64,000 nt of DNA from Frigoribacterium endophyticum (lineage in GTDB: Bacteria > Actinomycetota > Actinomycetes > Actinomycetales > Microbacteriaceae). Made by a program: the position numbers and the translations under genes. The notes beneath the pieces are model-generated. The model made no database searches and was not told where the DNA came from. It was given only the letters and a program-made list of their open reading frames with translations. The stretch spans positions 1-64,000 of the forward strand of contig NZ_JAAOYV010000004.1 of assembly GCF_011759585.1 (NCBI RefSeq), written 5' to 3'. Of this stretch, positions 1-64,000 are shown in pieces (the stretch's first letter is position 1; every line of letters begins with the position of its first letter).

Positions 1-37
1 AGGGGGACCTTGTGGGAGAGTAGGACACCGCCGGACT
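1..37 (+). rRNA. 5S ribosomal RNA, 3' end only
   Basis: The first bases match the conserved 3' end of actinobacterial 5S rRNA, including the GGGAGAGTAGGACACCGCCG stretch. The rest of the gene, and presumably the rRNA operon, lies upstream of the window. It is followed by a strong terminator at 67-102. The exact 3' end is uncertain by a few bases. Confidence 0.9.
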
Positions 38-66
38 TCCTTTAGTGCACAGCATGACTGGCACAC

Positions 67-102
67 CGAAAGGCCCCTCCACAGGAGGGGCCTTTCGTGT
101 TT
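67..102 (+). terminator. Intrinsic terminator of the rRNA operon
   Basis: A perfect 14-bp stem (67-80 with 84-97, arm CGAAAGGCCCCTCC) with a 3-nt loop is followed by TGTTT. It sits just after the 5S rRNA end and before gltX, so it should end rRNA transcription. Confidence 0.88.
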
Positions 103-144
103 AACGCAGGTGGCCACGGGGGCCGGCCGGTAAGATCATCACCG

Positions 145-1635
145 ATGTCTGCTCCCTTCTCCACCGCCACCGGCACTGATGTGCGCGTGCGGTTCTGCCC
201 CTCGCCCACCGGTACGCCCCACGTCGGGCTCATCCGCACCGCCCTCTTCAACTGGGCCTACGCACGCCACACCGGCGGCAAGCTCGTGTTCCGCATCGAG
301 GACACTGACGCGAGCCGCGACAGTGAGGAGAGCTACGAGCAGATCCTCGACGGTCTGCGCTGGTTGAACATCGACTGGGACGAGGGCGTCGACATCGGCG
401 GGCCCCACGCTCCGTATCGTCAGTCGTTGCGTCACGACATCTACCGTGACGTCATCGACCAGCTCCTCGAGAAGGGGCTCCTCTACGAGAGCTTCGCCAC
501 GGGCGAGGAGATCGAGGCGCGCAACGTCGAGCAGGGCCGGGACCCGAAGCAGGGCTACGACAACTTCGAGCGGGAGCTCACGGCTGACCAGCGTGCGGCC
601 TACCGCGCCGAGGGTCGCCAGCCGGCGCTGCGCCTCCGCGTGCCGGACCGCGACCTGAGCTTCGACGACCTGGTGCGGGGCGAGATCACCTTCCCCGCGG
701 GGTCGTTCTCGGACTTCGTCGTGGTGCGCCCGAACGGTGTCCCGCTCTACACGTTCGTCAACCCGCTCGACGACGCCCTGATGGGCATCACGCACGTGCT
801 CCGCGGCGAGGACCTCCTGTCGTCCACTCCTCGGCAGATCGCTCTCTACGAGGCGCTGGTCGAGCTCGGCGTGACCTCGTTCATCCCGCGCTTCGGCCAC
901 CTCCCCTACGTCATGGGCGACGGCAACAAGAAGCTGTCGAAGCGCGACCCGGAGTCGAACCTGTTCCACCACCGCGACCGGGGCTTCATCCCCGAGGGGC
1001 TGGTCAACTACCTGGCTCTGCTCGGCTGGTCGCTCACGCACGACCGTGACGTGTTCAGCATCGACGAGATGGTGGCGGCGTTCGACGTCGTCGACGTCAA
1101 CCCGAACCCGGCGCGCTTCGACCTCAAGAAGGCGGAGTCGATCAACGGCGACCACGTGCGGCTGCTCGAGCCCGAGGACTTCCGCTCCCGCTTGCTGCCG
1201 TACCTCGACGGCGTGGTCAGCGATCCTCCCACGGAGGCTGAGACGGCGATCCTCGTGCAGGCGGCGCCCCTCGTGCAGGAGCGCATGACCCTGCTCAGCG
1301 AGGCGAGGGGGATGCTGTCGTTCCTCTTCGTCGGCGACGACGAGTTCGTGCACGAGGCCGACGCGATCGCCTCGCTGCCGGACTCCGCCGATGACGTCCT
1401 CCGCGCCTCCTCGGCGGCCCTGCAGGGGCTGGAGAGCTGGACGCACCCGGAGATCCAGGAGGCGCTCAAGGGCGCGCTCGTCGACGGGCTCGGGCTCAAG
1501 CCCCGGCTCGCGTACGGGCCGCTGCGCGTGGCGCTGTCGGGTCGCAAGGTCAGCCCCCCTCTCTTCGAGTCGATGGAGATCCTCGGGCGCGAGTCGACGC
1601 TCCGCCGCATCCAGCGTCTGCTCGACCGGTCGTGA
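145..1635 (+). CDS. gltX: Glutamate--tRNA ligase
   Basis: Charges tRNA-Glu with glutamate in the cytoplasm (class I aminoacyl-tRNA synthetase). The 496-residue protein has the HIGH-type signature [10 protein letters not shown] near residue 20 and the KMSKS-type signature [11 protein letters not shown] near residue 262, and its length is normal for bacterial GluRS. The ATG at 145 was chosen because the upstream in-frame GTG at 97 lies inside the rRNA terminator. The next gene starts inside the gltX stop codon (GTGA overlap), so the two are probably co-translated. A tRNA-Gln gene lies 1 kb downstream. Whether this enzyme also charges tRNA-Gln for an amidotransferase route cannot be told from the window. 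Confidence 0.96.
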
Positions 1636-2567
1636 GCCACGTGTACGACGTCGCCGTCGTCGGAGCCGGCCCCGCCGGGCTCAGTGCTGCCCTCAACCTC
1701 GTGCGGGCACGGCGTCGCGTGCTGCTGATCGACAGCAACCGACCGCGGAACTCCGCGACCCTGCTGTCGCACGGCTTCCTCACCCGCGACGGCATCTCGC
1801 CGCTCGAGCTGCGGAAGCTCGGCCGCGAGGAGTTCCTCGGCTACGAGGGCGCCGAGCACCGCCAAACCCTGGCCACGGCGATCCGCACCACCGAGGGCGG
1901 CTTCGAGATCGACTGCGAGTTCCGTGGAGCGGCCTCGTCGGCCACGGCGCGGGTGGTGCTGGTCTCGACGGGGCTGCACGAGACGCTGCCCGACATCGGG
2001 TCGCTCCGGGCGTTCTACGGCACCTACGTCCACAGCTGCATCGAGTGCGACGCCTGGGGCAAGCGCGACCAGCCCATCGCCGTCATCGGCGAGCACCCCG
2101 ACCTCGCCGAGCGTGCCCTCCTGCTGTCGCAGTGGAGCGACGACGTCATCGCCTTCACGCACGGAGCCGACATCGTCACCGCCGACGAGGAGACCCGGCT
2201 CGCCAGCCGGGGCATCCGGGTCGAGCGCCGCCGCGTGGCCGCGATCCAGGGCGACCGCGAGGGGATGCACGGGGTCGAGCTCGCCGACGGCGAGGTCGTC
2301 GCCCGGACGGCCGGCTTCGTGCGCCCGACGTGGTCGGGGGCGCTCGAGTACGTCGCCCCCACCGGGGCCGAGCTCGACGCCGACGGCCTGCTGGTCGTCG
2401 ACGACCACGGGCGCACGTCGGTGCAGGGCCTGTACGCGGCGGGGGAGTCCACCGCGCCCGGGCCGCAGCAGCTCATCGTCGCCGCCGGCTCGGGGGCCCG
2501 CGTCGCCGCCACCATCAACCGCGATCTCGTCGGTGGTGTCGAGCACCTCGGAGATGCTGTACAGTAG
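1632..2567 (+). CDS. Thioredoxin-reductase-like FAD/NAD(P) oxidoreductase
   Basis: A 311-residue flavoprotein of the thioredoxin reductase fold. The N-terminal FAD motif [12 protein letters not shown] is at residues 11-22 and the C-terminal FAD motif is seen as [10 protein letters not shown] redox CxxC (CIEC) sits near residues 136-139 in the expected place. The NADPH-binding glycine motif is degenerate: where thioredoxin reductases have GGGxSA this protein reads [11 protein letters not shown], so reductant specificity may differ. The GTG start overlaps the gltX stop by 4 nt (GTGA), which implies translational coupling. Partner and physiological substrate are unknown. Family assignment is firm; calling it a true thioredoxin reductase (TrxB) would be over-reaching. 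Confidence 0.85.
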
Positions 2568-2622
2568 ACAATCGGTTCAGGTTCTGGGCCGACGATGCCG
2601 ACACCATCACAGGTGTTGTCAT

Positions 2623-2694
2623 TGGGGTATGGTGTAATTGGCAACACGACTGATTCTGGTTCAGTTGTTCTTGGTTCGAGTCCAGGTACCCCAG
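2623..2694 (+). tRNA. tRNA-Gln (anticodon CUG)
   Basis: The cloverleaf folds by eye. The acceptor arms are TGGGGTA and TACCCCA with discriminator G. The anticodon stem ACTGA/TCAGT encloses the loop TTCTGGT with anticodon CTG. The T arm is CTTGG TTCGAGT CCAGG. No 3' CCA is encoded, which is usual in actinobacteria. A terminator-like hairpin follows directly. Confidence 0.97.
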
Positions 2695-2700
2695 CAATGC

Positions 2701-2730
2701 ATGCCCCTTGACCTTTCGGTCCGGGGGCAT
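2701..2730 (+). terminator. Terminator-like hairpin after tRNA-Gln
   Basis: The arms ATGCCCC and GGGGCAT enclose an inner GACC/GGTC stem with a TTTC loop. It starts 7 nt after the tRNA 3' end, so it probably ends the tRNA transcript. It has no run of T. Confidence 0.6.
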
Positions 2731-2770
2731 TGCTGTTCGTGCTTGTTCGGCGGCCTGCCGGCCGCTGTCG

Positions 2771-2867
2771 GGCGAGCTTCGCCGCCCGACGCGCGGGGGC
2801 GAGCTTCGCCGCCCCCTGCTGGGGAGGGCGAGCTTCGCCGCCCGGGGGGAGGGCGAGCTTCGCCGCC
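2771..2867. repeat. Four copies of a 16-bp imperfect-palindrome repeat
   Basis: The unit GGCGAGCTTCGCCGCC occurs at 2771-2786, 2798-2813, 2827-2842 and 2852-2867, with starts 25-29 bp apart. Each unit contains a small hairpin (GGCGA/TTCGCC). The array lies between tRNA-Gln and the convergent purL gene. There is no sign of coding. Confidence 0.85.
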
Positions 2868-2900
2868 TCGGGGGACGGGCTACGACGTCCGGGGACGGGG

Positions 2901-2928
2901 GAGGGCCCCTGCGGTGGCAGGGGCCCTC
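2901..2928. terminator. Bidirectional terminator between tRNA-Gln and purL
   Basis: A perfect 12-bp stem (2901-2912 with 2917-2928, arm GAGGGCCCCTGC) with a GGTG loop lies 20 bp beyond the purL stop codon. Being symmetrical, it could serve purL on the minus strand and read-through from the tRNA side. There is no T-run, so termination strength is uncertain. Confidence 0.7.
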
Positions 2929-2947
2929 GGGTGGTGCGGGGAGCGCG

Positions 2948-5286
2948 TCAGGCGGGGATGGTCGCGCCGAAGCGCGCGGGGAGCGTGCCTCGGTGCGTGC
3001 GGCGGAGCTCGTCGATCGTCACCGTGAAGCGGTCCTGGATCTCGAGCGAGCCGGACGCACCGTCCGTCACGCCGATGCGGGCGACGGGGTAGCCGCGGCC
3101 CTCGCAGAGGCCCCGGAACTTCACGTCGTCCTCCCGCGGCACCGAGACGACGACACGGCCGGTCGACTCGCTGAAGAGCGCCGTCGCCACGTCGACGCCG
3201 TCACGCTCCATCACCTCGTCGAGCCACACGCGGGCACCGACCCCGAACCGCAGCACGGCCTCGGCCAGCGCCTGGCCCAGCCCGCCGTCGCTGAGGTCGT
3301 GCGCCGCCGCGAGCAGCGACTGGTCGGCACCGGCGGCCAGGAGGCCCGCCAGCTGCTTCTCCGCCTCGAGGTCGACCGCCGGCGGGCGACCGCCGAGGTG
3401 GTCGTGCACGACGCCGGCCCAGGCCGAGCCGTCGAGCTCGAGCTTCGTGGTGCCGAGCAGGTAGATGTTGTCGCCCTCGTCCTGCCAGCCCGACGGGACG
3501 CGCTTCGCGACGTCCTGGATGACGCCGAGCACGCCGACCACGGGCGTCGGGTGGATAGGCGCCGTTCCCGTCTGGTTGTAGAACGAGACGTTGCCGCCCG
3601 TGACCGGGATCTCGAGCTCGAGGCAGCCGTCGGCCAGGCCCTCGACGGCCTGCGAGAACTGCCACATGACCTCCGGGTCCTCCGGGCTGCCGAAGTTGAG
3701 GCAGTCGGTGACTGCGGCGGGCACCGCACCCGTGACGGCGACGTTGCGGTACGCCTCCGCGAGGGCCAGGCGCGCTCCCTGCTTGGGGTCGAGCTGGCAG
3801 TAGCGGCCGTTGGCGTCGGTGGCGATCGCGAAGCCGAGCCCCGACTCCTCATCCACCCGGACCATGCCGCCGTCGTCGGGGAAGCTCAGCGCCGTGTTGC
3901 CGAGCACGTACGTGTCGTACTGGTTGGTGACCCAGCTCTTGTCGGAGAGGTTCGGCGAGCCGAGCAGCTGGAGGAACTGCTCGCGCAGCACCGCGTTGCC
4001 CGTCGGGCGTGCGAGGGCCGACGCGCTGTCGGCCTGCAGGGCGTCGATCCAGGTCGGGTACGCCACCGGGCGCTCGTAGACCGGCCCGTCGACCGCGACC
4101 GTGCGCGGCTCGACGTTGACGATCTCCTCGCCGTGCCAGTTGATGACGAGGCGGCCCGTGTCGGTGACCTCGCCGAGCACGCTCGTCTCGACGTCCCACT
4201 TGGCCGTCACCGCGAGGAAGTCGTCGAGCTTGTCGGGGCGGACGACGGCCATCATGCGCTCCTGGCTCTCGCTCATGAGGATCTCCTCCGCCGTGAGCGA
4301 CGGGTCGCGCAGCAGGACGGAGTCGAGCTCGATGAACATGCCGCCGTCGCCGTTCGAGGCGAGCTCGGAGGTGGCGCAGCTGATGCCGGCGGCCCCGAGG
4401 TCCTGGATGCCCTCGACCAGCTCGTCGCGGAACAGCTCGAGGCAGCACTCGATGAGCACCTTCTCGGCGAACGGGTCGCCCACCTGCACCGAGGGGCGCT
4501 TGGTCGGGCCGCCGGCCGAGAACGTGTCGGAGGCCAGGATGGAGGCGCCCCCGATGCCGTCGCCGCCGGTGCGGGCCCCGAAGAGCACCACCTTGTTGCC
4601 CACGCCCTTGGCGTTCGCGAGGTGCAGGTCTTCGTGGCGGAGCACGCCCACCGCGAGGGCGTTGACCAGCGGGTTGCCCTGGTACACGGCGTCGAAGTAC
4701 GTCTCGCCGCCGATGTTGGGCAGGCCGAGGCAGTTCGCGTAGAAGCTGATGCCGCCCACGACGCCGTCGACGACGCGCGCCGTGTCGGGGGCGTCGATGT
4801 CGCCGAAGCGGAGCTGGTCCATCACGGCGACCGGGCGGGCGCCCATCGAGATGATGTCGCGGACGATGCCGCCGACGCCGGTGGCCGCGCCCTGGAAGGG
4901 CTCGATGTAGCTGGGGTGGTTGTGGGACTCGACCTTGAAGGTCACCGCCCAGCCGCCTCCGACGTCGACCACGCCCGCGTTCTCGCCCATGCCGACCATG
5001 AGGTCTTTCTTCATGGCGGGGGAGACCTTCTGGCCGAACTGGCGCAGGTAGATCTTGCTCGACTTGTAGGAGCAGTGCTCGCTCCACATGACCGAGTACA
5101 TCGCCAGCTCGCCGCTCGTGGGGCGACGGCCGAGGATCTCGCGGATCTTCGCGTACTCGTCGGCCTTGAGGCCGAGCGCCGCGTAGGGCTGCTCCTTGTC
5201 GGGCGTCGCCGCCGCGTCGGCGACCGTGTCGGGCTTGGGGCCCTCGGGGCGGACGTCGATCAGCTCGGCGTGGTCGTCGTTGATGC

Positions 5287-5290
<4 letters not shown>
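2948..5290 (-). CDS. purL: Phosphoribosylformylglycinamidine synthase subunit PurL
   Basis: The large ATP-binding subunit of FGAM synthase, fourth step of IMP synthesis. It uses ammonia delivered by PurQ with PurS as third subunit. At 780 residues it is the small PurL form that needs separate PurQ and PurS, and both genes lie just upstream. The conserved [12 protein letters not shown] segment lies near the N-terminus and [11 protein letters not shown] in the C-terminal half. The ATG at 5290 overlaps the purQ stop by 4 nt (ATGA), so purS-purQ-purL is one translationally coupled operon. It ends at the hairpin at 2901-2928. Confidence 0.97.
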
Positions 5291-5981
<691 letters not shown>

Positions 5982-5982
<1 letters not shown>

Positions 5983-6266
5983 CAGGCTGCGGGGGCCGCG
6001 TCGAGCACCGTGACGCCCACGACGTCCTCGATCACGGAGTTCGAGAGCACGTCGTCGGCGAGGCGGCGCACCTCGGCCAGGACGGCCTCGGTCACCTCGC
6101 CCTCGACGGTCAGCTCGAAGCGCTTGCCGATGCGGACGTCGGTGAACGTCGCTCCGGCCTGGTCGGGAGCGGCGGAGCCGAGACGGGCCAGGGCGCCGGC
6201 GACGGCCTTGCCCTGGGGGTCGAGCAGTTCAGCCTTGGGCATGACCTCGACGACGATGGTGGGCAC
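5982..6266 (-). CDS. purS: Phosphoribosylformylglycinamidine synthase subunit PurS
   Basis: Small (94-residue) structural subunit that bridges PurQ and PurL. The sequence begins [22 protein letters not shown], typical of PurS. The GTG at 6266 is preferred because an AGGAG ribosome-binding site lies 6 nt upstream. An in-frame TTG at 6272 is excluded because it directly abuts that site. It is the first gene of the purS-purQ-purL operon. Confidence 0.95.
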
Positions 6267-6577
6267 GATCAACTCCTGCAGAAGCGGTAGCGGATGGACG
6301 CGTCGAGTCTAGGGCAGGGGGACGCGCGGGCCCGCGGGCCCGGGGAGGCGCCCGGGCCCGCGGCGAGAGCGGCCGGGCTGGGGAGGGACCGGCGGTTGTC
6401 GGCTGTTGCCGAGGCTCCTCCCAGCGTCGTCATCGGAACGCGCCGCACCATGGACCCAGCGACAGGAACAGGGCCTCGTGATCGGGCCTCCTGTCGACAT
6501 CCGGTCGAGGGTTCCTGATCCGCCCGACACCGTAGGACGCCCGGCCGGCACCCCCCCCGACCGGCCGGGCGTCACCC
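6267..6577. other. Intergenic gap with two GC hairpins, no gene
   Basis: This 311-bp stretch separates purS from the acyltransferase gene, both on the minus strand. It holds a perfect 13-bp stem at 6332-6344/6351-6363 (arm CCGCGGGCCCGGG) about 65 bp upstream of purS and a terminator hairpin at 6536-6573. The purS promoter must lie here but no clear -35/-10 pair was picked out. Short ORFs exist but lack ribosome-binding sites and resemble nothing known. Confidence 0.6.
6536..6573 (-). terminator. Terminator of the acyltransferase gene
   Basis: A perfect 13-bp stem (6536-6548 with 6561-6573, arm GACGCCCGGCCGG) with a 12-nt loop sits 4 bp past the stop codon of the minus-strand acyltransferase gene. 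Confidence 0.72.
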
Positions 6578-7879
6578 TCACCTCGCGCGCGGCGCGAGCA
6601 GCAGGACGGCGAGCGGCAGGGCCACGGCCCCCGCGATCGCCAGCGGCAGGTCGAGCCCCCACAGCATCACCGCGAAGGTCGGCGCGACGACCAGCGCCGC
6701 GGCGACCACGACGACGCCGACGGGCGGGCTCACGGCGTCGGCCGACGAGCGCCGCGGCGGCTGCTCGAGACGCCCCGTCAGGAGCGACACCGCACAAGCC
6801 AGGCCCACCACGAGCAGTGCGACGGGCCCGCGGCTCCACCACCACGCGGCCGAGCCGGGCTCGGGCAGCGGGCCGCCGAGCGCGAGGCAGACCCCGAGCA
6901 CGGCGATCAGCAGCGGCAGGTGCCACAGGTAGATGGTCATGCCGCGGCTGCCCACGGCGAGCACGACGGCTCGGGCCGGCGTCGTCGCCATGAGCCGCTC
7001 GAGGAGCGGGCGGAGGAGCGTGAGGACGCAGATCTGGCCGACGCCGAGCACCATCAGCGGCACGGTCGGCGGGTTCAGGCCGGCGAGCATGTCGGGGGAC
7101 CACGGGCCGACCGTGGTCAGCACGGGCAGCGACAGCCAGCACGCCGCGGCGACGGCGACCAGCAGGAGGCGCGGAGCGCGCCCGAGCCAGCCGCTCGCGA
7201 CCGCGAACCCCAGCTGCTGGACGAACAGCCAGACGAAGACCAGGTTGAGCAGGCCGACGTCGGTCACGCCGCTCGACCAGCGGGCGGCGTCGACGAGGAC
7301 GGCCCCGGTCGCCAGGGCCACGAAGGTCGCCGCCGGGCGGGTCTCGTGCAGGCGCGCCATCGTCGGCACCGCCACCTGCGTGATCGCGTAGGCGGCGAGG
7401 AACCAGAGCGGCGAACCGACGCCGGTGGCCACCACGTCGAGCAGGGCGGGGTCGACGCCGAGCAGCGTCGCGACGAGCAGGGCCGCGGCGAGCACGACGA
7501 ACACGGGCACGGCGGGACGGGCGAGCCGGACCAGGCGACCGGCCACGTGCTCGGAGGCCGTGACGCCGCGACGGCGGGCGCTCGCCCACGACGTCGCGCT
7601 CGCGAAGCCGCCGAGCACGAAGAAGAGGGGCATCACCTGACCGGCCCAGGTCGACACCGCGAACCACGGCTGCTCGGTGAGCGGCTGCGTCGCGGTGACG
7701 GCGCCGTCGGCGTCGACCGCGACGCCGACCATCAGGACGTGGATGACCACGACCAGCAGCACGCAGGCCACACGGGCCAGGTCGACGACGAGGTCGCGCC
7801 CCGAGAGGTCGAGGCCCCGGGCGGCGGCCGGGTCGCCCGGGCGGCCAGCTCGCGGCCCGGCGTGCGTGGAGGCTGTCAT
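6578..7879 (-). CDS. Acyltransferase family 3 membrane protein
   Basis: A 433-residue integral membrane protein with about ten hydrophobic segments. The N-terminal pattern RDLVVDLARVACVLLVVVIHV fits the acyltransferase-3 family (OafA/WecH-like), whose key histidine lies in the first membrane helix. MPLFFVLGGFASA and YLWHLPLL are also family-like. Members move acyl groups onto cell-surface sugars or lipids; the acceptor here is unknown. The start was set at 7879 because a TACGGT -10-like box (7886-7891) ends 6 nt before this ATG and no Shine-Dalgarno is seen, suggesting a leaderless mRNA. It is a stand-alone gene with its own terminator. Confidence 0.85.
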   Translation of the reverse strand: MTASTHAGPRAGRPGDPAAARGLDLSGRDLVVDLARVACVLLVVVIHVLMVGVAVDADGAVTATQPLTEQPWFAVSTWAGQVMPLFFVLGGFASATSWASARRRGVTASEHVAGRLVRLARPAVPVFVVLAAALLVATLLGVDPALLDVVATGVGSPLWFLAAYAITQVAVPTMARLHETRPAATFVALATGAVLVDAARWSSGVTDVGLLNLVFVWLFVQQLGFAVASGWLGRAPRLLLVAVAAACWLSLPVLTTVGPWSPDMLAGLNPPTVPLMVLGVGQICVLTLLRPLLERLMATTPARAVVLAVGSRGMTIYLWHLPLLIAVLGVCLALGGPLPEPGSAAWWWSRGPVALLVVGLACAVSLLTGRLEQPPRRSSADAVSPPVGVVVVAAALVVAPTFAVMLWGLDLPLAIAGAVALPLAVLLLAPRAR

Positions 7880-7939
7880 GGTCGAACCGTAGCGACCTGT
7901 CTGCCCCGACGGGGCGTTCCTCCACAGGCGGGCTCCGAA

Positions 7940-7957
7940 GTCAGCCCCAGGGCTGAC
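7940..7957. promoter_or_regulatory. 18-bp palindrome upstream of the ribokinase-like gene
   Basis: GTCAGCCC-CA-GGGCTGAC is an 8-bp perfect inverted repeat about 50 bp upstream of the kinase start, between divergent genes. Its position fits an operator near the -35 region. The regulator is unknown. Confidence 0.4.
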
Positions 7958-8005
7958 CGCGGGGGAGGGCGTCGCCGAGCGCCTGGGGCGGTCCAGGATG
8001 GAGGC

Positions 8006-8929
8006 ATGAGCACAACCGAGCCCACAGTCGCCGTCGTCGGATCCGTCAACCTCGACCTGGTCGCCCGCGTCCGGGAGTTCCCCCGCGCCGGCGAGACCGT
8101 GCTCGGGTCGGAGTACGAGGAGGCGCCGGGCGGCAAGGGCCTCAACCAGGCCGTCGGGGCGGTGCGGCGCGGCACCACGGCCCTCGTCTCCTCCGTCGGC
8201 GACGACCCCGTCGGCGACCGCGTGGTCGCGTGGGCGGCAGGCCACGGCATCGACGTGGCCGGGGTGCACCGTTCCCCGGGGCTGACCGGCCGGGCCCTCA
8301 TCACGGTCGCTCCCGACGGGGAGAACATCATCGTGGTCGCGCCCCTCGCGAACGACGCGCTGACGCCCGAGCACGTCGCCGCCGAGCTCGACCGGACGCG
8401 GCCCGACGTCGTCCTCGCCCAGCACGAGATCAGCGAGGCCGCCCTGCGCGCCGCCGTCGAGTGGTGCCGGGCGTCGGGCGCCCGCTTCGTCTTCAACGCC
8501 AGCCCGGTGCGCAGCGTGCCGGGCGACGTGCTGGCAGCGAGCGACCCGGTGGTGGTGAACGCCGCCGAGGGGCTCGCGCTGCTGCGCGCGGCGGAGGCCG
8601 CCCGCCCGGTCGGCGAGCCGGGCTCGCGCTCGGCCGTCCGGGAGGGCGGGGCCTGGCGGCCCGCGGACGTCGCGCGTCGCCTCCTCGAGCTCAGCCCGTC
8701 CGCCGTCGTCACGGCCGGGGGCGCCGGGGCCTTCGTCGCCGACGCCGCGGGCGTCGAGCACGTCACGACCAGCACCCGCGTGGTCGCCCTCGACACGACC
8801 GGTGCGGGCGACGAGTTCGCCGGGGTGCTCGTCGCCGAGCTGGCCGGCGGGGCCTCGCTGCACGACGCCGCCCGGGCCGCGAACGACGCGGCCGGCGCAC
8901 TCGTCCAGGTGCCGCGCGAGCGGCGCTAG
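8006..8929 (+). CDS. Ribokinase-like PfkB-family carbohydrate kinase
   Basis: Phosphorylates a sugar, probably ribose or a related pentose, with ATP. The 307-residue protein has the ribokinase N-terminus VVGSVNLDLV, the PfkB signature APGGKGLNQAVGA near residues 36-48, and the C-terminal DTTGAGDEFAGVLVAEL with the catalytic Asp in GAGD. Family length is normal. The ATG at 8006 has a CAGGAT -10-like box ending 6 nt upstream, so the mRNA may be leaderless; the GGAGG directly before the ATG is too close to act as a ribosome-binding site. No transporter lies alongside, so the exact sugar cannot be inferred. Confidence 0.88.
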   Translation: MSTTEPTVAVVGSVNLDLVARVREFPRAGETVLGSEYEEAPGGKGLNQAVGAVRRGTTALVSSVGDDPVGDRVVAWAAGHGIDVAGVHRSPGLTGRALITVAPDGENIIVVAPLANDALTPEHVAAELDRTRPDVVLAQHEISEAALRAAVEWCRASGARFVFNASPVRSVPGDVLAASDPVVVNAAEGLALLRAAEAARPVGEPGSRSAVREGGAWRPADVARRLLELSPSAVVTAGGAGAFVADAAGVEHVTTSTRVVALDTTGAGDEFAGVLVAELAGGASLHDAARAANDAAGALVQVPRERR

Positions 8930-8944
8930 GCCGAGACCCGTCGA

Positions 8945-8974
8945 CCGGGGCCGGGGCAGCGGCCCCGGCCCCGG
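8945..8974. terminator. Bidirectional terminator between convergent genes
   Basis: A perfect 13-bp stem (8945-8957 with 8962-8974, arm CCGGGGCCGGGGC) with an AGCG loop sits 15 bp after the kinase stop and 10 bp before the stop of the convergent SGNH-GAF gene. Confidence 0.75.
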
Positions 8975-8984
8975 CATCCGGGGC

Positions 8985-10337
8985 TCAGGCGTGCAGGGCG
9001 GCGCGGGCCTCGGCCTCGCGGCGCTCGCGACGCGTGGCCGGCTGGGCCGGCCCCGCTCCGGGCAGGGCGCCCTGGCCGAGCGACGCGACCGGGCCGGCGA
9101 CCGACTTCTCGTAGCTCTGCAGCTCGGCCTCGGCGCGGAGGGCGAACGCGCGGAGCTTCTCCGGCGACACCGACGACGACTTCCGCGGCCGGATGTCGTG
9201 GAGGCAGAAGGTGCCGATGGTCTCACCGGTCGACGAGTGGATCGGGTGGCCCGCGTAGAAGTACCCGTGGTTGAGGTCGAGGTAGGGGTTGTCGGCGAAG
9301 CGCTCGTCCTTGCGGGCGTCCTCGACGACCACCACGTCGTCCTCCGCGACGGTGACGTCGCAGAAGGTCAGCTCGCGGGGGATGGAGACCGGGAGCAGCT
9401 CGGTGTTGTTCGCGTACCAGAGCTTGCTGCCGTCGAGCATGCTGACGACCGCGACGTCCACGCCGAACTCGGCCTCCGCCTCCTTCGCCAGCTGCTGCAG
9501 CACCTCGGAGCCGCCCCGCGACGCGTTGTCGACGAGGGTGGCGCCGCCGCTCCACTCGAACGAGCGCTCGGGCAGGCTGCGCGGCAGCCGCTCGTCGAGC
9601 TCGACGCGTCGGACGCTGTCGAGGGTCGGCGCGATGCGGTGCGCGATCGTCTGGGCCCACTGGCGGTAGCCCTCGACGCAGCCGTGGGGCGAATCGGGGC
9701 GACGCAGGCCGGCCGGCAGGCGGAAGTAGCTCGCGCCCGTCTCGGCGGCGACCAGCTCGGTGATCGCGTTCATCCGCTCAGCGTGCGTCTCGGCGACGGC
9801 CCCGAGCAGCGACTCGAACGGCTTGACCGAGCGCACCGGAGGCACGCCGATCAGCACCGTGCGCGCCGTCGGGTGCGCCCGTCGGGCGAGGGTGGCGACG
9901 AGCTGGCGCAGCTCGTGCTCCCAGGTGTCGAGGGGCGTGAGCCTGACGGCGTCGTTGAGCCCGACCAGCACGACGAAGGTGTCGTACAGCCCGAGGTCGG
10001 TGTCGCGGATCCACGAGCGGGTCGACTCGATGCTCATCATCTCGTCGCCGACGTAGTCGACCGAGCACGCGCGGCCGGTGGCGGCCGACGACGCCCGCGA
10101 CAGCTGGCCGACGAGGGCCTGGTCGTGCGAGCGCACGCCCCAGCCGTGGGCCGGGCCGTTGCCGACGATGAGCACGGTGTCGGCGTCGGTCGCGGTCGAG
10201 CGCGCGGACGGCTCGTCGCGGGGCGACGCGACGCGGCGCGACCGGGAGAGCCACCAGAGGTACCAGAGGCGCATGGCAGGGCGCAGCCGCTCGTACGACT
10301 GCGGGGTGGTGCTCGTGGTGTCGACCGTCCTGGTCAC
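8985..10337 (-). CDS. SGNH-hydrolase-like protein fused to a GAF domain
   Basis: A 450-residue two-domain protein. Residues 55-240 look like an SGNH/GDSL hydrolase: the GxND block appears as VLVGLNDA (about 123-130) and the terminal DxxH as DSPH (about 215-218). Block I, normally GDS, reads VLIVGNGPAHGWG, so the usual catalytic serine is missing. Residues 270-410 resemble a GAF sensor domain (EVLQQLAKEAEAEFGV, LTFCDVTV, GYFYAGHPI, GTFCLHDIRPR). The GTG at 10337 has GAGGAG 6 nt upstream. Function is unknown; it may be a signal-sensing protein with a degenerate or altered hydrolase. Confidence 0.75.
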   Translation of the reverse strand: MTRTVDTTSTTPQSYERLRPAMRLWYLWWLSRSRRVASPRDEPSARSTATDADTVLIVGNGPAHGWGVRSHDQALVGQLSRASSAATGRACSVDYVGDEMMSIESTRSWIRDTDLGLYDTFVVLVGLNDAVRLTPLDTWEHELRQLVATLARRAHPTARTVLIGVPPVRSVKPFESLLGAVAETHAERMNAITELVAAETGASYFRLPAGLRRPDSPHGCVEGYRQWAQTIAHRIAPTLDSVRRVELDERLPRSLPERSFEWSGGATLVDNASRGGSEVLQQLAKEAEAEFGVDVAVVSMLDGSKLWYANNTELLPVSIPRELTFCDVTVAEDDVVVVEDARKDERFADNPYLDLNHGYFYAGHPIHSSTGETIGTFCLHDIRPRKSSSVSPEKLRAFALRAEAELQSYEKSVAGPVASLGQGALPGAGPAQPATRRERREAEARAALHA

Positions 10338-10540
10338 GTGGTGCTCCTCGGGTTGTGCGTCGGGTGCCGTCCCGCCGACCACGCTACGGACGCGTCGTCA
10401 CGGTCGCATCCCCCACTACTGGGCTCCGACCGCCGTCCGCGGGGCGAAGCGGTGTCCGGGAGGCGCGGTGCGGGCCCGCGGGAGCGCCCGGGGCCCCGGG
10501 GGCGCGCCTGAGCAGCGGCTGCGGATGCGGGCGTGTTGTC

Positions 10541-10568
10541 TTGAACTGTTCAAGGGAAGTGCCATGAT
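10541..10568 (+). promoter_or_regulatory. Promoter with Fur-type palindrome for fur-katA
   Basis: A 13-bp inverted repeat, TTGAAC-T-GTTCAA (10541-10553), contains the likely -35 box TTGAAC. The -10 box CATGAT (10563-10568) is 16 nt downstream and ends 6 nt before the GTG start of the Fur-family gene, so the transcript may be leaderless. The position over -35 suggests autorepression by the Fur-family protein encoded next to it. This is inference from location and symmetry. Confidence 0.6.
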
Positions 10569-10574
10569 GGTCAG

Positions 10575-11078
10575 GTGCACCCCGAGACCAGCGCCACCCA
10601 CGACCGGCTCCGCGGAGCCGGCCTCCGGGTGACGGCGCCGCGCCTCGCCGTGCTCGAGGCGCTCGAGGGCATGCCGCACGCGGCCGCCGACGTCGTCTTC
10701 GCGCAGGTCGCCCTGGCGCTGCCGGGCACCTCGCTCCAGGCGGTCTACGGCGTGCTCGCCGCGCTCGCGGGCGCCGGTCTCGTGCGCCGCATCGAGCCGG
10801 CCGGCTCGCCGGCGCTCTACGAGCTCCGCACCGGTGACAACCACCACCACGTCGTCTGCACGGTGTGCGGTGACGTCGCCGACGTCGACTGCGTCGTCGG
10901 GCACGCGCCGTGCCTGACCCCGTCGAACGACGCGGGCTTCACGGTGCAGACCGCCGAGGTCACCTTCTGGGGGCTGTGCGCGGCGTGTCGCGACTCCGAC
11001 GACGACGTCGAGCTCGACGCGGAGGCCGGCGGAGTCGGCGACGCGACGGCCGTCGGCGACCTGACCCGCGCCTCCTGA
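10575..11078 (+). CDS. Fur-family transcriptional regulator (peroxide/metal responsive)
   Basis: A 167-residue winged-helix metalloregulator. The N-terminal DNA-binding half is followed by the metal region NHHHVVCTVCGDVADVDC and a second CxxC (GLCAACRD), so four structural-zinc cysteines are present. The catalase gene starts 81 bp downstream on the same strand, an arrangement known from FurA-KatG and CatR/PerR pairs, so this protein probably represses catalase until peroxide or metal status changes. The GTG start at 10575 follows a -10 box by 6 nt. The acidic C-terminal tail (about residues 138-160) is outside the conserved fold. Confidence 0.9.
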   Translation: MHPETSATHDRLRGAGLRVTAPRLAVLEALEGMPHAAADVVFAQVALALPGTSLQAVYGVLAALAGAGLVRRIEPAGSPALYELRTGDNHHHVVCTVCGDVADVDCVVGHAPCLTPSNDAGFTVQTAEVTFWGLCAACRDSDDDVELDAEAGGVGDATAVGDLTRAS

Positions 11079-11159
11079 GGGCCTGCCCCACCGTCTTCCC
11101 CGGCCACGTGCCGGGTGCCTGAACGACCCGTGACTGAACACCGAACGAAACGAGGAGTC

Positions 11160-12662
11160 ATGACCGACGCCACCCCCGTGACCACGACCGACAACGGAGC
11201 GCCCGCCGCGAGCGACGCCCACTCGCAGACCGTCGGGGCCGACGGCCCCATCGTGCTGCACGACCACCGCCTCGTCGAGAAGCTCGCGAACTTCAACCGC
11301 GAGAAGGTGCCGGAGCGCATCGTCCACGCCAAGGGCGGCGGCGCGTTCGGCCGCTTCGTCACCACCGGCGACGTCTCGCAGTACACCCGCGCCGCGCTCT
11401 TCCAGCCCGGCGTCGAGACCGAGATGCTGGCCCGCTTCTCGACCGTCGCCGGCGAGCAGGGCAGCCCCGACACGTGGCGCGACCCCCGCGGCTTCGCTCT
11501 GAAGTTCTACACGAGCGAGGGCAACTACGACCTCGTCGGCAACAACACCCCCGTCTTCTTCATCCGCGACGGCATGAAGTTCCCCGACTTCATCCACTCG
11601 CAGAAGCGCCTGCCCGGCAGCCACCTGCGCGACCACGACATGCAGTGGGACTTCTGGACCCTCTCGCCCGAGTCGGCCCACCAGGTCACCTGGCTGATGG
11701 GCGACCGCGGCCTGCCCGCGTCGTGGCGCCAAATGGACGGCTTCGGCTCGCACACCTACCAGTGGATCAACGCCGAGGGCGAGCGCTCCTGGGTCAAGTA
11801 CCACTTCAAGTCCGACCAGGGCAACGCCATCCTCACGCAGGACGACGCCGACCGCATCGCGGGCGAGGACGCCGACTTCCACATCCGCGACCTGTCGACC
11901 GCGATCGAGCGGGGCGAGTTCCCGACCTGGACCCTCTCGGTGCAGGTCATGCCGTACGCCGACGCCGCCGGCTACCGCTTCAACCCGTTCGACCTCACCA
12001 AGGTGTGGCCGCACAGCGACTACCCGCTGATCGAGGTCGGCACGATGACCCTCGACCGCAACCCGGAGAACTACTTCGCGCAGATCGAGCAGGCCGCCTT
12101 CGCCCCCTCGAACTTCGTGCCCGGCATCGCGACGAGCCCCGACAAGATGCTTCTCGCGCGCATCTTCAGCTACGCCGACGCGCACCGTTACCGCGTGGGC
12201 GTCAACCACCAGCAGCTGCCGGTGAACGCCCCGAAGACCGAGGTGCACTCGTACTCGAAGGACGGCGCGGCGCGCTACCACTTCAGCGAGGCGACGGCGC
12301 CGGTCTACGCGCCCAACTCGGTGGGCGGCCCCGCGGCCGACCCGCAGGCGGCCGGCGACACCGGCGGCTGGGAGAGCGACGGCGAGCTCGTCCGCTCGGC
12401 GGCGACCCTGCACGCCGAGGACGACGACTTCGGCCAGGCCGGCTCGCTCGTGCGCGACGTGATGGACGACGAGCAGCGTGACCGCCTCGTCGCCAACATC
12501 GTCGGCCACGTCTCGAAGGTGACGCGCCCCGACCTGCTCGAGCGCGTGTTCCAGTACTGGAACTCGGTCGACCCCATCCTCGGCGCCCGCGTGCGCGCCG
12601 GCGTCTCCCCCGAGGCGCCCGGCTCGAACGAGGACCCGGCGACGGTGGGCGTGCCCGCGTAG
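11160..12662 (+). CDS. katA: Monofunctional haem catalase
   Basis: Breaks hydrogen peroxide down to water and oxygen in the cytoplasm. The 500-residue length fits small-subunit catalases. The catalytic His is in [15 protein letters not shown], the Asn in [12 protein letters not shown], and the proximal haem Tyr in [14 protein letters not shown]. The core motif [20 protein letters not shown] is intact. The ATG at 11160 has GAGGAG just upstream; the earlier in-frame GTG (11115) lacks support. It follows the Fur-family gene and is probably in its regulon. A very strong terminator follows at 12679-12721. Confidence 0.96.
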
Positions 12663-12678
12663 TCGGGAGCTCCGCACT

Positions 12679-12721
12679 GCGGGAGGCGCGGTGCCCGGTC
12701 GACGGGCACCGCGCCTCCCGC
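12679..12721 (+). terminator. Catalase terminator
   Basis: A perfect 18-bp stem (12679-12696 with 12704-12721, arm GCGGGAGGCGCGGTGCCC) with a 7-nt loop begins 17 bp after the katA stop codon. Each arm contains the recurring GGAGGCGCGG motif of this genome. Confidence 0.8.
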
Positions 12722-12740
12722 ATGTGGGGGCGACGGTGCT

Positions 12741-12804
12741 ACGAACCACGTCGTCGCAGTGGAACCACGCCGCGGCGTGGTTCCGTGGCGAGGACGTGGT
12801 TCGT
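12741..12804. repeat. Nested double palindrome
   Basis: The outer arms ACGAACCACGTC (12741-12752) and GACGTGGTTCGT (12793-12804) are perfectly complementary. Inside lies a second perfect 24-bp palindrome with arms GGAACCACGCCG (12761-12772) and CGGCGTGGTTCC (12773-12784). The core GAACCACG therefore occurs four times, twice per strand. It lies between the katA terminator and the end of the GNAT gene. Confidence 0.85.
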
Positions 12805-12836
12805 CCTGCACCTGGTCGCCGCGGGTGCTCGGCTGC

Positions 12837-13445
12837 TCAGACCATCTGGCCGTTCCAGCGGAGGTCGCCGGCGGGCCACTCGGCGAGGTCGGCGCCGACC
12901 TCGCGGACGAGCCAGCCCTCGTCCTGGCTGACCAGCACCCCGGCGCCGTCGGCGCTGAACGCCGTGAAGTGGCCGGTGACGCCGTGCAGCGGGCGCCAGC
13001 CCGCACGCCGGTAGAAGCCCTGGACCCCCTCGCCCGTCTCGAGCAGGCCGAACCGGCTGCCCAGCCGGGCGAGCCCTTCGTCGACCCGGCGGAGCAGCTC
13101 TCCGCCCTGGCCCGTGCCCTGCAGGATCGGGCTCACCGCCACCATCCCCACCGCCGTGACGAGCAGGTCGGTCTCGCCGACCGTCACGAACTGCCGTCGC
13201 AGGCCGGCGTGCGCGACCACGACGTCGCCGACGCGGCCGAGCACCCGCAGCTCGGGCTGCATGCCGGCCCAGCTGCGGGCCCCGGCGTACCAGTGGTCGT
13301 ACTCGGAGAAGGCGAGCCCCAGCATCGCGGCGATCGCCTCGTGGTCGTCGAGGCCCAGGTCGCCCTCGGCGACGAGATCGAAGACGGGGCGGTGGTCGTG
13401 CTCGGGGGCGCCGGGCGCGACGGAGGGGGCGGGCTGGTCAGGCAT
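12837..13445 (-). CDS. GNAT-family N-acetyltransferase
   Basis: A 202-residue protein with the GNAT acetyl-CoA loop region VAVSPILQGTGQGGELLRRV (R/Q-x-x-G-x-G/A type, about residues 104-123) and the later GFYRRAGWRPL strand-turn. The arrangement LAFSEYDHWY...GMQPELRVL recalls aminoglycoside 2'-N-acetyltransferase-type GNATs, but substrate cannot be assigned. A TAGCGT box (13453-13458) ends 7 nt before the ATG, suggesting a leaderless mRNA. It is monocistronic. Confidence 0.82.
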   Translation of the reverse strand: MPDQPAPSVAPGAPEHDHRPVFDLVAEGDLGLDDHEAIAAMLGLAFSEYDHWYAGARSWAGMQPELRVLGRVGDVVVAHAGLRRQFVTVGETDLLVTAVGMVAVSPILQGTGQGGELLRRVDEGLARLGSRFGLLETGEGVQGFYRRAGWRPLHGVTGHFTAFSADGAGVLVSQDEGWLVREVGADLAEWPAGDLRWNGQMV

Positions 13446-13466
13446 GCGGTCGACGCTACGCCCCGC

Positions 13467-13494
13467 GGTGCCGGTGCCGGTGCCGGTGCCGGTG
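13467..13494. repeat. Hexanucleotide microsatellite (GGTGCC)
   Basis: Four perfect tandem copies of GGTGCC are followed by a partial copy, directly upstream of the GNAT promoter box. It could vary in copy number by slippage. Confidence 0.85.
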
Positions 13495-13539
13495 GCGCGG
13501 CCGCTGCCGACGCCCGCGGCCGAGGGGCCGCTCGCTCGA

Positions 13540-14469
13540 CTACGCCCGGACCCGCACCTCGATCGCGTTCAGCCACGGGTCGTCGAACCCCAGCACCCGC
13601 CCGTCGTCGCGCGTCGCCACCCCGTGGTGGCCGAGGCGCTCGCCGAGGGCGCCGAGGTCGTCGCCCGACGGCACCTCGATGCGCACGGTGCCGAGGCCGA
13701 GCGCGAGCTGTCGGCGCCCGGCGCCCGCGCTGTTCCAGGTGTTCATCGCCATGTGGTGGTGGTAGCCCCCGGCGCTGACGAAGAGTGCCTGCGACCCGAA
13801 CCGCGTCGTGGTCTCGAAGCCGAGCTGCTCGACGTAAAACCGGTGTGCGGACGCCACGTCGCCCACGCTGAGGTGCACGTGGCCCACGGAGGCGGGGCGG
13901 GAGGCGGCGGCGACCAGCGCCTCCTCGCGGACGTTCTGCTGGAGGAAGGCGTTCGGGTCGAGCGCGAGCGTCGCCATGTCGACCTGGCCGTGGGTCCACG
14001 ACCAGGCGGTGCGGTCGCGGTCCCAGTAGAGCTCGATGCCGTTGCCCTCTGGGTCGGTGAAGTAGAAGGCCTTGCTGACCAGGTGGTCGGCGCTGCCGGT
14101 GAAGCTGCCCGGGTGGCGGCTCGCGACGCCGTAGACCGCTGACGCCAGGTCGACCTCGGTCTCGAAGAGGATCGCGGTGTGGAACAGGCCGGCCTCGCGG
14201 GCGGCCGCGTGCCGCAGCTCGGGCGCGTGCTCGAGCACGACGATCGGCGTCGTGCCGCGGCCGAGGACGCTGCGGCCGGCGGTCGCGTCGTGCGAGAGCA
14301 CGGCGAGCGTCACGGCGTCGCGGTAGAACGCGGTCATGCCGTCGAGGTCGGCGACGCGCAGGGTCACCGCGCCCATGGTCGTGTCGGGCGCGAGCAGGTC
14401 GAGCGACCTCGCGGCGGGGGCAGCCGGGGAGTCGCGGGTCGGCTCGGGCGCCGAGGTCTCGTCGGTCAT
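13540..14469 (-). CDS. Two-domain VOC protein, catechol-2,3-dioxygenase (CatE)-like
   Basis: A 309-residue protein with two tandem vicinal-oxygen-chelate domains, roughly residues 30-150 and 160-305. Metal-ligand-type residues are visible as His in LFHTAILFE, His in GHVHLSVGD, the HHHMAMN segment and Glu in NAIEVRV. The size and motif order fit the CatE-like extradiol dioxygenase family, though many members have unknown substrates. The ATG at 14469 has GGGAG 8 nt upstream. An upstream in-frame start exists but has no ribosome-binding site. Confidence 0.8.
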   Translation of the reverse strand: MTDETSAPEPTRDSPAAPAARSLDLLAPDTTMGAVTLRVADLDGMTAFYRDAVTLAVLSHDATAGRSVLGRGTTPIVVLEHAPELRHAAAREAGLFHTAILFETEVDLASAVYGVASRHPGSFTGSADHLVSKAFYFTDPEGNGIELYWDRDRTAWSWTHGQVDMATLALDPNAFLQQNVREEALVAAASRPASVGHVHLSVGDVASAHRFYVEQLGFETTTRFGSQALFVSAGGYHHHMAMNTWNSAGAGRRQLALGLGTVRIEVPSGDDLGALGERLGHHGVATRDDGRVLGFDDPWLNAIEVRVRA

Positions 14470-14666
14470 GGGGTCGCTCCCTGTCTCGGGGCGCGGCACC
14501 AGGTCGATGACGCGTCACCGACCTGCAACCGCTCGGTGGGCGTGGGGATTCCCGTCGCCGCCTCCCGCTGCCGCGCGACGTGGCCCGCGGCGATCGAGGT
14601 GACGCTACCTGGGCGCTCGGCGGCGGTGAGGGCCCCGGGAGGGGCGCCTCGACGATGCCCGGGCGG

Positions 14667-15569
14667 CTAGCGGCCGGTGAGCCGCTCGATCAGCTCGCGG
14701 TAGCGCGCAGCCGTCCGCTCGACGATCTCGGCGGGCAGCTCGGGCGGCGTGCCCTCGCCGTCCCAGTTCGCCGACAGCCAGTCGCGCACGATCTGCTTGT
14801 CGAAGCTCGCGGTGCGGTCGCCCGACGAGTACGCCTCGGCGTCCCAGTAGCGGCTGCTGTCGCTCGTGAGCACCTCGTCGCCGAGGGTCAGCTCGCCCGT
14901 CGACCGGTCCGCCCCGAACTCGAACTTCGTGTCAGCGAGGACGACGCCGCGCGCTTCGGCGACGACTGCCGCGCGCCGGTAGATCTCGAGCGACGTGTCG
15001 CGCAGGGCGGCGGCGACCTCGGGCCCGACGAGCTCGACGGTGCGCACGAACGAGATGTTCTCGTCGTGCTCACCCAGCGGCGCCTTGTACGCCGGCGTGT
15101 AGATCGGCTCGGGGAGCCGGTCGCCGCTCTGCAGCCCCGCCGGCAGCGCGACGCCGCAGACGGTGCCGTGCTCGCGGTACTCGGCCCAGCCGCTGCCGAC
15201 GAGGTAGCCCCGCACGACGCACTCGACCGGGTACATGTCGAGCGGTGCCACGAGCATCGCGCGGTCGCGCACCTGCTCGGGCAGCGTGACGGGCGCCGTC
15301 GTCGGGTCGACGAGGTGGTTCGGCACGCCGTCGAGCTGCGCGAACCACCAGAGGCTCAGCTGCGTGAGCAGGGCGCCCTTGCCGGGGATGCCGGGCTCGA
15401 GCACGTGGTCGTAGGCGCTGACGCGGTCGGAGGCGACGACCAGCAGGTGGCTGGTGTCGTCGAGCGTCGCGACGTCGCCGACCGAGTCGACCACCGGCGC
15501 GGGCACGTAGAGGTCGCGCACCTTGCCCGAGTAGGCGTGGCTCCAGCCGGGCAGGTCGAGCGTGCTCAT
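14667..15569 (-). CDS. purC: Phosphoribosylaminoimidazole-succinocarboxamide synthase
   Basis: SAICAR synthetase, which joins aspartate to CAIR in IMP synthesis. The 300-residue protein has the N-terminal YSGKVRDLY and VVASDRVSAYD, followed by VVRGYLVGSGWAEY and the DTKFEFG motif, all typical of the longer PurC form. Its ATG overlaps the purD stop by 4 nt (ATGA), so purD-purC is a coupled operon. Confidence 0.97.
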   Translation of the reverse strand: MSTLDLPGWSHAYSGKVRDLYVPAPVVDSVGDVATLDDTSHLLVVASDRVSAYDHVLEPGIPGKGALLTQLSLWWFAQLDGVPNHLVDPTTAPVTLPEQVRDRAMLVAPLDMYPVECVVRGYLVGSGWAEYREHGTVCGVALPAGLQSGDRLPEPIYTPAYKAPLGEHDENISFVRTVELVGPEVAAALRDTSLEIYRRAAVVAEARGVVLADTKFEFGADRSTGELTLGDEVLTSDSSRYWDAEAYSSGDRTASFDKQIVRDWLSANWDGEGTPPELPAEIVERTAARYRELIERLTGR

Positions 15570-16843
15570 CGGGCGCCGCCCGCGACCCGCGCGGCGATGT
15601 CGGTGCGGTGCTGCGAGCCCTCGAGCCGGATGCGCGAGACGGCCTCGTAGACCCGGCCCCGCGCCTCCTCGAAGTCCTTCCCCTCGGCGACGACGCTGAG
15701 CACGCGCCCGCCGGTGGCGATCAGCCGGTCGTCGAGCCGCGCGGTGGCGGCGTGCGTCACGTGCACCCCCGCGACGGCCAGGGCGTCGTCGAGCCCCGTG
15801 ATCTCGCGCCCGCTGACGACGGCCTCGGGGTAGCCCTCGCTCGCCAGCACCACGGTGACGGCGGGCGTCGGCACGAAGCGCGGAGCCTCGTGGTTGCCGA
15901 GCGACCCGGTCGCCGCCGCGAGCAGCAGGCCGCTCAGCGGGGTGACGAGGCGGGGCAGCACGACCTGCGTCTCGGGGTCGCCGAAGCGCGCGTTGAACTC
16001 GATCACCCGCACGCCCTGCTCGGTGAGGATGAGCCCGGCGTAGAGCAGGCCGATGAACGGGGTGCCCTCGTGCTCGAGCTGGCGCACGGTCGGCGTCGCG
16101 ACGGTGTCGAGCACCTCGTCGACGAAGTCCTTCTCGCTGCCGAAGCGGTCGGCGAGCCAGGGCAGCGGCGAGTACGCGCCCATGCCGCCCGTGTTCGGGC
16201 CCTCGTCGCCGTCGCGCAGGCGCTTCGAGTCCTGCGCGGGGCTGAGCGGCACGACGGTGTGGCCGTCGCTGAGGAAGAAGAGCGAGACCTCCGGGCCCTC
16301 GAGGTGCTCCTCGACGAGCACGGAGCCGTGCTGCAGCCAGTAGGTGACGTGCTCGACCGCGGCGTCGCGGTCGGAGGTGACGAGCACGCCCTTGCCCGCG
16401 GCGAGCCCGTCGGCCTTGACGACGTAGGGGGCGCCGAACTCGTCGAGCACCGTGACCGCCTCGTCGAGGGTGCCGACCCGGGTGGCCCGGCCGGTGGGGA
16501 CGCCCGCGGCGTCCATGACGCGCTTGGCGAAGGTCTTGCTGCCCTCGAGGGCGGCGGCCGCCTTGCCGGGGCCGAAGACCGGGATGCCGCGTGACCGGAG
16601 CGGGTCGGCCACGCCCGCGACGAGCGGCGCCTCCGGGCCGACGACCACGAGCTCGACGTCGTTCTCGAGCGCGTACTCGGTGACGACCGCACCGTTCGAC
16701 GGGTCGAGCTGCACCACCTCGACCTGCTCGGCGATGCCGGCGTTGCCGGGGGCGACGACGATCTCGTGCCCCGCGTCTTCACGGAGCAGGGCGGTGATGA
16801 TGGCGTGCTCGCGAGCACCGGAGCCGAGGACGAGGATTCGCAC
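15566..16843 (-). CDS. purD: Phosphoribosylamine--glycine ligase
   Basis: GAR synthetase, second step of purine synthesis, an ATP-grasp enzyme. The 425-residue protein begins [15 protein letters not shown], with the PurD signature region [14 protein letters not shown] and [14 protein letters not shown] further on. The GTG start at 16843 has a TAGGAT -10 box (16850-16855) ending 6 nt upstream and no ribosome-binding site, so the purDC message is probably leaderless. The gene is divergent from the SCP-like gene at 16907. Confidence 0.97.
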
Positions 16844-16906
16844 GCGCCGATCCTACCCAGTGGGCCGTCCGGGCCCCTCGGCGCCCGCCCGTATAGGTTG
16901 AGCCGC

Positions 16907-17287
16907 ATGGCCAAGGCGAGGATCGACGACGGCACCGGCGCGGCCGCCGTGCGCGAGGCCCAGACGGCGCTCGCCGAGGGCGCGCAGCCCTCCCGCGTGG
17001 TCACCGCGACCGCGGTCCGCTGGCTGCTGCAGGTGCTCGCCGACGGCGAGCCCGGCGCCACGGTGGAGGTGCGGGTGCCGCCCTGGGGAGCCGTGCAGTT
17101 CCGTGAGGGGCTCAGCCACACCCGCGGCACCCCGCCCAACGTCGTCGAGACCGACCCCGCCACCTTCATCCGCCTCGCCACCGGTGCGCTCACCTGGCAG
17201 GAGGCCGTCGACCAGGCCCTCGTCTCGGCCTCGGGCAGCCGCGCCGACCTCACCGGCTACGTGCCGGTCCGCCTGCCGCGGAGCTGA
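16907..17287 (+). CDS. SCP-like (sterol carrier family) actinobacterial protein
   Basis: A 126-residue protein with the conserved RVVTATAVRWLLQVLA and VEVRVPPWGAVQF...HTRGTPPNVVETDP segments seen in a small family in actinobacteria often annotated as a bacterial SCP orthologue. Its function is not established. It is divergent from purD, an arrangement I recall as common in related genomes. A TAGGTT box (16894-16899) ends 7 nt before the ATG, suggesting a leaderless transcript. Confidence 0.8.
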   Translation: MAKARIDDGTGAAAVREAQTALAEGAQPSRVVTATAVRWLLQVLADGEPGATVEVRVPPWGAVQFREGLSHTRGTPPNVVETDPATFIRLATGALTWQEAVDQALVSASGSRADLTGYVPVRLPRS

Positions 17288-17349
17288 CGACCGCTCGGCA
17301 CCGAGACACCGGGCGTGCGCGCGACCTCGGCTCTGGGAGGATGGCCGAC

Positions 17350-17745
17350 GTGACCACCGCACCCGACTCCCCGCAGCAGCCCGACGCCGACGCCCCGGGA
17401 GTCCACGCCGCTCCGGTCGACGCCCCGGTGGTCGACGACCGCTCGCACGACGAGGTCAGCGTGCGTCGAGCCCCGAAGATCTCGGTCTTCCTCATCGTCG
17501 GCGCGATGGCGGGCGTCGTCGTCTCGTTGATCGTCACGTCGCTCTTCCCGTTCGACGAGGGCGAGGGCATCGCCTCGACCTACGGCTACTTCGCGCTGTG
17601 GGGCCTGACCTTCGGCGGTGCGGTCGGCGCCACGGTCGCGATCGTCGCCGACCGCAGCTCGATCCGCCGCGCCAAGCGGGTGCGGGCCGAGCGCGAGAGC
17701 GTCGACGCTCCCGACGAGCCCGCCGTCGAGGGCGAGCTCGAGTAG
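17350..17745 (+). CDS. Small membrane protein, two helices
   Basis: About 131 residues: an acidic/proline-rich cytoplasmic head (1-40), two hydrophobic segments near KISVFLIVGAMAGVVVSLIV and GYFALWGLTFGGAVGATVAIV, and a charged tail. Similar proteins occur in Microbacteriaceae and have no known role. Two starts compete. The ATG at 17341 is directly abutted by GGGAGG, which is too close. The GTG at 17350 lies 7 nt after a GAGGAT -10-like box, so the GTG is preferred. Other -10 boxes in the window show the same spacing. Confidence 0.65.
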   Translation: MTTAPDSPQQPDADAPGVHAAPVDAPVVDDRSHDEVSVRRAPKISVFLIVGAMAGVVVSLIVTSLFPFDEGEGIASTYGYFALWGLTFGGAVGATVAIVADRSSIRRAKRVRAERESVDAPDEPAVEGELE

Positions 17746-17778
17746 AGCCCCCGGGTCTCGAGCAGAGCCCCCTGCGGG

Positions 17779-19353
17779 TCAGGAGCCGGAGGCGCGCCGC
17801 AGCCGGGCGAGCAGCTCCGGCCCGCGCTCGTCGAGCGAGCGTCCGCCGCGCACGACGCCGACCACCACGAGCACCCCGCCGAGCAGCAGGCCCACGACCA
17901 GCGCCGCGACCCCGAGCAGCAGGCTGCCCTGGGCCAGGGCGACGAGCCCCAGCGCGATCTCGGGCAGCGCGAACGCGAACGACAGTGCCCACGCCGCGTA
18001 CATGCCGAGCGCCGACGTCAGGCTGGCGCCCTGAGGCGACTTGAACGGGCTCTCGCCCGCCGCGGGCACCGGCATCAGGAAGCGGGTCGACGCCACGCTC
18101 GAGACCCCGAAGCCGGTGAGCATGACGCCCAGGCCGATGCCGAGCAGCGCGGGTGCCTTCGTCAGCTCGCCGAGCACGGCGAGGGGCACGAGGGTCGCGA
18201 CGACCACCACGGGCACCGCGAAGAGCGAGAGCGTGATGACGCGCCCCGCCCGGTCGGCACGGCCGGAGACCCCGGTGGAGAGGTGCGCGGCGAACGCGGT
18301 GCCGTCGTACGACACGTCGGCGCACAGGGTCACGGCGAGCAGGGCGGCGATGCCCGGGCCGAGCGCGTAGAGCAGCCAGTCGCTGCCCGTCGTCGCGGCG
18401 AGGAACACCGCGAGCACCGGCAGCAGCGGCACGATCACGAGCGAGCCGCCGTAGCGCGGGTCGCGCAGCCAGTAGACGGCCGTGCGGGCCGAGACGGCGC
18501 CGGTCGGCGTCGCCGGGAACCAGCGGAACGGCCCGAGGCCCTTCGAGCGACCCGAGGCGGCCGCGCCCGGCGACGAGACCAACGCGGCCCGCAGCCCGAC
18601 GCGCCAGAGCAGCAGCAGCACGGCCAGGGTGGCGAGGGCGATCAGGGCCTTGACCCCCGCCTCCCCGGGGCGGCCCAGGGCGAGGTCGCCCGGCACCGAC
18701 CAGACGGCCCCGAGGGGCGTGAACGAGAGGACCCCGGCGATCTTCGGCAGGTCGTCGCGCAGGCTCGAGAGGCCCGTGCCCGCCAGCACGATCAGGGGCC
18801 CGGCGAGGATGAGCGGCACGAAGACGAGCACGCCCATCACCTCGCGGTAGCGACGGTGGGCGCCGAGCGAGCTCGTCAGCGACTCGAGCGCGCGCGACGC
18901 GGCGATGCACGTGAGCACCCCGACGACGCCGCAGACGACGGCGGTGAGCAGCGACAGCGGGTGCTGCCACCAGCTCAGCCCGGTCGCGACACCGGCGACG
19001 AGGGTGACGAGCCCCGGCACGCCGAGCACCCCGCACGCCAGCAGGGCCACGAGGAGGCGGTCGGCCGGCAGCGGGAACGCCCGCAGCTTCGAGATCGCGA
19101 GCGTCTGGTCGACTCCGCGCAGCAGCAGCGGCACGACGACCCAGCCGAGCACGGCGACCGAGCCGCCCAGCACCCCGACCGTCCACGCCCAGGTCTCGGG
19201 CGCGAACGACAGCGCGAACAGCCCGCCGACGAGGAGGGCGAGGATGCCGAGGCCGTAGAGGAGCCCGATGATCGCGGCGATCAGCTGCCAGGTGCTGCGA
19301 CGGAACCCGTTCAGCATCACCCGCCAGCGGAGGCTCAGGAGGTGCGCAACCAC
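17779..19353 (-). CDS. ABC transporter permease (multi-helix)
   Basis: A 524-residue membrane protein with about twelve hydrophobic segments, beginning MVAHLLSLRWRVMLNGFRR. It looks like the permease of an export-type ABC system and pairs with the ATPase gene just upstream, whose last 19 bp it overlaps. AGGGG lies 5 nt before the GTG start. Similar gene pairs are predicted exporters in actinobacteria; the substrate is unknown. Its 3' end is convergent with the gene ending at 17745. Confidence 0.82.
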   Translation of the reverse strand: MVAHLLSLRWRVMLNGFRRSTWQLIAAIIGLLYGLGILALLVGGLFALSFAPETWAWTVGVLGGSVAVLGWVVVPLLLRGVDQTLAISKLRAFPLPADRLLVALLACGVLGVPGLVTLVAGVATGLSWWQHPLSLLTAVVCGVVGVLTCIAASRALESLTSSLGAHRRYREVMGVLVFVPLILAGPLIVLAGTGLSSLRDDLPKIAGVLSFTPLGAVWSVPGDLALGRPGEAGVKALIALATLAVLLLLWRVGLRAALVSSPGAAASGRSKGLGPFRWFPATPTGAVSARTAVYWLRDPRYGGSLVIVPLLPVLAVFLAATTGSDWLLYALGPGIAALLAVTLCADVSYDGTAFAAHLSTGVSGRADRAGRVITLSLFAVPVVVVATLVPLAVLGELTKAPALLGIGLGVMLTGFGVSSVASTRFLMPVPAAGESPFKSPQGASLTSALGMYAAWALSFAFALPEIALGLVALAQGSLLLGVAALVVGLLLGGVLVVVGVVRGGRSLDERGPELLARLRRASGS

Positions 19354-20207
19354 GAGGGCCCCTGTGCGTGCTGACGGCCGCCGACGAGCTCGACGAAGCG
19401 GTCTTCGAGGCTGGAGCCGGCGCGCACCTCGTCGGTCGTGCCCGCCGCGAGCACGCGGCCCGACGACACGACGGCGACGTGGTCGCACATGCGCTGCACG
19501 AGGTCCATCGAGTGGCTCGAGACGATGACGGTGCCGCCGCCCTCCACGTAGCCGTGCAGGATGTCGCGGATGTTCGCCGCCGAGACCGGGTCGACCGACT
19601 CGAACGGCTCGTCGAGCACGAGGAGGCGCGGGGCGTGGACGAGCGCGCAGGCCAGCGCCACCTTCTTGGTCATGCCCGCGGAGTAGTCGACGACGAGCGT
19701 GCCGCCCGCCTCGCGGAGGTCGAGCAGGTCGAGCAGGTCGCCCACCCGGAGGGCGGTCGTCGCGCGGTCCATCCCGTTGAGGAGGCCGTGGTACGTCACG
19801 AGCTGCTCGCCGGTCAGCCGGTCGAACAGGGCGACGCCGTCGCTCAGCACGCCGACGAGCGACTTGGCGCGGACGGGGTCGCTCCACACGTCGGTGCCGA
19901 GCACCTCGATGGTGCCGGCGTCCGGGCGCAGCAGGCCGGTCGCCATCGACAGGGTGGTCGTCTTGCCCGCGCCGTTCGGGCCGACCAGCCCGTAGAAGGA
20001 GCCGAGCGGCACCGTGAGGTCGAGGCCGTCGACGGCCACCTTGGGGCCGAACGCCTTGCGGAGGCCGGCGATGCGGAGGGCCGGTGCGGCGCCGGGGGCG
20101 GCGGTCGCGGCCGGGGCGGCGCCGGGGGCCGGGGCCTTCTCGGGCACCGCGGGCGGGCGCACGGTCGCGGTGTCGTCGGGGGGCACGGGGGAGCCGAGGT
20201 CGCTCAT
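19335..20207 (-). CDS. ABC transporter ATP-binding protein
   Basis: A 290-residue ATPase. Walker A is GPNGAGKTTT (Lys82), Walker B is LLVLDEPFESVD and the H-loop is SSHSMD. The signature loop is unusual, DYSAGMTKK instead of LSGGQ, which is common in two-component exporters of this type. A roughly 40-residue Pro/Ala-rich head precedes the domain. A TAGGCT box (20215-20220) ends 7 nt before the ATG, suggesting a leaderless start. It is co-transcribed with the permease gene that follows. Confidence 0.92.
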   Translation of the reverse strand: MSDLGSPVPPDDTATVRPPAVPEKAPAPGAAPAATAAPGAAPALRIAGLRKAFGPKVAVDGLDLTVPLGSFYGLVGPNGAGKTTTLSMATGLLRPDAGTIEVLGTDVWSDPVRAKSLVGVLSDGVALFDRLTGEQLVTYHGLLNGMDRATTALRVGDLLDLLDLREAGGTLVVDYSAGMTKKVALACALVHAPRLLVLDEPFESVDPVSAANIRDILHGYVEGGGTVIVSSHSMDLVQRMCDHVAVVSSGRVLAAGTTDEVRAGSSLEDRFVELVGGRQHAQGPSWLRTS

Positions 20208-20296
20208 GGGCACGAGCCTATTGACGACGGCTCGGGTCGGCCACCGTCTCGTGGGGGAGGCACGGCCGCCCAGGCCGACCCGCGCCTCCCTCACGG

Positions 20297-21757
20297 TCAG
20301 CTGAGCTGGTTCGCCTCGACCCAGGCCAGGTACTCGGGGGTGACCGAGCCGGTGACGTAGTCGCCGGTGAAGCAGCTCATCTCGAGGTCGACGACGTCGC
20401 TGCCCTCGGTGATGGCGCTCCGCATGTCTTCGACCTCCTGGTAGATCAGGTGGTCGGCGCCGAGCTCGCGCGCGATCTCGGGGATCTTGCGGTCGTGGGC
20501 GATGAGCTCGTGCCGGGTCGGCATGTTGATGCCGTAGACGTGCGGGTAGCGCACCGGAGGCGCGGCGGAGGTGAAGGTGACCTCGTTCGCCCCGGCGGCG
20601 CGGGCCATCTCGACGATCTCGCGCGAGGTCGTGCCGCGCACGATGGAGTCGTCGACGATGAGGATGTTCTTGCCCTTGAACTCGCTCGACATCGCGTTGA
20701 GCTTCTGGCGCACGGAGCGCTTGCGCTCCGCCTGCCCCGGCATGATGAAGGTGCGGCCCACGTAGCGGTTCTTGTAGAAGCCCTCGCGGTACTCGATGCC
20801 GAGCTTGCGGGCGACCTGCATGGCGGCGGGCCGCGACGAGTCGGGGATGGGCATGACCACGTCGATGTCGCCGGTCGGCGCGTAGGTCGCGATCGTGTCG
20901 GCGAGGCGGTCGCCGAGGCGGAGGCGCGCGTCGTAGACCGAGATGCCGTTCATCACGGAGTCGGGCCGGGCCAGGTACACGTACTCGAACGAGCAGGGCA
21001 CCAGGCGGGGCGCCGCGTGGCACTGCTTCGAGACCATCTCGCCGTCGAGCGAGACGAACACGGCCTCGCCGGGGGCGACGTCGCGGACGATCTCGTAGCC
21101 GCCCGACTCGAGCACGAGCGACTCGCTCGCGACGATCCACTCGTCGCGCTGCCCGTCGGCGGCCTTGCGGCGGCCGAGCACGAGCGGACGGATGCCGAAC
21201 GGGTCGCGGAAGGCGAGCAGACCGTGGCCGGCGATCATCGCGATCGCGGCGTACGAGCCCTGCACGCGGTCGTGCACGCGGGTGACCGCCGCGAAGATCT
21301 GCTCGGGGTCGAGGTCGGTGCCGTTGACCTGCTCCTGCAGCTCGTGGGCGAGCACGTTCACGAGCAGCTCGGTGTCGCTGTTCGTGTTGAGGTGACGGCG
21401 GTCGACGTGGAAGAGCTCGCTGGTCAGCTCACGCGTGTTCGTGAGGTTGCCGTTGTGCACGAGGACGATGCCGTAGGGGGCGTTCACGTAGAACGGCTGC
21501 GCCTCCTGCTCGTTCGTCGCCGCGCCCTTCGTGGCGTAGCGGACGTGGCCGAGGCCCATCGTGCCGAGCAGCGCCCGCATGTCACGCGTGCGGAAGCCCT
21601 CGCGGACCTGCCCCTTGGTCTTGTGCACGTGGAAGATGCCGCGCTCGGCGGTCGCGATGCCGGTGCTGTCCTGCCCGCGGTGCTGCAGCAGGAGGAGGGA
21701 GTCGTAGACGAGTTGATTTGCTGGCTCGTGCGCGACGAGACCGACGATGCCGCACAT
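20297..21757 (-). CDS. purF: Amidophosphoribosyltransferase
   Basis: First committed step of purine synthesis: PRPP plus glutamine gives phosphoribosylamine. The 486-residue enzyme starts MCGIVGLV, so Cys2 becomes the N-terminal nucleophile with no propeptide. It has RGQDSTGIAT and LVHNGNLTN in the glutaminase half and the PRPP site ILIVDDSIVRGTTSREIV in the transferase half. A ribosome-binding GGAG lies 9 nt upstream and a TACGGT -10-like box further up. It is divergent from purM, 71 bp away, so the two may share control. Confidence 0.97.
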   Translation of the reverse strand: MCGIVGLVAHEPANQLVYDSLLLLQHRGQDSTGIATAERGIFHVHKTKGQVREGFRTRDMRALLGTMGLGHVRYATKGAATNEQEAQPFYVNAPYGIVLVHNGNLTNTRELTSELFHVDRRHLNTNSDTELLVNVLAHELQEQVNGTDLDPEQIFAAVTRVHDRVQGSYAAIAMIAGHGLLAFRDPFGIRPLVLGRRKAADGQRDEWIVASESLVLESGGYEIVRDVAPGEAVFVSLDGEMVSKQCHAAPRLVPCSFEYVYLARPDSVMNGISVYDARLRLGDRLADTIATYAPTGDIDVVMPIPDSSRPAAMQVARKLGIEYREGFYKNRYVGRTFIMPGQAERKRSVRQKLNAMSSEFKGKNILIVDDSIVRGTTSREIVEMARAAGANEVTFTSAAPPVRYPHVYGINMPTRHELIAHDRKIPEIARELGADHLIYQEVEDMRSAITEGSDVVDLEMSCFTGDYVTGSVTPEYLAWVEANQLS

Positions 21758-21828
21758 GCGGATCTGGCTCCAGACCGTAGAGTTGGGGTTACTGCGTCAG
21801 TCTGCCACGACACCGAACGGATGAACGA

Positions 21829-22953
21829 ATGGTGACCTCCCCTGCCCCCTCGAGCAGCGCCTCCTACGCGGCGGCGGGGGTCGACACCGCCGCGGGCGAC
21901 CGTGCCGTCGAGCTGATGAAGGCGGCCGTCAGCGCCACACACGGGCCCGGCGTCGTCGGCGGGGTCGGCGGCTTCGCGGGGATGTTCGACGTGTCGTTCC
22001 TCAAGGACTACGACCGGCCGCTGCTCGCGACCTCGACCGACGGCGTCGGCACGAAGGTCGCGATCGCGCAGGCCCTCGACAAGCACGACACCATCGGGCA
22101 GGACCTCGTGGGCATGGTCGTCGACGACATCGTCGTCGTCGGCGCTCGCCCCCTCGTGATGACCGACTACATCGCCTGCGGCCGCGTCGTGCCCGCCCGC
22201 ATCGCGTCGATCGTCGAGGGCATCGCCCGCGCCTGCTCGGAGACCGGCACCGCCCTGGTCGGCGGCGAGACCGCAGAGCACCCCGGCCTGCTCGGCCTCG
22301 ACGACTACGACGTCGCCGGCGCCGCGGTGGGCGTCGTCGAGGCCGGCTCGCAGCTCGGCGAGCACCTCGTCGTCGACGGCGACGTCGTGCTGGCCCTCGC
22401 GTCGTCGGGGCTGCACTCGAACGGCTTCTCGCTCGTGCGGCACATCCTCGCCTCGCGCGACCTCGGCTACACCGACAGCGTCGACGAGCTCTCGGGCACC
22501 CTCGGCGAGGCCCTGCTCGAGCCCACCCGCCTCTACACCGCGCCCCTGCTGCGCGTGCTCGACGACCCGGCGCTCGCCGGGGCCGTGCACTCGCTCAGCC
22601 ACGTCACCGGCGGCGGCATCGCCGCGAACCTCGCCCGCGTGCTGCCCCGCGGGTCGTGGACGGAGGTCGACCGCACCACCTGGTCGCCCGCACCCGTCTT
22701 CCGCGTGCTCAGCGAGCTCGCCGGCTCGACGCTCGAGTCGAGCGAGGGCACCTGGAACCTCGGCATCGGCATGATCGCCGTCGTCGCGGCCGACCGTGCC
22801 GCCGCCGTCACCGCGGCCCTCGCGGCCGACGGCGTCGAGACGTGGCAGGTCGGCACCGTCGCCACGTCGACCCGCGACCTCAGCGGCTTCGAGCAGGGCG
22901 CCAAGGGCGTCGACGGCGGGGCCGTGCGCCTCGTGGGGGCGTACGCGGGCTGA
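21829..22953 (+). CDS. purM: Phosphoribosylformylglycinamidine cyclo-ligase
   Basis: AIR synthetase, fifth step of IMP synthesis. The 374-residue protein has SYAAAGVDTAAGDRAVELMK, ATSTDGVGTKVAIA, the GGETAEHPG motif and HVTGGGIAANLARVLP, all typical of PurM. The start could be ATG 21829 or the next codon, GTG 21832. It is divergent from purF. With purLQS and purDC in the window, six of the IMP-pathway activities are encoded within 20 kb but in four transcription units. Confidence 0.96.
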   Translation: MVTSPAPSSSASYAAAGVDTAAGDRAVELMKAAVSATHGPGVVGGVGGFAGMFDVSFLKDYDRPLLATSTDGVGTKVAIAQALDKHDTIGQDLVGMVVDDIVVVGARPLVMTDYIACGRVVPARIASIVEGIARACSETGTALVGGETAEHPGLLGLDDYDVAGAAVGVVEAGSQLGEHLVVDGDVVLALASSGLHSNGFSLVRHILASRDLGYTDSVDELSGTLGEALLEPTRLYTAPLLRVLDDPALAGAVHSLSHVTGGGIAANLARVLPRGSWTEVDRTTWSPAPVFRVLSELAGSTLESSEGTWNLGIGMIAVVAADRAAAVTAALAADGVETWQVGTVATSTRDLSGFEQGAKGVDGGAVRLVGAYAG

Positions 22954-23283
22954 GGTGGTGCGGGCGGGGTCGCTGCTCGCTCACCCGCGACTCCCCCTTT
23001 TTCTGCAAATGCCGACCGACGAGCCTGCAATGCGGAGGAATCCGGGTACCAGAGGGGCTCTGGGGGCGGAACGGTCGGCATCTGCCCGAGGAGGCGCGGG
23101 TCGGGTCGGCGGGGGCGGTCAGCGGAGACGGGGCGGCCGGGGCGGCGAGGCGGTGGCCGATCGCCACGGGCGGCCGAGGATGCGGGTGCGGCTGCGGGCG
23201 TCGCGCCGTAGGATCAGCGCACGCCCTCCGGGGCGCGACCCGACGACGACGTCGGGACGGACGACGAAGGAGTCGACCAGATC
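22954..23283. other. Intergenic gap holding one palindromic repeat element
   Basis: This 330-bp gap follows purM. It contains the ~84-bp inverted-end element at 23003-23086, one copy of the GGAGGCGCGGG motif at about 23089, and a TAGGAT -10-like box near 23208 that could serve the small gene at 23284. No convincing gene was seen. Confidence 0.6.
23003..23086. repeat. Inverted-end repeat element, copy 1
   Basis: The left end CTGCAAATGCCGACC and right end GGTCGGCATCTGC form an inverted repeat around a roughly 55-bp core that contains CCGGGTACCAG. Related copies lie at 31137-31216, 39560-39644, 39796-39880 and 40196-40280. Confidence 0.75.
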
Positions 23284-23475
23284 ATGACCACGCACCCGCA
23301 CGCCCTGCCCTCCCGCTCGACCCGCGCCTCCCGGGTGCCGGCCGCCTCCGCTGCTCGTCGCCCCGGCTACACGCCGGTGCGGAGCAGCCGCCGCGTGGCC
23401 GTCGTCACCGCGACGGGCCTCGTCGCCGTCGTCGCCGTGGGGCTGCTGCCGGTGCTCGCGCAGTTCGTCGGCTAA
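23284..23475 (+). CDS. Small single-helix membrane protein
   Basis: A 63-residue ORF with a basic N-terminus and one hydrophobic helix near the C-terminus (VAVVTATGLVAVVAVGLLPVLAQFV). AAGGAG lies about 13 nt before the ATG, a rather long spacing, and a TAGGAT box is further upstream. It is followed by two hairpins. No family is recognised. It may be a real membrane microprotein, but a small chance ORF cannot be excluded. Confidence 0.5.
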   Translation: MTTHPHALPSRSTRASRVPAASAARRPGYTPVRSSRRVAVVTATGLVAVVAVGLLPVLAQFVG

Positions 23476-23490
23476 GGAGCTGCTGATCGG

Positions 23491-23550
23491 CGGGGCGCTG
23501 CTCGCCCCGTCGGTCGAGCTCGCTGCCCAGGCGTGACTCAGCAGTCACGC
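23491..23550. terminator. Two terminator-like hairpins
   Basis: The first has a 7-bp stem CGGGGCG/CGCCCCG (23491-23509). The second has an 8-bp stem GCGTGACT/AGTCACGC (23531-23550) with a 4-nt loop. They separate the small plus-strand gene from the convergent VOC gene. Confidence 0.55.
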
Positions 23551-23591
23551 AGGAGTCGTCGGCGAGGCGCCGCTCGTCGGCGTCGGGCTGC

Positions 23592-23939
23592 TCAGAGGAC
23601 GCAGAACTCGTTGCCCTCGGGGTCGGCGAGCACGACCCACGACGCGTCGACCTGACCGACGTCGACGCGCGTCGCCCCGAGCCCGATGAGACGGTCGACC
23701 TCGGCGGCCTGCTCGTCGCGGCTGTCGGGTCGGAAGTCGAGGTGCAGCCGGTCTTTCACGGTCTTGGGCTCGTCGACGTGCACGAACAGGAGGCCGGGCA
23801 GCACGTCGGGCGCGGGCCGGATCTCGGGCTCGTCGTCGCCCGTCGAGACGACCACCCAGCCGAGGGCCTCGGCCCACCAGGCGGCGAGGGCGGCGGGGTC
23901 GCTCGAGTCGACCACCACTTGTTCCCAGGTGAGAGCCAT
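23592..23939 (-). CDS. Single-domain VOC (glyoxalase-like) protein
   Basis: A 115-residue protein covering one glyoxalase/bleomycin-resistance-type domain: WEQVVVDSSDPAALAAWWAEALGW at the start and ADPEGNEFCVL at the end. This is the metal-poor subfamily common in actinobacteria, and its substrate is unknown. The ATG start is clear, but no strong ribosome-binding site is visible. Confidence 0.82.
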   Translation of the reverse strand: MALTWEQVVVDSSDPAALAAWWAEALGWVVVSTGDDEPEIRPAPDVLPGLLFVHVDEPKTVKDRLHLDFRPDSRDEQAAEVDRLIGLGATRVDVGQVDASWVVLADPEGNEFCVL

Positions 23940-23984
23940 GCCGGTCAGCCCCGTCGTCTCAGGTCGCGCTCGTGAGCCGTCGGC

Positions 23985-24185
23985 TCAGGCGCTCTTGTCG
24001 TGCTCGTGGCCAGCGTCGTACTCGTCGTCGACGAAGTCGTCGGCCCACTTGTCGACGTACTCGTCGCCCGAGTCGCTCTTCGTGGCGAGTTCTTTCTCGA
24101 GCGCACCGTAGTTGGTGTCAGGGCTGAAGTATTTCAGCTCTCTGGCGACCTTGGTGTGCTTGGCTTTCTGACGGCCGCGCCCCAT
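23985..24185 (-). CDS. DUF3073 family protein
   Basis: A 66-residue highly charged protein starting MGRGRQKAKHTKVARELKY, the hallmark of DUF3073, a small family confined to actinobacteria and of unknown function. The segment KYFSPDTNYGALEKEL is strongly conserved in the family. A GAGGGGG ribosome-binding site lies upstream of the ATG. It is transcribed separately, with a long AT-richer leader to about 24290. Confidence 0.92.
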   Translation of the reverse strand: MGRGRQKAKHTKVARELKYFSPDTNYGALEKELATKSDSGDEYVDKWADDFVDDEYDAGHEHDKSA

Positions 24186-24289
24186 GCGTGACCCCCTCTG
24201 CTCTCGGCCCGGAAACGGTGTCGGACGAACCGGGTACAGCCGACAGATGACAGTTGCAAAACTGGACACGATCTTATCACGGGGCCCCG

Positions 24290-24337
24290 CCGCCCCCGTC
24301 CCCCCGACCGAGTGCTGTGCCGGGGGCGCGGGGGCGG
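24290..24337 (-). terminator. Terminator of the sugar operon
   Basis: The GC-rich arms CCGCCCCCGTCCCCCCG and CGGGGGCGCGGGGGCGG pair almost perfectly. The structure lies just beyond the stop codon of the debranching-type glucosidase gene, last in the minus-strand sugar operon. Confidence 0.55.
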
Positions 24338-24340
24338 TCG

Positions 24341-26365
24341 TCAGCGGGGCGGCGCGACGTCGTGGGTGGCCGCCCAGACCGCGACGGCGGCGGCCGCGGA
24401 CCACGCCTGTGGGCGGCACGACGCCGGGTACGGCACCGGCGACGGCACTTCGCCGCGGTCGTCGCCGGAGTGCAGCTCGGGCATGCGGTGGTCGAACGAC
24501 GGCGCCGCCGCGAGCAGGCCCTCGGCGAGGGAGCGCGCCTCGTCGTCGAAGCCCGCGCGCGCGAGGCCCGAGACCGCGACGGCGGTGTCGTGCGTCCACA
24601 CGCTGCCCCCGTGGTAGCTCAGGGGCCAGAACCCCGCGGCGTCGCTCGACAGGGTGCGGAGCCCGAAGCCGGCCGCCAGCTCGGGCGACACGAGCCGGGC
24701 GGCGACCAGCGCCTCCTCGTGCTCGTCGAGCAGGCCGGTGCCGAGCAGGTGGCCCAGGTTGCTCGTGACGGTGTCGACCGGCCGCTTGGCCGCGTCGAGC
24801 GCGATGGCCGGGTAGGCCCCGGCCGCGTCGGAGACCCAGAAGGAGGCGCGGAACCGGTCGCGCAGGCGCTCCGCCCACGTGCGCCAGGCGGCGCCCCCGT
24901 CGCGCCCGAAGTGGTCGAGCAGGTCGGCGCCGTGCACCGCCGCCTCGTAGGCGTACGCCTGGACCTCGCAGAGCGCGATTGGCCCCTCGGCCAGGCGGCC
25001 GTCGTGCCACTGGACGCTGTCGCCGCTGTCCTTCCAGCCCTGGTTGGCGAGGCCGTGCCCCGTCTCGTCGACGTACTCGAGCAGGCCGTCGCCGTCGCTG
25101 TCGCCGCTGTCGCGCATCCAGGCGAGGGCCGCCTCCGCCGCGGGCAGCAGCGCCTCGACCTCCGCGTCGGGCAGGCCCCAGCGCCACGCGTCGTGCAGCA
25201 GGCAGACCCAGAGCGGGGTCGCGTCGACCGTGCCGTAGTAGAGCGGAGGCAGGCTGACGCCCTCGCCGGGGATGGTGAGGGTCTGCTGCCGCAGCTCGTG
25301 CATCACCTTGCCCGGCTGCTCGGCGGTGTCGGGCACGGAGGCGGTTCCCTGCAGGCGCGCGAGGGCCCGGAGCGTGCCCGCCGCGACCGTGCGGTCGAGC
25401 GGCAGGGTGAAGCGGGCCGCCCAGATCGAGTCCCGCCCGAAGAGCGTGAAGAACCACGGTGCCCCGGCCGCGTAGAACACGTCGCCGGGCTCGTCGGCGG
25501 TCGTCAGCCGCAGCGCCGCGAGGTCGTCGTGCGCCCGGTCGAGCCACCGGGCCAGGCGGTCGTCGCGCGGCGCCGGGTCGGGCTCGGCCCAGGCGAGCGG
25601 GCCCGCGACGCCGGCGACGACGGGGGAGGGGCGCGACGCGGTGAGGGCGAGGGCGACCGAGGCCGAGGCCCGGGGCGGCACCACCAGCCGCCACGTGGTC
25701 ACGAGACGGGTGCCGTCGTGCTGCACCGCGCCTCCGGCACCGCCGTCGACGCCGGCCGCGTCGAGGGAGACGGCGACGCCGTCGGAGGTCCAGGAGGCGC
25801 GGGCGCCGTCGCCCGCGACCGTCACGTCGTCGGGGCGCCCGCCCGGCAGCCCGGCCTTGACCAGCTCGAGGGGGGCCGCGTCGGGCCGCAGCGCGAGCGC
25901 GACGGTCAGCGTCAGCTCGCGGTCGAGCCGCGACGTCACGGTCAGTCGGTCACGCATGCCGCCCACGTCGACCGAGCGCAGCACCGACAGGCGGACTCCG
26001 GGGTCGGCCCCACGGTCGTCGACGCCGCGCAGCAGCGACTCGACCCGCAGCGTCGACGCGTCGACGGCGACCGTCGCGACGGTCTCGGGCACGCGCCCGT
26101 CGACCGTCAGCGTCAGCTCGTCGACGAGGCGCACGTCGCCGAGGTAGAAGCCGTGCACCGCGGCCCGGCCCATCGTGCCGTCGTCGGACGACCAGGCCTG
26201 CGCCGGGGCGCGGAGCACGACGGTCTCGGCGGCGAGGAAGGGCTGGAGGCCGGGGTGCTCGGTGCTGGCCTGGTCGTCAGTCCTGGTTCGGTGCTCGGTG
26301 CCGGCCGGGTCGGCGGCTCCGTCGCGCTGGTCGGCGGGGCGGGGGTGGGCGGCGGTCTCGGTCAT
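24341..26365 (-). CDS. Amylo-alpha-1,6-glucosidase / glycogen-debranching-type protein
   Basis: A 674-residue cytoplasmic glycoside hydrolase. The N-terminal part (about 40-250) matches the glycogen-debranching N-terminal beta domain (LQPFLAAETVVLRAPAQAW..., HGFYLGDVRLVDEL). The C-terminal (alpha/alpha)6 part has APWFFTLFGRDSIWAARF, LEYVDETGHGLANQGWKDS and SLPPLYYGTVDATPLW, typical of the amylo-1,6-glucosidase family. It is the last gene of an operon with a sugar-binding lipoprotein and two permeases, so it probably hydrolyses the imported oligosaccharide. The exact glucoside is unknown. Confidence 0.88.
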   Translation of the reverse strand: MTETAAHPRPADQRDGAADPAGTEHRTRTDDQASTEHPGLQPFLAAETVVLRAPAQAWSSDDGTMGRAAVHGFYLGDVRLVDELTLTVDGRVPETVATVAVDASTLRVESLLRGVDDRGADPGVRLSVLRSVDVGGMRDRLTVTSRLDRELTLTVALALRPDAAPLELVKAGLPGGRPDDVTVAGDGARASWTSDGVAVSLDAAGVDGGAGGAVQHDGTRLVTTWRLVVPPRASASVALALTASRPSPVVAGVAGPLAWAEPDPAPRDDRLARWLDRAHDDLAALRLTTADEPGDVFYAAGAPWFFTLFGRDSIWAARFTLPLDRTVAAGTLRALARLQGTASVPDTAEQPGKVMHELRQQTLTIPGEGVSLPPLYYGTVDATPLWVCLLHDAWRWGLPDAEVEALLPAAEAALAWMRDSGDSDGDGLLEYVDETGHGLANQGWKDSGDSVQWHDGRLAEGPIALCEVQAYAYEAAVHGADLLDHFGRDGGAAWRTWAERLRDRFRASFWVSDAAGAYPAIALDAAKRPVDTVTSNLGHLLGTGLLDEHEEALVAARLVSPELAAGFGLRTLSSDAAGFWPLSYHGGSVWTHDTAVAVSGLARAGFDDEARSLAEGLLAAAPSFDHRMPELHSGDDRGEVPSPVPYPASCRPQAWSAAAAVAVWAATHDVAPPR

Positions 26366-26414
26366 GTCGGTGCTCCGGGGGTCGGGGCGGGCGTGGGGAG
26401 GGGGCCGGCGGGGC

Positions 26415-27341
26415 TCACTCCTTCACCGCGCCGTCGCTGGCGTTCATGATGCGGCGCTGGAAGACGAAGAACACGAGCGCGACGGGCACGGTCATGATCG
26501 CCGCGGCGGCCAGCTTGATCGGGTACTGCGACCCCTGGCTGAGCTGCCCGGAGGCGAGGCTCGCGACGCCCTTGGTGAGGGTGGTCAGCTGGGGGGACTG
26601 GGTCGAGACGATGAAGTGCGAGAGCTCGTTCCACGAGCCCTGGAACGACAGGATGACGATCGTCACGAGGGCGGGCCGCGCCATCGGCAGCACGATCGAC
26701 CAGAAGACCCGGAAGGTGCCGGCTCCGTCGATGCGCGCCTGCTCCTCGACGCTGCGGGGGATCGACTCGAAGAAGTTCTTCATGATGAAGACGCCCGCCG
26801 CGTCGGTCAGCAGCGGCACGATCATGCCCGAGTACGAGTCGTACATGCCGAGCTGGTTGATGACGAGGAACTTCGGGATGAGCAGCACCACGGTCGGCAC
26901 GGCCATCACGCCGACGAGCAGCACGAAGATGAGGCCGCGCCCCCGGAACTGCAGCCGGGCCAGGGCGTACCCCGCGAGCGAGTTGAAGAACACGCGCCCG
27001 GCCGTCACGAACACCGTGACGACGGCCGAGTTGGCGAACCAGGTCGGGAAGTCGCTGTTGAGGAACAGCTGCCGGTACGCCGCCGTGGTCGCCGTGGCCG
27101 GGATGAGCGAGAGCGGGTCGGACGCGGCCTCGGGGTCGGTCTTGAACGACGTCGCGACGTTGATGAGGAACGGTGCGATGTAGATCACCGCGATCACGAT
27201 CAGCACCGCGTAGAGCACCGAGGTGCCGACCACCCGGGCGGAGCTGCGCCGGGGCCGGCCCGCGGGGCGGGGAGCGGCGGGAGGCGCGGCGAGGGGGGAG
27301 GGCGCGGGGGTCGCGCCCTCGCGGGGCAGCGTCGCGGTCAT
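26415..27341 (-). CDS. Sugar ABC transporter permease, MalG type
   Basis: A 308-residue inner-membrane permease with six predicted helices and the EAA-loop motif EEQARIDGAG...WSIVLPMARPAL that contacts the ATPase. A Pro/Ala-rich cytoplasmic head (about 35 residues) precedes helix 1. The ATG at 27341 has AGGAG 8 nt upstream and overlaps the stop of the MalF-type gene by 4 nt. No ATPase gene is present, so a shared MsmK-type ATPase encoded elsewhere is expected. Confidence 0.93.
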   Translation of the reverse strand: MTATLPREGATPAPSPLAAPPAAPRPAGRPRRSSARVVGTSVLYAVLIVIAVIYIAPFLINVATSFKTDPEAASDPLSLIPATATTAAYRQLFLNSDFPTWFANSAVVTVFVTAGRVFFNSLAGYALARLQFRGRGLIFVLLVGVMAVPTVVLLIPKFLVINQLGMYDSYSGMIVPLLTDAAGVFIMKNFFESIPRSVEEQARIDGAGTFRVFWSIVLPMARPALVTIVILSFQGSWNELSHFIVSTQSPQLTTLTKGVASLASGQLSQGSQYPIKLAAAAIMTVPVALVFFVFQRRIMNASDGAVKE

Positions 27342-28426
27342 CGCCCGGCTCCTGTCGTGTAGAGCGCCGTGCGGCGCGTCGAGACGGCGCGCTCGCGGAG
27401 CACGATGCGCTGCAGGATCGTGAGCGCGACGATGATGACGAAGAGCACGAAGGCGATGGCGGCGCCGCGGCCCCACTCCTGGTCGCTGAAGGCCGAGGTG
27501 TACGAGAGGTACGCCGGCGTGAGGGTCGTCTTCTGCGGCCCGCCCTGCGTGCCCGTGTAGATCTGGTCGAAGACCTGCCAGGTGCCGATGAGGCCGAGGG
27601 TCAGCACGGTGAAGAGCGTGGGTCGGAGCTGCGGGAGGGTGATGCTCCAGAAGCGCTGCCAGCCGTTCGCGCCGTCCATCATCGCGGCCTCCTGCACGTC
27701 GCCGCCGAGGTTCTGCAGCGCCGCGAGGAAGAGCAGCATGAACGTGCCGCTGGTCGTGAAGACGGCCATGAGGATGAAGGCCGACATGGCGACGGAGGGG
27801 CCCGCGAGCCAGTCCCAGAGGGTCACGCCGAGCGCGGTGTGCTCGGCGAGGAAGGCCGGCGGGCGGGTCACGCCGACTAGCGCGAGCAGGTTGTGGAGCA
27901 CCCCGCTCGCGTCGTTGAACCAGGCCGGGCCCGTGATGCCGAGGAACGAGAGCGCCTTGTTGACCGCCCCGCTCTGCGAGAAGAGGAAGAGCCAGAGCAC
28001 GGTGATCGCGACCGAGCTGGTCACCGACGGGAAGTAGAAGGCGGTGCGGAAGAAGCCGCGCCCGCGCAGCACCTGGCGGTTCACCAGCACCGCCAGCAGC
28101 AGCGAGACCGCCGTCTGGATCGGCACCACGAGCAGCACGTACCAGGCGTTGTTGCGGAGGCTGATGCCGAAGTCGCGCTCGGCGAGGCCGCCGCCCGAGA
28201 GGAGCTCGCGGTAGTTGTCGAGCCCGACGAAGCCGACGCCGGCGGCGAAGGGCGACCCCCGGCCCGTCCAGTCGGAGACGCTGACCCAGAGGGCCATGAG
28301 CACCGGGACGGCGAGGAACAGGCCCAGGATCACCAGGATCGGGGCGACGAACAACCAGCCAGAGAGGCTCTCCCCCCGCGTCGCGGCGCTGCGGCGACGC
28401 GGGGGCTTCGTGACGACGGCGGTCAT
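27338..28426 (-). CDS. Sugar ABC transporter permease, MalF type
   Basis: A 362-residue permease with six predicted helices. SGWLFVAPILVILGLFLAVP is helix 1, and the EAA motif is EAAMMDGANGWQRFWSITLP. The ATG at 28426 is preferred over a GTG at 28435, since the GTG directly abuts the stop codon of the binding-protein gene and has no ribosome-binding site. It is the second gene of the lipoprotein-permease-permease-hydrolase operon. Confidence 0.92.
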   Translation of the reverse strand: MTAVVTKPPRRRSAATRGESLSGWLFVAPILVILGLFLAVPVLMALWVSVSDWTGRGSPFAAGVGFVGLDNYRELLSGGGLAERDFGISLRNNAWYVLLVVPIQTAVSLLLAVLVNRQVLRGRGFFRTAFYFPSVTSSVAITVLWLFLFSQSGAVNKALSFLGITGPAWFNDASGVLHNLLALVGVTRPPAFLAEHTALGVTLWDWLAGPSVAMSAFILMAVFTTSGTFMLLFLAALQNLGGDVQEAAMMDGANGWQRFWSITLPQLRPTLFTVLTLGLIGTWQVFDQIYTGTQGGPQKTTLTPAYLSYTSAFSDQEWGRGAAIAFVLFVIIVALTILQRIVLRERAVSTRRTALYTTGAGR

Positions 28427-28435
28427 GGTCGGCAC

Positions 28436-29695
28436 CTAGTCGAGGATCGCGGCGAAGTTCTGCTGCGCGGACTCGAGGATCGTCCTCGGGTCGCCGTCCT
28501 CGAGCCCCGCGAGCTGCGAGTTGAAGTCGGCGATCACCGCGGCGGAGCCGTCCTGCGTCGGGACGCCCTGGGCGAACTCGACGGAGTCGAGGAAGGCGGC
28601 CTCGTCGGGGTTCGCGGACTTCCACTCCTCGGCGGCGGACTCGATCGACGGCATCACGCCGAAGGCATCGGCGAAGGCCAGCTGCTGGTCGGTGCCCGTG
28701 AGCTGCTCGACCAGCGCGACCGCCGCCTCCTGGTTGGGGCTGTCGGCGGCGATGCCCCAGCAGTTCGTGAACTGGAGGGTGCCCTGGCCGCCGGGGCCGG
28801 CGGGCAGCTCGGCCACCCGGTACGGGACGTCGGGGTAGTCGGCGCTCATCGCGCCGGCGATCCAGTTGCCCTCGATGGTCATCGCCGCGGCGCCGGTGCC
28901 GAAGGCCTCGCCGCCCCAGCCCGCGCCGAGGTCGCTCGAGTAGGCGGCGTCGCCGCTCGCGAGGAGTTCCTGCACGTAGGTGAGCGCCTCGACGTTCTCG
29001 TCGGAGTCGAGGGTCGCCTCAGTGCCGTCCGCGGTCGTCACGGTGCCGCCGGCCTGCGCCATGAAGGCGCCGACGCGGGCGTACTCGGGGCTGAACGCGA
29101 GGCCGACGTGGTCGGCCGTGGTGAGCTGGGCGGCGACGTCGCGGAGGCCGTCCCAGTCGGTGGGCACGTCGGCGTCGGTGAGGCCGGCCGCGGCCCACAT
29201 GTCGTCGTTGATGATGAGGCCGAGGGTCGAGAAGTCCTTCGGGGCGCAGTAGAACTGGTCGTCGACGGTGAAGCTGTCGACGAGGGCGGGGTAGAAGTCG
29301 TCGGCGTTGCTGAGGCGGTCGCCGTAGGCGAGCAGGCTGCCGTTGCCAGCGAAGCCCGCGAGGGCGTCGGTGGAGAGGTAGAAGACGTCGGCGGGCTCGC
29401 CGGAGGCGAAGCCCTGGCTCAGCTGCTGCGGCAGGTCGGAGGCGACGCTCACCTCGGCGCCCGTGCCCGAGTCGGAGGACCAGGCGGCCACCGCGTCGGT
29501 GACGGCGGTCGCCTCGGCGTCGCCGCTGGCGGCGATGAGCACGCTGAGCGCGTCGTCGCTCGAGGTCAGCGCGCCGGAGGCCCCGGCCCCGTCAGAGGTG
29601 TCGCTGAAGCCGGAGCCGCCGCAGGCGGTGAGTCCGAGCACGGAGATCGTGGTGAGGGCGGCGGCTGCTGCCAGCCGGGCGGTGCGTCGTTGCAT
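28436..29695 (-). CDS. Sugar ABC transporter substrate-binding lipoprotein
   Basis: A 419-residue extracellular solute-binding protein (family 1). The N-terminus MQRRTARLAAAAALTTISVL is a lipoprotein signal peptide with lipobox LTAC and lipidated Cys25. The mature part begins GGSGFSDTSDGAG and carries the typical fold segments FYLSTDALAGF and TIEGNWIAGAM. The ATG at 29695 has GAGAGG 6 nt upstream; 25 extra residues from an earlier start would spoil the signal peptide. It is first in the operon and carries a LacI-type operator in its leader. Confidence 0.93.
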   Translation of the reverse strand: MQRRTARLAAAAALTTISVLGLTACGGSGFSDTSDGAGASGALTSSDDALSVLIAASGDAEATAVTDAVAAWSSDSGTGAEVSVASDLPQQLSQGFASGEPADVFYLSTDALAGFAGNGSLLAYGDRLSNADDFYPALVDSFTVDDQFYCAPKDFSTLGLIINDDMWAAAGLTDADVPTDWDGLRDVAAQLTTADHVGLAFSPEYARVGAFMAQAGGTVTTADGTEATLDSDENVEALTYVQELLASGDAAYSSDLGAGWGGEAFGTGAAAMTIEGNWIAGAMSADYPDVPYRVAELPAGPGGQGTLQFTNCWGIAADSPNQEAAVALVEQLTGTDQQLAFADAFGVMPSIESAAEEWKSANPDEAAFLDSVEFAQGVPTQDGSAAVIADFNSQLAGLEDGDPRTILESAQQNFAAILD

Positions 29696-29770
29696 GAGGG
29701 GCCTCTCGTCGCGTCGTTGCGAGGTGGTGCGGTCGGGGGTGCTGTCGGGGGTGCTGCCTTGATCGTTCAT

Positions 29771-29786
29771 ATTTGATCGATCAAAT
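29771..29786. promoter_or_regulatory. LacI-family operator
   Basis: ATTTGATCGATCAAAT is a perfect 16-bp palindrome with the central CG typical of LacI-family operators. It sits 10 bp downstream of the -10 box of the sugar operon and about 130 bp from the divergent LacI-type gene, so repression by blocking initiation is likely. Confidence 0.85.
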
Positions 29787-29796
29787 CGGTGTCGTC

Positions 29797-29826
29797 AGAG
29801 TAGGCAGCGGCCCTCGCGGCTGTCAA
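29797..29826 (-). promoter_or_regulatory. Promoter of the sugar operon
   Basis: On the minus strand, the -35 box TTGACA (29821-29826) and the -10 box TACTCT (29797-29802) are separated by 18 nt. The predicted start of transcription falls at the edge of the 29771-29786 operator, and the leader to the lipoprotein ATG is about 95 nt. Confidence 0.75.
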
Positions 29827-29903
29827 GCACGACCGCGCGGAGCGGACGACGCGCTGGGGTAGCGTGACGGCAGGCCGGTCAGCGGGGCGGGCCGGGAGCG
29901 GAG

Positions 29904-30953
29904 GTGGGCGTGCCCTCGGTGCCGACACCGCGACTCCCCACGGTCAGCGACGTGGCCGAGGCGGCCGGCGTCTCGCGACAGACCGTGTCGAACGTGCTGA
30001 ACGCCCCCGCCGTCGTGCGCCCCGACACCCGCGGCCGGGTCGAGAAGGCCATCGCCGACCTCGGCTACCGCCCGCACGCCTCGGCCCGTCGGCTGCGCAC
30101 GCGGAAGAGCTCCACCATCGGCATCCGCCTCGACCCGGTGCAGAACGGCATCTCGGGAGCCGTGCTCGACAGGTTCCTGCACGCGGTGACCGAGCAGGCC
30201 GATCGACGCGGCTACCGGATCCTGCTCTACACGGCCGCGAGCCCCGCCGACGAGATCGCCCAGTTCGGCCGGTTGCTCGACGGGGCCGACGTCGACGGCT
30301 TCGTGCTCACCTCGACCTCGTTCGACGACCCCCGCACCGAGTGGCTGATCGCGGCCGGCGCCGAGTTCGTCACCTTCGGCCGCCCCTGGGGGCTCGACGA
30401 CGTCGACGACCCCCGGCACCGCTGGGTAGACGTCGACGGGCGCCACGGCATCGGGTCGGCGACCCGGTCGCTGCTCGACGACGGGGCGCGGCGCATCGCC
30501 TTCGTGGGCTGGCCCGCCGAGTCGGGGGCGGGCGACGACCGGAGGCGCGGCTGGCGCGAGGCGATGGCGGCGGGGTCGGGGCTGCCGTCGGCGGCCCTCG
30601 ACGCGCTCGACCTGCACCTCGAGGACTCCGTGGCGGTCGCGGCGGCGGCGGTGCGCGAGCTGCTCGACGCCGGCGAGCTCGACGCCGTCGTGTGCGCCAG
30701 CGACACCCTCGCGCTCGGGGCCTCGACGGTCGTCGGCCCCCGCGTGCGCGTCGTCGGCTACGACGACACCCCGGTGGCGGCGGCGCTCGGCTTCTCGAGC
30801 GTGCAGCAGCCCCTCGAGGAGGTCGCGACGGCCGCCCTGGAGCTGCTGCTCGACGGCGAGGCCGGCGCTGACCGGCGCGGTGGCGCGGCCGACGCGGCCG
30901 GTGCGGCGGCGGGTCGTCACCGCTTGCTGCGGCCGCGGACGGTGTGGCGCTAG
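29904..30953 (+). CDS. LacI-family transcriptional regulator
   Basis: A 349-residue repressor. The N-terminal helix-turn-helix is TVSDVAEAAGVSRQTVSNVLN (about residues 13-33) followed by the hinge region GYRPHASARRL. The rest is a periplasmic-binding-protein-like effector domain (FVGWPAESGAG, CASDTLALGA, VVGYDDTPVAAALGFSSVQQP). GGGAG lies 5 nt before the GTG. It is divergent from the sugar operon and very probably represses it through the 29771-29786 palindrome, released by an imported sugar. Confidence 0.93.
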   Translation: MGVPSVPTPRLPTVSDVAEAAGVSRQTVSNVLNAPAVVRPDTRGRVEKAIADLGYRPHASARRLRTRKSSTIGIRLDPVQNGISGAVLDRFLHAVTEQADRRGYRILLYTAASPADEIAQFGRLLDGADVDGFVLTSTSFDDPRTEWLIAAGAEFVTFGRPWGLDDVDDPRHRWVDVDGRHGIGSATRSLLDDGARRIAFVGWPAESGAGDDRRRGWREAMAAGSGLPSAALDALDLHLEDSVAVAAAAVRELLDAGELDAVVCASDTLALGASTVVGPRVRVVGYDDTPVAAALGFSSVQQPLEEVATAALELLLDGEAGADRRGGAADAAGAAAGRHRLLRPRTVWR

Positions 30954-31296
30954 GGGCTGACGACGCGGGCGGGTGCCGGGTCGGGCCCCGCGCCTCCCGG
31001 GGGTGCCTGACCTGATCGGAGAGGGATCCGGGGCGGACGCCCGCTGATGTGTCGAACTCCGGTGCGTACAGCGCCGATCACTCTCGAATCAGGAGGGTCG
31101 GCGGGGCGGGGTGGGGCGGGGTGGGGCGGGGTAGGGAAATGCCGACCATCGGGCCCGTAGAGGAGCCCTTGTACCTGACTTTCGCGGTGTTGCAGGGCCC
31201 GCGGTCGGCATCTGCCACAGGTGAGCCGGGGTGGCGCGGAGCGGTGCCTCGGGGAGGGGCGAGCGGGGGAAGGGGCGCGGTGTCGCGCAGCCGCCA
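30954..31296. other. Intergenic gap between convergent genes, with two repeat elements
   Basis: This 343-bp gap holds a CCCGCGCCTCCCGG motif just after the LacI stop, one copy of the AATT-core-type motif (GATCACTCTCGAATCAGG, about 31077-31092), a tandem GGGGC run (about 31102-31130) and the inverted-end element copy at 31137-31216. No gene is evident. Confidence 0.65.
31137..31216. repeat. Inverted-end repeat element, copy 2
   Basis: The left end AAATGCCGACC and right end GGTCGGCATCTGCC are inverted. The core is diverged but keeps GTACCTG where copy 1 has GGTACCAG. It lies between the convergent LacI and transporter genes. Confidence 0.7.
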
Positions 31297-33597
31297 CTAG
31301 CGCTTCCGGCGCGAGGCGGCGCCGCCGGGGCTGTTGCGCGCGGTGGAGCGCGCCTTGCGGGCGGCCTTGGCGGCGGCGCTCCGCGAGCCCTTGCCCTTGC
31401 CCGCGGGGGCACCGGCCGAGCCGGCCCCCGCCTCGCCGTGCGGCGACGCCGGGGTGCGGACCGAGCCGGTGTCGGTCGTCAGGGGCTCGGCCAGCCCGAG
31501 GCCGACCGCACCGCCCTCGGCGGCCGCGCCGGCCCGGCCGGCGGGACCCGCGCCTCCGGCGCCCTGGGTCGCGGCCGCCGCGGTGCCGGCCGGTCCGAGC
31601 AGCTTGCGCGGCAGGGGGCGGATGGGCTCGCCGCGACGGTCCTGCCCGGGCACCGGCCGCGACCGACGGCCGTAGAGCACCTCGGACGAGTCGAGCAGCC
31701 ACGGCACCAGCGAGATGGTGACGCCGTGCACGAGCATGAGCTTCTGGCGGATGCGCCGGCTCTTGTGGTTGTGCAGCGCCGCCTCCCACCAGTGGCCGAC
31801 GATGTAGATCGGCGTGTAGACGGTCACGACCTCGCTGCCGTGCTCCTCGCGGTGCGCCTTGATGTACTTGATCAGCGGCATGCTGATGTCGCGGTACGGC
31901 GACGGCACGATGCGCAGCGGCACCTCGATGTTCTGCTCCGCCCACTGCCGCTGCAGCCGCGCGGTCGAGTCGTCGTCGATGCCGACGTGGATCGCCTCGA
32001 GCGACTCGTGCCGCGCCGCGATGGCGTAGTCGAGGGCCTTGAGCACGGGCTTCTGCATCGTGCCGACCAGCACGATCGCGTGGTCGCCGTGCGAGCCGAA
32101 CTGCGTCGTCGCGTCGGGCTCGATCTCGACCAGCACGTCGCGGTAGTAGCGGTTCACCCCGAGCATCAGCGTGAACAGGATCGGCATGATGACGAAGACC
32201 AGCCAGGCACCGTGCGTGAACTTCGTCACCGTGACGACGATCAGCACCGACGCCGTCAGCAGCGCCCCGAAGGCGTTGATGCCGCGGGCCCGGTACACGG
32301 CACCGCGGTCGGCGCAGCCCTCGCGCAGCATGCGGGTCCAGTGCACGACCATGCCGGTCTGCCCGAGCGTGAACGACACGAAGACGCCGATGATGTAGAG
32401 CTGGATCAGGCCGGTGACGCTGGCCTGGTACACGAGCAGGATGGCGCAGGCCACCAGGGCCAGCACGATGACGCCGTTCGAGTAGATCAGGCGGTCGCCG
32501 CGCGTGTTGAGCGCCTTCGGCGCGTACTGGTCGCGGGCGAGGATCGAGCCGAGCAGCGGGAACCCGTTGAACGCCGTGTTGGCCGCGAGCAGCAGCACCG
32601 CCGCGGTGCACGCCTGGATCAGGTAGAACGGGATGCCGAACAGCGAGCCGCCGAACACCGCGCTCGCGATCTGCGCGATGAGGCTGCGCTGCGGCGTGCC
32701 CTCGCAGTCGACGAAGCCCTGCAGGTCGCAGGCGTCCTCGGCGTAGTGCACCTTCGCGATCAGCGCGACGGCGACGAGGCCGGCGAACAGCACGATGGCG
32801 ATGCCGCCCATCAGCACGAGCGTCTTCTGGGCGTTCTGCACCTTGGGGCGACGGAAGGCCGGCACGCCGTTGGCGATCGCCTCGACGCCGGTCAGCGCCG
32901 AGCAGCCGCTCGAGAACGCCCGGAGCAGCAGCAGGATGAACGCGGCCTGCGTCAGCTGGTCGGCCTGGACCGTGTACTCGGCGCTCTCGGCCACGGGCGG
33001 GTCGCCGACGGCCGTGCGCACCAGGGCGATCACGATCATCACGAAGACGCTCGACACGAAGAGGTAGGTCGGCACGGCGAACGCCTTGCTCGACTCGCGG
33101 ACTCCCCGCAGGTTCACCGCGGCCAGCACGATGACGAAGAAGACCGCCAGCTCGACCCGGATCGGCGCCAGCTCGGGCACCGCAGAGATGATGTTGTCGA
33201 CGCCGGAGGCCACCGACACGGCGACCGTCATGACGTAGTCGACCAGGAGCGCGGAGGCCACGACGAGGCCTGCCTTCTCGCCGAGGTTGCGGTGGGCGAC
33301 CTCGTAGTCGCCGCCTCCCGACGGGTAGGCCTTGATCAGCTGGCGGTACGACGCGACGACCACGAGCAGCAGCACGACGACCGCGACCGCGACCCACGGC
33401 GCGAGGGTCAGGAACCCCAGGCCGCCGATCAGCAGGATCATCAGCAGCTCCTGCGGCGCGTACGCCACCGAGCTCAACGGGTCGCTGGCGAAGATCGGCA
33501 GCGCGAGGTGCTTCGGCAGCAGCTGCCCCTCGAGCTTCTCGGAGGGGAGGGGTTCGCCGATCAGCCACCGCTTCGGCGACCGGACGTCGTCAGTCAC
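31297..33597 (-). CDS. APC-superfamily transporter, KimA-like (probable potassium importer)
   Basis: A 766-residue protein with about twelve membrane helices, then a cytoplasmic domain, then a basic Ala/Lys/Arg-rich tail (about the last 120 residues). The N-terminus KLEGQLLPKHLALPIFASDPLSSVAYAP and the cytoplasmic stretch ending in YIKAHREEHGSEVVTVYTPIYIVGHWW resemble KimA-type K+/H+ symporters. Members of that group in Firmicutes are controlled by c-di-AMP. The GTG at 33597 is preferred because a TTGACA/TAGAGT promoter ends 8 nt upstream; an in-frame start 19 codons earlier lies in that promoter. Potassium as substrate is inferred from family resemblance. Confidence 0.82.
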   Translation of the reverse strand: MTDDVRSPKRWLIGEPLPSEKLEGQLLPKHLALPIFASDPLSSVAYAPQELLMILLIGGLGFLTLAPWVAVAVVVLLLVVVASYRQLIKAYPSGGGDYEVAHRNLGEKAGLVVASALLVDYVMTVAVSVASGVDNIISAVPELAPIRVELAVFFVIVLAAVNLRGVRESSKAFAVPTYLFVSSVFVMIVIALVRTAVGDPPVAESAEYTVQADQLTQAAFILLLLRAFSSGCSALTGVEAIANGVPAFRRPKVQNAQKTLVLMGGIAIVLFAGLVAVALIAKVHYAEDACDLQGFVDCEGTPQRSLIAQIASAVFGGSLFGIPFYLIQACTAAVLLLAANTAFNGFPLLGSILARDQYAPKALNTRGDRLIYSNGVIVLALVACAILLVYQASVTGLIQLYIIGVFVSFTLGQTGMVVHWTRMLREGCADRGAVYRARGINAFGALLTASVLIVVTVTKFTHGAWLVFVIMPILFTLMLGVNRYYRDVLVEIEPDATTQFGSHGDHAIVLVGTMQKPVLKALDYAIAARHESLEAIHVGIDDDSTARLQRQWAEQNIEVPLRIVPSPYRDISMPLIKYIKAHREEHGSEVVTVYTPIYIVGHWWEAALHNHKSRRIRQKLMLVHGVTISLVPWLLDSSEVLYGRRSRPVPGQDRRGEPIRPLPRKLLGPAGTAAAATQGAGGAGPAGRAGAAAEGGAVGLGLAEPLTTDTGSVRTPASPHGEAGAGSAGAPAGKGKGSRSAAAKAARKARSTARNSPGGAASRRKR

Positions 33598-33605
33598 GAG
33601 CGGCG

Positions 33606-33633
33606 ACTCTACTCCGCGGCGAGGGACTGTCAA
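33606..33633 (-). promoter_or_regulatory. Promoter of the KimA-like gene
   Basis: On the minus strand, TTGACA (33628-33633), a 16-nt spacer and TAGAGT (33606-33611) make one of the best sigma70-type promoters in the window. Transcription should begin at or next to the GTG at 33597, giving a leaderless message and no room for a riboswitch. Confidence 0.78.
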
Positions 33634-33705
33634 CTCGGCGGCGACGACGTTCATTCCCGATCCGTCGGGCGGACTCCGAACCGTCTCGTACCGGGGGCTC
33701 CGGGC

Positions 33706-34443
33706 TCAGGGGAGGCGCGCCTCCGGCAGGTCGGCGACGGGCGTCGAGGAGTCGCGGGTCGGCGCCCCGGGGGAGGGCTCGGCGGGCGTCGCGGCGGGCG
33801 GCGTGCCCGGGGTGCCGGCCGCGGGGCGACGACGGGCGAGCGCGGGGATGGTCACGGCGACCATCGGGCCGATCAGCAGCGCCTCGAGGGCCGTGCCGAT
33901 GCCGACCTGACCGCCGAGGAGCCAGCCGATCGCGAGCACCGTCACCTCGATCGCCGTGCGCGCGACGCCGATCCGCCAGCCCAGCCGTCGGTTGAGGCCG
34001 AGCATGAGGCCGTCGCGCGGCCCGGGCCCGTGGTCGGCGCTGATGTAGAGGCCGCTCGCCACGGCGAGCAGGGCGAGGCCGAGCGCGAAGGTGAGGCCCT
34101 GGGCCCACCACGCCGTCTGCTCGGGCAGCACCCGGAGCACGACGTCGGCGACCGGGCCGATCGTGATCGTGTTCGCGACCGTGCCAAACCGGACCCGCTG
34201 GCGCAGGGGGATCCACGCGAGCAGCACGAGCACGCTGGTCGCGACGACCACCACCCCGTACGAGAGGCCGGTCTGCGCGACGATGCCGGTCGACAGGACG
34301 TCCCACGGGGCGAGCCCGATGCCGGCCCGGACCATCAGCGCGAGGGCGACCCCGTAGAGCACGAGGCCGACGGCGAGGCGGGCGAGGCGCCCGAGGTGGT
34401 CGCCGCGGCGGAGGGAGGTCAGGGGGAGGCGGAGGTGCGGCAC
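33706..34443 (-). CDS. YczE/YyaS/YitT-type membrane protein
   Basis: A membrane protein of about 245 residues with five or six hydrophobic segments. The N-terminal motif GLVLYGVALALMVRAGIGLAPWDVLSTGI is diagnostic of the YczE family, and the C-terminal 45 residues are Pro/Ala-rich. Role unknown. It is divergent from a MocR-type regulator, matching the known YczR-YczE pairing in which the regulator controls the membrane protein. The GTG at 34443 is preferred, since TTGGAT (34451-34456) ends 7 nt upstream. An in-frame TTG at 34479 would add 12 residues. Confidence 0.82.
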   Translation of the reverse strand: MPHLRLPLTSLRRGDHLGRLARLAVGLVLYGVALALMVRAGIGLAPWDVLSTGIVAQTGLSYGVVVVATSVLVLLAWIPLRQRVRFGTVANTITIGPVADVVLRVLPEQTAWWAQGLTFALGLALLAVASGLYISADHGPGPRDGLMLGLNRRLGWRIGVARTAIEVTVLAIGWLLGGQVGIGTALEALLIGPMVAVTIPALARRRPAAGTPGTPPAATPAEPSPGAPTRDSSTPVADLPEARLP

Positions 34444-34452
34444 GTCGACGAT

Positions 34453-34490
34453 CCAATCGGTCAGGTGGACTGGTCGCAAGGTGCCAATCG
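34453..34490. promoter_or_regulatory. Direct repeats between yczE-type and MocR genes
   Basis: CCAATCG occurs at 34453-34459 and 34484-34490, 31 bp apart, about three helical turns. One copy overlaps the -10 region of the membrane-protein gene, and the other lies next to the -10 box TAGTGT (34494-34499) of the MocR gene. MocR-family regulators are known to bind spaced direct repeats, so these are likely the operator half-sites. Confidence 0.55.
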
Positions 34491-34505
34491 CCCTAGTGTG
34501 GCCGC

Positions 34506-35993
34506 ATGACCACGGTGACCACCAGCGGACCGGCCGTCTCGTCGCGGGCCCTCGGCTCCCTGCTCGACTCGTGGCGCGCCTCCTCGGCTCCCGGCTACGC
34601 CGCCCTGGCGGACCGCGTCCGGCTGCTGGTCGTGGACGGGCGGCTGCCCGTCGGCACGCGCCTGCCGAGCGAGCGCGACCTGTCGGCCCACCTCGGGGTC
34701 AGCCGCACCACCGTCGCCGCCGCGTACGCGTCGCTGCGCGAGACCGGGCACGTGCAGAGCGTGCGCGGCAGCGGCAGCACCGTCCGGCTGCCGGCCCGGA
34801 CGAGCCTGCCGCGCGCCTCGTCGTCGGCCGGGCTGCTCGACCTCACCAAGGCCGCGCTGCCCGCCGTCGACGGCATCGCCGAGGCCGCCCAGCGCGCCGC
34901 CGCGAGCATCGGCGGCTACCTCGCCGACAGCGGCTACGACACCGTCGGCCGCCCGGTGCTGCGCGAGGCGATCGCCGAGCGCTACCGGGCCCGCGGCCTG
35001 CCGACCGACGCCGAGCAGATCGTCGTCACCCTCGGGGCGCAGCACGCCATCGCCCTGCTCGCGCGCGTGCTCGTCGGCCGGGGCGACCGCGCGGTCGTCG
35101 AGGCGCCCGGCTACCCGCACGCGTTCGAGGCGCTGCGCGGCGCGGGCGCGCGGCTCGCCCCCGTCAGCGTGACCGTGCGAGACGGGTGGGACGAGTCGGC
35201 CCTGCTCCAGACGCTCCGGCGCACCAGCCCGACGATCGCCTACCTCATGCCCGACTTCCACAACCCGACCGGGGCGACCATGCCGGCCGACCAGCGCGTG
35301 CGCGTGCTCGAGGCCGCGGCGGACGAGGGGACGGTCGTCGTCGCGGACGAGACGATGGCGGAGCTGCGGATCGGGGGCCCGCTCGGTGTGGGCCCGCTCG
35401 GCGGGGGCTCCCTCGGGGGCGGGCCCCGCGCCTCCTCGCCGTTGCCGATGGCGGCCTACGGGCCCGCCGTGCTGATCGGCTCGGCGGGCAAGTCGCTCTG
35501 GGGCGGACTGCGGATCGGCTGGATCCGCGCCGAGCGCCCCCTCGTCGACCGCCTGGTGCGCGCGCGGTCGGCGGGCGACCTCGGCACCCCGGTGCTCGAG
35601 CAGCTGATCGTCGCCGACCTGCTCGGCGACATGGAGGGGATCCTGGAGGCGCGGGCCGGCCAGCTGAGACGGGGTCGCGACCGCGTCGTGGCCGGGCTGC
35701 GCTCCGCGTTCCCCGGGTGGCAGGTGCCGTCGCCGGCCGGCGGGCTCACGACCTGGGTGGCCCTCGGGGCGCCCGTCAGCTCACAGCTCACCTTCGCGGC
35801 CCGGCAGCAGGGGCTGCTGCTCGCCGCGGGGCCGATGTTCGGCGTCGACGGCGCGTTCGAGCGGTTCCTCCGCGTGCCGTTCTCGTACCCCGACGACGAG
35901 ACCGACCGGGCCCTCGCGGCGCTCGCCGCGGCGTGGGAGGGGATCGACGGCGTGCAGGTGCCCCGCGGTGCGGTGATGGCGGAGGTCGTGTAG
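34506..35993 (+). CDS. MocR-family PLP-dependent transcriptional regulator
   Basis: A 495-residue fusion of a GntR-type winged helix (about 28-95; LPSERDLSAHLGVSRTTVAAAY) with a fold-type-I aminotransferase domain (about 112-485). The PLP-binding lysine is Lys329 in GSAGKSLWGGLRIGWIR, and the MPDFHNPTGATM segment is conserved. An unusual Gly/Leu/Pro insertion (GGPLGVGPLGGGSLGGGP) sits before the active-site lysine. The ATG follows the -10 box TAGTGT by 6 nt, so it is probably leaderless. It is divergent from the YczE-type gene and likely controls it. Confidence 0.92.
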   Translation: MTTVTTSGPAVSSRALGSLLDSWRASSAPGYAALADRVRLLVVDGRLPVGTRLPSERDLSAHLGVSRTTVAAAYASLRETGHVQSVRGSGSTVRLPARTSLPRASSSAGLLDLTKAALPAVDGIAEAAQRAAASIGGYLADSGYDTVGRPVLREAIAERYRARGLPTDAEQIVVTLGAQHAIALLARVLVGRGDRAVVEAPGYPHAFEALRGAGARLAPVSVTVRDGWDESALLQTLRRTSPTIAYLMPDFHNPTGATMPADQRVRVLEAAADEGTVVVADETMAELRIGGPLGVGPLGGGSLGGGPRASSPLPMAAYGPAVLIGSAGKSLWGGLRIGWIRAERPLVDRLVRARSAGDLGTPVLEQLIVADLLGDMEGILEARAGQLRRGRDRVVAGLRSAFPGWQVPSPAGGLTTWVALGAPVSSQLTFAARQQGLLLAAGPMFGVDGAFERFLRVPFSYPDDETDRALAALAAAWEGIDGVQVPRGAVMAEVV

Positions 35994-36085
35994 CCGCGTT
36001 CCCAGAGAGACTGACGACAATGGAGGGGTGCACGACGTGCACGTCCTCCTCATCGGCCTTCACCAGCCACGTCTCCGGGAGCCCC

Positions 36086-39000
36086 GTGCACCTCCTCTCC
36101 GTCTTCAGCCTGCGCAACCGCGCCCTGATCGCCCTCGTCACCATCGTGGTCGCGGTCTTCGGCGGCATCGCCCTGACGAGCCTCAAGCAGGAGCTCGCGC
36201 CGAGCGTGCAGTTCCCCCAGATCGCGATCGTCAGCTCGTACCCCGGTGCGACCCCCGAGGTCGTCAACGACGACGTGTCGACGCCGATCGAGCAGGCGGT
36301 GCAGATCATCCCCGGGCTCGAGGGCACGACGGCCACGTCGAGCACCTCGCAGAGCACGGTGTCGGCCGAGTTCACCTACGGCACCGACCTGAACTCCGCC
36401 GAGCAGAAGATCCAGTCGGCGATCAACCGGCTCTCGCTGCCCGACTCGGTCGACACGCAGGTCGTCACGGGCAGCCTCGACGACCTCCCGGTGATCCAGA
36501 TCGCCGTGACCGGCTACGACCAGGCCGACGCGCAGACCCTCGTCGACCGCCTCACGACCACGACCGTGCCCGACCTGCAGAAGCTCGACGGCGTGCGCGA
36601 GGCGTCGATCTACGGCGACGCGGGCCAGCGCGTCACGATCACGCCCGACCAGACGGCGCTCGCCGCGGCGGGCCTCACCGCCCAGGCCTTCCAGGACGCC
36701 CTCGACGCGAACGGCACGCTGATCCCCGGCGGCACGATCACCGAGAACGGCCAGACCCTGTCGATCCAGGCCGGCGAGCGCATCACGAGCACCGACCAGA
36801 TCGCGGCCCTGCCGCTGCTCGGCGGGTCGGGCACCTCGCTCGTCACGATCGGCGACGTCGCCGACGTGCAGCTGACCAGCGCGCCCGTCACCTCGATCAG
36901 CCGGGTCAACGGGCAGGACGCCCTCACCGTGGCGGTCACGAAGACCCTCGACGCGAACACCGTCGACGTCTCCGAGATCGTCCGCGACGCCATCCCGGGC
37001 CTCGCCACCGACCTCGGCGACGGCGTCGAGCTGACCGTCGTCTTCGACCAGGCGCCCTTCATCCAGCAGTCGATCGACAGCCTCGCGACCGAGGGCCTGC
37101 TCGGCCTCGCGTTCGCGGTCGTCGTCATCCTCGTCTTCCTGCTCTCGGTGCGGTCGACCATCGTCACCGCGATCAGCATCCCGACCAGCGTGCTGATCAC
37201 GTTCATCGGGCTGCAGGCGGCGGGCTACACGCTCAACATCCTCACGCTCGGGGCGCTGACGATCGCCATCGGCCGCGTCGTCGACGACTCGATCGTCGTG
37301 ATCGAGAACATCAAGCGGCACCTGACGGCGGGCACGGACCGGCTGCAGGCCATCTCGGTGGGCGTCCGCGAGGTCGCCGGCGCCATCACGGCGTCGACCG
37401 TCACGACCGTCGTGGTGTTCCTGCCGCTGGCGTTCGTCGGCAACATCACGGGCGAGCTGTTCCGGCCGTTCGCGCTGACGGTGACGATCGCCCTGATCGC
37501 CTCGCTGTTCGTGGCGCTGACGATCGTGCCTGTGCTGGCGTACTGGTTCCTGCGGGCGCCGAAGGCGCACAAGCACGCCGGCGGGGCGGGTGCGGGTGCG
37601 GGTGCGGGTGCTGGTGACGGCGTCGGCGCGGAGGCGCGGGTCGGCTCGCGGGAGCCGCTCACCACGGCCGCCTCCGACCCCACCGACCCGACGCCGCTCG
37701 ATCGTCTGCGTCGCGTCTACGTGCCGGTGCTGCGCGGGACGCTGCGCCGCCCCGCCGTGACCCTCGTCGCGGCGCTGCTCGTGCTCGCGGGGACGGGCGC
37801 CGTCATCCCCCTGATGAAGACGAACTTCCTCGGGTCGAGCGGGCAGAACACCTTCACGGTGACGCAGACCCTCGCCCCGGCGTCGAGCCTCGACACCCTC
37901 TCGACCGCGGCGACGCGGGTCGAGGACGTGCTCGAGGGCGTCGACGGCATCGACACCGTCCAGCTGACCATCGGCTCGAGCGGCACCTCGATCGCGAGCT
38001 TCTTCGGCGGCAGCGGCGACAGCACGGTGACGTACTCGATCACGACCGACGAGGACGCCGACCAGGAGGCCCTCCAGGCCGACGTCCGCTCGCAGCTCGA
38101 CGGCGTCAGCGACGCGGGCACGATCGAGCTGGCGGCCTCGAGCGGCTTCGGCACGGACAACGACATCACCGTCGACGTCTCGGCGCCCGACCCCGACACC
38201 CTGCAGACCGCGACCGACGCCGTGCTGGCCGAGGTGCAGGACCTCCCCGGCACCGCGGAGGCGAGCTCGAACCTGCAGTCGGCCCAGCCGATCATCGGCG
38301 TCACCGTCGACCGCGACGCGGCGGCCCGGATCGGCCTCAGCGAGGTCGCCGTCGGCGGCATCGTCTCGCAGGCCGTGCAGGCGTTCCGCGTCGGCTCGGT
38401 CGAGATCGACGACAGCTCGGTCGACGTCTACACGCTCGACCCGACGCCGCCGGCGACGCTCGACGACCTCCGGGCGATCCAGCTGCCGAGCCCCACGGGC
38501 CCCGTCCGTCTCGACTCGGTCGCGACGGTCGACCAGAGCACCGGGCCGACCTCGGTGACGACGAAGGACGCCGTCCGCACCGCGACGGTCACCATCACCC
38601 CCTCGGGCGACGACCTGTCGAGCGCGGGCACCGAGGTCTCCGACGCGCTCGCCGACGTCTCGCTGCCGGCCGGCGCCGACGCGGTGGTCGGCGGGGCGAC
38701 GGCCGACCAGGCCAACGCCTTCTCGCAGCTCGGCCTCGCGGTGCTCATCGCGATCCTGATCGTCTACATCGTCATGGTGGCGACCTTCCGCAGCCTGCTG
38801 CAGCCGCTCCTCCTGCTGGTGTCGATCCCGTTCGCGGCCACCGGGGCGATCCTGCTGCAGCTGGCCTCGGGCATCCCGCTCGGCGTCGCGTCGCTGATCG
38901 GCGTGCTGATGCTGGTGGGCATCGTGGTGACGAACGCGATCGTGCTGATCGACCTCGTCAACCAGTACCGCGAGAAGGGGCTCCGGGTGCGCGAGGCGCT

Positions 39001-39355
39001 GCTCGAGGGGGCGTCGCGACGTCTGCGGCCCATCCTCATGACGGCGACCGCGACGATCTTCGCCCTGACCCCGATGGCGCTCGGCATCACCGGGCACGGC
39101 GGGTTCATCTCGCAGCCGCTCGCGATCGTCGTCATCGGCGGGCTGGTGTCGTCGACGGTGCTGACGCTCGTCGTGCTGCCGGTCATGTACTACCTCTACG
39201 AGCGGGTCGGCGAGCGTCGGGCCGACCGGGCGGCGGAGGGCGCCGCGGGTGCTGGGGGTGCCGGGGGCGCCGGGGGCGCCGGGGGTGCCGGGGGCGCCGG
39301 GGGCGCCGGGGGTGCCTCGGGCGACCGCGAGGCTGCGGGGGCGTCGCCGGCGTAG
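36086..39355 (+). CDS. RND-superfamily efflux transporter (AcrB/HAE1-like)
   Basis: A 1089-residue membrane transporter with two repeated halves, each a helix, a large extracytoplasmic loop and a helix bundle. The paired Asp of the proton relay lies in GRVVDDSIVVIENIKRHL. The GTG at 36086 has GGGAG 5 nt upstream. No membrane-fusion or outer-membrane partner is encoded nearby, as expected for a Gram-positive SwrC-like pump. A Gly/Ala-rich insert (GAGAGAGAGDG) separates the halves, and the C-terminus ends in about eight GGA repeats encoded by GGCGCCGGG-type tandem copies (39247-39320). The substrate is unknown. Confidence 0.92.
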   Translation: MHLLSVFSLRNRALIALVTIVVAVFGGIALTSLKQELAPSVQFPQIAIVSSYPGATPEVVNDDVSTPIEQAVQIIPGLEGTTATSSTSQSTVSAEFTYGTDLNSAEQKIQSAINRLSLPDSVDTQVVTGSLDDLPVIQIAVTGYDQADAQTLVDRLTTTTVPDLQKLDGVREASIYGDAGQRVTITPDQTALAAAGLTAQAFQDALDANGTLIPGGTITENGQTLSIQAGERITSTDQIAALPLLGGSGTSLVTIGDVADVQLTSAPVTSISRVNGQDALTVAVTKTLDANTVDVSEIVRDAIPGLATDLGDGVELTVVFDQAPFIQQSIDSLATEGLLGLAFAVVVILVFLLSVRSTIVTAISIPTSVLITFIGLQAAGYTLNILTLGALTIAIGRVVDDSIVVIENIKRHLTAGTDRLQAISVGVREVAGAITASTVTTVVVFLPLAFVGNITGELFRPFALTVTIALIASLFVALTIVPVLAYWFLRAPKAHKHAGGAGAGAGAGAGDGVGAEARVGSREPLTTAASDPTDPTPLDRLRRVYVPVLRGTLRRPAVTLVAALLVLAGTGAVIPLMKTNFLGSSGQNTFTVTQTLAPASSLDTLSTAATRVEDVLEGVDGIDTVQLTIGSSGTSIASFFGGSGDSTVTYSITTDEDADQEALQADVRSQLDGVSDAGTIELAASSGFGTDNDITVDVSAPDPDTLQTATDAVLAEVQDLPGTAEASSNLQSAQPIIGVTVDRDAAARIGLSEVAVGGIVSQAVQAFRVGSVEIDDSSVDVYTLDPTPPATLDDLRAIQLPSPTGPVRLDSVATVDQSTGPTSVTTKDAVRTATVTITPSGDDLSSAGTEVSDALADVSLPAGADAVVGGATADQANAFSQLGLAVLIAILIVYIVMVATFRSLLQPLLLLVSIPFAATGAILLQLASGIPLGVASLIGVLMLVGIVVTNAIVLIDLVNQYREKGLRVREALLEGASRRLRPILMTATATIFALTPMALGITGHGGFISQPLAIVVIGGLVSSTVLTLVVLPVMYYLYERVGERRADRAAEGAAGAGGAGGAGGAGGAGGAGGAGGASGDREAAGASPA

Positions 39356-39559
39356 CTGGTCGCTCGACGTGCCGAGGGCGCCGTGTCACCGCGAGGTGGG
39401 CGGCGCCCTTCGTCGCGCGGGGGCGTACGGGGGATGCGCGCCGCGCCCTGAGTCGCGCTCGGAATGCGAGAGGGATCTGGTCGGGGCGGGCGGTGTCGTG
39501 CGGCTGTGGCGGCCGTGCAGGTCGGATCACTCTCAGATTCGGAGGGGGCCGAGGTCGGG

Positions 39560-39644
39560 CTGCAGAACCCGACCGTCGGGGCTGTAGTAGTGGGAGATCC
39601 GGGTACCAGGGGCCGTGGTGGGTGCGGATGGTCGGCTTGTGCAG
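39560..39644. repeat. Inverted-end repeat element, copy 3
   Basis: The left end CTGCAGAACCCGACCGT and right end GGTCGGCTTGTGCAG flank a core with GATCCGGGTACCAGG. It lies in tandem unit 1. Confidence 0.75.
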
Positions 39645-39795
39645 CGGTGTCGGTGCGCGGAGCGCTGGGGAGGGCCGCGCGGCTGGCCGCGCTCGGAATG
39701 CGAGGGAGATCTGGTCGGTGCGGGCGGCGGCGCGCGGCTGCGGAGGCCGTGCGGGGCGGATCACTCGCAAATTCGGAGGGGGTGCCACTGTCGTG

Positions 39796-39880
39796 CTGCA
39801 GAACCCGACCGTCGAGGCTGTAGTAGTGGAAGATCCGGGTACCAGGGGCCGTGGCGGGTGCGGATGGTCGGGTTGTGCAG
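39796..39880. repeat. Inverted-end repeat element, copy 4
   Basis: The ends CTGCAGAACCCGACCGT and GGTCGGGTTGTGCAG flank the same core as copy 3. It lies in tandem unit 2. Confidence 0.75.
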
Positions 39881-40195
39881 CGGTGTCAGTGCGCGAAGCG
39901 CTGGGCAGGGCCGCGCGGCTGGCCGCGCTCGGAATGCGGGAGGGATCTGGTCGGGGCGGGCGGCGGCGTGCGGCTGTGGCGGCTGCTCGGGTCGTATCGC
40001 TCTCGAATTTGAGAGTGCGGCGGGGTGACGGGGGCCTGAGGTGACGGTGTCGGCGCGCGGAGCGCTGGGCAGGGCCGCGCGGCTGGCCGCGCTCGGAATG
40101 CGGGAGGGATCTGGTCGGGGCGGGCGGCGGCGTGCGGCTGCGACGGCCGTGCAGGTCGGATCACTCTCAAATTCGGAGGGGGTGCCGTGGTCGGG

Positions 40196-40280
40196 CTGCA
40201 GAACCCGACCGTGGGGGCTGTAGTAGTGGGATATCCGGGTACCAGGGGGCGCGGCGCGGGCGGATGGTCGGCATGTGCAA
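40196..40280. repeat. Inverted-end repeat element, copy 5
   Basis: The ends CTGCAGAACCCGACCGT and GGTCGGCATGTGCA flank a core with TATCCGGGTACCAGG. It lies in tandem unit 4. Its right end matches the stand-alone copies 1 and 2 best, linking the array to them. Confidence 0.75.
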
Positions 40281-40537
40281 CAGGGGGCTCGGGAGGCGGG
40301 GGTTCCGCGGGCGGGAGGCGTCGGGTACCGTAGGTGGGTCGGCTCAAGACACCGCGCCTGTGGCGCGAACCGATCGGGCGCTGAGCACAGCGACGATCAC
40401 GCATAGAGGGTTTGTCAGTCTTGTGGGCCGGATTCTCGACGGATGTCGTCGAGATGAATTCACGAACGTGAACGGTCCTGGCCAAAGGCTGCCCGGGTAT
40501 CACCTCGCGTCACCGCGCAAGCCCGGAGAGAACCACC

Positions 40538-42577
<2,040 letters not shown>

Positions 42578-42601
42578 CGGCCCCGCAGCACCACGGCACC
42601 C

Positions 42602-42635
42602 GACGGGCGCTCACCTCACGAGGTGGGCGCCCGTC
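42602..42635 (+). terminator. Helicase terminator
   Basis: A 16-bp stem (42602-42617 with 42620-42635, arm GACGGGCGCTCACCTC) with one G-T wobble and a 2-nt gap begins 25 bp after the helicase stop codon. Confidence 0.7.
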
Positions 42636-42723
42636 GTCGCGTGCGGGGGGCCCGAGGGAGGCGCGGGTCGGCCCGCCCGCACCGCCCGCGTCACGGAGGC
42701 AGGACCGCCCCTAGGCTCGCGAG

Positions 42724-43416
42724 GTGCCCCCGACCCGTGAACGCCCCGGCCTGGTGCCGGTGCTCGTCCACGACCGCCGGCGCTGGTACGTCGTCGACCC
42801 CGCGCTGACGCCCGACGCGGCCGCCGACGCCGTCGCCGAGCTGCGCCGGTCGGCGGCCCCGACGAACGTCGGGCGCGGGCGGCGCGTGCTGCGGTGGGCG
42901 CCGCTGGTGCTGTTCGTCGTCACCACGGCGACCGGGGGCGCGGGCGTCGCGGCAGGCGTGGAGGCGCTGCCCCTCACGGAGGGGTTCGGCGCGATGAGCA
43001 TCGCCGTCGTCGGCGTCCTCGCCGTCCTCGTCGGCGCGATCGCCCTGGCGTTCAGCGTCAGCGACCGTCTCGCGCCCGATCTCGTCGGCCCCGCTCCCTC
43101 GGCACAGGTCGTCCCGGTGCCGCGTCACGTGCTCTCGTGGCTGCGCGACGACACCCCGGCCGAGGCGGTCTGGCGCGTCACCGCGGCCGTGGGGCTCGTC
43201 GAGGAGCTCCGTGGCGCGAGGTGGGCAGTCGCTGACGCCGACGGACAGGAGCGCGAGGACGGCCGGGGCGACGAGGGCCCGGGCGGCGAGGCAGTCGCCC
43301 GCCGGGCCGTGGCCGTGCTGGTCGCCGCCGAGGCGACCGCGGTGGACGAACTCAGGGCCGTCGCGGCCGCGACCGGCTACGTTCCGTCTCGCCGGCACTC
43401 CGAGGTGGACCGATGA
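42724..43416 (+). CDS. Hypothetical membrane protein, two helices
   Basis: A 230-residue protein of unrecognised family with two hydrophobic segments near residues 57-80 and 91-111, a short cytoplasmic head that includes RRWYVVDPALTPDAAADAV, and an acidic tail. The GTG at 42724 follows a TAGGCT box (42712-42717) by 6 nt, so it is probably leaderless. It overlaps the next gene by 4 nt (ATGA), and the two share general layout (head, two helices, alpha-helical tail), so they may be a diverged duplicated pair. Confidence 0.65.
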   Translation: MPPTRERPGLVPVLVHDRRRWYVVDPALTPDAAADAVAELRRSAAPTNVGRGRRVLRWAPLVLFVVTTATGGAGVAAGVEALPLTEGFGAMSIAVVGVLAVLVGAIALAFSVSDRLAPDLVGPAPSAQVVPVPRHVLSWLRDDTPAEAVWRVTAAVGLVEELRGARWAVADADGQEREDGRGDEGPGGEAVARRAVAVLVAAEATAVDELRAVAAATGYVPSRRHSEVDR

Positions 43417-44066
43417 CGGCGTTCGTGAGCATCCCTGGTGACGACGAGGGGTCATGCTGGTTCGTCGCAGCCCCGGGGGTGCCCACGGCCGCGGTGGAAC
43501 GGGAGCTCCGACGTCGGGGCTGGGCCGCCGAGCCCACCCGGTGGTCGACGCGGTGGCTGTACGCCGCAGCGACGATCGCCGGGGCCGTCATCGGCGTCGC
43601 GGTGACCCGCGAGGTGGGTCACCTGCACGAGTGGGCGTCGCTCGCGGCCGGTGCCGTCCTCGGAGCCGCGGTCGGAGGGGGGCTCGCCGCCGTCGCCCAG
43701 GACGTCGTCCCCGGGCCGCGTCGTGATCCGGCGGCCCTGCGCCGGACCGTCCGCGACGCCCTCGACGGTGACGGCGTCGTCACCGTCCCCGTCGAGTTCC
43801 GCACCTGGGCCGAGCAGCACGACCCGCCCGTGCCGCACGACGACCTCGCCGAGCTCGCCCGGCGGCTCTCCGACACGGAGGACGCCGCCGACGAGCTCGA
43901 CCTGTGGCGGCTGGTCGTGCACGCCGACACCTCGCCCCGCGCCTTCGCCCTGGTCGACCCGCTCTACCTCGAGCACCACGCGACGGCCCGGGCGCAGCTC
44001 GACGAGGTGGCCGACCGCCTGGGCTTCACGGTGCCGGCGAGGTGCGTGCCGCACTCCCTGCGCTGA
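43413..44066 (+). CDS. Hypothetical membrane protein, partner of the upstream gene
   Basis: A 217-residue protein with two helices (about 49-66 and 76-95), a soluble head that includes CWFVAAPGVPTAAVERELRRRGW, and a long acidic helical tail. The head recalls the head of the upstream gene (both have a strand followed by an alpha-helix rich in Ala/Arg). The ATG overlaps the upstream stop by 4 nt. No family is recognised. The pair may form a membrane complex; this is inference from coupling only. Confidence 0.65.
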   Translation: MTAFVSIPGDDEGSCWFVAAPGVPTAAVERELRRRGWAAEPTRWSTRWLYAAATIAGAVIGVAVTREVGHLHEWASLAAGAVLGAAVGGGLAAVAQDVVPGPRRDPAALRRTVRDALDGDGVVTVPVEFRTWAEQHDPPVPHDDLAELARRLSDTEDAADELDLWRLVVHADTSPRAFALVDPLYLEHHATARAQLDEVADRLGFTVPARCVPHSLR

Positions 44067-44143
44067 TCGAGGGGCGGGCACTGCCGGCCGCAGGCTGTGC
44101 TGGCCGCCGACCCGCGCCTCCCCGGGTCGACGGGGTGGCCGGG

Positions 44144-44650
44144 CTAGCGGCGGTCGAGCAGCCCGCGCACGAACGACGCCTGGCCGAGGTGCTGCTGGCA
44201 GTCGCCGAGGATGCTCACGAGCCGCGCCCCCGCCGTGACCGGCGGGTCCCACTGCTCGTCGACAACGTCGTCCCAGGAGGCGGCGTCCAGGTCGTCGAGG
44301 TAGCCGCGGGTGCGCAGGGTGACCGCCTCGAGGTAGGCCACGAGCAGGTCGCCCTCGACCCGCACCGAGGCGACGTCGGCGGGCGACATGCCGTAGCCCA
44401 TCTCGGCGGGGGAGAAGGGCAGGCCGAACGCCCCGACCCAGCCGTCGACCGACCACACCTCGTCGCTGCCCGCGAGGTCGGCGACCTGCACGTCTTGACC
44501 GCGCGCGGTGTGCCAGACGAGCCAGGCGATCGTGTTGGCCTCGGGGTCGGCCCGCCAGGCGAGGTCGTCGACCGAGAGGCCGTCGACGGCCGAGCGGGCG
44601 ATGGCGGGCAGGCGCGAGAAGGCGTCGATGAGCACGTCGGAGGGAGTCAT
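44144..44650 (-). CDS. DinB-like / DUF664-type protein
   Basis: A 168-residue four-helix protein of the DinB/YfiT superfamily. The metal-type histidines lie in WLVWHTARGQD and DCQQHLGQASF, and WRADPEANTIAW is typical of the DUF664 and mycothiol-dependent branch. In actinobacteria, relatives are thiol-dependent transferases or isomerases; the substrate here is unknown. A TAGGGT box (44657-44662) ends 6 nt before the ATG, suggesting a leaderless mRNA. Confidence 0.82.
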   Translation of the reverse strand: MTPSDVLIDAFSRLPAIARSAVDGLSVDDLAWRADPEANTIAWLVWHTARGQDVQVADLAGSDEVWSVDGWVGAFGLPFSPAEMGYGMSPADVASVRVEGDLLVAYLEAVTLRTRGYLDDLDAASWDDVVDEQWDPPVTAGARLVSILGDCQQHLGQASFVRGLLDRR

Positions 44651-44715
44651 CGCGCCACCCTACGACCGGCTGCGCGGGAGGGTCTGGCCGCGAGGAGCGC
44701 CGACCGGGGGCGGAG

Positions 44716-45273
44716 CTAGTCCAACGATGCCGGAGCCTGCGCCGACCCCTCGGCCGCACCGGCAGCCAGGGCGGCCAGGTCGGCGTCCGCCTGCGCGGCC
44801 GACCGGACGAGGGAGTCGCCGATCGCGCGCATCGCCGCGGCCAGGAAGTCGAGGTGGTGCGGATCGACCGCGTCGCGGAACGCCCCGCGGTAGAACTCGT
44901 CGATCTCGTCGATGGCCTTGCGGCCCGCCGGGGCCAGCTCGAGCACGACGCTGCGCCGGTCGGTGGGGTGCGGGGCGCGGTGCACGAAGCCGGCGGCGCC
45001 GAGCCGGTCGATCAGGCTGGTGGTGGCGCCCGTCGACAGCTCGAGCGCCTCGGCGGTGGCCTTGGGCGTCGAGGCGGCGTTCTCGCCGACGAAGCGGAGG
45101 CAGCGCAGGTCGCTCGTGCCGATGCCGTAGTAGGTCGCGACGAGGCGCTCCACGCGCTCGTTCTCCTTCTGCAGGGCACGGAACGCGTCGAGGACGCCCG
45201 ACACGTCGAGCAGCCCGTCGTCGTGGAGGGGAGGCGCGGCGCCGGCGGGCGGCTGGGGGGAGACGTCGGTCAT
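44716..45273 (-). CDS. MarR-family transcriptional regulator
   Basis: A 185-residue winged-helix regulator. The DNA-binding region STPKATAEALELSTGATTSLIDRLGAAGFVHRAPHPTDRRSV contains the recognition helix and the DRRS wing tip. The ATG has GGAG 9 nt upstream. A TATGCT -10 box (minus strand, 45398-45403) with a palindrome occupying exactly the next 17 bp suggests autorepression. Two more copies of that palindrome lie toward the divergent TasA-like gene, so the regulator may control that surface system. Confidence 0.9.
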   Translation of the reverse strand: MTDVSPQPPAGAAPPLHDDGLLDVSGVLDAFRALQKENERVERLVATYYGIGTSDLRCLRFVGENAASTPKATAEALELSTGATTSLIDRLGAAGFVHRAPHPTDRRSVVLELAPAGRKAIDEIDEFYRGAFRDAVDPHHLDFLAAAMRAIGDSLVRSAAQADADLAALAAGAAEGSAQAPASLD

Positions 45274-45599
45274 GGGGTGGGCTCCGGGGCCTCGGGGGCG
45301 GGTCGTGCGCGAGCGTGCGGGGCGACACGGTGCGGGGGGTCACGACGAGGGGCGAGGTCGACCCGCCGAGGGCGGGGAGCGAACTGCCTCGACGACGAGC
45401 ATAGCTCGGATGACGAGTAGTTCGCCCGTCGAGCCATGTCCCCTTGAGTGGGGGCATGCTTCGGCTTGCGTGCTACTCGGGTGACAAGTAACTTGATTGT
45501 CGTACCACTTGAGAGGCCAACCACTCGGATACCGAGCAAATTGTTCTCCGAGGCTCTCCCCCCAACTTCCCGTTCCACCCCAACCACCTGGAGCTCCCC
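45274..45599. promoter_or_regulatory. Divergent control region with three MarR-type boxes
   Basis: This 326-bp gap between marR-type and tasA-type genes is AT-richer than its surroundings. It has three related 17-bp sites: GCTCGGATGACGAGTAG (45404-45420), ACTCGGGTGACAAGTAA (45475-45491) and ACTCGGATACCGAGCAA (45523-45539), consensus RCTCG-N5-CRAG. The first site sits in the -10/-35 spacer of the MarR gene; the others are 61-125 bp upstream of the TasA-like start. The promoter of the TasA-like gene was not resolved. Confidence 0.6.
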
Positions 45600-46229
45600 A
45601 TGTCGCGTCCCACCCCCCGCATCGCCCGCCTCGCCGCCTGGATCGCCATCCCCGCCGCCCTCGTCGCCTCCGGCCTCGTCGTCTCGCAGGCCTCCTACTC
45701 GGCGTTCTCGTCGACCACGGCCAACCCGACCAGCAACTGGACCGCGGGCAGCGTCGCCCTCACCGACGACGACGGCGGCACCACGGCCGACGGCTCGACC
45801 GGCGCCGCGATGTTCCAGGCCACGAACCTCAAGCCCGGCTCGACCGGCTCCAAGTGCATCGCGGTCACCTCGACCGGCTCGCTCGCCTCGGCCGTCAAGC
45901 TCTACAGCAGCAGCTACTCGACCACCAAGGCCCTCGGCGACAACATCACGCTGAACATCACGCAGGGCACCGGCGGCGGCTTCGGCTCCTGCACCGGCTA
46001 CACGCCCGCCCAGGGCGCCGCGGGCGCCGTCTACTCCGGCACGGTCGCCGGCCTCAGCACCGCCGCCACCAACTACGGCAACGGCGTCGGCACCTGGGCG
46101 ACCGTCGGCGGCACGACCCCCGAGGTCCGCACCTACCAGGTGACCTACACGGTCAACGCCGCGGCGACCAACGCCCAGCAGGGCGGCACCGCCGCGATCG
46201 CCCTCACCTGGGAGGCGCAGAACAGCTAG
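45600..46229 (+). CDS. TasA/CalY-like exported protein with SipW-type signal
   Basis: A 209-residue secreted protein. Residues 1-30 form a signal peptide (basic start, then a hydrophobic helix to VVSQASYSAF). It runs into SSTTANPTSNWTAGSVALTDDD, which matches the SipW-processed pattern of TasA and camelysin (cleavage region, then an N...AG strand). The rest is Ser/Thr/Gly-rich and beta-like with two Cys. GGAG lies 6 nt before the ATG. Such proteins build surface fibres or biofilm matrix in Bacillus; that role here is inferred. A SipW-type peptidase is encoded 417 bp downstream. Confidence 0.8.
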   Translation: MSRPTPRIARLAAWIAIPAALVASGLVVSQASYSAFSSTTANPTSNWTAGSVALTDDDGGTTADGSTGAAMFQATNLKPGSTGSKCIAVTSTGSLASAVKLYSSSYSTTKALGDNITLNITQGTGGGFGSCTGYTPAQGAAGAVYSGTVAGLSTAATNYGNGVGTWATVGGTTPEVRTYQVTYTVNAAATNAQQGGTAAIALTWEAQNS

Positions 46230-46646
46230 TCGCCCGGCCGCCGGCCCCGACAGCCGGCGGCCCCGACCGCTGAGAGCTCCACCGACTCCCGTCGCCGCTC
46301 CTCCCCCCCCTGCGTCGCGACGGGCCCCACCTCGCCGCCCGCCCCGACCCCCCGCGGGGCGGACGGCGAGGACCTCCTCCGGCCCCCTGAGCCGGCCGGA
46401 GGAGCAGCAGCACCGCAGGACGCCCGATCGCCCGCGACGCCGCACCGCACGACAGCACCACTGCACCACCCGGCCCCCCACCTCGCCGGTCGCACGCCCA
46501 CCCCGAGCACCACCGCACCGCCCCCGACGCACCACCGCACCACCGCCCCGTCCGACCCGGAGCGCAGCACGACAGCAGCACCGCAGCACAGCACCGCAGC
46601 ACGACAGCACTCACCACGCACGCACCACGAGACCACGAGGCACGCC
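46230..46646. other. C-rich, G-poor gap upstream of the fused peptidase gene
   Basis: In the last 260 bp (about 46380-46640) the plus strand is very rich in C and A, with repeated GCACCACCGCACC-like runs and few Gs. Such unstructured C-rich RNA is typical of Rho loading (rut) sites. No gene and no clear hairpin terminator were found. It may attenuate transcription between the TasA-like and the peptidase genes. Confidence 0.55.
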
Positions 46647-48149
46647 ATGACCACCTTCGACTTCCTCAGCCCGGCCACCGCCGCGGCGCAGGTCGCCGGG
46701 TCGCGGCGTGCCTCTCGGTCGTGGTCGCACTGGCTCCGCCTGCTGGTCGGGGTGCTCTCGCGAACCGTCCTCGCCACCGTGGTGGGCCTCCTCCTCTGGG
46801 CCGCCGTCCCCGCCGTGATCGGCTGGACCCCCACGACGGTCATGACCGGCTCGATGGAGCCGCGCATCCACCCCGGTGACATCGTGGTCGCGAAGCCCGT
46901 CGCCGAGTCGGCGATCCGCCAGGGCCAGGTGCTCCTCTTCCAGGACCCCGACCGCGCCGACCACCTCCGCCTGCACCGCTACCTCGACAACGGCGAGGGC
47001 ACCACGATCGTCACCAAGGGCGACGCCAACCCGCAGGCCGACAGCACCCCGGTCGCCCGCGACGCGGTCGTCGGCGTCGGCTACCTGCGCGTGCCGTACC
47101 TCGGCACGCCCTTCGTCTGGGCCCAGGCCGGCCAGACCGGCCACCTGCTCGTCACGGGCAGCCTCCTGATGCTGCTCGTGCTCGGCGCCCGCGCCGACCG
47201 CTACCTGCTCACGGGCCTGGAGGGCCCCGAGGAGTCGCCCCGCACCTCCCGCCGTCCGGTCGCCCTCGCCGGCGGTCGCGTGGCCGCCCGCCGCAGCGTC
47301 CGTCGTGCGGCCCGGCTCCGGGTCGCCGGCAGCACGCTCGCCGTGGTCGGCCTCGTCTCGGGCCTCGCCGTGACCCTCGTCGTCTCGGGCGGCGCCGGCG
47401 CCGCCTTCTCGGCCCAGGTCGCGAACCCGTCGAGCGCCTTCGGCGCCGCGTCGACCTTCGACTGCCTCACCGACGCGTACAACGACCAGACCTCCTTCGG
47501 CTTCTCGTACAACGAGACGTCGGGCACGACCACCACCGACGGCAGCGCCTTCGCCCGCGTCGGCACCCTGAGCTCCGGCGCCTCGTTCGTCGGCGGGTCG
47601 TGCGCGGCGAACTCGAGCCCGTCGCTGCAGCTCGACGGCACCTCGGGCCAGGTCACCACGGCCGTCATGCTCGGCGGGCAGCCCTCGTTCACGGCCGAGA
47701 CCTGGTTCCGCACCACCACGACCCGCGGCGGCGCGCTCGTCGGCTTCTCGTCGGCGCAGACCGGCACCACCACGACCACCGACCGCGCCCTCTACATGAC
47801 GAACACCGGCACCCTCGCGCTCGGCGTCCGCCCCACGACCAGCACGGTGAAGACGACCGTCACCCCCCGCGCCTACAACGACGGCGCCTGGCACCACGTC
47901 GTCGCGACGCTCTCGAGCACCGCCGGCGTCGTCATCTACGTCGACGGCCAGGCCGTCGTCACCGACACCACCTCGAAGACCGCCCAGGCCGCCACGGGCT
48001 ACTGGCGAGTCGGCTACGTGCCGCTGACCGGCCTCGGGTCGGCGCCGACCAGCAGCTGGTTCGCGGGCCAGGTCGACGGCAGCACGATCTACAACAACTC
48101 GGCGCAGACGGCCTCGCAGGTCCAGACGCGGTTCGCGGCCGGGCACTGA
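46647..48149 (+). CDS. SipW-type signal peptidase fused to a LamG surface protein
   Basis: A 500-residue fusion. Residues 33-181 are a SipW/ER-type signal peptidase: a membrane helix, the Ser69 box VMTGSMEPRIHPGDIV, His110 in LRLHRY (His replaces the usual lysine), the GDANPQAD box, and a second helix. Residues 201-260 repeat a complete export signal, a basic stretch followed by a hydrophobic helix, ending GAAFSAQVANPSSAF as in TasA-type substrates. Residues 325-497 form a LamG/concanavalin-like jelly-roll (SFTAETWFRTT, AWHHVVATL, YVDGQ, YWRVGYV). The enzyme and its probable substrate are one polypeptide. In the second locus the equivalent proteins are separate. Confidence 0.85.
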   Translation: MTTFDFLSPATAAAQVAGSRRASRSWSHWLRLLVGVLSRTVLATVVGLLLWAAVPAVIGWTPTTVMTGSMEPRIHPGDIVVAKPVAESAIRQGQVLLFQDPDRADHLRLHRYLDNGEGTTIVTKGDANPQADSTPVARDAVVGVGYLRVPYLGTPFVWAQAGQTGHLLVTGSLLMLLVLGARADRYLLTGLEGPEESPRTSRRPVALAGGRVAARRSVRRAARLRVAGSTLAVVGLVSGLAVTLVVSGGAGAAFSAQVANPSSAFGAASTFDCLTDAYNDQTSFGFSYNETSGTTTTDGSAFARVGTLSSGASFVGGSCAANSSPSLQLDGTSGQVTTAVMLGGQPSFTAETWFRTTTTRGGALVGFSSAQTGTTTTTDRALYMTNTGTLALGVRPTTSTVKTTVTPRAYNDGAWHHVVATLSSTAGVVIYVDGQAVVTDTTSKTAQAATGYWRVGYVPLTGLGSAPTSSWFAGQVDGSTIYNNSAQTASQVQTRFAAGH

Positions 48150-48219
48150 CGCACCGCGCCTCCTCGGGGGCTCGACCCGCGCCTCCTCGGGGCGGCCCCC
48201 GCTCTGGGAGACTGGCCGG

Positions 48220-49203
48220 ATGCCCCTCCAGATCAACGACGTCTACGTCGACGGCCGCCTGCACGCCTCGCACGACACGCTCGACGAGACGTACGCGGCC
48301 CTCGCCGAGACCGGCGGCACCGCGTGGGTCGTGCTCAGCGAGCCCGACGCCGCCGAGCTGGCCTCGCTGCAGCGGCGCTTCGACCTGCACGAGCTCGCCG
48401 TCGAGGACGCCGGCTCGGGCCACCAGCGCGCCAAGCTCGAGCGGTACGGCACCACGCTCTTCGTCGTCGTGCGGCCCGCGGTCTACCTCGACGACGAGGA
48501 GACCGTGGCGTTCGGCGAGATCCACGGCTTCGTCGGGCCCGACTTCTTCATCGGCATCAACCACGTCTCGCACATCGACGCCCGGCACGTCGCCCGCAGC
48601 GTCTCGCGGCTGCGCACCAAGCCCGACCTGCTCGGGGCCGGGCCGCAGGCGATGCTCTGGGCCCTGCTCGACGCGGTCGTCGACGCCTACAAGCCGGTCA
48701 TCGACGGCCTCGAGAACGACATCGACGAGATCGAGCAGCAGCTGTTCTCCGGCGCGCCCGGCGTCGCGCGGCGCATCTACGAGCTGTTCGGCGAGGTCAG
48801 CGACTTCCAGAAGGCGTCGCGGCCGCTGATCGCGATGCTCGACGGGCTGCTGCGCGGCGGCGAGAAGTACGGGCTCGGCACCGAGCTCGAGCGGCGGCTG
48901 CGCGACGTGCAGGACCACGTCATCCGCGTCGTCGACCGGGCCGACACCTTCCGCGCCGTGCTGCAGAACGCGCTCGCGCTGAACGCCACGCTCGTCGCCC
49001 AGGACCAGAACGAGGTCACCAAGCGCATCTCGGCCTGGGCCGCCATCCTCTTCGCGCCGACCCTCGTCGGCGCGATCTACGGCATGAACTTCGACGTCAT
49101 GCCCGAGCTGCACTGGGCGCTCGGCTACCCGTTCGCGCTCGGGCTGATGGCCGCGATCGGCGGCGGGCTCTGGGGGGCGTTCCGGCTCAAGCGCTGGTTG
49201 TAG
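48220..49203 (+). CDS. corA: CorA-family magnesium/cobalt transporter
   Basis: A 327-residue divalent-cation channel with a large cytoplasmic domain and two C-terminal helices. The invariant GMN motif is present (YGMNF) in [26 protein letters not shown]. The ATG at 48220 follows a GAGACT box (48208-48213) by 6 nt, so it is probably leaderless. A second CorA is encoded at 62620 with an extra segment in its stalk. Confidence 0.93.
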   Translation: MPLQINDVYVDGRLHASHDTLDETYAALAETGGTAWVVLSEPDAAELASLQRRFDLHELAVEDAGSGHQRAKLERYGTTLFVVVRPAVYLDDEETVAFGEIHGFVGPDFFIGINHVSHIDARHVARSVSRLRTKPDLLGAGPQAMLWALLDAVVDAYKPVIDGLENDIDEIEQQLFSGAPGVARRIYELFGEVSDFQKASRPLIAMLDGLLRGGEKYGLGTELERRLRDVQDHVIRVVDRADTFRAVLQNALALNATLVAQDQNEVTKRISAWAAILFAPTLVGAIYGMNFDVMPELHWALGYPFALGLMAAIGGGLWGAFRLKRWL

Positions 49204-49241
49204 GAGGCGCGGGGCCGGGCGCGCGGGGGCGCCCGCGGGCC

Positions 49242-49300
49242 TCGAGGTGCCCCGTTCTGGGTGCTCGGCGCGCGTGAGGGCCCGGAACGGGTCACCTCGA
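49242..49300. repeat. Long imperfect palindrome after corA
   Basis: Arms of 20 bp, TCGAGGTGCCCCGTTCTGGG (49242-49261) and 49281-49300, pair at 18 of 20 positions around a 19-nt loop. It lies between the convergent corA and hypothetical genes and is flanked by GGAGGCGCGGGGCC motifs at 49203 and 49310. Confidence 0.8.
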
Positions 49301-49327
49301 TGAACGGGGGAGGCGCGGGGCCGCGCG

Positions 49328-49981
49328 TCAGCGCTGGTAGAGGCGCTTCGCGCCGAGCACGTGGGCGTCGGCGGTCTCGGGGCGGAGCGCGGTAGCGACG
49401 GCCTCGTCGCGGTCGAGGTGACCGGGGAAGTTGATGCGCGTGAAGCGGCCCTTGGGGTCGTCGGGCGAGACGGGCAGCACGATCGACGTGCGGCGGAGCG
49501 CCTCGGCGAGCACGAGGCGGTGCTCGTCGGTGAGGGTCGCTCCGCGACGGTCGCGCAGGAAGGCCTCGACGCGCGCCTTCCCGCCGGCCGACAGGCGCAG
49601 GGTGACGACCGGCTCGCGTCGTCGCTGGGGAAGGACGCCGATCTGGGCGGCGTCCACCGACGCGAGCTCGACCGAGCGTGACCCGGCGCGGAGCTCGCCC
49701 GTGCCCAGGGATACCGCGGCCAGCGGCCAGCGGCGGGTGCGCGCGACCCAGGCGACCGCCACGGTGACGACGACCAGGGCGAGGGCCGTGCCGATCGTGA
49801 CGACGACCGGCACGCCGTCGGCGGCGAAGGTGGCCGCGACGTTGACCAGGTGCAGGCTGATCAGGGCGATGAAGAACGGCTGCGCTCCGACGCCCCAGAC
49901 GCTGCGCCAGTCGCGCGTGCCGATCACGACCCAGCCCTGGGGCAGGGCGGCGGCGGCAGCGGTGTCGCCGGGGTCGGCCAC
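49328..49981 (-). CDS. Hypothetical membrane protein with two helices
   Basis: A 217-residue protein with two hydrophobic segments near residues 30-50 and 59-82, then a PH-like soluble part (RWPLAAVSLGTGELRAGSRSVELASVDAAQIGVL). No family was recognised with certainty. The GTG at 49981 lies one base after the stop codon of the B3/4-domain gene, so the two are co-transcribed. Confidence 0.6.
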   Translation of the reverse strand: MADPGDTAAAAALPQGWVVIGTRDWRSVWGVGAQPFFIALISLHLVNVAATFAADGVPVVVTIGTALALVVVTVAVAWVARTRRWPLAAVSLGTGELRAGSRSVELASVDAAQIGVLPQRRREPVVTLRLSAGGKARVEAFLRDRRGATLTDEHRLVLAEALRRTSIVLPVSPDDPKGRFTRINFPGHLDRDEAVATALRPETADAHVLGAKRLYQR

Positions 49982-49982
49982 G

Positions 49983-50699
49983 TCAGTCGGCTCGGATGAC
50001 GCGGCGGGCCGTGCGGACGTCGGGGCCGAGCCGGGTCAGGTGCTGCTCCAGGTCGGCGACCGCCGCCTCCAGCTGGTCGTCGGTGAGCGGGTCGAGCGCG
50101 TCGAGGACGAACAGGGCCGACGTGGTGTCGTCGCGGAGCGCGGTGCGCGGGCCCTGTCGCCAGTTCCAGCGGCGGCAGGTGACGCCCTCGTCGTCGCACC
50201 AGACGACCTCGCCGGCGTCGGGGTGCTCGGTCACGGGCTCGCCGCCCGCGCTCGTCTCGAACGCCTCGTCGCCGACGGCGCGGACGAGGCGGGGCGCCCC
50301 GACGTAGCGCGAGAGGTCCTCGCCGCCGAGCGGGATCGCGTGCGAGACCGAGACGGCGTTGTAGAGGTCGGTGAGGCGGTTGACCCGCGGCAGGCCGGAC
50401 TCCGCGCGGCGGATGAGCGCCTCGGCGCTGTTGCGCGTGCGCTGCGGCTTGGCGCCGAACGCCCGGTACGCGTCGCGCCAGGCAGCGACGTGCGGCAGCT
50501 CGTCGACGGGCGCCTCCGTCAGGGCCGCGGCGGCCGCCCGCTCGGCGGCCTGCAGCAGCGCCTCGCTCTCGTCGTCGCTCGGGCCGGGCACGATGCCGTC
50601 GACGGCCACGAGCGAGGCGCGGTAGTCGGGCCGGAGCGCGAAGACGGCGGGGTCGACGGAGGCGGCGGCGAGCAGGCCGGGGAGGTCGCGGTCGGTCAT
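49983..50699 (-). CDS. B3/4-domain protein
   Basis: A 238-residue protein with the B3/B4 fold found in the beta subunit of phenylalanyl-tRNA synthetase but here as a stand-alone protein. The segments KPQRTRNSAEALIRRAESGLPRVNRLTDLYNAVSVSHAIPLGGEDL and WRQGPRTALRDDTTSALFVLDAL are typical. Role unknown; some relatives are thought to bind or edit aminoacyl-tRNA. A CAAGCT box (50706-50711) ends 6 nt before the ATG, suggesting a leaderless mRNA. Confidence 0.85.
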   Translation of the reverse strand: MTDRDLPGLLAAASVDPAVFALRPDYRASLVAVDGIVPGPSDDESEALLQAAERAAAAALTEAPVDELPHVAAWRDAYRAFGAKPQRTRNSAEALIRRAESGLPRVNRLTDLYNAVSVSHAIPLGGEDLSRYVGAPRLVRAVGDEAFETSAGGEPVTEHPDAGEVVWCDDEGVTCRRWNWRQGPRTALRDDTTSALFVLDALDPLTDDQLEAAVADLEQHLTRLGPDVRTARRVIRAD

Positions 50700-50788
50700 G
50701 GGCCCAGCTTGCCACGGGGCGCACGAGGTTCTCTCGGGTCGGTACCCTGGCGACGTCGCAGGGTGCGACGCGAGCAGGGGGGAACGAC

Positions 50789-51589
50789 ATGAGCGACGAC
50801 GGACGGAACGGCCAGGGCGGGCAGGGTCAGGGTCAGGGCGGCGAGCAGGGGCAGCAGCCCGGGGAGGCGCCGCGCTGGCCGTACGGATCGCCGCCCGCGG
50901 AGGGCCAGCCGCGACTGAGCCCCCAGGCGCCGTCGGGGCAGCACCCGTACGGCGAGCAGTCGCCGTCCGGGCAGCAGCAGCCCTACGGCCAGCAGTCCTC
51001 CGGGCAGCAGCCGTACGGGCAGCAGCCGTACGGCCAGCAGCCGTACGGCCAGCAGCCCGCTGCCGCGGTCGCTCCGCCCCAGCCGCTCTACGGCACCCCC
51101 GTCCCGCTGGCCGCCGACGGCACGGTGCCGCTCTGGGCGCCCCTCTACGGCGCGGGGCCGGTCGAGTCGATCAAGCGCTTCTTCCAGAAGTACGCGACGT
51201 TCTCGGGGCGGGCGAGCCGCAGCGAGTACTGGTGGGCCGTGCTGGTCAACACCGTCGTCTTCATCGTCCTCGGCATCGGCGGCGGCATCGCCGGCGCAGC
51301 GGGCGCCACGACCGCGGTCGACGGCACCTCGCAGCCGGGCCCCGGCTTCTACCCGTTCGGCATCGTCCTGGCACTGGTCGCGTTCGGCACGATCATCCCG
51401 TGGCTCTCGATCGGCGTCCGTCGCCTGCACGACGTCGACCTCAGCGGCTGGCTGATCCTGCTGAACCTCGTGCCGTACCTCGGCGGCTTCGTGATCTTCA
51501 TCCTGTCGGTGCTCGGGCCGAAGCCGGGCGGGGCGCGCTTCGACGTGCCCGCTCCCCAGGAGGCCGCACCGCGCCTCCCGCAGGCCTGA
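50789..51589 (+). CDS. DUF805 membrane protein with Gln/Tyr-rich head
   Basis: A 266-residue protein. Residues 1-95 are disordered and Gln/Gly/Pro/Tyr-rich with tandem GQQPYGQQPYGQQPYGQQP. Residues 125-250 are the DUF805 domain: FFQKYATFSGRASRSEYWWAVL starts helix 1, followed by GVRRLHDVDLSGW, the family hallmark. Several membrane helices follow. Role unknown. The poly-GQQPY stretch is encoded by near-identical 15-bp repeats, which could vary in number. AGGGGGG lies upstream of the ATG. Confidence 0.88.
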   Translation: MSDDGRNGQGGQGQGQGGEQGQQPGEAPRWPYGSPPAEGQPRLSPQAPSGQHPYGEQSPSGQQQPYGQQSSGQQPYGQQPYGQQPYGQQPAAAVAPPQPLYGTPVPLAADGTVPLWAPLYGAGPVESIKRFFQKYATFSGRASRSEYWWAVLVNTVVFIVLGIGGGIAGAAGATTAVDGTSQPGPGFYPFGIVLALVAFGTIIPWLSIGVRRLHDVDLSGWLILLNLVPYLGGFVIFILSVLGPKPGGARFDVPAPQEAAPRLPQA

Positions 51590-51599
51590 CCCGTCGCCG

Positions 51600-51645
51600 A
51601 GGCGCCCGGGAGCGCGCTGACGACGGCGCGCTCCCGGGGGCCTCG
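51600..51645. terminator. Bidirectional terminator between DUF805 and alpha-galactosidase genes
   Basis: A long GC stem has the arms CCCGGGAGCGCGC (51606-51618) and GCGCGCTCCCGGG (51627-51639), extended by GAGG/CCTC. It lies between convergent genes. Confidence 0.75.
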
Positions 51646-51671
51646 GCGTGCCCCGGGGCCCGGGCGGTGCC

Positions 51672-53969
51672 CTAGAGCGCGACCGCCTCGATCAGCACGA
51701 GCTGCTCGGGGAAGAGGACGGGCGCCTGCACGCCGCTGAGCCGCAGGGCCCGGCCGCTCAGCACGACGCCGTCGAGGGCCCAGGCGAGCGGCGACTGGCC
51801 GGGCCCGGCGAGCGGGGCCGTCGGGGCCGCGAGGGCCACGCGGTAGTCGCGCTCGTCGTCGAGGCCGGGCAGCGTGACCGGTCCGGGCGGGTAGCTCGCG
51901 CTGGTGGCGACCTGGGTGAACGTGTAGAGCGCGCGGCCGAGGTCGGCCGCGACGACGCCGCGGAGGTCCATGCCCGCGTCGGGCAGGTCGGCGTGCACGA
52001 CGGCCCCGGTGTGCAGCAGGTCGCGGTGGGCCTTGTGCACGGCGATCCACGCGGACAGCTCGTCGAGGGTCGCGTCGTCGACGTCGGGCGAGCTGATGTC
52101 CCACTCGACGCCGAAGTGGCCGGGCAGGGCGACGCCGGCGCGGAACGACAGGTCGTGGCGACGGCCGGTCGAGTGCGACCGGGGGCCGCTGACGTGCGCG
52201 CCCATCAGCTCGACCGGCACGAGCAGGCCGGTGTGCTTCTGGTTCACGAGGCGCTCGACGGGGTCGATGCAGTCGCTCGTCCAGATGCGGTCGGTGTGGT
52301 CGAGGACGCCGAGGTCGACGCGGGCCCCGCCGGAGGCGCAGCTCTCGATCTCGAGGCCGGGGTGCCGCGTGCGCAGCGCGTCGAGCAGGCGGTAGAGGGC
52401 CACGACGTTCTCGTGGACCGCCGGCCGCGCGGGCGAGCCGGCCCCCGCCTCCAGCAGGTCGCGGTTGTGGTCCCACTTCAGGTAGGCGACGTCGTGGTCG
52501 CTCACCAGCGCGTCGAGCTGGCCGAGGACGTGGTCGAACGCGTGGGGGTTCGACAGGTCGAGCACCTGCTGCTGGCGCGCGACGGCGGGCAGGCGGCCCT
52601 CGCCGGGCCCGAGGATCCAGTCGGGGTGCGCCCGGGCGAGCTCGCTGTCGGGGCTGACCATCTCGGGCTCGACCCAGATGCCGAACTGCATGCCGAGGCC
52701 GGTGACGTGCTCGATCAGCGGCGCCAGGCCGTCGGGCCACACCGTCTCGTCGACCCACCAGTCGCCGAGCGACGTCGTGTCGTCACGACGGCCGTGGAAC
52801 CAGCCGTCGTCGAGCACGAAGCGCTCGATGCCGACGCGGGCCCCGGCGTCGGCCAGGGCGGTGAGCCGGGCGAGGTCGTGGTCGAAGTAGACGGCCTCCC
52901 ACGTGTTGAGGGTCACCGGGCGCGGCGTCGACGGGTGGTCGGGGCGGGCACGGAGGAGGCGGTGGAAGCGCGACGAGAGCTGCGTCAGTCCGTCGCCCCA
53001 CGAGCCGATCGACCACGGCGTCTCGTAGCTCTCGCCCGGCCCGAGGCGGACCTCGCCGGGAGCGAGCAGCTCGGCGAGACGGGTGTGCGTCGCGCCCGTG
53101 ACGATGCGCTCGACGCTGACGCGGTGGTTGCCGCTCCAGGCGAGGTGGGCGGCGTGGACGAGCCCGCGCTCGAACGCGAAGCCGGGCGTGCCGGTCGCGA
53201 CGAGCAGGGTCGCGTCGGCGCCGGGGCGGCCCCGGCGGCTCTCGCGGTCGTACCGGCCGACCGTGAGGGCGTGGCGCTGGGGCGTGCGCTCGCGGAGGTG
53301 GCGGCCCGTCGTGTCGAGCACCTCGCCCGCGGTGTGCGGCAGGGGGAAGCTGGCGGCGAGCTCGCCGAGCTCGTAGGTCGGGGCGGTGTCGAGGGCGGCG
53401 GCGGCCGAGGCGTCGAGGTCGAGGGCGTCGGTCGAGCCGGCCGCGGTGTTGGTGAGGCGGAGGCGCTGGTGCAGCAGGCCGTGCACGTCGAGCCGCAGGG
53501 TGACGACGAGGCGCAGCTCGGCGGCGGGGTCGTCGGCGGTGACGGTGACGGTGGTGCCGGGGGAGCCCGCGATGCCGGGGGCGGCGGCGGGGGTGCCGGC
53601 GAAGCCGTTGCTCGCGGTGGTGCCGGTTCCGCCGGTCGTGCCGGTCTCGGCCACGTGGAGGTCGGTCACCCTGAAGGCGGGCGAGAAGGAGGCGCCGGCA
53701 CGGCTGCCGAGGAGCCCGGGCGTGCCCTGCCAACCGTCGGACTCGAGGGGCAGGAGGGTGAGGCGGGCGGGCTCGTCGATCGCGCCCGAGGTGCGCTGGG
53801 GGCGGGAGGCGAGCACGAGGCCGGCCAGGGCGGCGTCGCTCAGCTCGCCGAGGTCGGGGCCCCAGTGGACGATGCTCGGCAGGCCGGCGCCCGAGGTGTC
53901 GAGCACGAGGCTCGTGCCTCCCCGGCGGACGTGGAGCTCGGGCGGGAGGGCATCGGTGCGGCGCTGCAT
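51672..53969 (-). CDS. GH36 alpha-galactosidase
   Basis: A 765-residue glycoside hydrolase that removes terminal alpha-galactose. An N-terminal beta-supersandwich is followed by a TIM barrel. The catalytic nucleophile Asp is in YLKWDHNR and the acid/base Asp in IWTSDCIDP, with ERFVLDDGWFHGRRDD and IESCASGGARVDLG also conserved. It has no signal peptide, so it is cytoplasmic and must rely on an importer encoded elsewhere. A TAGAAC box (53976-53981) ends 6 nt before the ATG. It is divergent from a ROK-family regulator, its likely controller. Confidence 0.94.
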   Translation of the reverse strand: MQRRTDALPPELHVRRGGTSLVLDTSGAGLPSIVHWGPDLGELSDAALAGLVLASRPQRTSGAIDEPARLTLLPLESDGWQGTPGLLGSRAGASFSPAFRVTDLHVAETGTTGGTGTTASNGFAGTPAAAPGIAGSPGTTVTVTADDPAAELRLVVTLRLDVHGLLHQRLRLTNTAAGSTDALDLDASAAAALDTAPTYELGELAASFPLPHTAGEVLDTTGRHLRERTPQRHALTVGRYDRESRRGRPGADATLLVATGTPGFAFERGLVHAAHLAWSGNHRVSVERIVTGATHTRLAELLAPGEVRLGPGESYETPWSIGSWGDGLTQLSSRFHRLLRARPDHPSTPRPVTLNTWEAVYFDHDLARLTALADAGARVGIERFVLDDGWFHGRRDDTTSLGDWWVDETVWPDGLAPLIEHVTGLGMQFGIWVEPEMVSPDSELARAHPDWILGPGEGRLPAVARQQQVLDLSNPHAFDHVLGQLDALVSDHDVAYLKWDHNRDLLEAGAGSPARPAVHENVVALYRLLDALRTRHPGLEIESCASGGARVDLGVLDHTDRIWTSDCIDPVERLVNQKHTGLLVPVELMGAHVSGPRSHSTGRRHDLSFRAGVALPGHFGVEWDISSPDVDDATLDELSAWIAVHKAHRDLLHTGAVVHADLPDAGMDLRGVVAADLGRALYTFTQVATSASYPPGPVTLPGLDDERDYRVALAAPTAPLAGPGQSPLAWALDGVVLSGRALRLSGVQAPVLFPEQLVLIEAVAL

Positions 53970-54126
53970 GGGTTAGTTCTATGACGGAAGGAATAGGGGT
54001 GTCAAGTCGACCTCGGGGCCCTCTCCGCGCCTCCTTTCGGTCCACAGCGGAAGATATGCTCGGCGGACCGCAGACCCGCGGCCTCCGTGGGCCTGCCCAC
54101 GGCCGCGACGACGCAGGAGGGTGCCC

Positions 54127-55305
54127 ATGCCGACGACGGAGCCTGCGCTGAGCGAGTCCGGCCGCGAGCTGGTGCGTGAGGTGCTCATCCACGGGCCGAT
54201 CGCGCGGGCGGAGCTCGGGCGTCGGCTGGGGCTGTCGCCCGCGAGCCTGACGCGGCTGAGCAAGCCCTTCCTCGACAGCGGGCTGTTCGTCGAGGGGGCC
54301 GTCGAGTTCGCCGGAGCCGTCGGCAGGCCCGCGAAGCCGCTCGACGTGCAGGCCGACCTGCAGCGCTTCGTCGGCGTCAAGCTCACCGGCGACCAGGCGT
54401 TCGGCGTGCTGACCGACCTGCGCGCGAAGGCGCTCGGCGAGCACGTCGCCGACCTGGCGGGTCGGTCGCCGGAGGAGGTGGTGGAGGCGCTGGTCGCGGT
54501 GGTGCGGGAGCTCACGGCGAGCTCGCACGGCGGCGGCGTCGCCGGCCTCGAGGGCCTCGCGGGCGTCGGGGTGAGCATCGGCGGCAAGGTGACAGGGCAG
54601 CGGACGGTGCTGCGGGCGACGTTCCTCGCGTGGCGGGAGGTCGACCTGGGCGGGATGCTCGCGGAGCGGCTCGGGGTGCCGGTCGTCGTGGAGAACGACG
54701 TCGTGGCGCTGACCGAGGCGGAGCGCTGGTTCGGCCTCGGTCGCGGCGTGGACGACTTCGCGGTGGTGACGGTCGGGGCCGGCGTCGGCTACGGGCTGGT
54801 GGTCCACGGGCGGCAGGTCATCACGCCCGACACGGGCCTCGGCCTCGGCGGGCACGTCCCCCTCGACCCGACCGGGCCGATCTGCGTCGACGGCCACCGT
54901 GGCTGCTCGACGGCGATGCTGTCGACGACGAGCATGTGCGCCTCGGCCGCGGTGGGCCTCGGTCGCCGCGTCGCCTACGACGAGCTGCTGGCGCTCGCCG
55001 CCTCGGGCGACCCGGTCGCCGTGCAGGTCGTCGGCACGGCCGGCCGCTCGCTCGGCCGGATGGTCGCGGCGGTCGCGAACCTCACGATGGTCGGCACCGT
55101 GGTGCTGTCGGGCGAGGGCGTCGGCCTCGTCGACGTGCCCGTCGCCGCGACGGAGCTGCGCGCGGGCATCGCCGCCGACCGCGACCCCGACGCGTCGGAG
55201 GTGCGGGTGCTGACCGGCGCAGCGGACTTCGGGGCGTGGGCACGCGGGGCGGCGGCGGTGGCGGTGCAGGCGCGCATCGGGGCGCTCGGGGCGCTCGGGG
55301 CTTGA
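54127..55305 (+). CDS. ROK-family transcriptional regulator
   Basis: A 392-residue regulator (NagC/XylR type): a winged helix at residues 8-62 (RAELGRRLGLSPASLTRLSKPFLDSGL) and a ROK sugar-kinase-like domain (VVVENDVVALTEAERWFGLG, VGAGVGYGLVVHG). The zinc motif CxCGxxGC is degenerate, reading CVDGHRGC. AGGAGG lies 7 nt before ATG 54127, which decides the start over GTG 54121. A TATGCT box lies near 54054. It is divergent from the alpha-galactosidase gene, so it probably regulates it in response to galactosides. Confidence 0.9.
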   Translation: MPTTEPALSESGRELVREVLIHGPIARAELGRRLGLSPASLTRLSKPFLDSGLFVEGAVEFAGAVGRPAKPLDVQADLQRFVGVKLTGDQAFGVLTDLRAKALGEHVADLAGRSPEEVVEALVAVVRELTASSHGGGVAGLEGLAGVGVSIGGKVTGQRTVLRATFLAWREVDLGGMLAERLGVPVVVENDVVALTEAERWFGLGRGVDDFAVVTVGAGVGYGLVVHGRQVITPDTGLGLGGHVPLDPTGPICVDGHRGCSTAMLSTTSMCASAAVGLGRRVAYDELLALAASGDPVAVQVVGTAGRSLGRMVAAVANLTMVGTVVLSGEGVGLVDVPVAATELRAGIAADRDPDASEVRVLTGAADFGAWARGAAAVAVQARIGALGALGA

Positions 55306-55348
55306 GTGGCGTGAAGCCCGTGGGCTGGGTCGGCCACGGTCGGTGCGG

Positions 55349-55405
55349 TCAGTTGCCGAATTGAGGGGTCCAGCGGGCTGCTGAGCCCCTCAAATCGGCA
55401 ACTGA
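55349..55405. repeat. 20-bp-arm palindrome after the ROK gene
   Basis: The arm TCAGTTGCCGAATTGAGGGG (55349-55368) pairs with 55386-55405 at 19 of 20 positions around a 17-nt loop. It may act as a terminator for the ROK gene, but the stem is AT-richer than other terminators here. Confidence 0.85.
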
Positions 55406-55444
55406 GGTGCGCGGGTGCAGCGTTGGTGCGGGGCGGGGGCGACG

Positions 55445-55497
55445 AGGTGCCTCGAGCTGGGGCTCGGCGGGTGCCGAGGGGCCAGATCGAGGCACCT
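55445..55497. repeat. 16-bp-arm palindrome, next to the previous one
   Basis: The arm AGGTGCCTCGAGCTGG (55445-55460) pairs with CCAGATCGAGGCACCT (55482-55497) with one mismatch. It lies 18 bp past the stop of the convergent gene at 55515 and may end that gene. Confidence 0.8.
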
Positions 55498-55514
55498 GGA
55501 CCAGGGGAGGCGCG

Positions 55515-56444
55515 TCAGCGGTCGAAGAGGTCGCCCAGGCCGGGGATCTGGAAGCCCTCGCCGAGGCCGCCGACCTGCTCGCCGAGGCCGGTGAGGCCCT
55601 CCTCGCCGGCCTGCGCGAGGCCGTCGACGCCCTCCGTGAGGCCGCCGAGGCCCTCGCCGATCCCGGCGATGCCCTCGAGCCCGAAGTTCTCGGCCAGGCC
55701 GCCGAAGTCGACGCCGTCCGCCAGCGCACCGGAGAGGAGCGGCGCGGCCACGCTGCTGACCGCGGCACCCGCCGCGACCGTCAGGGCGAGACCGCCGAGC
55801 GCGGCGACCCCGACCCCGGCCGCCGCACCCGCCGCGAACTTCCCGGCGCCCGAGCCCGTGCGGGAGCCCGAGCCCGAAGTGCCCGTGCCGGTGCCGGCCC
55901 CGGCGCCGCCGCCGAACACCCGCTGCATCAGCCCGGGGTGCGCCGTCTCGCCCCGCGTCGCCGCGCGGGCGAGGTCGTCGGTGCCGCCGCTGCGGGGCTG
56001 CTCGTGGGCGGGCAGCTCCTCGCCGAGGCGGGCCTGCACGAGCTCGCGCTGCTCGGGCGTGAGCCGCGCGAACGCGTCGCGGTGCACCTGCTCGAGCTGC
56101 TCCGGCTCGGCCGTGCGCAGGAGGTAGTCGTACTTGCCGAGCGCGACGCGGTCGGCCTCGGAGGCTCGGACCTGCGGGGCGGCCTGCCCCGCCGACGGGA
56201 CGGACTGGTGGGGCTGCTGACCGGGGGCGCGCCCCGGGGCCTGGCCCGCGCCTCCCGCACCCTGCTGGCGCTCGTCACCCGTGAGCTTGTCGGCCGCGGT
56301 GCGGACGAGGTCGCGCCAGTCCGTGCCGGAGCCGGGGCGCGAGCCGCCGCGCCCGCCGGAGGACGACGCAGAAGAGGAGGACGAGGACGACGAGTCGCCG
56401 AGCGCTTTCGCGGCGGCGCCCAGGAGGCGCTTGAAGTCGGGCAT
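55515..56444 (-). CDS. Hypothetical Gly/Ala-rich protein, Microbacteriaceae type
   Basis: A 309-residue protein. A Ser-rich stretch follows MPDFKRLLGAAAKALGD; then comes a conserved-looking helical block (EADRVALGKYDYLLRTAEPEQLEQVHRDAFARLTPEQRELVQARL, about 95-140), then a hydrophobic Gly/Ala segment around residues 205-240 and a Gly/Glu/Leu-rich repetitive tail. Homologues in related genera carry doubtful names such as cation-transporting ATPase. No enzymatic motif is seen. The ATG at 56444 was chosen because the family-like start begins there; a longer in-frame ORF is implausible. Confidence 0.65.
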   Translation of the reverse strand: MPDFKRLLGAAAKALGDSSSSSSSSASSSGGRGGSRPGSGTDWRDLVRTAADKLTGDERQQGAGGAGQAPGRAPGQQPHQSVPSAGQAAPQVRASEADRVALGKYDYLLRTAEPEQLEQVHRDAFARLTPEQRELVQARLGEELPAHEQPRSGGTDDLARAATRGETAHPGLMQRVFGGGAGAGTGTGTSGSGSRTGSGAGKFAAGAAAGVGVAALGGLALTVAAGAAVSSVAAPLLSGALADGVDFGGLAENFGLEGIAGIGEGLGGLTEGVDGLAQAGEEGLTGLGEQVGGLGEGFQIPGLGDLFDR

Positions 56445-56804
56445 GACCACAGCGTGGCGGCCCCCGATGTGCAGACCCCCCGGAGAAGCTGCGGGAGTCA
56501 TCCGAACCGGACGGTCCGCTCGTGCCGGAGCCTCCTCCGCCTCCGCCACCGCGCATCCTGCCGCGTTCGGTGGACGATGACCGTCGGCGTCGTCGGTCGA
56601 TCGGACCGGGGCGCAGACGGTACGGCGCGGCACGCCGCCCCGACGCACGATCACGCCTCGAACTGGGGGCACGACGGCCGTGACGCGGCGTTGGGGCTTC
56701 GTTTAGCGTCCAGGTCACTGCGCGCGGCGACCCGCCGCCGCGGCCCTGCTCCCGAGGCGGCCGCGACCCCGACACGCGCAGAACGACCCCGAAGGCACTC
56801 CACC
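56445..56804. other. Intergenic gap upstream of the second TasA-type locus
   Basis: This 360-bp gap separates divergent genes. A weak promoter for the TasA-type gene may be TGACGC (56681-56686), a 17-nt spacer and TAGCGT (56704-56709), giving a leader of about 90 nt. No repeat family member, operator-like palindrome or gene was seen. Confidence 0.45.
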
Positions 56805-57473
56805 ATGTCCTCCCACGTCTCCCTGCGCCGTCGGCGCGTCCGCACCACCCCGCTCGCCCTCGCGGCCGGCGTCATCGGCTCGATCGTGCTCAGCCTCACG
56901 ATGACGGGCACGCTCTCGTCGTTCACGGCCAGCATCGCGAACGACAAGAACACCGTCGGCACGGCCTCGCTGGCCATGAAGGAGGCGCTGGTGTCGTCGT
57001 CCGTGCCCGGCACGACGAGCGGCACCACCTGCAGCAGCACCGACGGCGGCGCCGGCTCGTCGGCGGCGACCTGCTCGACCATCAACAAGTTCGGCGGCGA
57101 CACCGCCATGACCCCCGGCGGCCCCGCCGCGACCACGCAGGTCAGCATCCAGGCCACGGGCACGGCCGCCGTCCGCACCTTCACGCTCTCGCCCGGCACC
57201 TGCACGCAGACCGCGACGGCCGGCTCCGCCACGACGGGGTCGGCCACCGACCTGTGCAGCAAGATCCGCGTCTCCGTCACGACCGCGGGAGGCGCCTCGG
57301 TCTTCTCCGGGACGGCGGCGGGCCTCGCCAGCGGCGGCCCGATCACCCTCACCGCGCCGAGCGGCCAGACGGCCGTGCCCTTCACCTTCGTCGTCTCGCT
57401 CGACTCGACGGCCGACAACAGCTACCAGTCGCTGACTGCCTCGATGCCGCTGACGTGGACCTTCACGGCCTGA
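56805..57473 (+). CDS. TasA/CalY-like exported protein, second locus
   Basis: A 222-residue secreted protein. It has a basic head RRRRVRTTP, a hydrophobic helix (16-38) and the SipW-type processing region TLSSFTASIANDKNTVGTASLAMKE. The mature part is Ser/Thr/Gly-rich with four cysteines and a beta-sheet character, similar in style to the 45600 protein but little alike in sequence. GAAGG lies about 9 nt before the ATG. Its last 19 bp overlap the start of a signal peptidase gene, so export enzyme and substrate are translated together. Confidence 0.75.
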   Translation: MSSHVSLRRRRVRTTPLALAAGVIGSIVLSLTMTGTLSSFTASIANDKNTVGTASLAMKEALVSSSVPGTTSGTTCSSTDGGAGSSAATCSTINKFGGDTAMTPGGPAATTQVSIQATGTAAVRTFTLSPGTCTQTATAGSATTGSATDLCSKIRVSVTTAGGASVFSGTAAGLASGGPITLTAPSGQTAVPFTFVVSLDSTADNSYQSLTASMPLTWTFTA

Positions 57474-58342
57474 CGTCGGCGCCCCTCGCGCGTCGGCTCG
57501 GCGCGCTCCTGCTCGCCGTGGCGGTCGTCGGCGCGGTCGCCCTGGCCGTCGCGGCGGGGGCGTTCCACCACGGGGGAGGGCGCTGGTTCGTCGTGACCTC
57601 CTCGTCGATGGGGGAGGCGGCGCCGGTGGGGACGCTGGTGCTCACCGAGCCGACCCGCGCCTCCGGCCCCTCCGCCGACCTGCGCGTCGGCGACGTCGTG
57701 ACCTTCCGCCCGCCGACCGTGCCGGGCGAGGTGTACACCCACCGGGTCGCGTCGATCGGCGCCGACGGCGTCCGCACCAGCGGCGACACCACCGGGGCCG
57801 TCGACCCGTGGCTGCTCGGCGACGACGACCTCGTCGGCCGGGCCGTCGCCCTGCTGCCCGGCGTCGGGTGGCTCGTGCGCGGGCTGCCCTGGCTCGCCCT
57901 CGGGGCGCTGGCGGTCTGGGCGGTCGGCACGCGCCTCCGCTCGGACTCGGCGCGCTCGGCCTTCTTCCTCGTCGCGGGCTGCGCCGTGGTGCTCGGCGTC
58001 GTGTCGGTGCTGCGCCCGTTCGTCGGGGCCGTGCTGCTCTCGACCACGGTCGACGCCGCGGGCCGGGGCGTCGCCCACGTCGTCTCGACCGGGCTCGTGC
58101 CCGTGCGGGTCGCGGCCGAGGGCGGCGGCCACGCCGACCTCGTCAGCGGGGCCGTCGGCCAGGTGCCGGTGCCCGCGGGCGCCTCCGCCGTCGACCTCAC
58201 GACGTCGCTGCACCTGCCCGTCGTGGGCTGGGTCGTCGTCGCGCTGATCTGCGCCTCGCCGCTGATCGCGGTGCTCACGCTGGGCCTGCCCGCGGGGGAG
58301 CCCCGGGCCGAGCGCGGCCGCCGCCGGGCGGAGCCGGCGTGA
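57455..58342 (+). CDS. SipW-type signal peptidase, second locus
   Basis: A 295-residue membrane protein. It has a first helix (13-35), then the catalytic Ser51 in VVTSSSMGEAAPVGTLV, the basic/His box YTHRVAS with His96 (SipW/ER-type Ser-His pair), and TSGDTTGAVDPW in place of the GDAN box. Unusually, after the second helix it has two more helices with a roughly 60-residue outer-face segment between them (about 195-255). The only good in-frame start is GTG 57455, which overlaps the TasA-type gene by 19 nt. It overlaps the LamG gene by 4 nt. Confidence 0.78.
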   Translation: MDLHGLTSAPLARRLGALLLAVAVVGAVALAVAAGAFHHGGGRWFVVTSSSMGEAAPVGTLVLTEPTRASGPSADLRVGDVVTFRPPTVPGEVYTHRVASIGADGVRTSGDTTGAVDPWLLGDDDLVGRAVALLPGVGWLVRGLPWLALGALAVWAVGTRLRSDSARSAFFLVAGCAVVLGVVSVLRPFVGAVLLSTTVDAAGRGVAHVVSTGLVPVRVAAEGGGHADLVSGAVGQVPVPAGASAVDLTTSLHLPVVGWVVVALICASPLIAVLTLGLPAGEPRAERGRRRAEPA

Positions 58343-59835
58343 GCGGGCGGCACCTCGCGCACCGCTCGGCGGCGCCCCGGCTCCGTGCCCTCGCCGCCGT
58401 GCTGGCCGTGGCGCTCGTCGCGGGCCTCGGCCTCGTGACCGGCTCCACCGAGGGCACGAGCGCGGCCTTCACGGCGTCCGTCCGCAACACGGGGGACCGC
58501 CTGCAGACGGCCACCTACTTCCGGTGCCCCGACGCGTGGGCCCCGCAGCGCGACGGCGCCGTCTTCCAGTGGCCGCTCGACGAGCAGGCGATCGCCCAGC
58601 TCGTGCGCGACACCTTCTCGGACACGGCCGGGGCACCGCTCTCCGGCCACACCGGCGACACGGGCGGCACCTGGCTGCGCCACAACTCGAGCGGGAGCAC
58701 GGAGGTCGTGTTCACCGGTGCGGGCCGCGTGCGGAAGTCGGGCAGCACCTCGTTCGTCCTGTACCGCTCGGAGCCCGCCTCGAGCAGCCCGAACTACACG
58801 GTGAGCGCCGACGTGTTCGTGCGCAGCACCGTCGCCGCCGACGCCGTGGGGCTGGTGGGCCGCCTCAACACGGGCTCCGCGACCAGCACGACCGGCACCT
58901 ACTACACGGCCCGCTACGAGCAGGCCGACAAGCGCTGGGCGCTGTGGTCCGTCGTCGACGGCGGCCAGACCCTGCTCGGGACGTCGCCCGCGACGCTCGC
59001 CGACGGCAGCACGACGCGGTTCTCGCTCGACCTGGTGGGGTCGACGATCCGCGTGCTCGTCGGCGGCGCGCAGGTGATCGCCGTCACCGACACCAGCATC
59101 ACCGAGACGGGCCGAGCCGGCCTCGCGGTGGGCACCCCCGGCGGCTCGGCCTACGCGACGAGCGACACCACCGGCCTGCAGCTCGACGCCTTCGTGGTGC
59201 AGCCGACGCAGCGAGCCACCGACGTCTCCGGGCACGGCGCGACCGGCGCCTACGTCGGCTCGCAGGGCACCCTCGCCCGCCCTCCCCTGCCGAGCTGCCC
59301 CCGCGACCCCGGGGCCGCCTACGACCCCGACGGCAGCACGAGCTACGTCACGTACCCGACGAAGCAGTCCGACCCGCAGACCTTCAGCATGGAGACCTGG
59401 TTCCGCACCACCAGGCCGCAAGGCGTCGTCATCGGGTTCGGCGACTCCGCCACGGGCACCTCGACGCAGGCCGACCGTCTGCTCTACGTGAGCGCCGAGG
59501 GGCGCCTGATCTACGGGCAGCGGCCGCGCAACGTGCAGACGATCCGCACCACGACGTCCGTCACCGACGGGGCCTGGCACCACGTCGCCGTGACGTACAC
59601 GCCGAAGGGCGGCATGACGATGTACCTCGACGGGCGTCGCGTCGCCTACGACGCGACGGTGCAGTCGGCGATGAACTACGACGGGTACTGGCGCGTCGGG
59701 GCCGGCACGATCCCCTCGGGGTGGCCCGTGACCCCCGACTCGCCCTACTTCGTCGGAGGGCTGCGCTACGCGGCCGTCTACTCGGTGGTGCTGACCGAGG
59801 AGCAGGTGCGGCAGCACTGGGAGGCGGGGCGGTAG
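58339..59835 (+). CDS. LamG-domain surface protein with SipW-type signal
   Basis: A 498-residue exported protein. The head is MSGRHLAHRSAAPRLRALAA, followed by a hydrophobic helix and the SipW-type region GTSAAFTASVRNTGDRLQTATY. Two jelly-roll domains follow: residues about 80-295 (NYTVSADVFVRST...ARYEQADKRWALW) and about 325-495 (FSMETWFRTT, AWHHVAVTYTP, MYLDGRR, GYWRVGAG). The C-terminal domain is clearly related to the LamG part of the 46647 fusion. The GTG start overlaps the peptidase stop by 4 nt. Probably a surface glycan-binding or adhesin protein. Confidence 0.8.
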   Translation: MSGRHLAHRSAAPRLRALAAVLAVALVAGLGLVTGSTEGTSAAFTASVRNTGDRLQTATYFRCPDAWAPQRDGAVFQWPLDEQAIAQLVRDTFSDTAGAPLSGHTGDTGGTWLRHNSSGSTEVVFTGAGRVRKSGSTSFVLYRSEPASSSPNYTVSADVFVRSTVAADAVGLVGRLNTGSATSTTGTYYTARYEQADKRWALWSVVDGGQTLLGTSPATLADGSTTRFSLDLVGSTIRVLVGGAQVIAVTDTSITETGRAGLAVGTPGGSAYATSDTTGLQLDAFVVQPTQRATDVSGHGATGAYVGSQGTLARPPLPSCPRDPGAAYDPDGSTSYVTYPTKQSDPQTFSMETWFRTTRPQGVVIGFGDSATGTSTQADRLLYVSAEGRLIYGQRPRNVQTIRTTTSVTDGAWHHVAVTYTPKGGMTMYLDGRRVAYDATVQSAMNYDGYWRVGAGTIPSGWPVTPDSPYFVGGLRYAAVYSVVLTEEQVRQHWEAGR

Positions 59836-59897
59836 GAGGCGCGGGTCGGCCGGGGCGCGGGGCGCGGGGCGGCCGGGGGACGCGGGGCGGCCGGGCT

Positions 59898-59954
59898 CGA
59901 GTGGTCACGAACTGCTCCTCCCGGGCGCCCGGAGGAGCAGTTCGTGACCACTCG
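59898..59954. repeat. 24-bp-arm perfect palindrome after the LamG gene
   Basis: A perfect 24-bp stem runs from 59898-59921 to 59931-59954, with a 9-nt loop. The outer part of the arm reads CGAGTGGTCACGAACTGC. It is likely to terminate the tasA-peptidase-LamG operon, though it is much longer than needed and has no T-run. Confidence 0.9.
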
Positions 59955-60026
59955 GCGGGCCCCGAGGGCAGGGGCGGGGCGGACCGGGGCGTGGACCGGT
60001 CGGTCGGGGCCTGCGAGACTGAGGCG

Positions 60027-60347
60027 ATGTCACCCGTGCTCGCAGTCCTCCCCGGCTCCAGCCCCGGCGCCTTCGACACCGGCGTCACGCTCGCCGGCTT
60101 CGTCATCGGCGTCATCGTCGTCGCGATGGTGGTGCTCATCGTGGTCAAGGTCGTGTCGGCCCGGCGTCGGGGGATCAACCCGTTGACGTTCGACGCCGAG
60201 CTCGCGGCGAAGCTCCGCGACTCGACGGTGCTGCAGCCCGAGAAGTCGGTCGAGGTGCGCCTCGCCGAGATCGACGACCTGCACGGCCGCGGGGTCATCA
60301 CCGACGCCGAGCGGGAGTCGGCGCGGGCGTCCGTCCTGCGCGGGTGA
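60027..60347 (+). CDS. Small membrane protein with SHOCT domain
   Basis: A 106-residue protein with one membrane helix (VTLAGFVIGVIVVAMVVLIVVKVV, about 19-42) and a C-terminal SHOCT-type hairpin (VRLAEIDDLHGRGVITDAERESARASVL). SHOCT motifs usually mediate oligomerisation. The ATG follows a GAGACT box by 6 nt, suggesting leaderless expression. Its stop overlaps the start of the alpha/beta hydrolase gene (GTGA). Confidence 0.75.
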   Translation: MSPVLAVLPGSSPGAFDTGVTLAGFVIGVIVVAMVVLIVVKVVSARRRGINPLTFDAELAAKLRDSTVLQPEKSVEVRLAEIDDLHGRGVITDAERESARASVLRG

Positions 60348-61222
60348 GCGGGCTGGGGGCGGGGCGTGCTCCGGGGGCGGGGCCCGCGACTCCCTCAGGC
60401 CCCGCGCCGGTGGACGACGTCGTCGCCGGGGTGCCGGTGCGGAAGTACGCGGCGGCGGTGCCCGGCGGGGACGGACCCGAGGAGGCGCGGTCGGCCCCCG
60501 TGCTCGTCTGGGCCCACGGCGGAGGGTTCTTCCGGGGCGGGCTCGACCAGCCGGAGGCGCACGAGGTCGCGTCCGCCCTGGCACGCCGCGGGGTCGGCGT
60601 GGTCACGGTCGACTACCGGCTGACGCCGTGGCCGCTCGTGGGGCGGGTCGGGTGGGCCGGGCGTGGGCGGACGCGGTTCCCGGGGCCGGTCGACGACGTG
60701 TCGGCGGTCTGGCGGAGCGTCGCGGAGGCCACGCCCGGCGGCGCCCTAATCGGCGGGGCGAGCGCGGGGGCGTGCCTCGCCGCGGCCGCCACCCTGCGGG
60801 CGATCGACGAGGGGGCGGCGCCGCGCGGGGTCGTGCTCGGCTACGGCTTCTTCCACCCCGTGCTGCCGGTCGACCGGGCGTTGCAGCGGTCGGTGCGCGG
60901 GCACCGGCGGCTGTCCCACTCCCGCTGGGGGCTCGACCTGATGAACCGTAACTACGCCGGCACCGCGGCGGCGCTCGCCGACCGGCACGCCTTCGCCGGC
61001 GGGCAGGACCTCGCCGGGTTCCCGCGCACGCTCATGGTCGACGCCGAGGCCGACTCGATGCGGGCCTCGGGCGACGCGTTCGCGCGCGAGCTGGCGGCGT
61101 CGGGCGCGGAGCTCGAGCGGCACGTGCTGCCGGGCACCCGGCACGCCTTCCTCGACCGGCCGCGGCTGACGGAGTTCGGGGCGGCGGTGGAGCTCGTCGC
61201 GGGGTGGTGCCTGCGGGGGTGA
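60344..61222 (+). CDS. Alpha/beta hydrolase (HSL-type esterase)
   Basis: A 292-residue esterase-like enzyme. The oxyanion motif HGGGF (VWAHGGGFFRGGL), nucleophile elbow GASAGA with Ser, acid in VDAEADSM and His in GTRHAFLD make a complete triad of the hormone-sensitive-lipase family. The substrate is probably a short-chain ester; this is inference. The GTG start overlaps the SHOCT gene by 4 nt, so the two are co-expressed. No signal peptide. Confidence 0.87.
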   Translation: MSGLGAGRAPGAGPATPSGPAPVDDVVAGVPVRKYAAAVPGGDGPEEARSAPVLVWAHGGGFFRGGLDQPEAHEVASALARRGVGVVTVDYRLTPWPLVGRVGWAGRGRTRFPGPVDDVSAVWRSVAEATPGGALIGGASAGACLAAAATLRAIDEGAAPRGVVLGYGFFHPVLPVDRALQRSVRGHRRLSHSRWGLDLMNRNYAGTAAALADRHAFAGGQDLAGFPRTLMVDAEADSMRASGDAFARELAASGAELERHVLPGTRHAFLDRPRLTEFGAAVELVAGWCLRG

Positions 61223-61328
61223 GGGGTGCGGGGGTCGGCTCGTGGGCTGGCCCGGGGGTCGGGGCCGTGGCCGGGGCCGGGGGCCGGGCTCGGATTCGGG
61301 CGCGGCATCAGGCGTCGGGGCGGTCAGT

Positions 61329-61691
61329 TCAGGGTCGGTCGGCGACGGCGCGCACGGCGGCGGCCGACGACCGGGCGTTCGCTCCGAGCAGGCCGAGCAC
61401 GAGGGCGACGACGGCGGCCGCGACCAGCACGACGATCATCGGCCAGGGGGCGGCGACGGCGAGGCCGACGACGACGAGCAGCACGCCGAGCACCGCGGCG
61501 GCGATGGGCAGCGTCCACCCCGGCAGCCGGTTCGCCCGCCACGACCAGCTCGGCATCGTCGCCCACTCGTGCGCGGCGCGGCGCACGGCCGGGTCGGGGT
61601 GCGCCTCGCCGCGGCCCGCGAGCCGGACGACCTCGACGCGCGTGGCGGTCGGCAGGTCGGCCCAGGTCAGCGGGGCGGCGGGGGCGGTCAC
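61329..61691 (-). CDS. Hypothetical membrane protein
   Basis: A 120-residue protein with two adjacent helices (about 60-82 and 84-104) and a soluble head (LTWADLPTATRVEVVRLAGRGEAHPDPAVRRAAHEWA). The family is not recognised. GTG 61691 follows a TACGCT box (61698-61703) by 6 nt, again pointing to a leaderless message. Confidence 0.65.
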   Translation of the reverse strand: MTAPAAPLTWADLPTATRVEVVRLAGRGEAHPDPAVRRAAHEWATMPSWSWRANRLPGWTLPIAAAVLGVLLVVVGLAVAAPWPMIVVLVAAAVVALVLGLLGANARSSAAAVRAVADRP

Positions 61692-62619
61692 GGAGCGAGC
61701 GTAGCGGGCGCGGGGCGCGGGGCGGGGCGCGGGTGCCGCCGTCAGGCGCGGCGCCGGGGCGCCGGGGCCCGGGCCGGGCGCCGACGCCGGGCAGGGGCCG
61801 GCACCAGCGCGGGCACCGGAAGACGCGAGTGATCTCGCCCGTCGACCCGCGCCTCCCGCCTGTCTGCGTCGGTGGCGGGCCGATCGCTCTCGAATTCGAG
61901 AGAACGGCCGTGCAGCGTGAGGCAGGGGCGGGGTCGTCGGAGAAGGAGGTCGGGGGCGCGTGGGGCAGAACGCGAGTGATCCGGGTCGTCGGCCCGCGCC
62001 TCCCGCCTGTCTCCGTCGGTGTCGCGCCGATCGCTCTCAAATTTGCGAGGGGGGCAGGCGGACGGGCGTCGATGAGCGGGGAAGGGGCCGACCCGGGGAG
62101 GCGCGGGGCGGGCCGGTGCGACCGCGTAGGGATGCCGTGAGGAGGCTCCCGCCCCGACACCCCCGCGCACTATGCTGCGGGAGGCCCGCGAGGGCGCACC
62201 CCGCTCGGGAGGCACCCGCCCCGGGCCCGGCGCACGGGCACGACCCGCACGCACCACGCACCACCCCGCACGCCGCACCACCACGCACCACCCCGCACGC
62301 CGCACCACCCCGCACGACCGACCACGAACGCACGACCGAGAGGCAGGTGACTCGCGACATGACCGGTGATCATGATCGTCAGGGACGCCCTCGCCTCGTC
62401 GGCGGAGCGTTCCGGATCTGACCGGCTCGGCCCGCTCCGCGGGTCGGCACCCGGCTCGGCCCGCCCCGGCGGCCGAGGCTCCCCGGCCGCCCCGGCCGCT
62501 CGCGCCCGCGCAGTCCGCGCCCGACCAGTCCGCGCCCACGCAGCCCGCGCGCCCCCGCGCGCACGCACCGGCCCCCGTCGCTCGCTCCCCTGCCTCCTGC
62601 ACCGACAGGAGACCCGCCC
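61692..62619. other. 928-bp intergenic gap with repeats and a C-rich leader
   Basis: From the left it holds a direct repeat of an ~80-bp unit (61823-61902 and 61970-62049), each ending in an AATT-core palindrome; a GGAGGCGCGG motif (about 62098); and a C/A-rich run (about 62200-62345) with GCACCACC repeats. The final 250 bp, before the second corA, is C-rich and ends in an AGGAG ribosome-binding site. No gene is supported. Confidence 0.7.
61823..62049. repeat. Two direct copies of an ~80-bp intergenic unit
   Basis: The copies are 61823-61902 and 61970-62049, 147 bp apart. Both run ACGCGAGTGATC..., CCCGCGCCTCCCGCCTGTCT, CCGATCGCTCTC and an AATT-like core. The first ends in the perfect 16-bp palindrome CTCTCGAATTCGAGAG (61887-61902). 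The second has CTCTCAAATTTGCGAG. Confidence 0.85.
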
Positions 62620-63687
62620 ATGGCACTCATCGACAACGGCATCTACGTCGGCGGCACCCGCACGCGGACGCCCGCCGACCTCCGCGAGACCTACGCCGCC
62701 CTCGACGACACCGCGGGCGGCCTCGCCTGGATCGGCCTGTTCCGCCCCAGCCCCGCCGAGCTCGACTCGGTGGCGGCCGAGTTCGACCTGCACCCGCTCA
62801 GCGTCGAGGACGCCCGCAAGGGCCACCAGCGCCCCAAGCTCGAGCGCTACGGCGAGACGCTCTTCATCGTGCTGCGCTCCGCCTGGTACGACGACGAGCG
62901 CGAGGCGGTCGAGTTCGGCGAGGTGCACCTCTTCGCGGGGCCGCGCTTCGTGCTCACCGTGCGGCACGCCGAGCGCCCCGACCTCGGCCAGGTGCGCAAG
63001 CGCCTCGAGGCCGACCCGGAGTTCCTCGCCAAGGGGTCCGAGGCCGTGCTCAGCCGCGTGCTCGACGAGCTGGTCGACGGCTACGCCCCCGTGGTCGCGG
63101 GCCTGCAGGACGACATCGACGAGATCGAGGACGACCTCTTCGACGGCCAGGTCGCCCCCGAGTCGTCGAAGCGCATCTACCAGCTGCTCTCGGAGGTGAT
63201 CGGCTTCCAGCGCGCCATCGGGCCCCTGCCCGAGATGGTCGACTCGCTGCTGCGCGGCGCCGCCAAGTACGGCACCGACGACGAGGTGCAGGCGCAGCTT
63301 CGCAACGTGCTCGACCACACCATCCGCATCACCGAGCGCGCCGACACCTTCCGCGTGCTGCTCGAGAACGCCCTGACCCTGCACTCGACGCTCGTCACCC
63401 AGGAGCAGAACGACGCGATGCGCCGCATGACCAGCGCCAGCCTCGCCCAGGGCGAGGAGAGCCGCCGCCTCGCCCGCGCCTCGATGGAGCAGGGCGAGGA
63501 GGTCAAGAAGATCTCGTCGTGGGCGGCGATCCTCTTCGCGCCGACCCTCGTCGCGTCGATCTACGGCATGAACTTCGACGTGATCCCCGAGCTGCACTGG
63601 CGCTTCGGCTACCCGTTCGCGCTCGGGCTCATGCTGCTGCTCGGCGTCGCCCTCTGGCTCGTCTTCAAGAAGAAGCACTGGCTGTAG
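62620..63687 (+). CDS. corA: CorA-family transporter with extended stalk
   Basis: A 355-residue CorA paralogue of the 48220 gene with the GMN motif in [14 protein letters not shown]. Compared with that protein it carries an extra ~28 residues ([20 protein letters not shown]) just before the first membrane helix, containing an internal near-repeat ([14 protein letters not shown]). This should lengthen the stalk helix. AGGAG lies 8 nt before the ATG, so this copy is leadered, unlike the other. Its leader includes a long C-rich stretch. Confidence 0.92.
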
Positions 63688-63744
63688 GAGTCGCGGGCCG
63701 GCCCCCGCAGGGAGCCGCGCCGCCTGCACCCCGTGACCCGCGCC

Positions 63745-63990
63745 TCACACCGGGCGGTCGTCGTCGGGGGGCTCGGCGCCCGCTTCGTCGTAGGTCACCA
63801 GGTCGGCGTTCGCGTAGCCGAGCCGCTGCAGGTGGAACGACAACGACTGCAGGGCCGAGGCGGTGAGCCAGGCGAGGCCCGTGCCGGCCAGGAACCACCA
63901 CTGGCCCGAGAGGACCGCCGCGAGGACGAACCCCACCCCGAGCGCCGTGCACGCCCCAGCGGCCGTGTAGGCCAGCTCGCGCGGCACCAT
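63745..63990 (-). CDS. Small hypothetical membrane protein
   Basis: An 81-residue protein with two predicted helices (AAGACTALGVGFVLAAVLS and WFLAGTGLAWLTASALQSL) and an acidic tail ending EPPDDDRPV. No family is recognised. The gene is complete, but its promoter lies beyond the window end. It is convergent with the second corA. Confidence 0.6.
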   Translation of the reverse strand: MVPRELAYTAAGACTALGVGFVLAAVLSGQWWFLAGTGLAWLTASALQSLSFHLQRLGYANADLVTYDEAGAEPPDDDRPV

Positions 63991-64000
63991 CCCCCAGATC

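Follow-up and report, generated by a model that had tools for sequence, protein, structure and literature searches.

The window analyzed here, meaning the whole stretch of DNA under study, comprises 64,000 nucleotides of a contig of Frigoribacterium endophyticum (Actinomycetota; Microbacteriaceae). It contains an ORF, running from ATG to TGA without an internal stop, in which a signal peptidase of the ER/SipW type is joined through a linker and a second export signal to a LamG domain (Table 1). This composition, with Ser69 and His110 as catalytic residues, had been proposed in a first-pass annotation, and profile searches bear it out. NCBIfam signal peptidase I (TIGR02228) matches residues 41–176 with 66.2 bits (cut-off 51.85), and Pfam Laminin_G_3 matches the C-terminal domain with 53.6 bits (cut-off 27.6). 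The Pfam S26 model, at 20.2, lies just short of its cut-off of 22.9. Against the Bacillus SipW equivalog NF046067 the protein scores 57.3 bits, under the curated cut-off of 190; though outside that equivalog, the peptidase is predicted to work like SipW.

Table 1. Features of the fused gene, of its upstream neighbor, and of the second locus in the window.
Feature	Position	Strand	Remarks
TasA-like (camelysin-class) secreted subunit	45600..46229	+	209 aa; predicted fiber subunit and second candidate substrate
Whole fused gene	46647..48149	+	500 aa: peptidase, linker, internal signal, LamG
First membrane helix	46722..46817	+	Residues 26–57; AlphaFold helix 26–57 and hydropathy
ER/SipW-type peptidase domain	46818..47105	+	Residues 58–153; TIGR02228, Sec11 alignment, invariance in 58 fused proteins
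Codons of invariant residues	S69 46851–46853; H110 46974–46976; D126 47022–47024; D132 47040–47042	+	
Second membrane helix region	47106..47189	+	Residues 154–181; AlphaFold helices 154–161 and 164–181; presumed out-to-in direction
Arg-rich linker, poorly conserved	47205..47321	+	Residues 187–225; presumably cytoplasmic
Internal SipW-type signal	47322..47402	+	Residues 226–252; predicted cut between A252 and A253
N-terminus after predicted cut	47403..47462	+	Residues 253–272, AFSAQVANPSSAFGAASTFD; proposed donor strand (compare passages of PMC9674648 and PMC10151520)
LamG/concanavalin-like jelly roll	47634..48122	+	Residues 330–492; PF13385 E 3.6e-14; predicted model
Second-locus secreted protein, TasA-like position	56805..57473	+	222 aa; N-terminal signal by eye
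Second-locus separate signal peptidase	about 57455..58342	+	Start GTG 57455 chosen by eye
Second-locus separate LamG protein	58339..59835	+	Own N-terminal signal ...GTSAAFTASVRN; PF13385 E 2.4e-18

Alignment with the solved structures of human Sec11A and Sec11C places S69 in the motif SGSMEP, H110 in a His-Arg (HR) stretch, and D126 in TKGDN; these three residues and D132 show no variation in an alignment of 58 fused proteins. Loss of the catalytic Ser or His in homologs, which the first-pass annotation had raised as a possible objection, was not found, both residues being kept in 58/58. The predicted Ser-His catalytic pair and conserved Asp are those of ER-type signal peptidase I (TIGR02228, NF046067, Sec11), and the surrounding motifs are alike, whereas the fused protein adds a linker, an internal signal, and a cargo. 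Structure prediction, suggested earlier as a check, was carried out using AlphaFold with the 58-sequence alignment as input (mean pLDDT 84.8, pTM 0.52). The model consists of an N-terminal helix, a confident peptidase, the two short helices that follow it, and a confident LamG domain (pLDDT 87–98 by blocks of ten). The hydrophobic segment before residue 252 is drawn as a helix (211–245) with pLDDT 43–69, and the junction (245–270) is disordered between the two confident domains. In a fold search with this model, the top 50 of 364 matches below E 0.001 were clostridial neurotoxin and related jelly-roll binding domains at 8–14% identity; these matches are taken to reflect a common concanavalin-like fold only.

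The fusion is real and conserved. After removal of near-identical proteins (140 reduced to 127), there are 99 non-redundant fused proteins including the window's own, all from Actinomycetota. In the same family, 221 of 398 genomes match the fused protein at E up to 1e-10, and a single match extends across both halves in at least 24 genomes; within the genus such a match is found in 10/10 sampled genomes. Genomes lacking a match are included in these totals. Among the 80 named loci listed of 354, there are 51 one-ORF fusions, two interrupted frames, five split loci, and 22 with LamG only. Fusions occur in Frigoribacterium, Curtobacterium, Amnibacterium, Schumannella, Microbacterium, Arthrobacter, Pseudarthrobacter, Modestobacter, Geodermatophilus, Allobranchiibius, Phycicoccus, and Microlunatus. 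Two complete Arthrobacter plasmids carry relatives with an Ig-like cargo (820 and 852 aa), each annotated as a single CDS. The genome from which the window is taken holds a second fused copy, 34% identical to the first, and a third one, in which the cargo is a small beta domain that matches no Pfam family. A search of class genomes with the peptidase only matched 58 of 296; of the 30 loci drawn from it, 13 are fused (the window's own among them), 16 are standalone, and an assembly gap interrupts the remaining one. With the peptidase profile, 15 of the 16 standalones score below 100.

The predicted cut in the fused protein follows Ala252 (A250-G-A|A-F254), which places Phe254 at P2′. Among the 58 aligned fused proteins, P3 is Ala in 40, Ser in 10, Thr in six, and Gly or Val in one each; P1 is Ala in 55 and Ser in three; and P2′ is Phe in 47, Tyr in seven, Trp in two, and Pro or Met in one each, so that it is aromatic in 56/58. 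In this alignment the junction is kept though the linker varies: the distance between the second and the internal helix ranges from 12 to 106 residues in the 99 fused proteins, and within the genus the linker is 34–46% identical versus 69–85% for the peptidase. Of the 99, 92 have a loose small-x-Ala-aromatic motif after the internal helix, 18 after the first membrane helix, and three after the second; for a strict form of the motif the corresponding numbers are 76, four, and five. A matrix derived from TasA-like signals only scores highest at the internal junction in 93/99, where 6.6 would be expected by position; in the window's fused protein the highest-scoring stretch is 250–266, AGAAFSAQVANPSSAFG. 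When the matrix is restricted to residues after the aromatic, the junction is found in 61/99 and missed in 38/99. A profile-HMM signal test matched 17 of the 99 at E<0.01, all in the part beyond the peptidase, and none of 99 reversed sequences or 15 standalone peptidases; the window's own fused protein gave no match in it.

The internal segment possesses an n-region, an h-region, and A-x-A followed by an aromatic P2′, and on these features it is a predicted SipW-dependent signal; a search of the fused protein with the NCBIfam model for such signals (TIGR04088) gave no match. The basic start, the hydrophobic core, and A-x-A|A-F agree with the TIGR04088 type, whereas its position is internal and not N-terminal. 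From residue 223 onward the fused protein can be aligned with the second locus's freestanding LamG protein, and the internal segment therefore appears homologous to an N-terminal signal. A second basic and hydrophobic export signal like those of TasA-type substrates had been suggested beforehand, and the composition and position are indeed those of a SipW-type signal; together with the alignment from residue 223, this upholds the proposal that a peptidase and its probable substrate lie in one chain.

Passages of PMC10269814 state that the P-type peptidase LepB of E. coli is hindered by an aromatic P2′ and cuts poorly, and that TasA, whose P2′ residue is Phe, is processed by SipW, a dedicated ER-type enzyme. 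The aromatic signature is carried by both candidate substrates, namely the internal signal and the TasA-like protein encoded upstream. Since Phe254 suits an ER-type SipW and would be poorly handled by LepB, the protein's own peptidase is the likely cutter. Another enzyme may act instead, because the same genome encodes two ordinary S26 peptidases plus SipW-type paralogs. We consider it quite probable that cutting at the internal signal takes place.

The upstream protein is characterized by a SipW-type N-terminal signal (...ASYS|AFSSTTANPTSNW, predicted cut), and its F36 is invariant in 51 aligned family members. At E up to 0.01, the camelysin family PF12389 matches 27 of these 51 (best 6.8e-7), NCBIfam TasA (NF046066) seven, and TIGR04088 one; TIGR04088 also found one TasA-like neighbor below its cut-off. 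The window's copy scores 14.8 bits with PF12389, below the cut-off of 22.5, and an NCBIfam search of it gave no match. Its predicted model (mean pLDDT 82) reveals a signal helix and a beta-rich domain; residues 29 to about 47 are largely unstructured and of low confidence. When compared to the PDB, the sole match below E 0.001 is the TasA fiber 8aur (E 6.5e-6, probability 1.00, TM 0.52 by query and 0.47 by target, rmsd 8.8, 14% identity); weaker matches (E 0.01 to 0.2) include archaeal and chaperone-usher donor-strand pili. The model points to a TasA fold for this protein.

Upstream of the fusion, and on its strand, a TasA-like gene of some 200 codons is found in 111/111 fused loci with 900 bases of room (copies kept) and in 98/98 non-redundant fusions with 1100 bases of room; one is found downstream in 2/83. 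In a wider set drawn from the order, the phylum, and plasmids, it precedes 17 of the 19 fusions whose peptidase scores at least 100, and in one of the two exceptions a TasA-like domain sits inside the fused ORF itself. The neighbor is also found beside seven of the nine standalone peptidases that score at least 100; in the lower-scoring standalone class set it is upstream in 6/14 and downstream in 8/15. The pair of a TasA-like gene and a peptidase is probably the older state. As standalone peptidases share the neighbor, the pairing by itself proves no role for the cargo. In the window the two genes are separated by a C-rich gap of 417 bases (46230–46646), whereas in many other fused loci the gap is below 130 bases; a consensus scan of 45300–48300 found no promoter- or terminator-like sites. 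Directly after the fused gene, at 48220–49203, lies a gene named by eye as a CorA-like transporter.

The cargo behind the junction is variable and includes LamG, Ig-like, GH26, and small beta domains, a TasA-like domain, and, by eye, RCC1-like repeats (L200) and short carbohydrate-binding-like domains (L170, L172); in other cases it consists of about 20 residues only. The small beta domains were labeled FN3 by eye only, and in three proteins of this kind the cargo matched no Pfam family. On a peptidase tree of 93 rows, the distribution of LamG requires eight changes and that of the small beta domain five. Five copies from the genus (L008, L010, L037, L038, and L039) have peptidases 82–85% identical versus LamG domains 39–47% identical; in a sixth (L005) both are near 79%. 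The TafC family fimbrial model (NF052521) matches 16 of 58 fused proteins at E up to 0.001, and the window's fused protein is not among the matches. Membership in that family was rejected, as single proteins reach 14 to 24 bits where the cut-off is 410 (24.3 bits for the second-locus LamG protein), and a LamG resemblance is all that is read from these matches.

Three loci from three species of one genus (L168, L169, and L171) have about 20 residues of cargo after the predicted cut and a TasA-like gene upstream; they are natural test cases for a strand-only adaptor. In L173 a SipW-type peptidase is fused directly to a TasA-like domain, and no separate TasA-like gene was found in the 1.6 kb upstream. 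L166 (5986–7632, on a Pseudarthrobacter plasmid) encodes a peptidase, an internal signal, and GH26; its public annotation starts inside the peptidase, omits the first part, and names only a glycosyl hydrolase. Three plasmid records take the fused gene's name from its cargo (twice Ig-like, once glycosyl hydrolase) and list the TasA-like neighbor as a "hypothetical protein".

In the wider set, a protein was counted as fused when the motif and more than 80 residues followed the peptidase, and L168, L169, and L171 (57 to 58 residues) were added by eye. The 30 peptidases scoring at least 100 then divide into 19 fused (three on plasmids, three by eye), nine standalone, and two unclear; the 24 scoring below 100 comprise 21 standalone and three with longer C-termini. 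The first tree was reduced to its 93 rows by dropping 32 near relatives by hand and two short fragments, and for a second tree of 113 rows 15 more were dropped. In the first tree, six of 75 clade rows are without cargo: L133, L149, and L150 are standalones, and in L082, L103, and L141 an interrupted frame or an assembly gap precedes the cargo, which follows in another frame. In L082 and L103 the interruption falls between peptidase and cargo. The enlarged tree holds 14 standalones versus 74 fusions, with six rows uncounted, and requires at least eight changes between the fused and standalone states. The fusion may have had a single origin on this tree; the idea that it marks the whole clade is weakened by these standalones from wider sampling.

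The first-pass annotation had drawn attention to a second locus in the window with the same parts as separate genes. Such genes are present at 56805–59835, but they are probably not the unfused counterpart of the fused gene: split-type peptidases from five other loci form a separate lineage on the tree, and the idea that a split locus is an ancestor or fission product of the fusion is unsupported. The window's own split peptidase scores too low for the profile and is not among the rows of the tree. It reaches 24.9 bits with PF10502, above the cut-off, and 35.8 bits with TIGR02228, below the cut-off, and its gene overlaps that for LamG by GTGA. The secreted protein in the TasA-like position has no Pfam or NCBIfam match. 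About 2.8 kb past this locus lies another gene named by eye as a CorA-like transporter (62620–63687), whose pairing with the one at 48220–49203 may be chance.

The nearest known arrangements are tapA-sipW-tasA of Bacillus subtilis and sipW-tasA/calY of B. cereus, in which, according to passages of PMC9674648, PMC10151520, PMC10269814, and PMC13082335, a dedicated ER-type peptidase is encoded beside a TasA-class subunit. Portions of PMC9674648 place the donor strand of B. subtilis TasA at residues 28–38, with F29 at the interface, and describe the N-terminus of TapA as resembling it. Passages of PMC10151520 indicate that TapA, like SipW, is far scarcer than TasA, that the stop of tapA overlaps the start of sipW, and that a strain secreting only TapA residues 44–57, 14 residues in all, forms a proper biofilm; the N-terminal peptide alone had a weak effect on TasA in vitro. 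The actinobacterial locus appears alike in its ER-type peptidase, its predicted TasA-like subunit, and the Phe or other aromatic at P2′; a candidate second substrate with a putative donor-strand-like N-terminus would be a further likeness. It differs in that peptidase and candidate second substrate form one chain with an internal signal, whereas in Bacillus the peptidase and TapA are separate proteins. The Ig-like fold of TapA is absent from the fused protein, the cargo being LamG or another type, and what is proposed here is a TapA-like role and not membership in the TapA family.

We surmise that the fused gene is the second half of a condensed, two-gene operon of the tapA-sipW-tasA type. The first gene would make a TasA-like fiber subunit and the second an ER-type signal peptidase with a C-terminal part that serves as a substrate in its own right. 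After the two membrane helices the chain would be back in the cytoplasm, the basic linker and internal signal would re-insert it, and LamG would be exported. The peptidase would then cut after Ala252, in cis or on a neighboring copy, and would also cut the TasA-like protein. The freed N-terminus (AFSAQVANPSSAF) would be of the TasA donor-strand type, and the freed LamG would act like TapA, starting, capping, or decorating the TasA-like fiber and supplying a binding domain; the fusion would keep the doses of peptidase and adaptor equal.

The shared post-cut motif, the variable cargo, and the few strand-only cargos fit a SipW fused to a TapA-like adaptor. The motif after the aromatic is common to fused and TasA-like proteins in 61 of 99 cases, where it may mark a donor strand, and the cargos of about 20 residues, found in three species of one genus, recall the 14 TapA residues that allow a proper biofilm according to portions of PMC10151520. 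The TasA-like neighbor and the swapping of cargo suggest a condensed TasA-type fiber operon, which goes beyond the self-releasing surface protein first envisaged. The TapA-like role is argued by analogy from position, dose, and the N-terminal motif, the fold of the cargo being different, and a donor-strand action of the LamG cargo is proposed on the same footing; the chances that the freed cargo has a role in the fiber seem about even. Several results count against the account: the 17/99 in the profile-HMM test, the 38/99 failures of the mature-part matrix, the pTM of 0.52, the score of the window's TasA-like protein below the Pfam cut-off and its lack of an NCBIfam match, the weak in vitro effect of the TapA peptide, the 14% identity and rmsd of 8.8 of the TasA-like model's match to 8aur, and the nine standalone peptidases among the 30 scoring at least 100, which do without fusion. 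Our confidence in the overall account is moderate; the occurrence of the TasA-like neighbor beside standalone peptidases has lowered it.

On a broader reading, Actinomycetota would use polyproteins headed by a signal peptidase as a general means of export and assembly: a swappable cargo, placed behind an internal signal that suits the peptidase's specificity, would be freed at the membrane, and its new N-terminus would plug it into a TasA-type donor-strand fiber. The peptidase would keep the tail of the product (...A-G-A252) as a third helix near its active site, where it might limit later activity. This we regard as possible yet doubtful.

The cut might also serve simply to release LamG as a secreted or wall-associated, lectin-like adhesin with no direct part in assembly of the TasA-like fiber. 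Such an adhesin is compatible with the cut-site evidence, which fits processing of an internal signal, and with varied cargo, the GH26 glycosyl hydrolase domain included, which fits general export; the neighbor shared with standalone peptidases may moreover reflect the peptidase only. The post-cut motif common with TasA-like proteins (61/99) argues in the other direction, as do the three loci whose cargo of about 20 residues is too short for a binding domain, and we judge this explanation rather unlikely. Still less probable is an uncleaved protein in which residues 226–249 form a stable third helix and tether LamG to the membrane as a surface platform beside the peptidase. The segment is hydrophobic and helical and is preceded by basic residues, but an anchor has no need of Ala or Ser at P1 (58/58) and an aromatic at P2′ (56/58) at the end of the helix; the motif is seldom present after either of the other helices (18/99 and 3/99), and the freestanding LamG paralog has the aligned segment as its N-terminal signal.

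Very unlikely, judging from the linker sequences, is a second product in which LamG with its own signal is translated from a start codon inside the linker. The window's fused gene has a GTG at codon 212, some start codon occurs in 57/99 linkers, and the Arg-rich linker resembles the n-region of a signal; against this, an ATG occurs in only 12/99 linkers, with a Shine-Dalgarno-like site in 1/99, and a GTG or TTG with such a site in 3/99, whereas 59/85 chosen ATG starts of whole genes have one. An artifact that fuses two genes, whether through the frameshift or assembly error allowed for by the first-pass annotation or through a missing stop, is ruled out, for although long open frames arise by chance in G+C-rich DNA, comparison of the 99 non-redundant fusions reveals that they stay in frame despite their variable linkers, the fusion recurs in 10/10 genomes of the genus, and it is one CDS on two complete plasmids.

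The fused gene is a variant of the SipW/TasA system, apparently undescribed in the open-access literature, in which a signal peptidase is translated with its own probable substrate; among the titles and starts of abstracts listed by full-text searches of that literature, none describes a peptidase-substrate fusion. If cut as predicted, the fused protein would be a cellular signal peptidase made as a single chain with a substrate of its own, and to our knowledge no such system has been described. Viral polyproteins with internal signal sequences are likewise made as one chain from which parts are released, and there the host signal peptidase cuts; in the fused protein, by contrast, the peptidase belongs to the chain. 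Cutting as predicted would extend TasA-type donor-strand fibers to many Actinomycetota and would suggest how such fibers gain binding domains. It would also make concrete the functional SipW-TapA link suspected for Bacillus in passages of PMC10151520. The swapping of cargo behind one internal signal would offer a natural modular export design. Public annotation hides the fusion through cargo-based names and a hypothetical-protein neighbor.

Elsewhere in the window, imperfect direct repeats occupy 39440–40279 in three to four copies, most of whose starts are 234–236 bases apart and which are 63–91% alike by family. They are intergenic and lie just before a gene named by eye as DEAD-box helicase-like. 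Similar repeat wording seems, by eye only, to recur near 61.9–62.2 kb.
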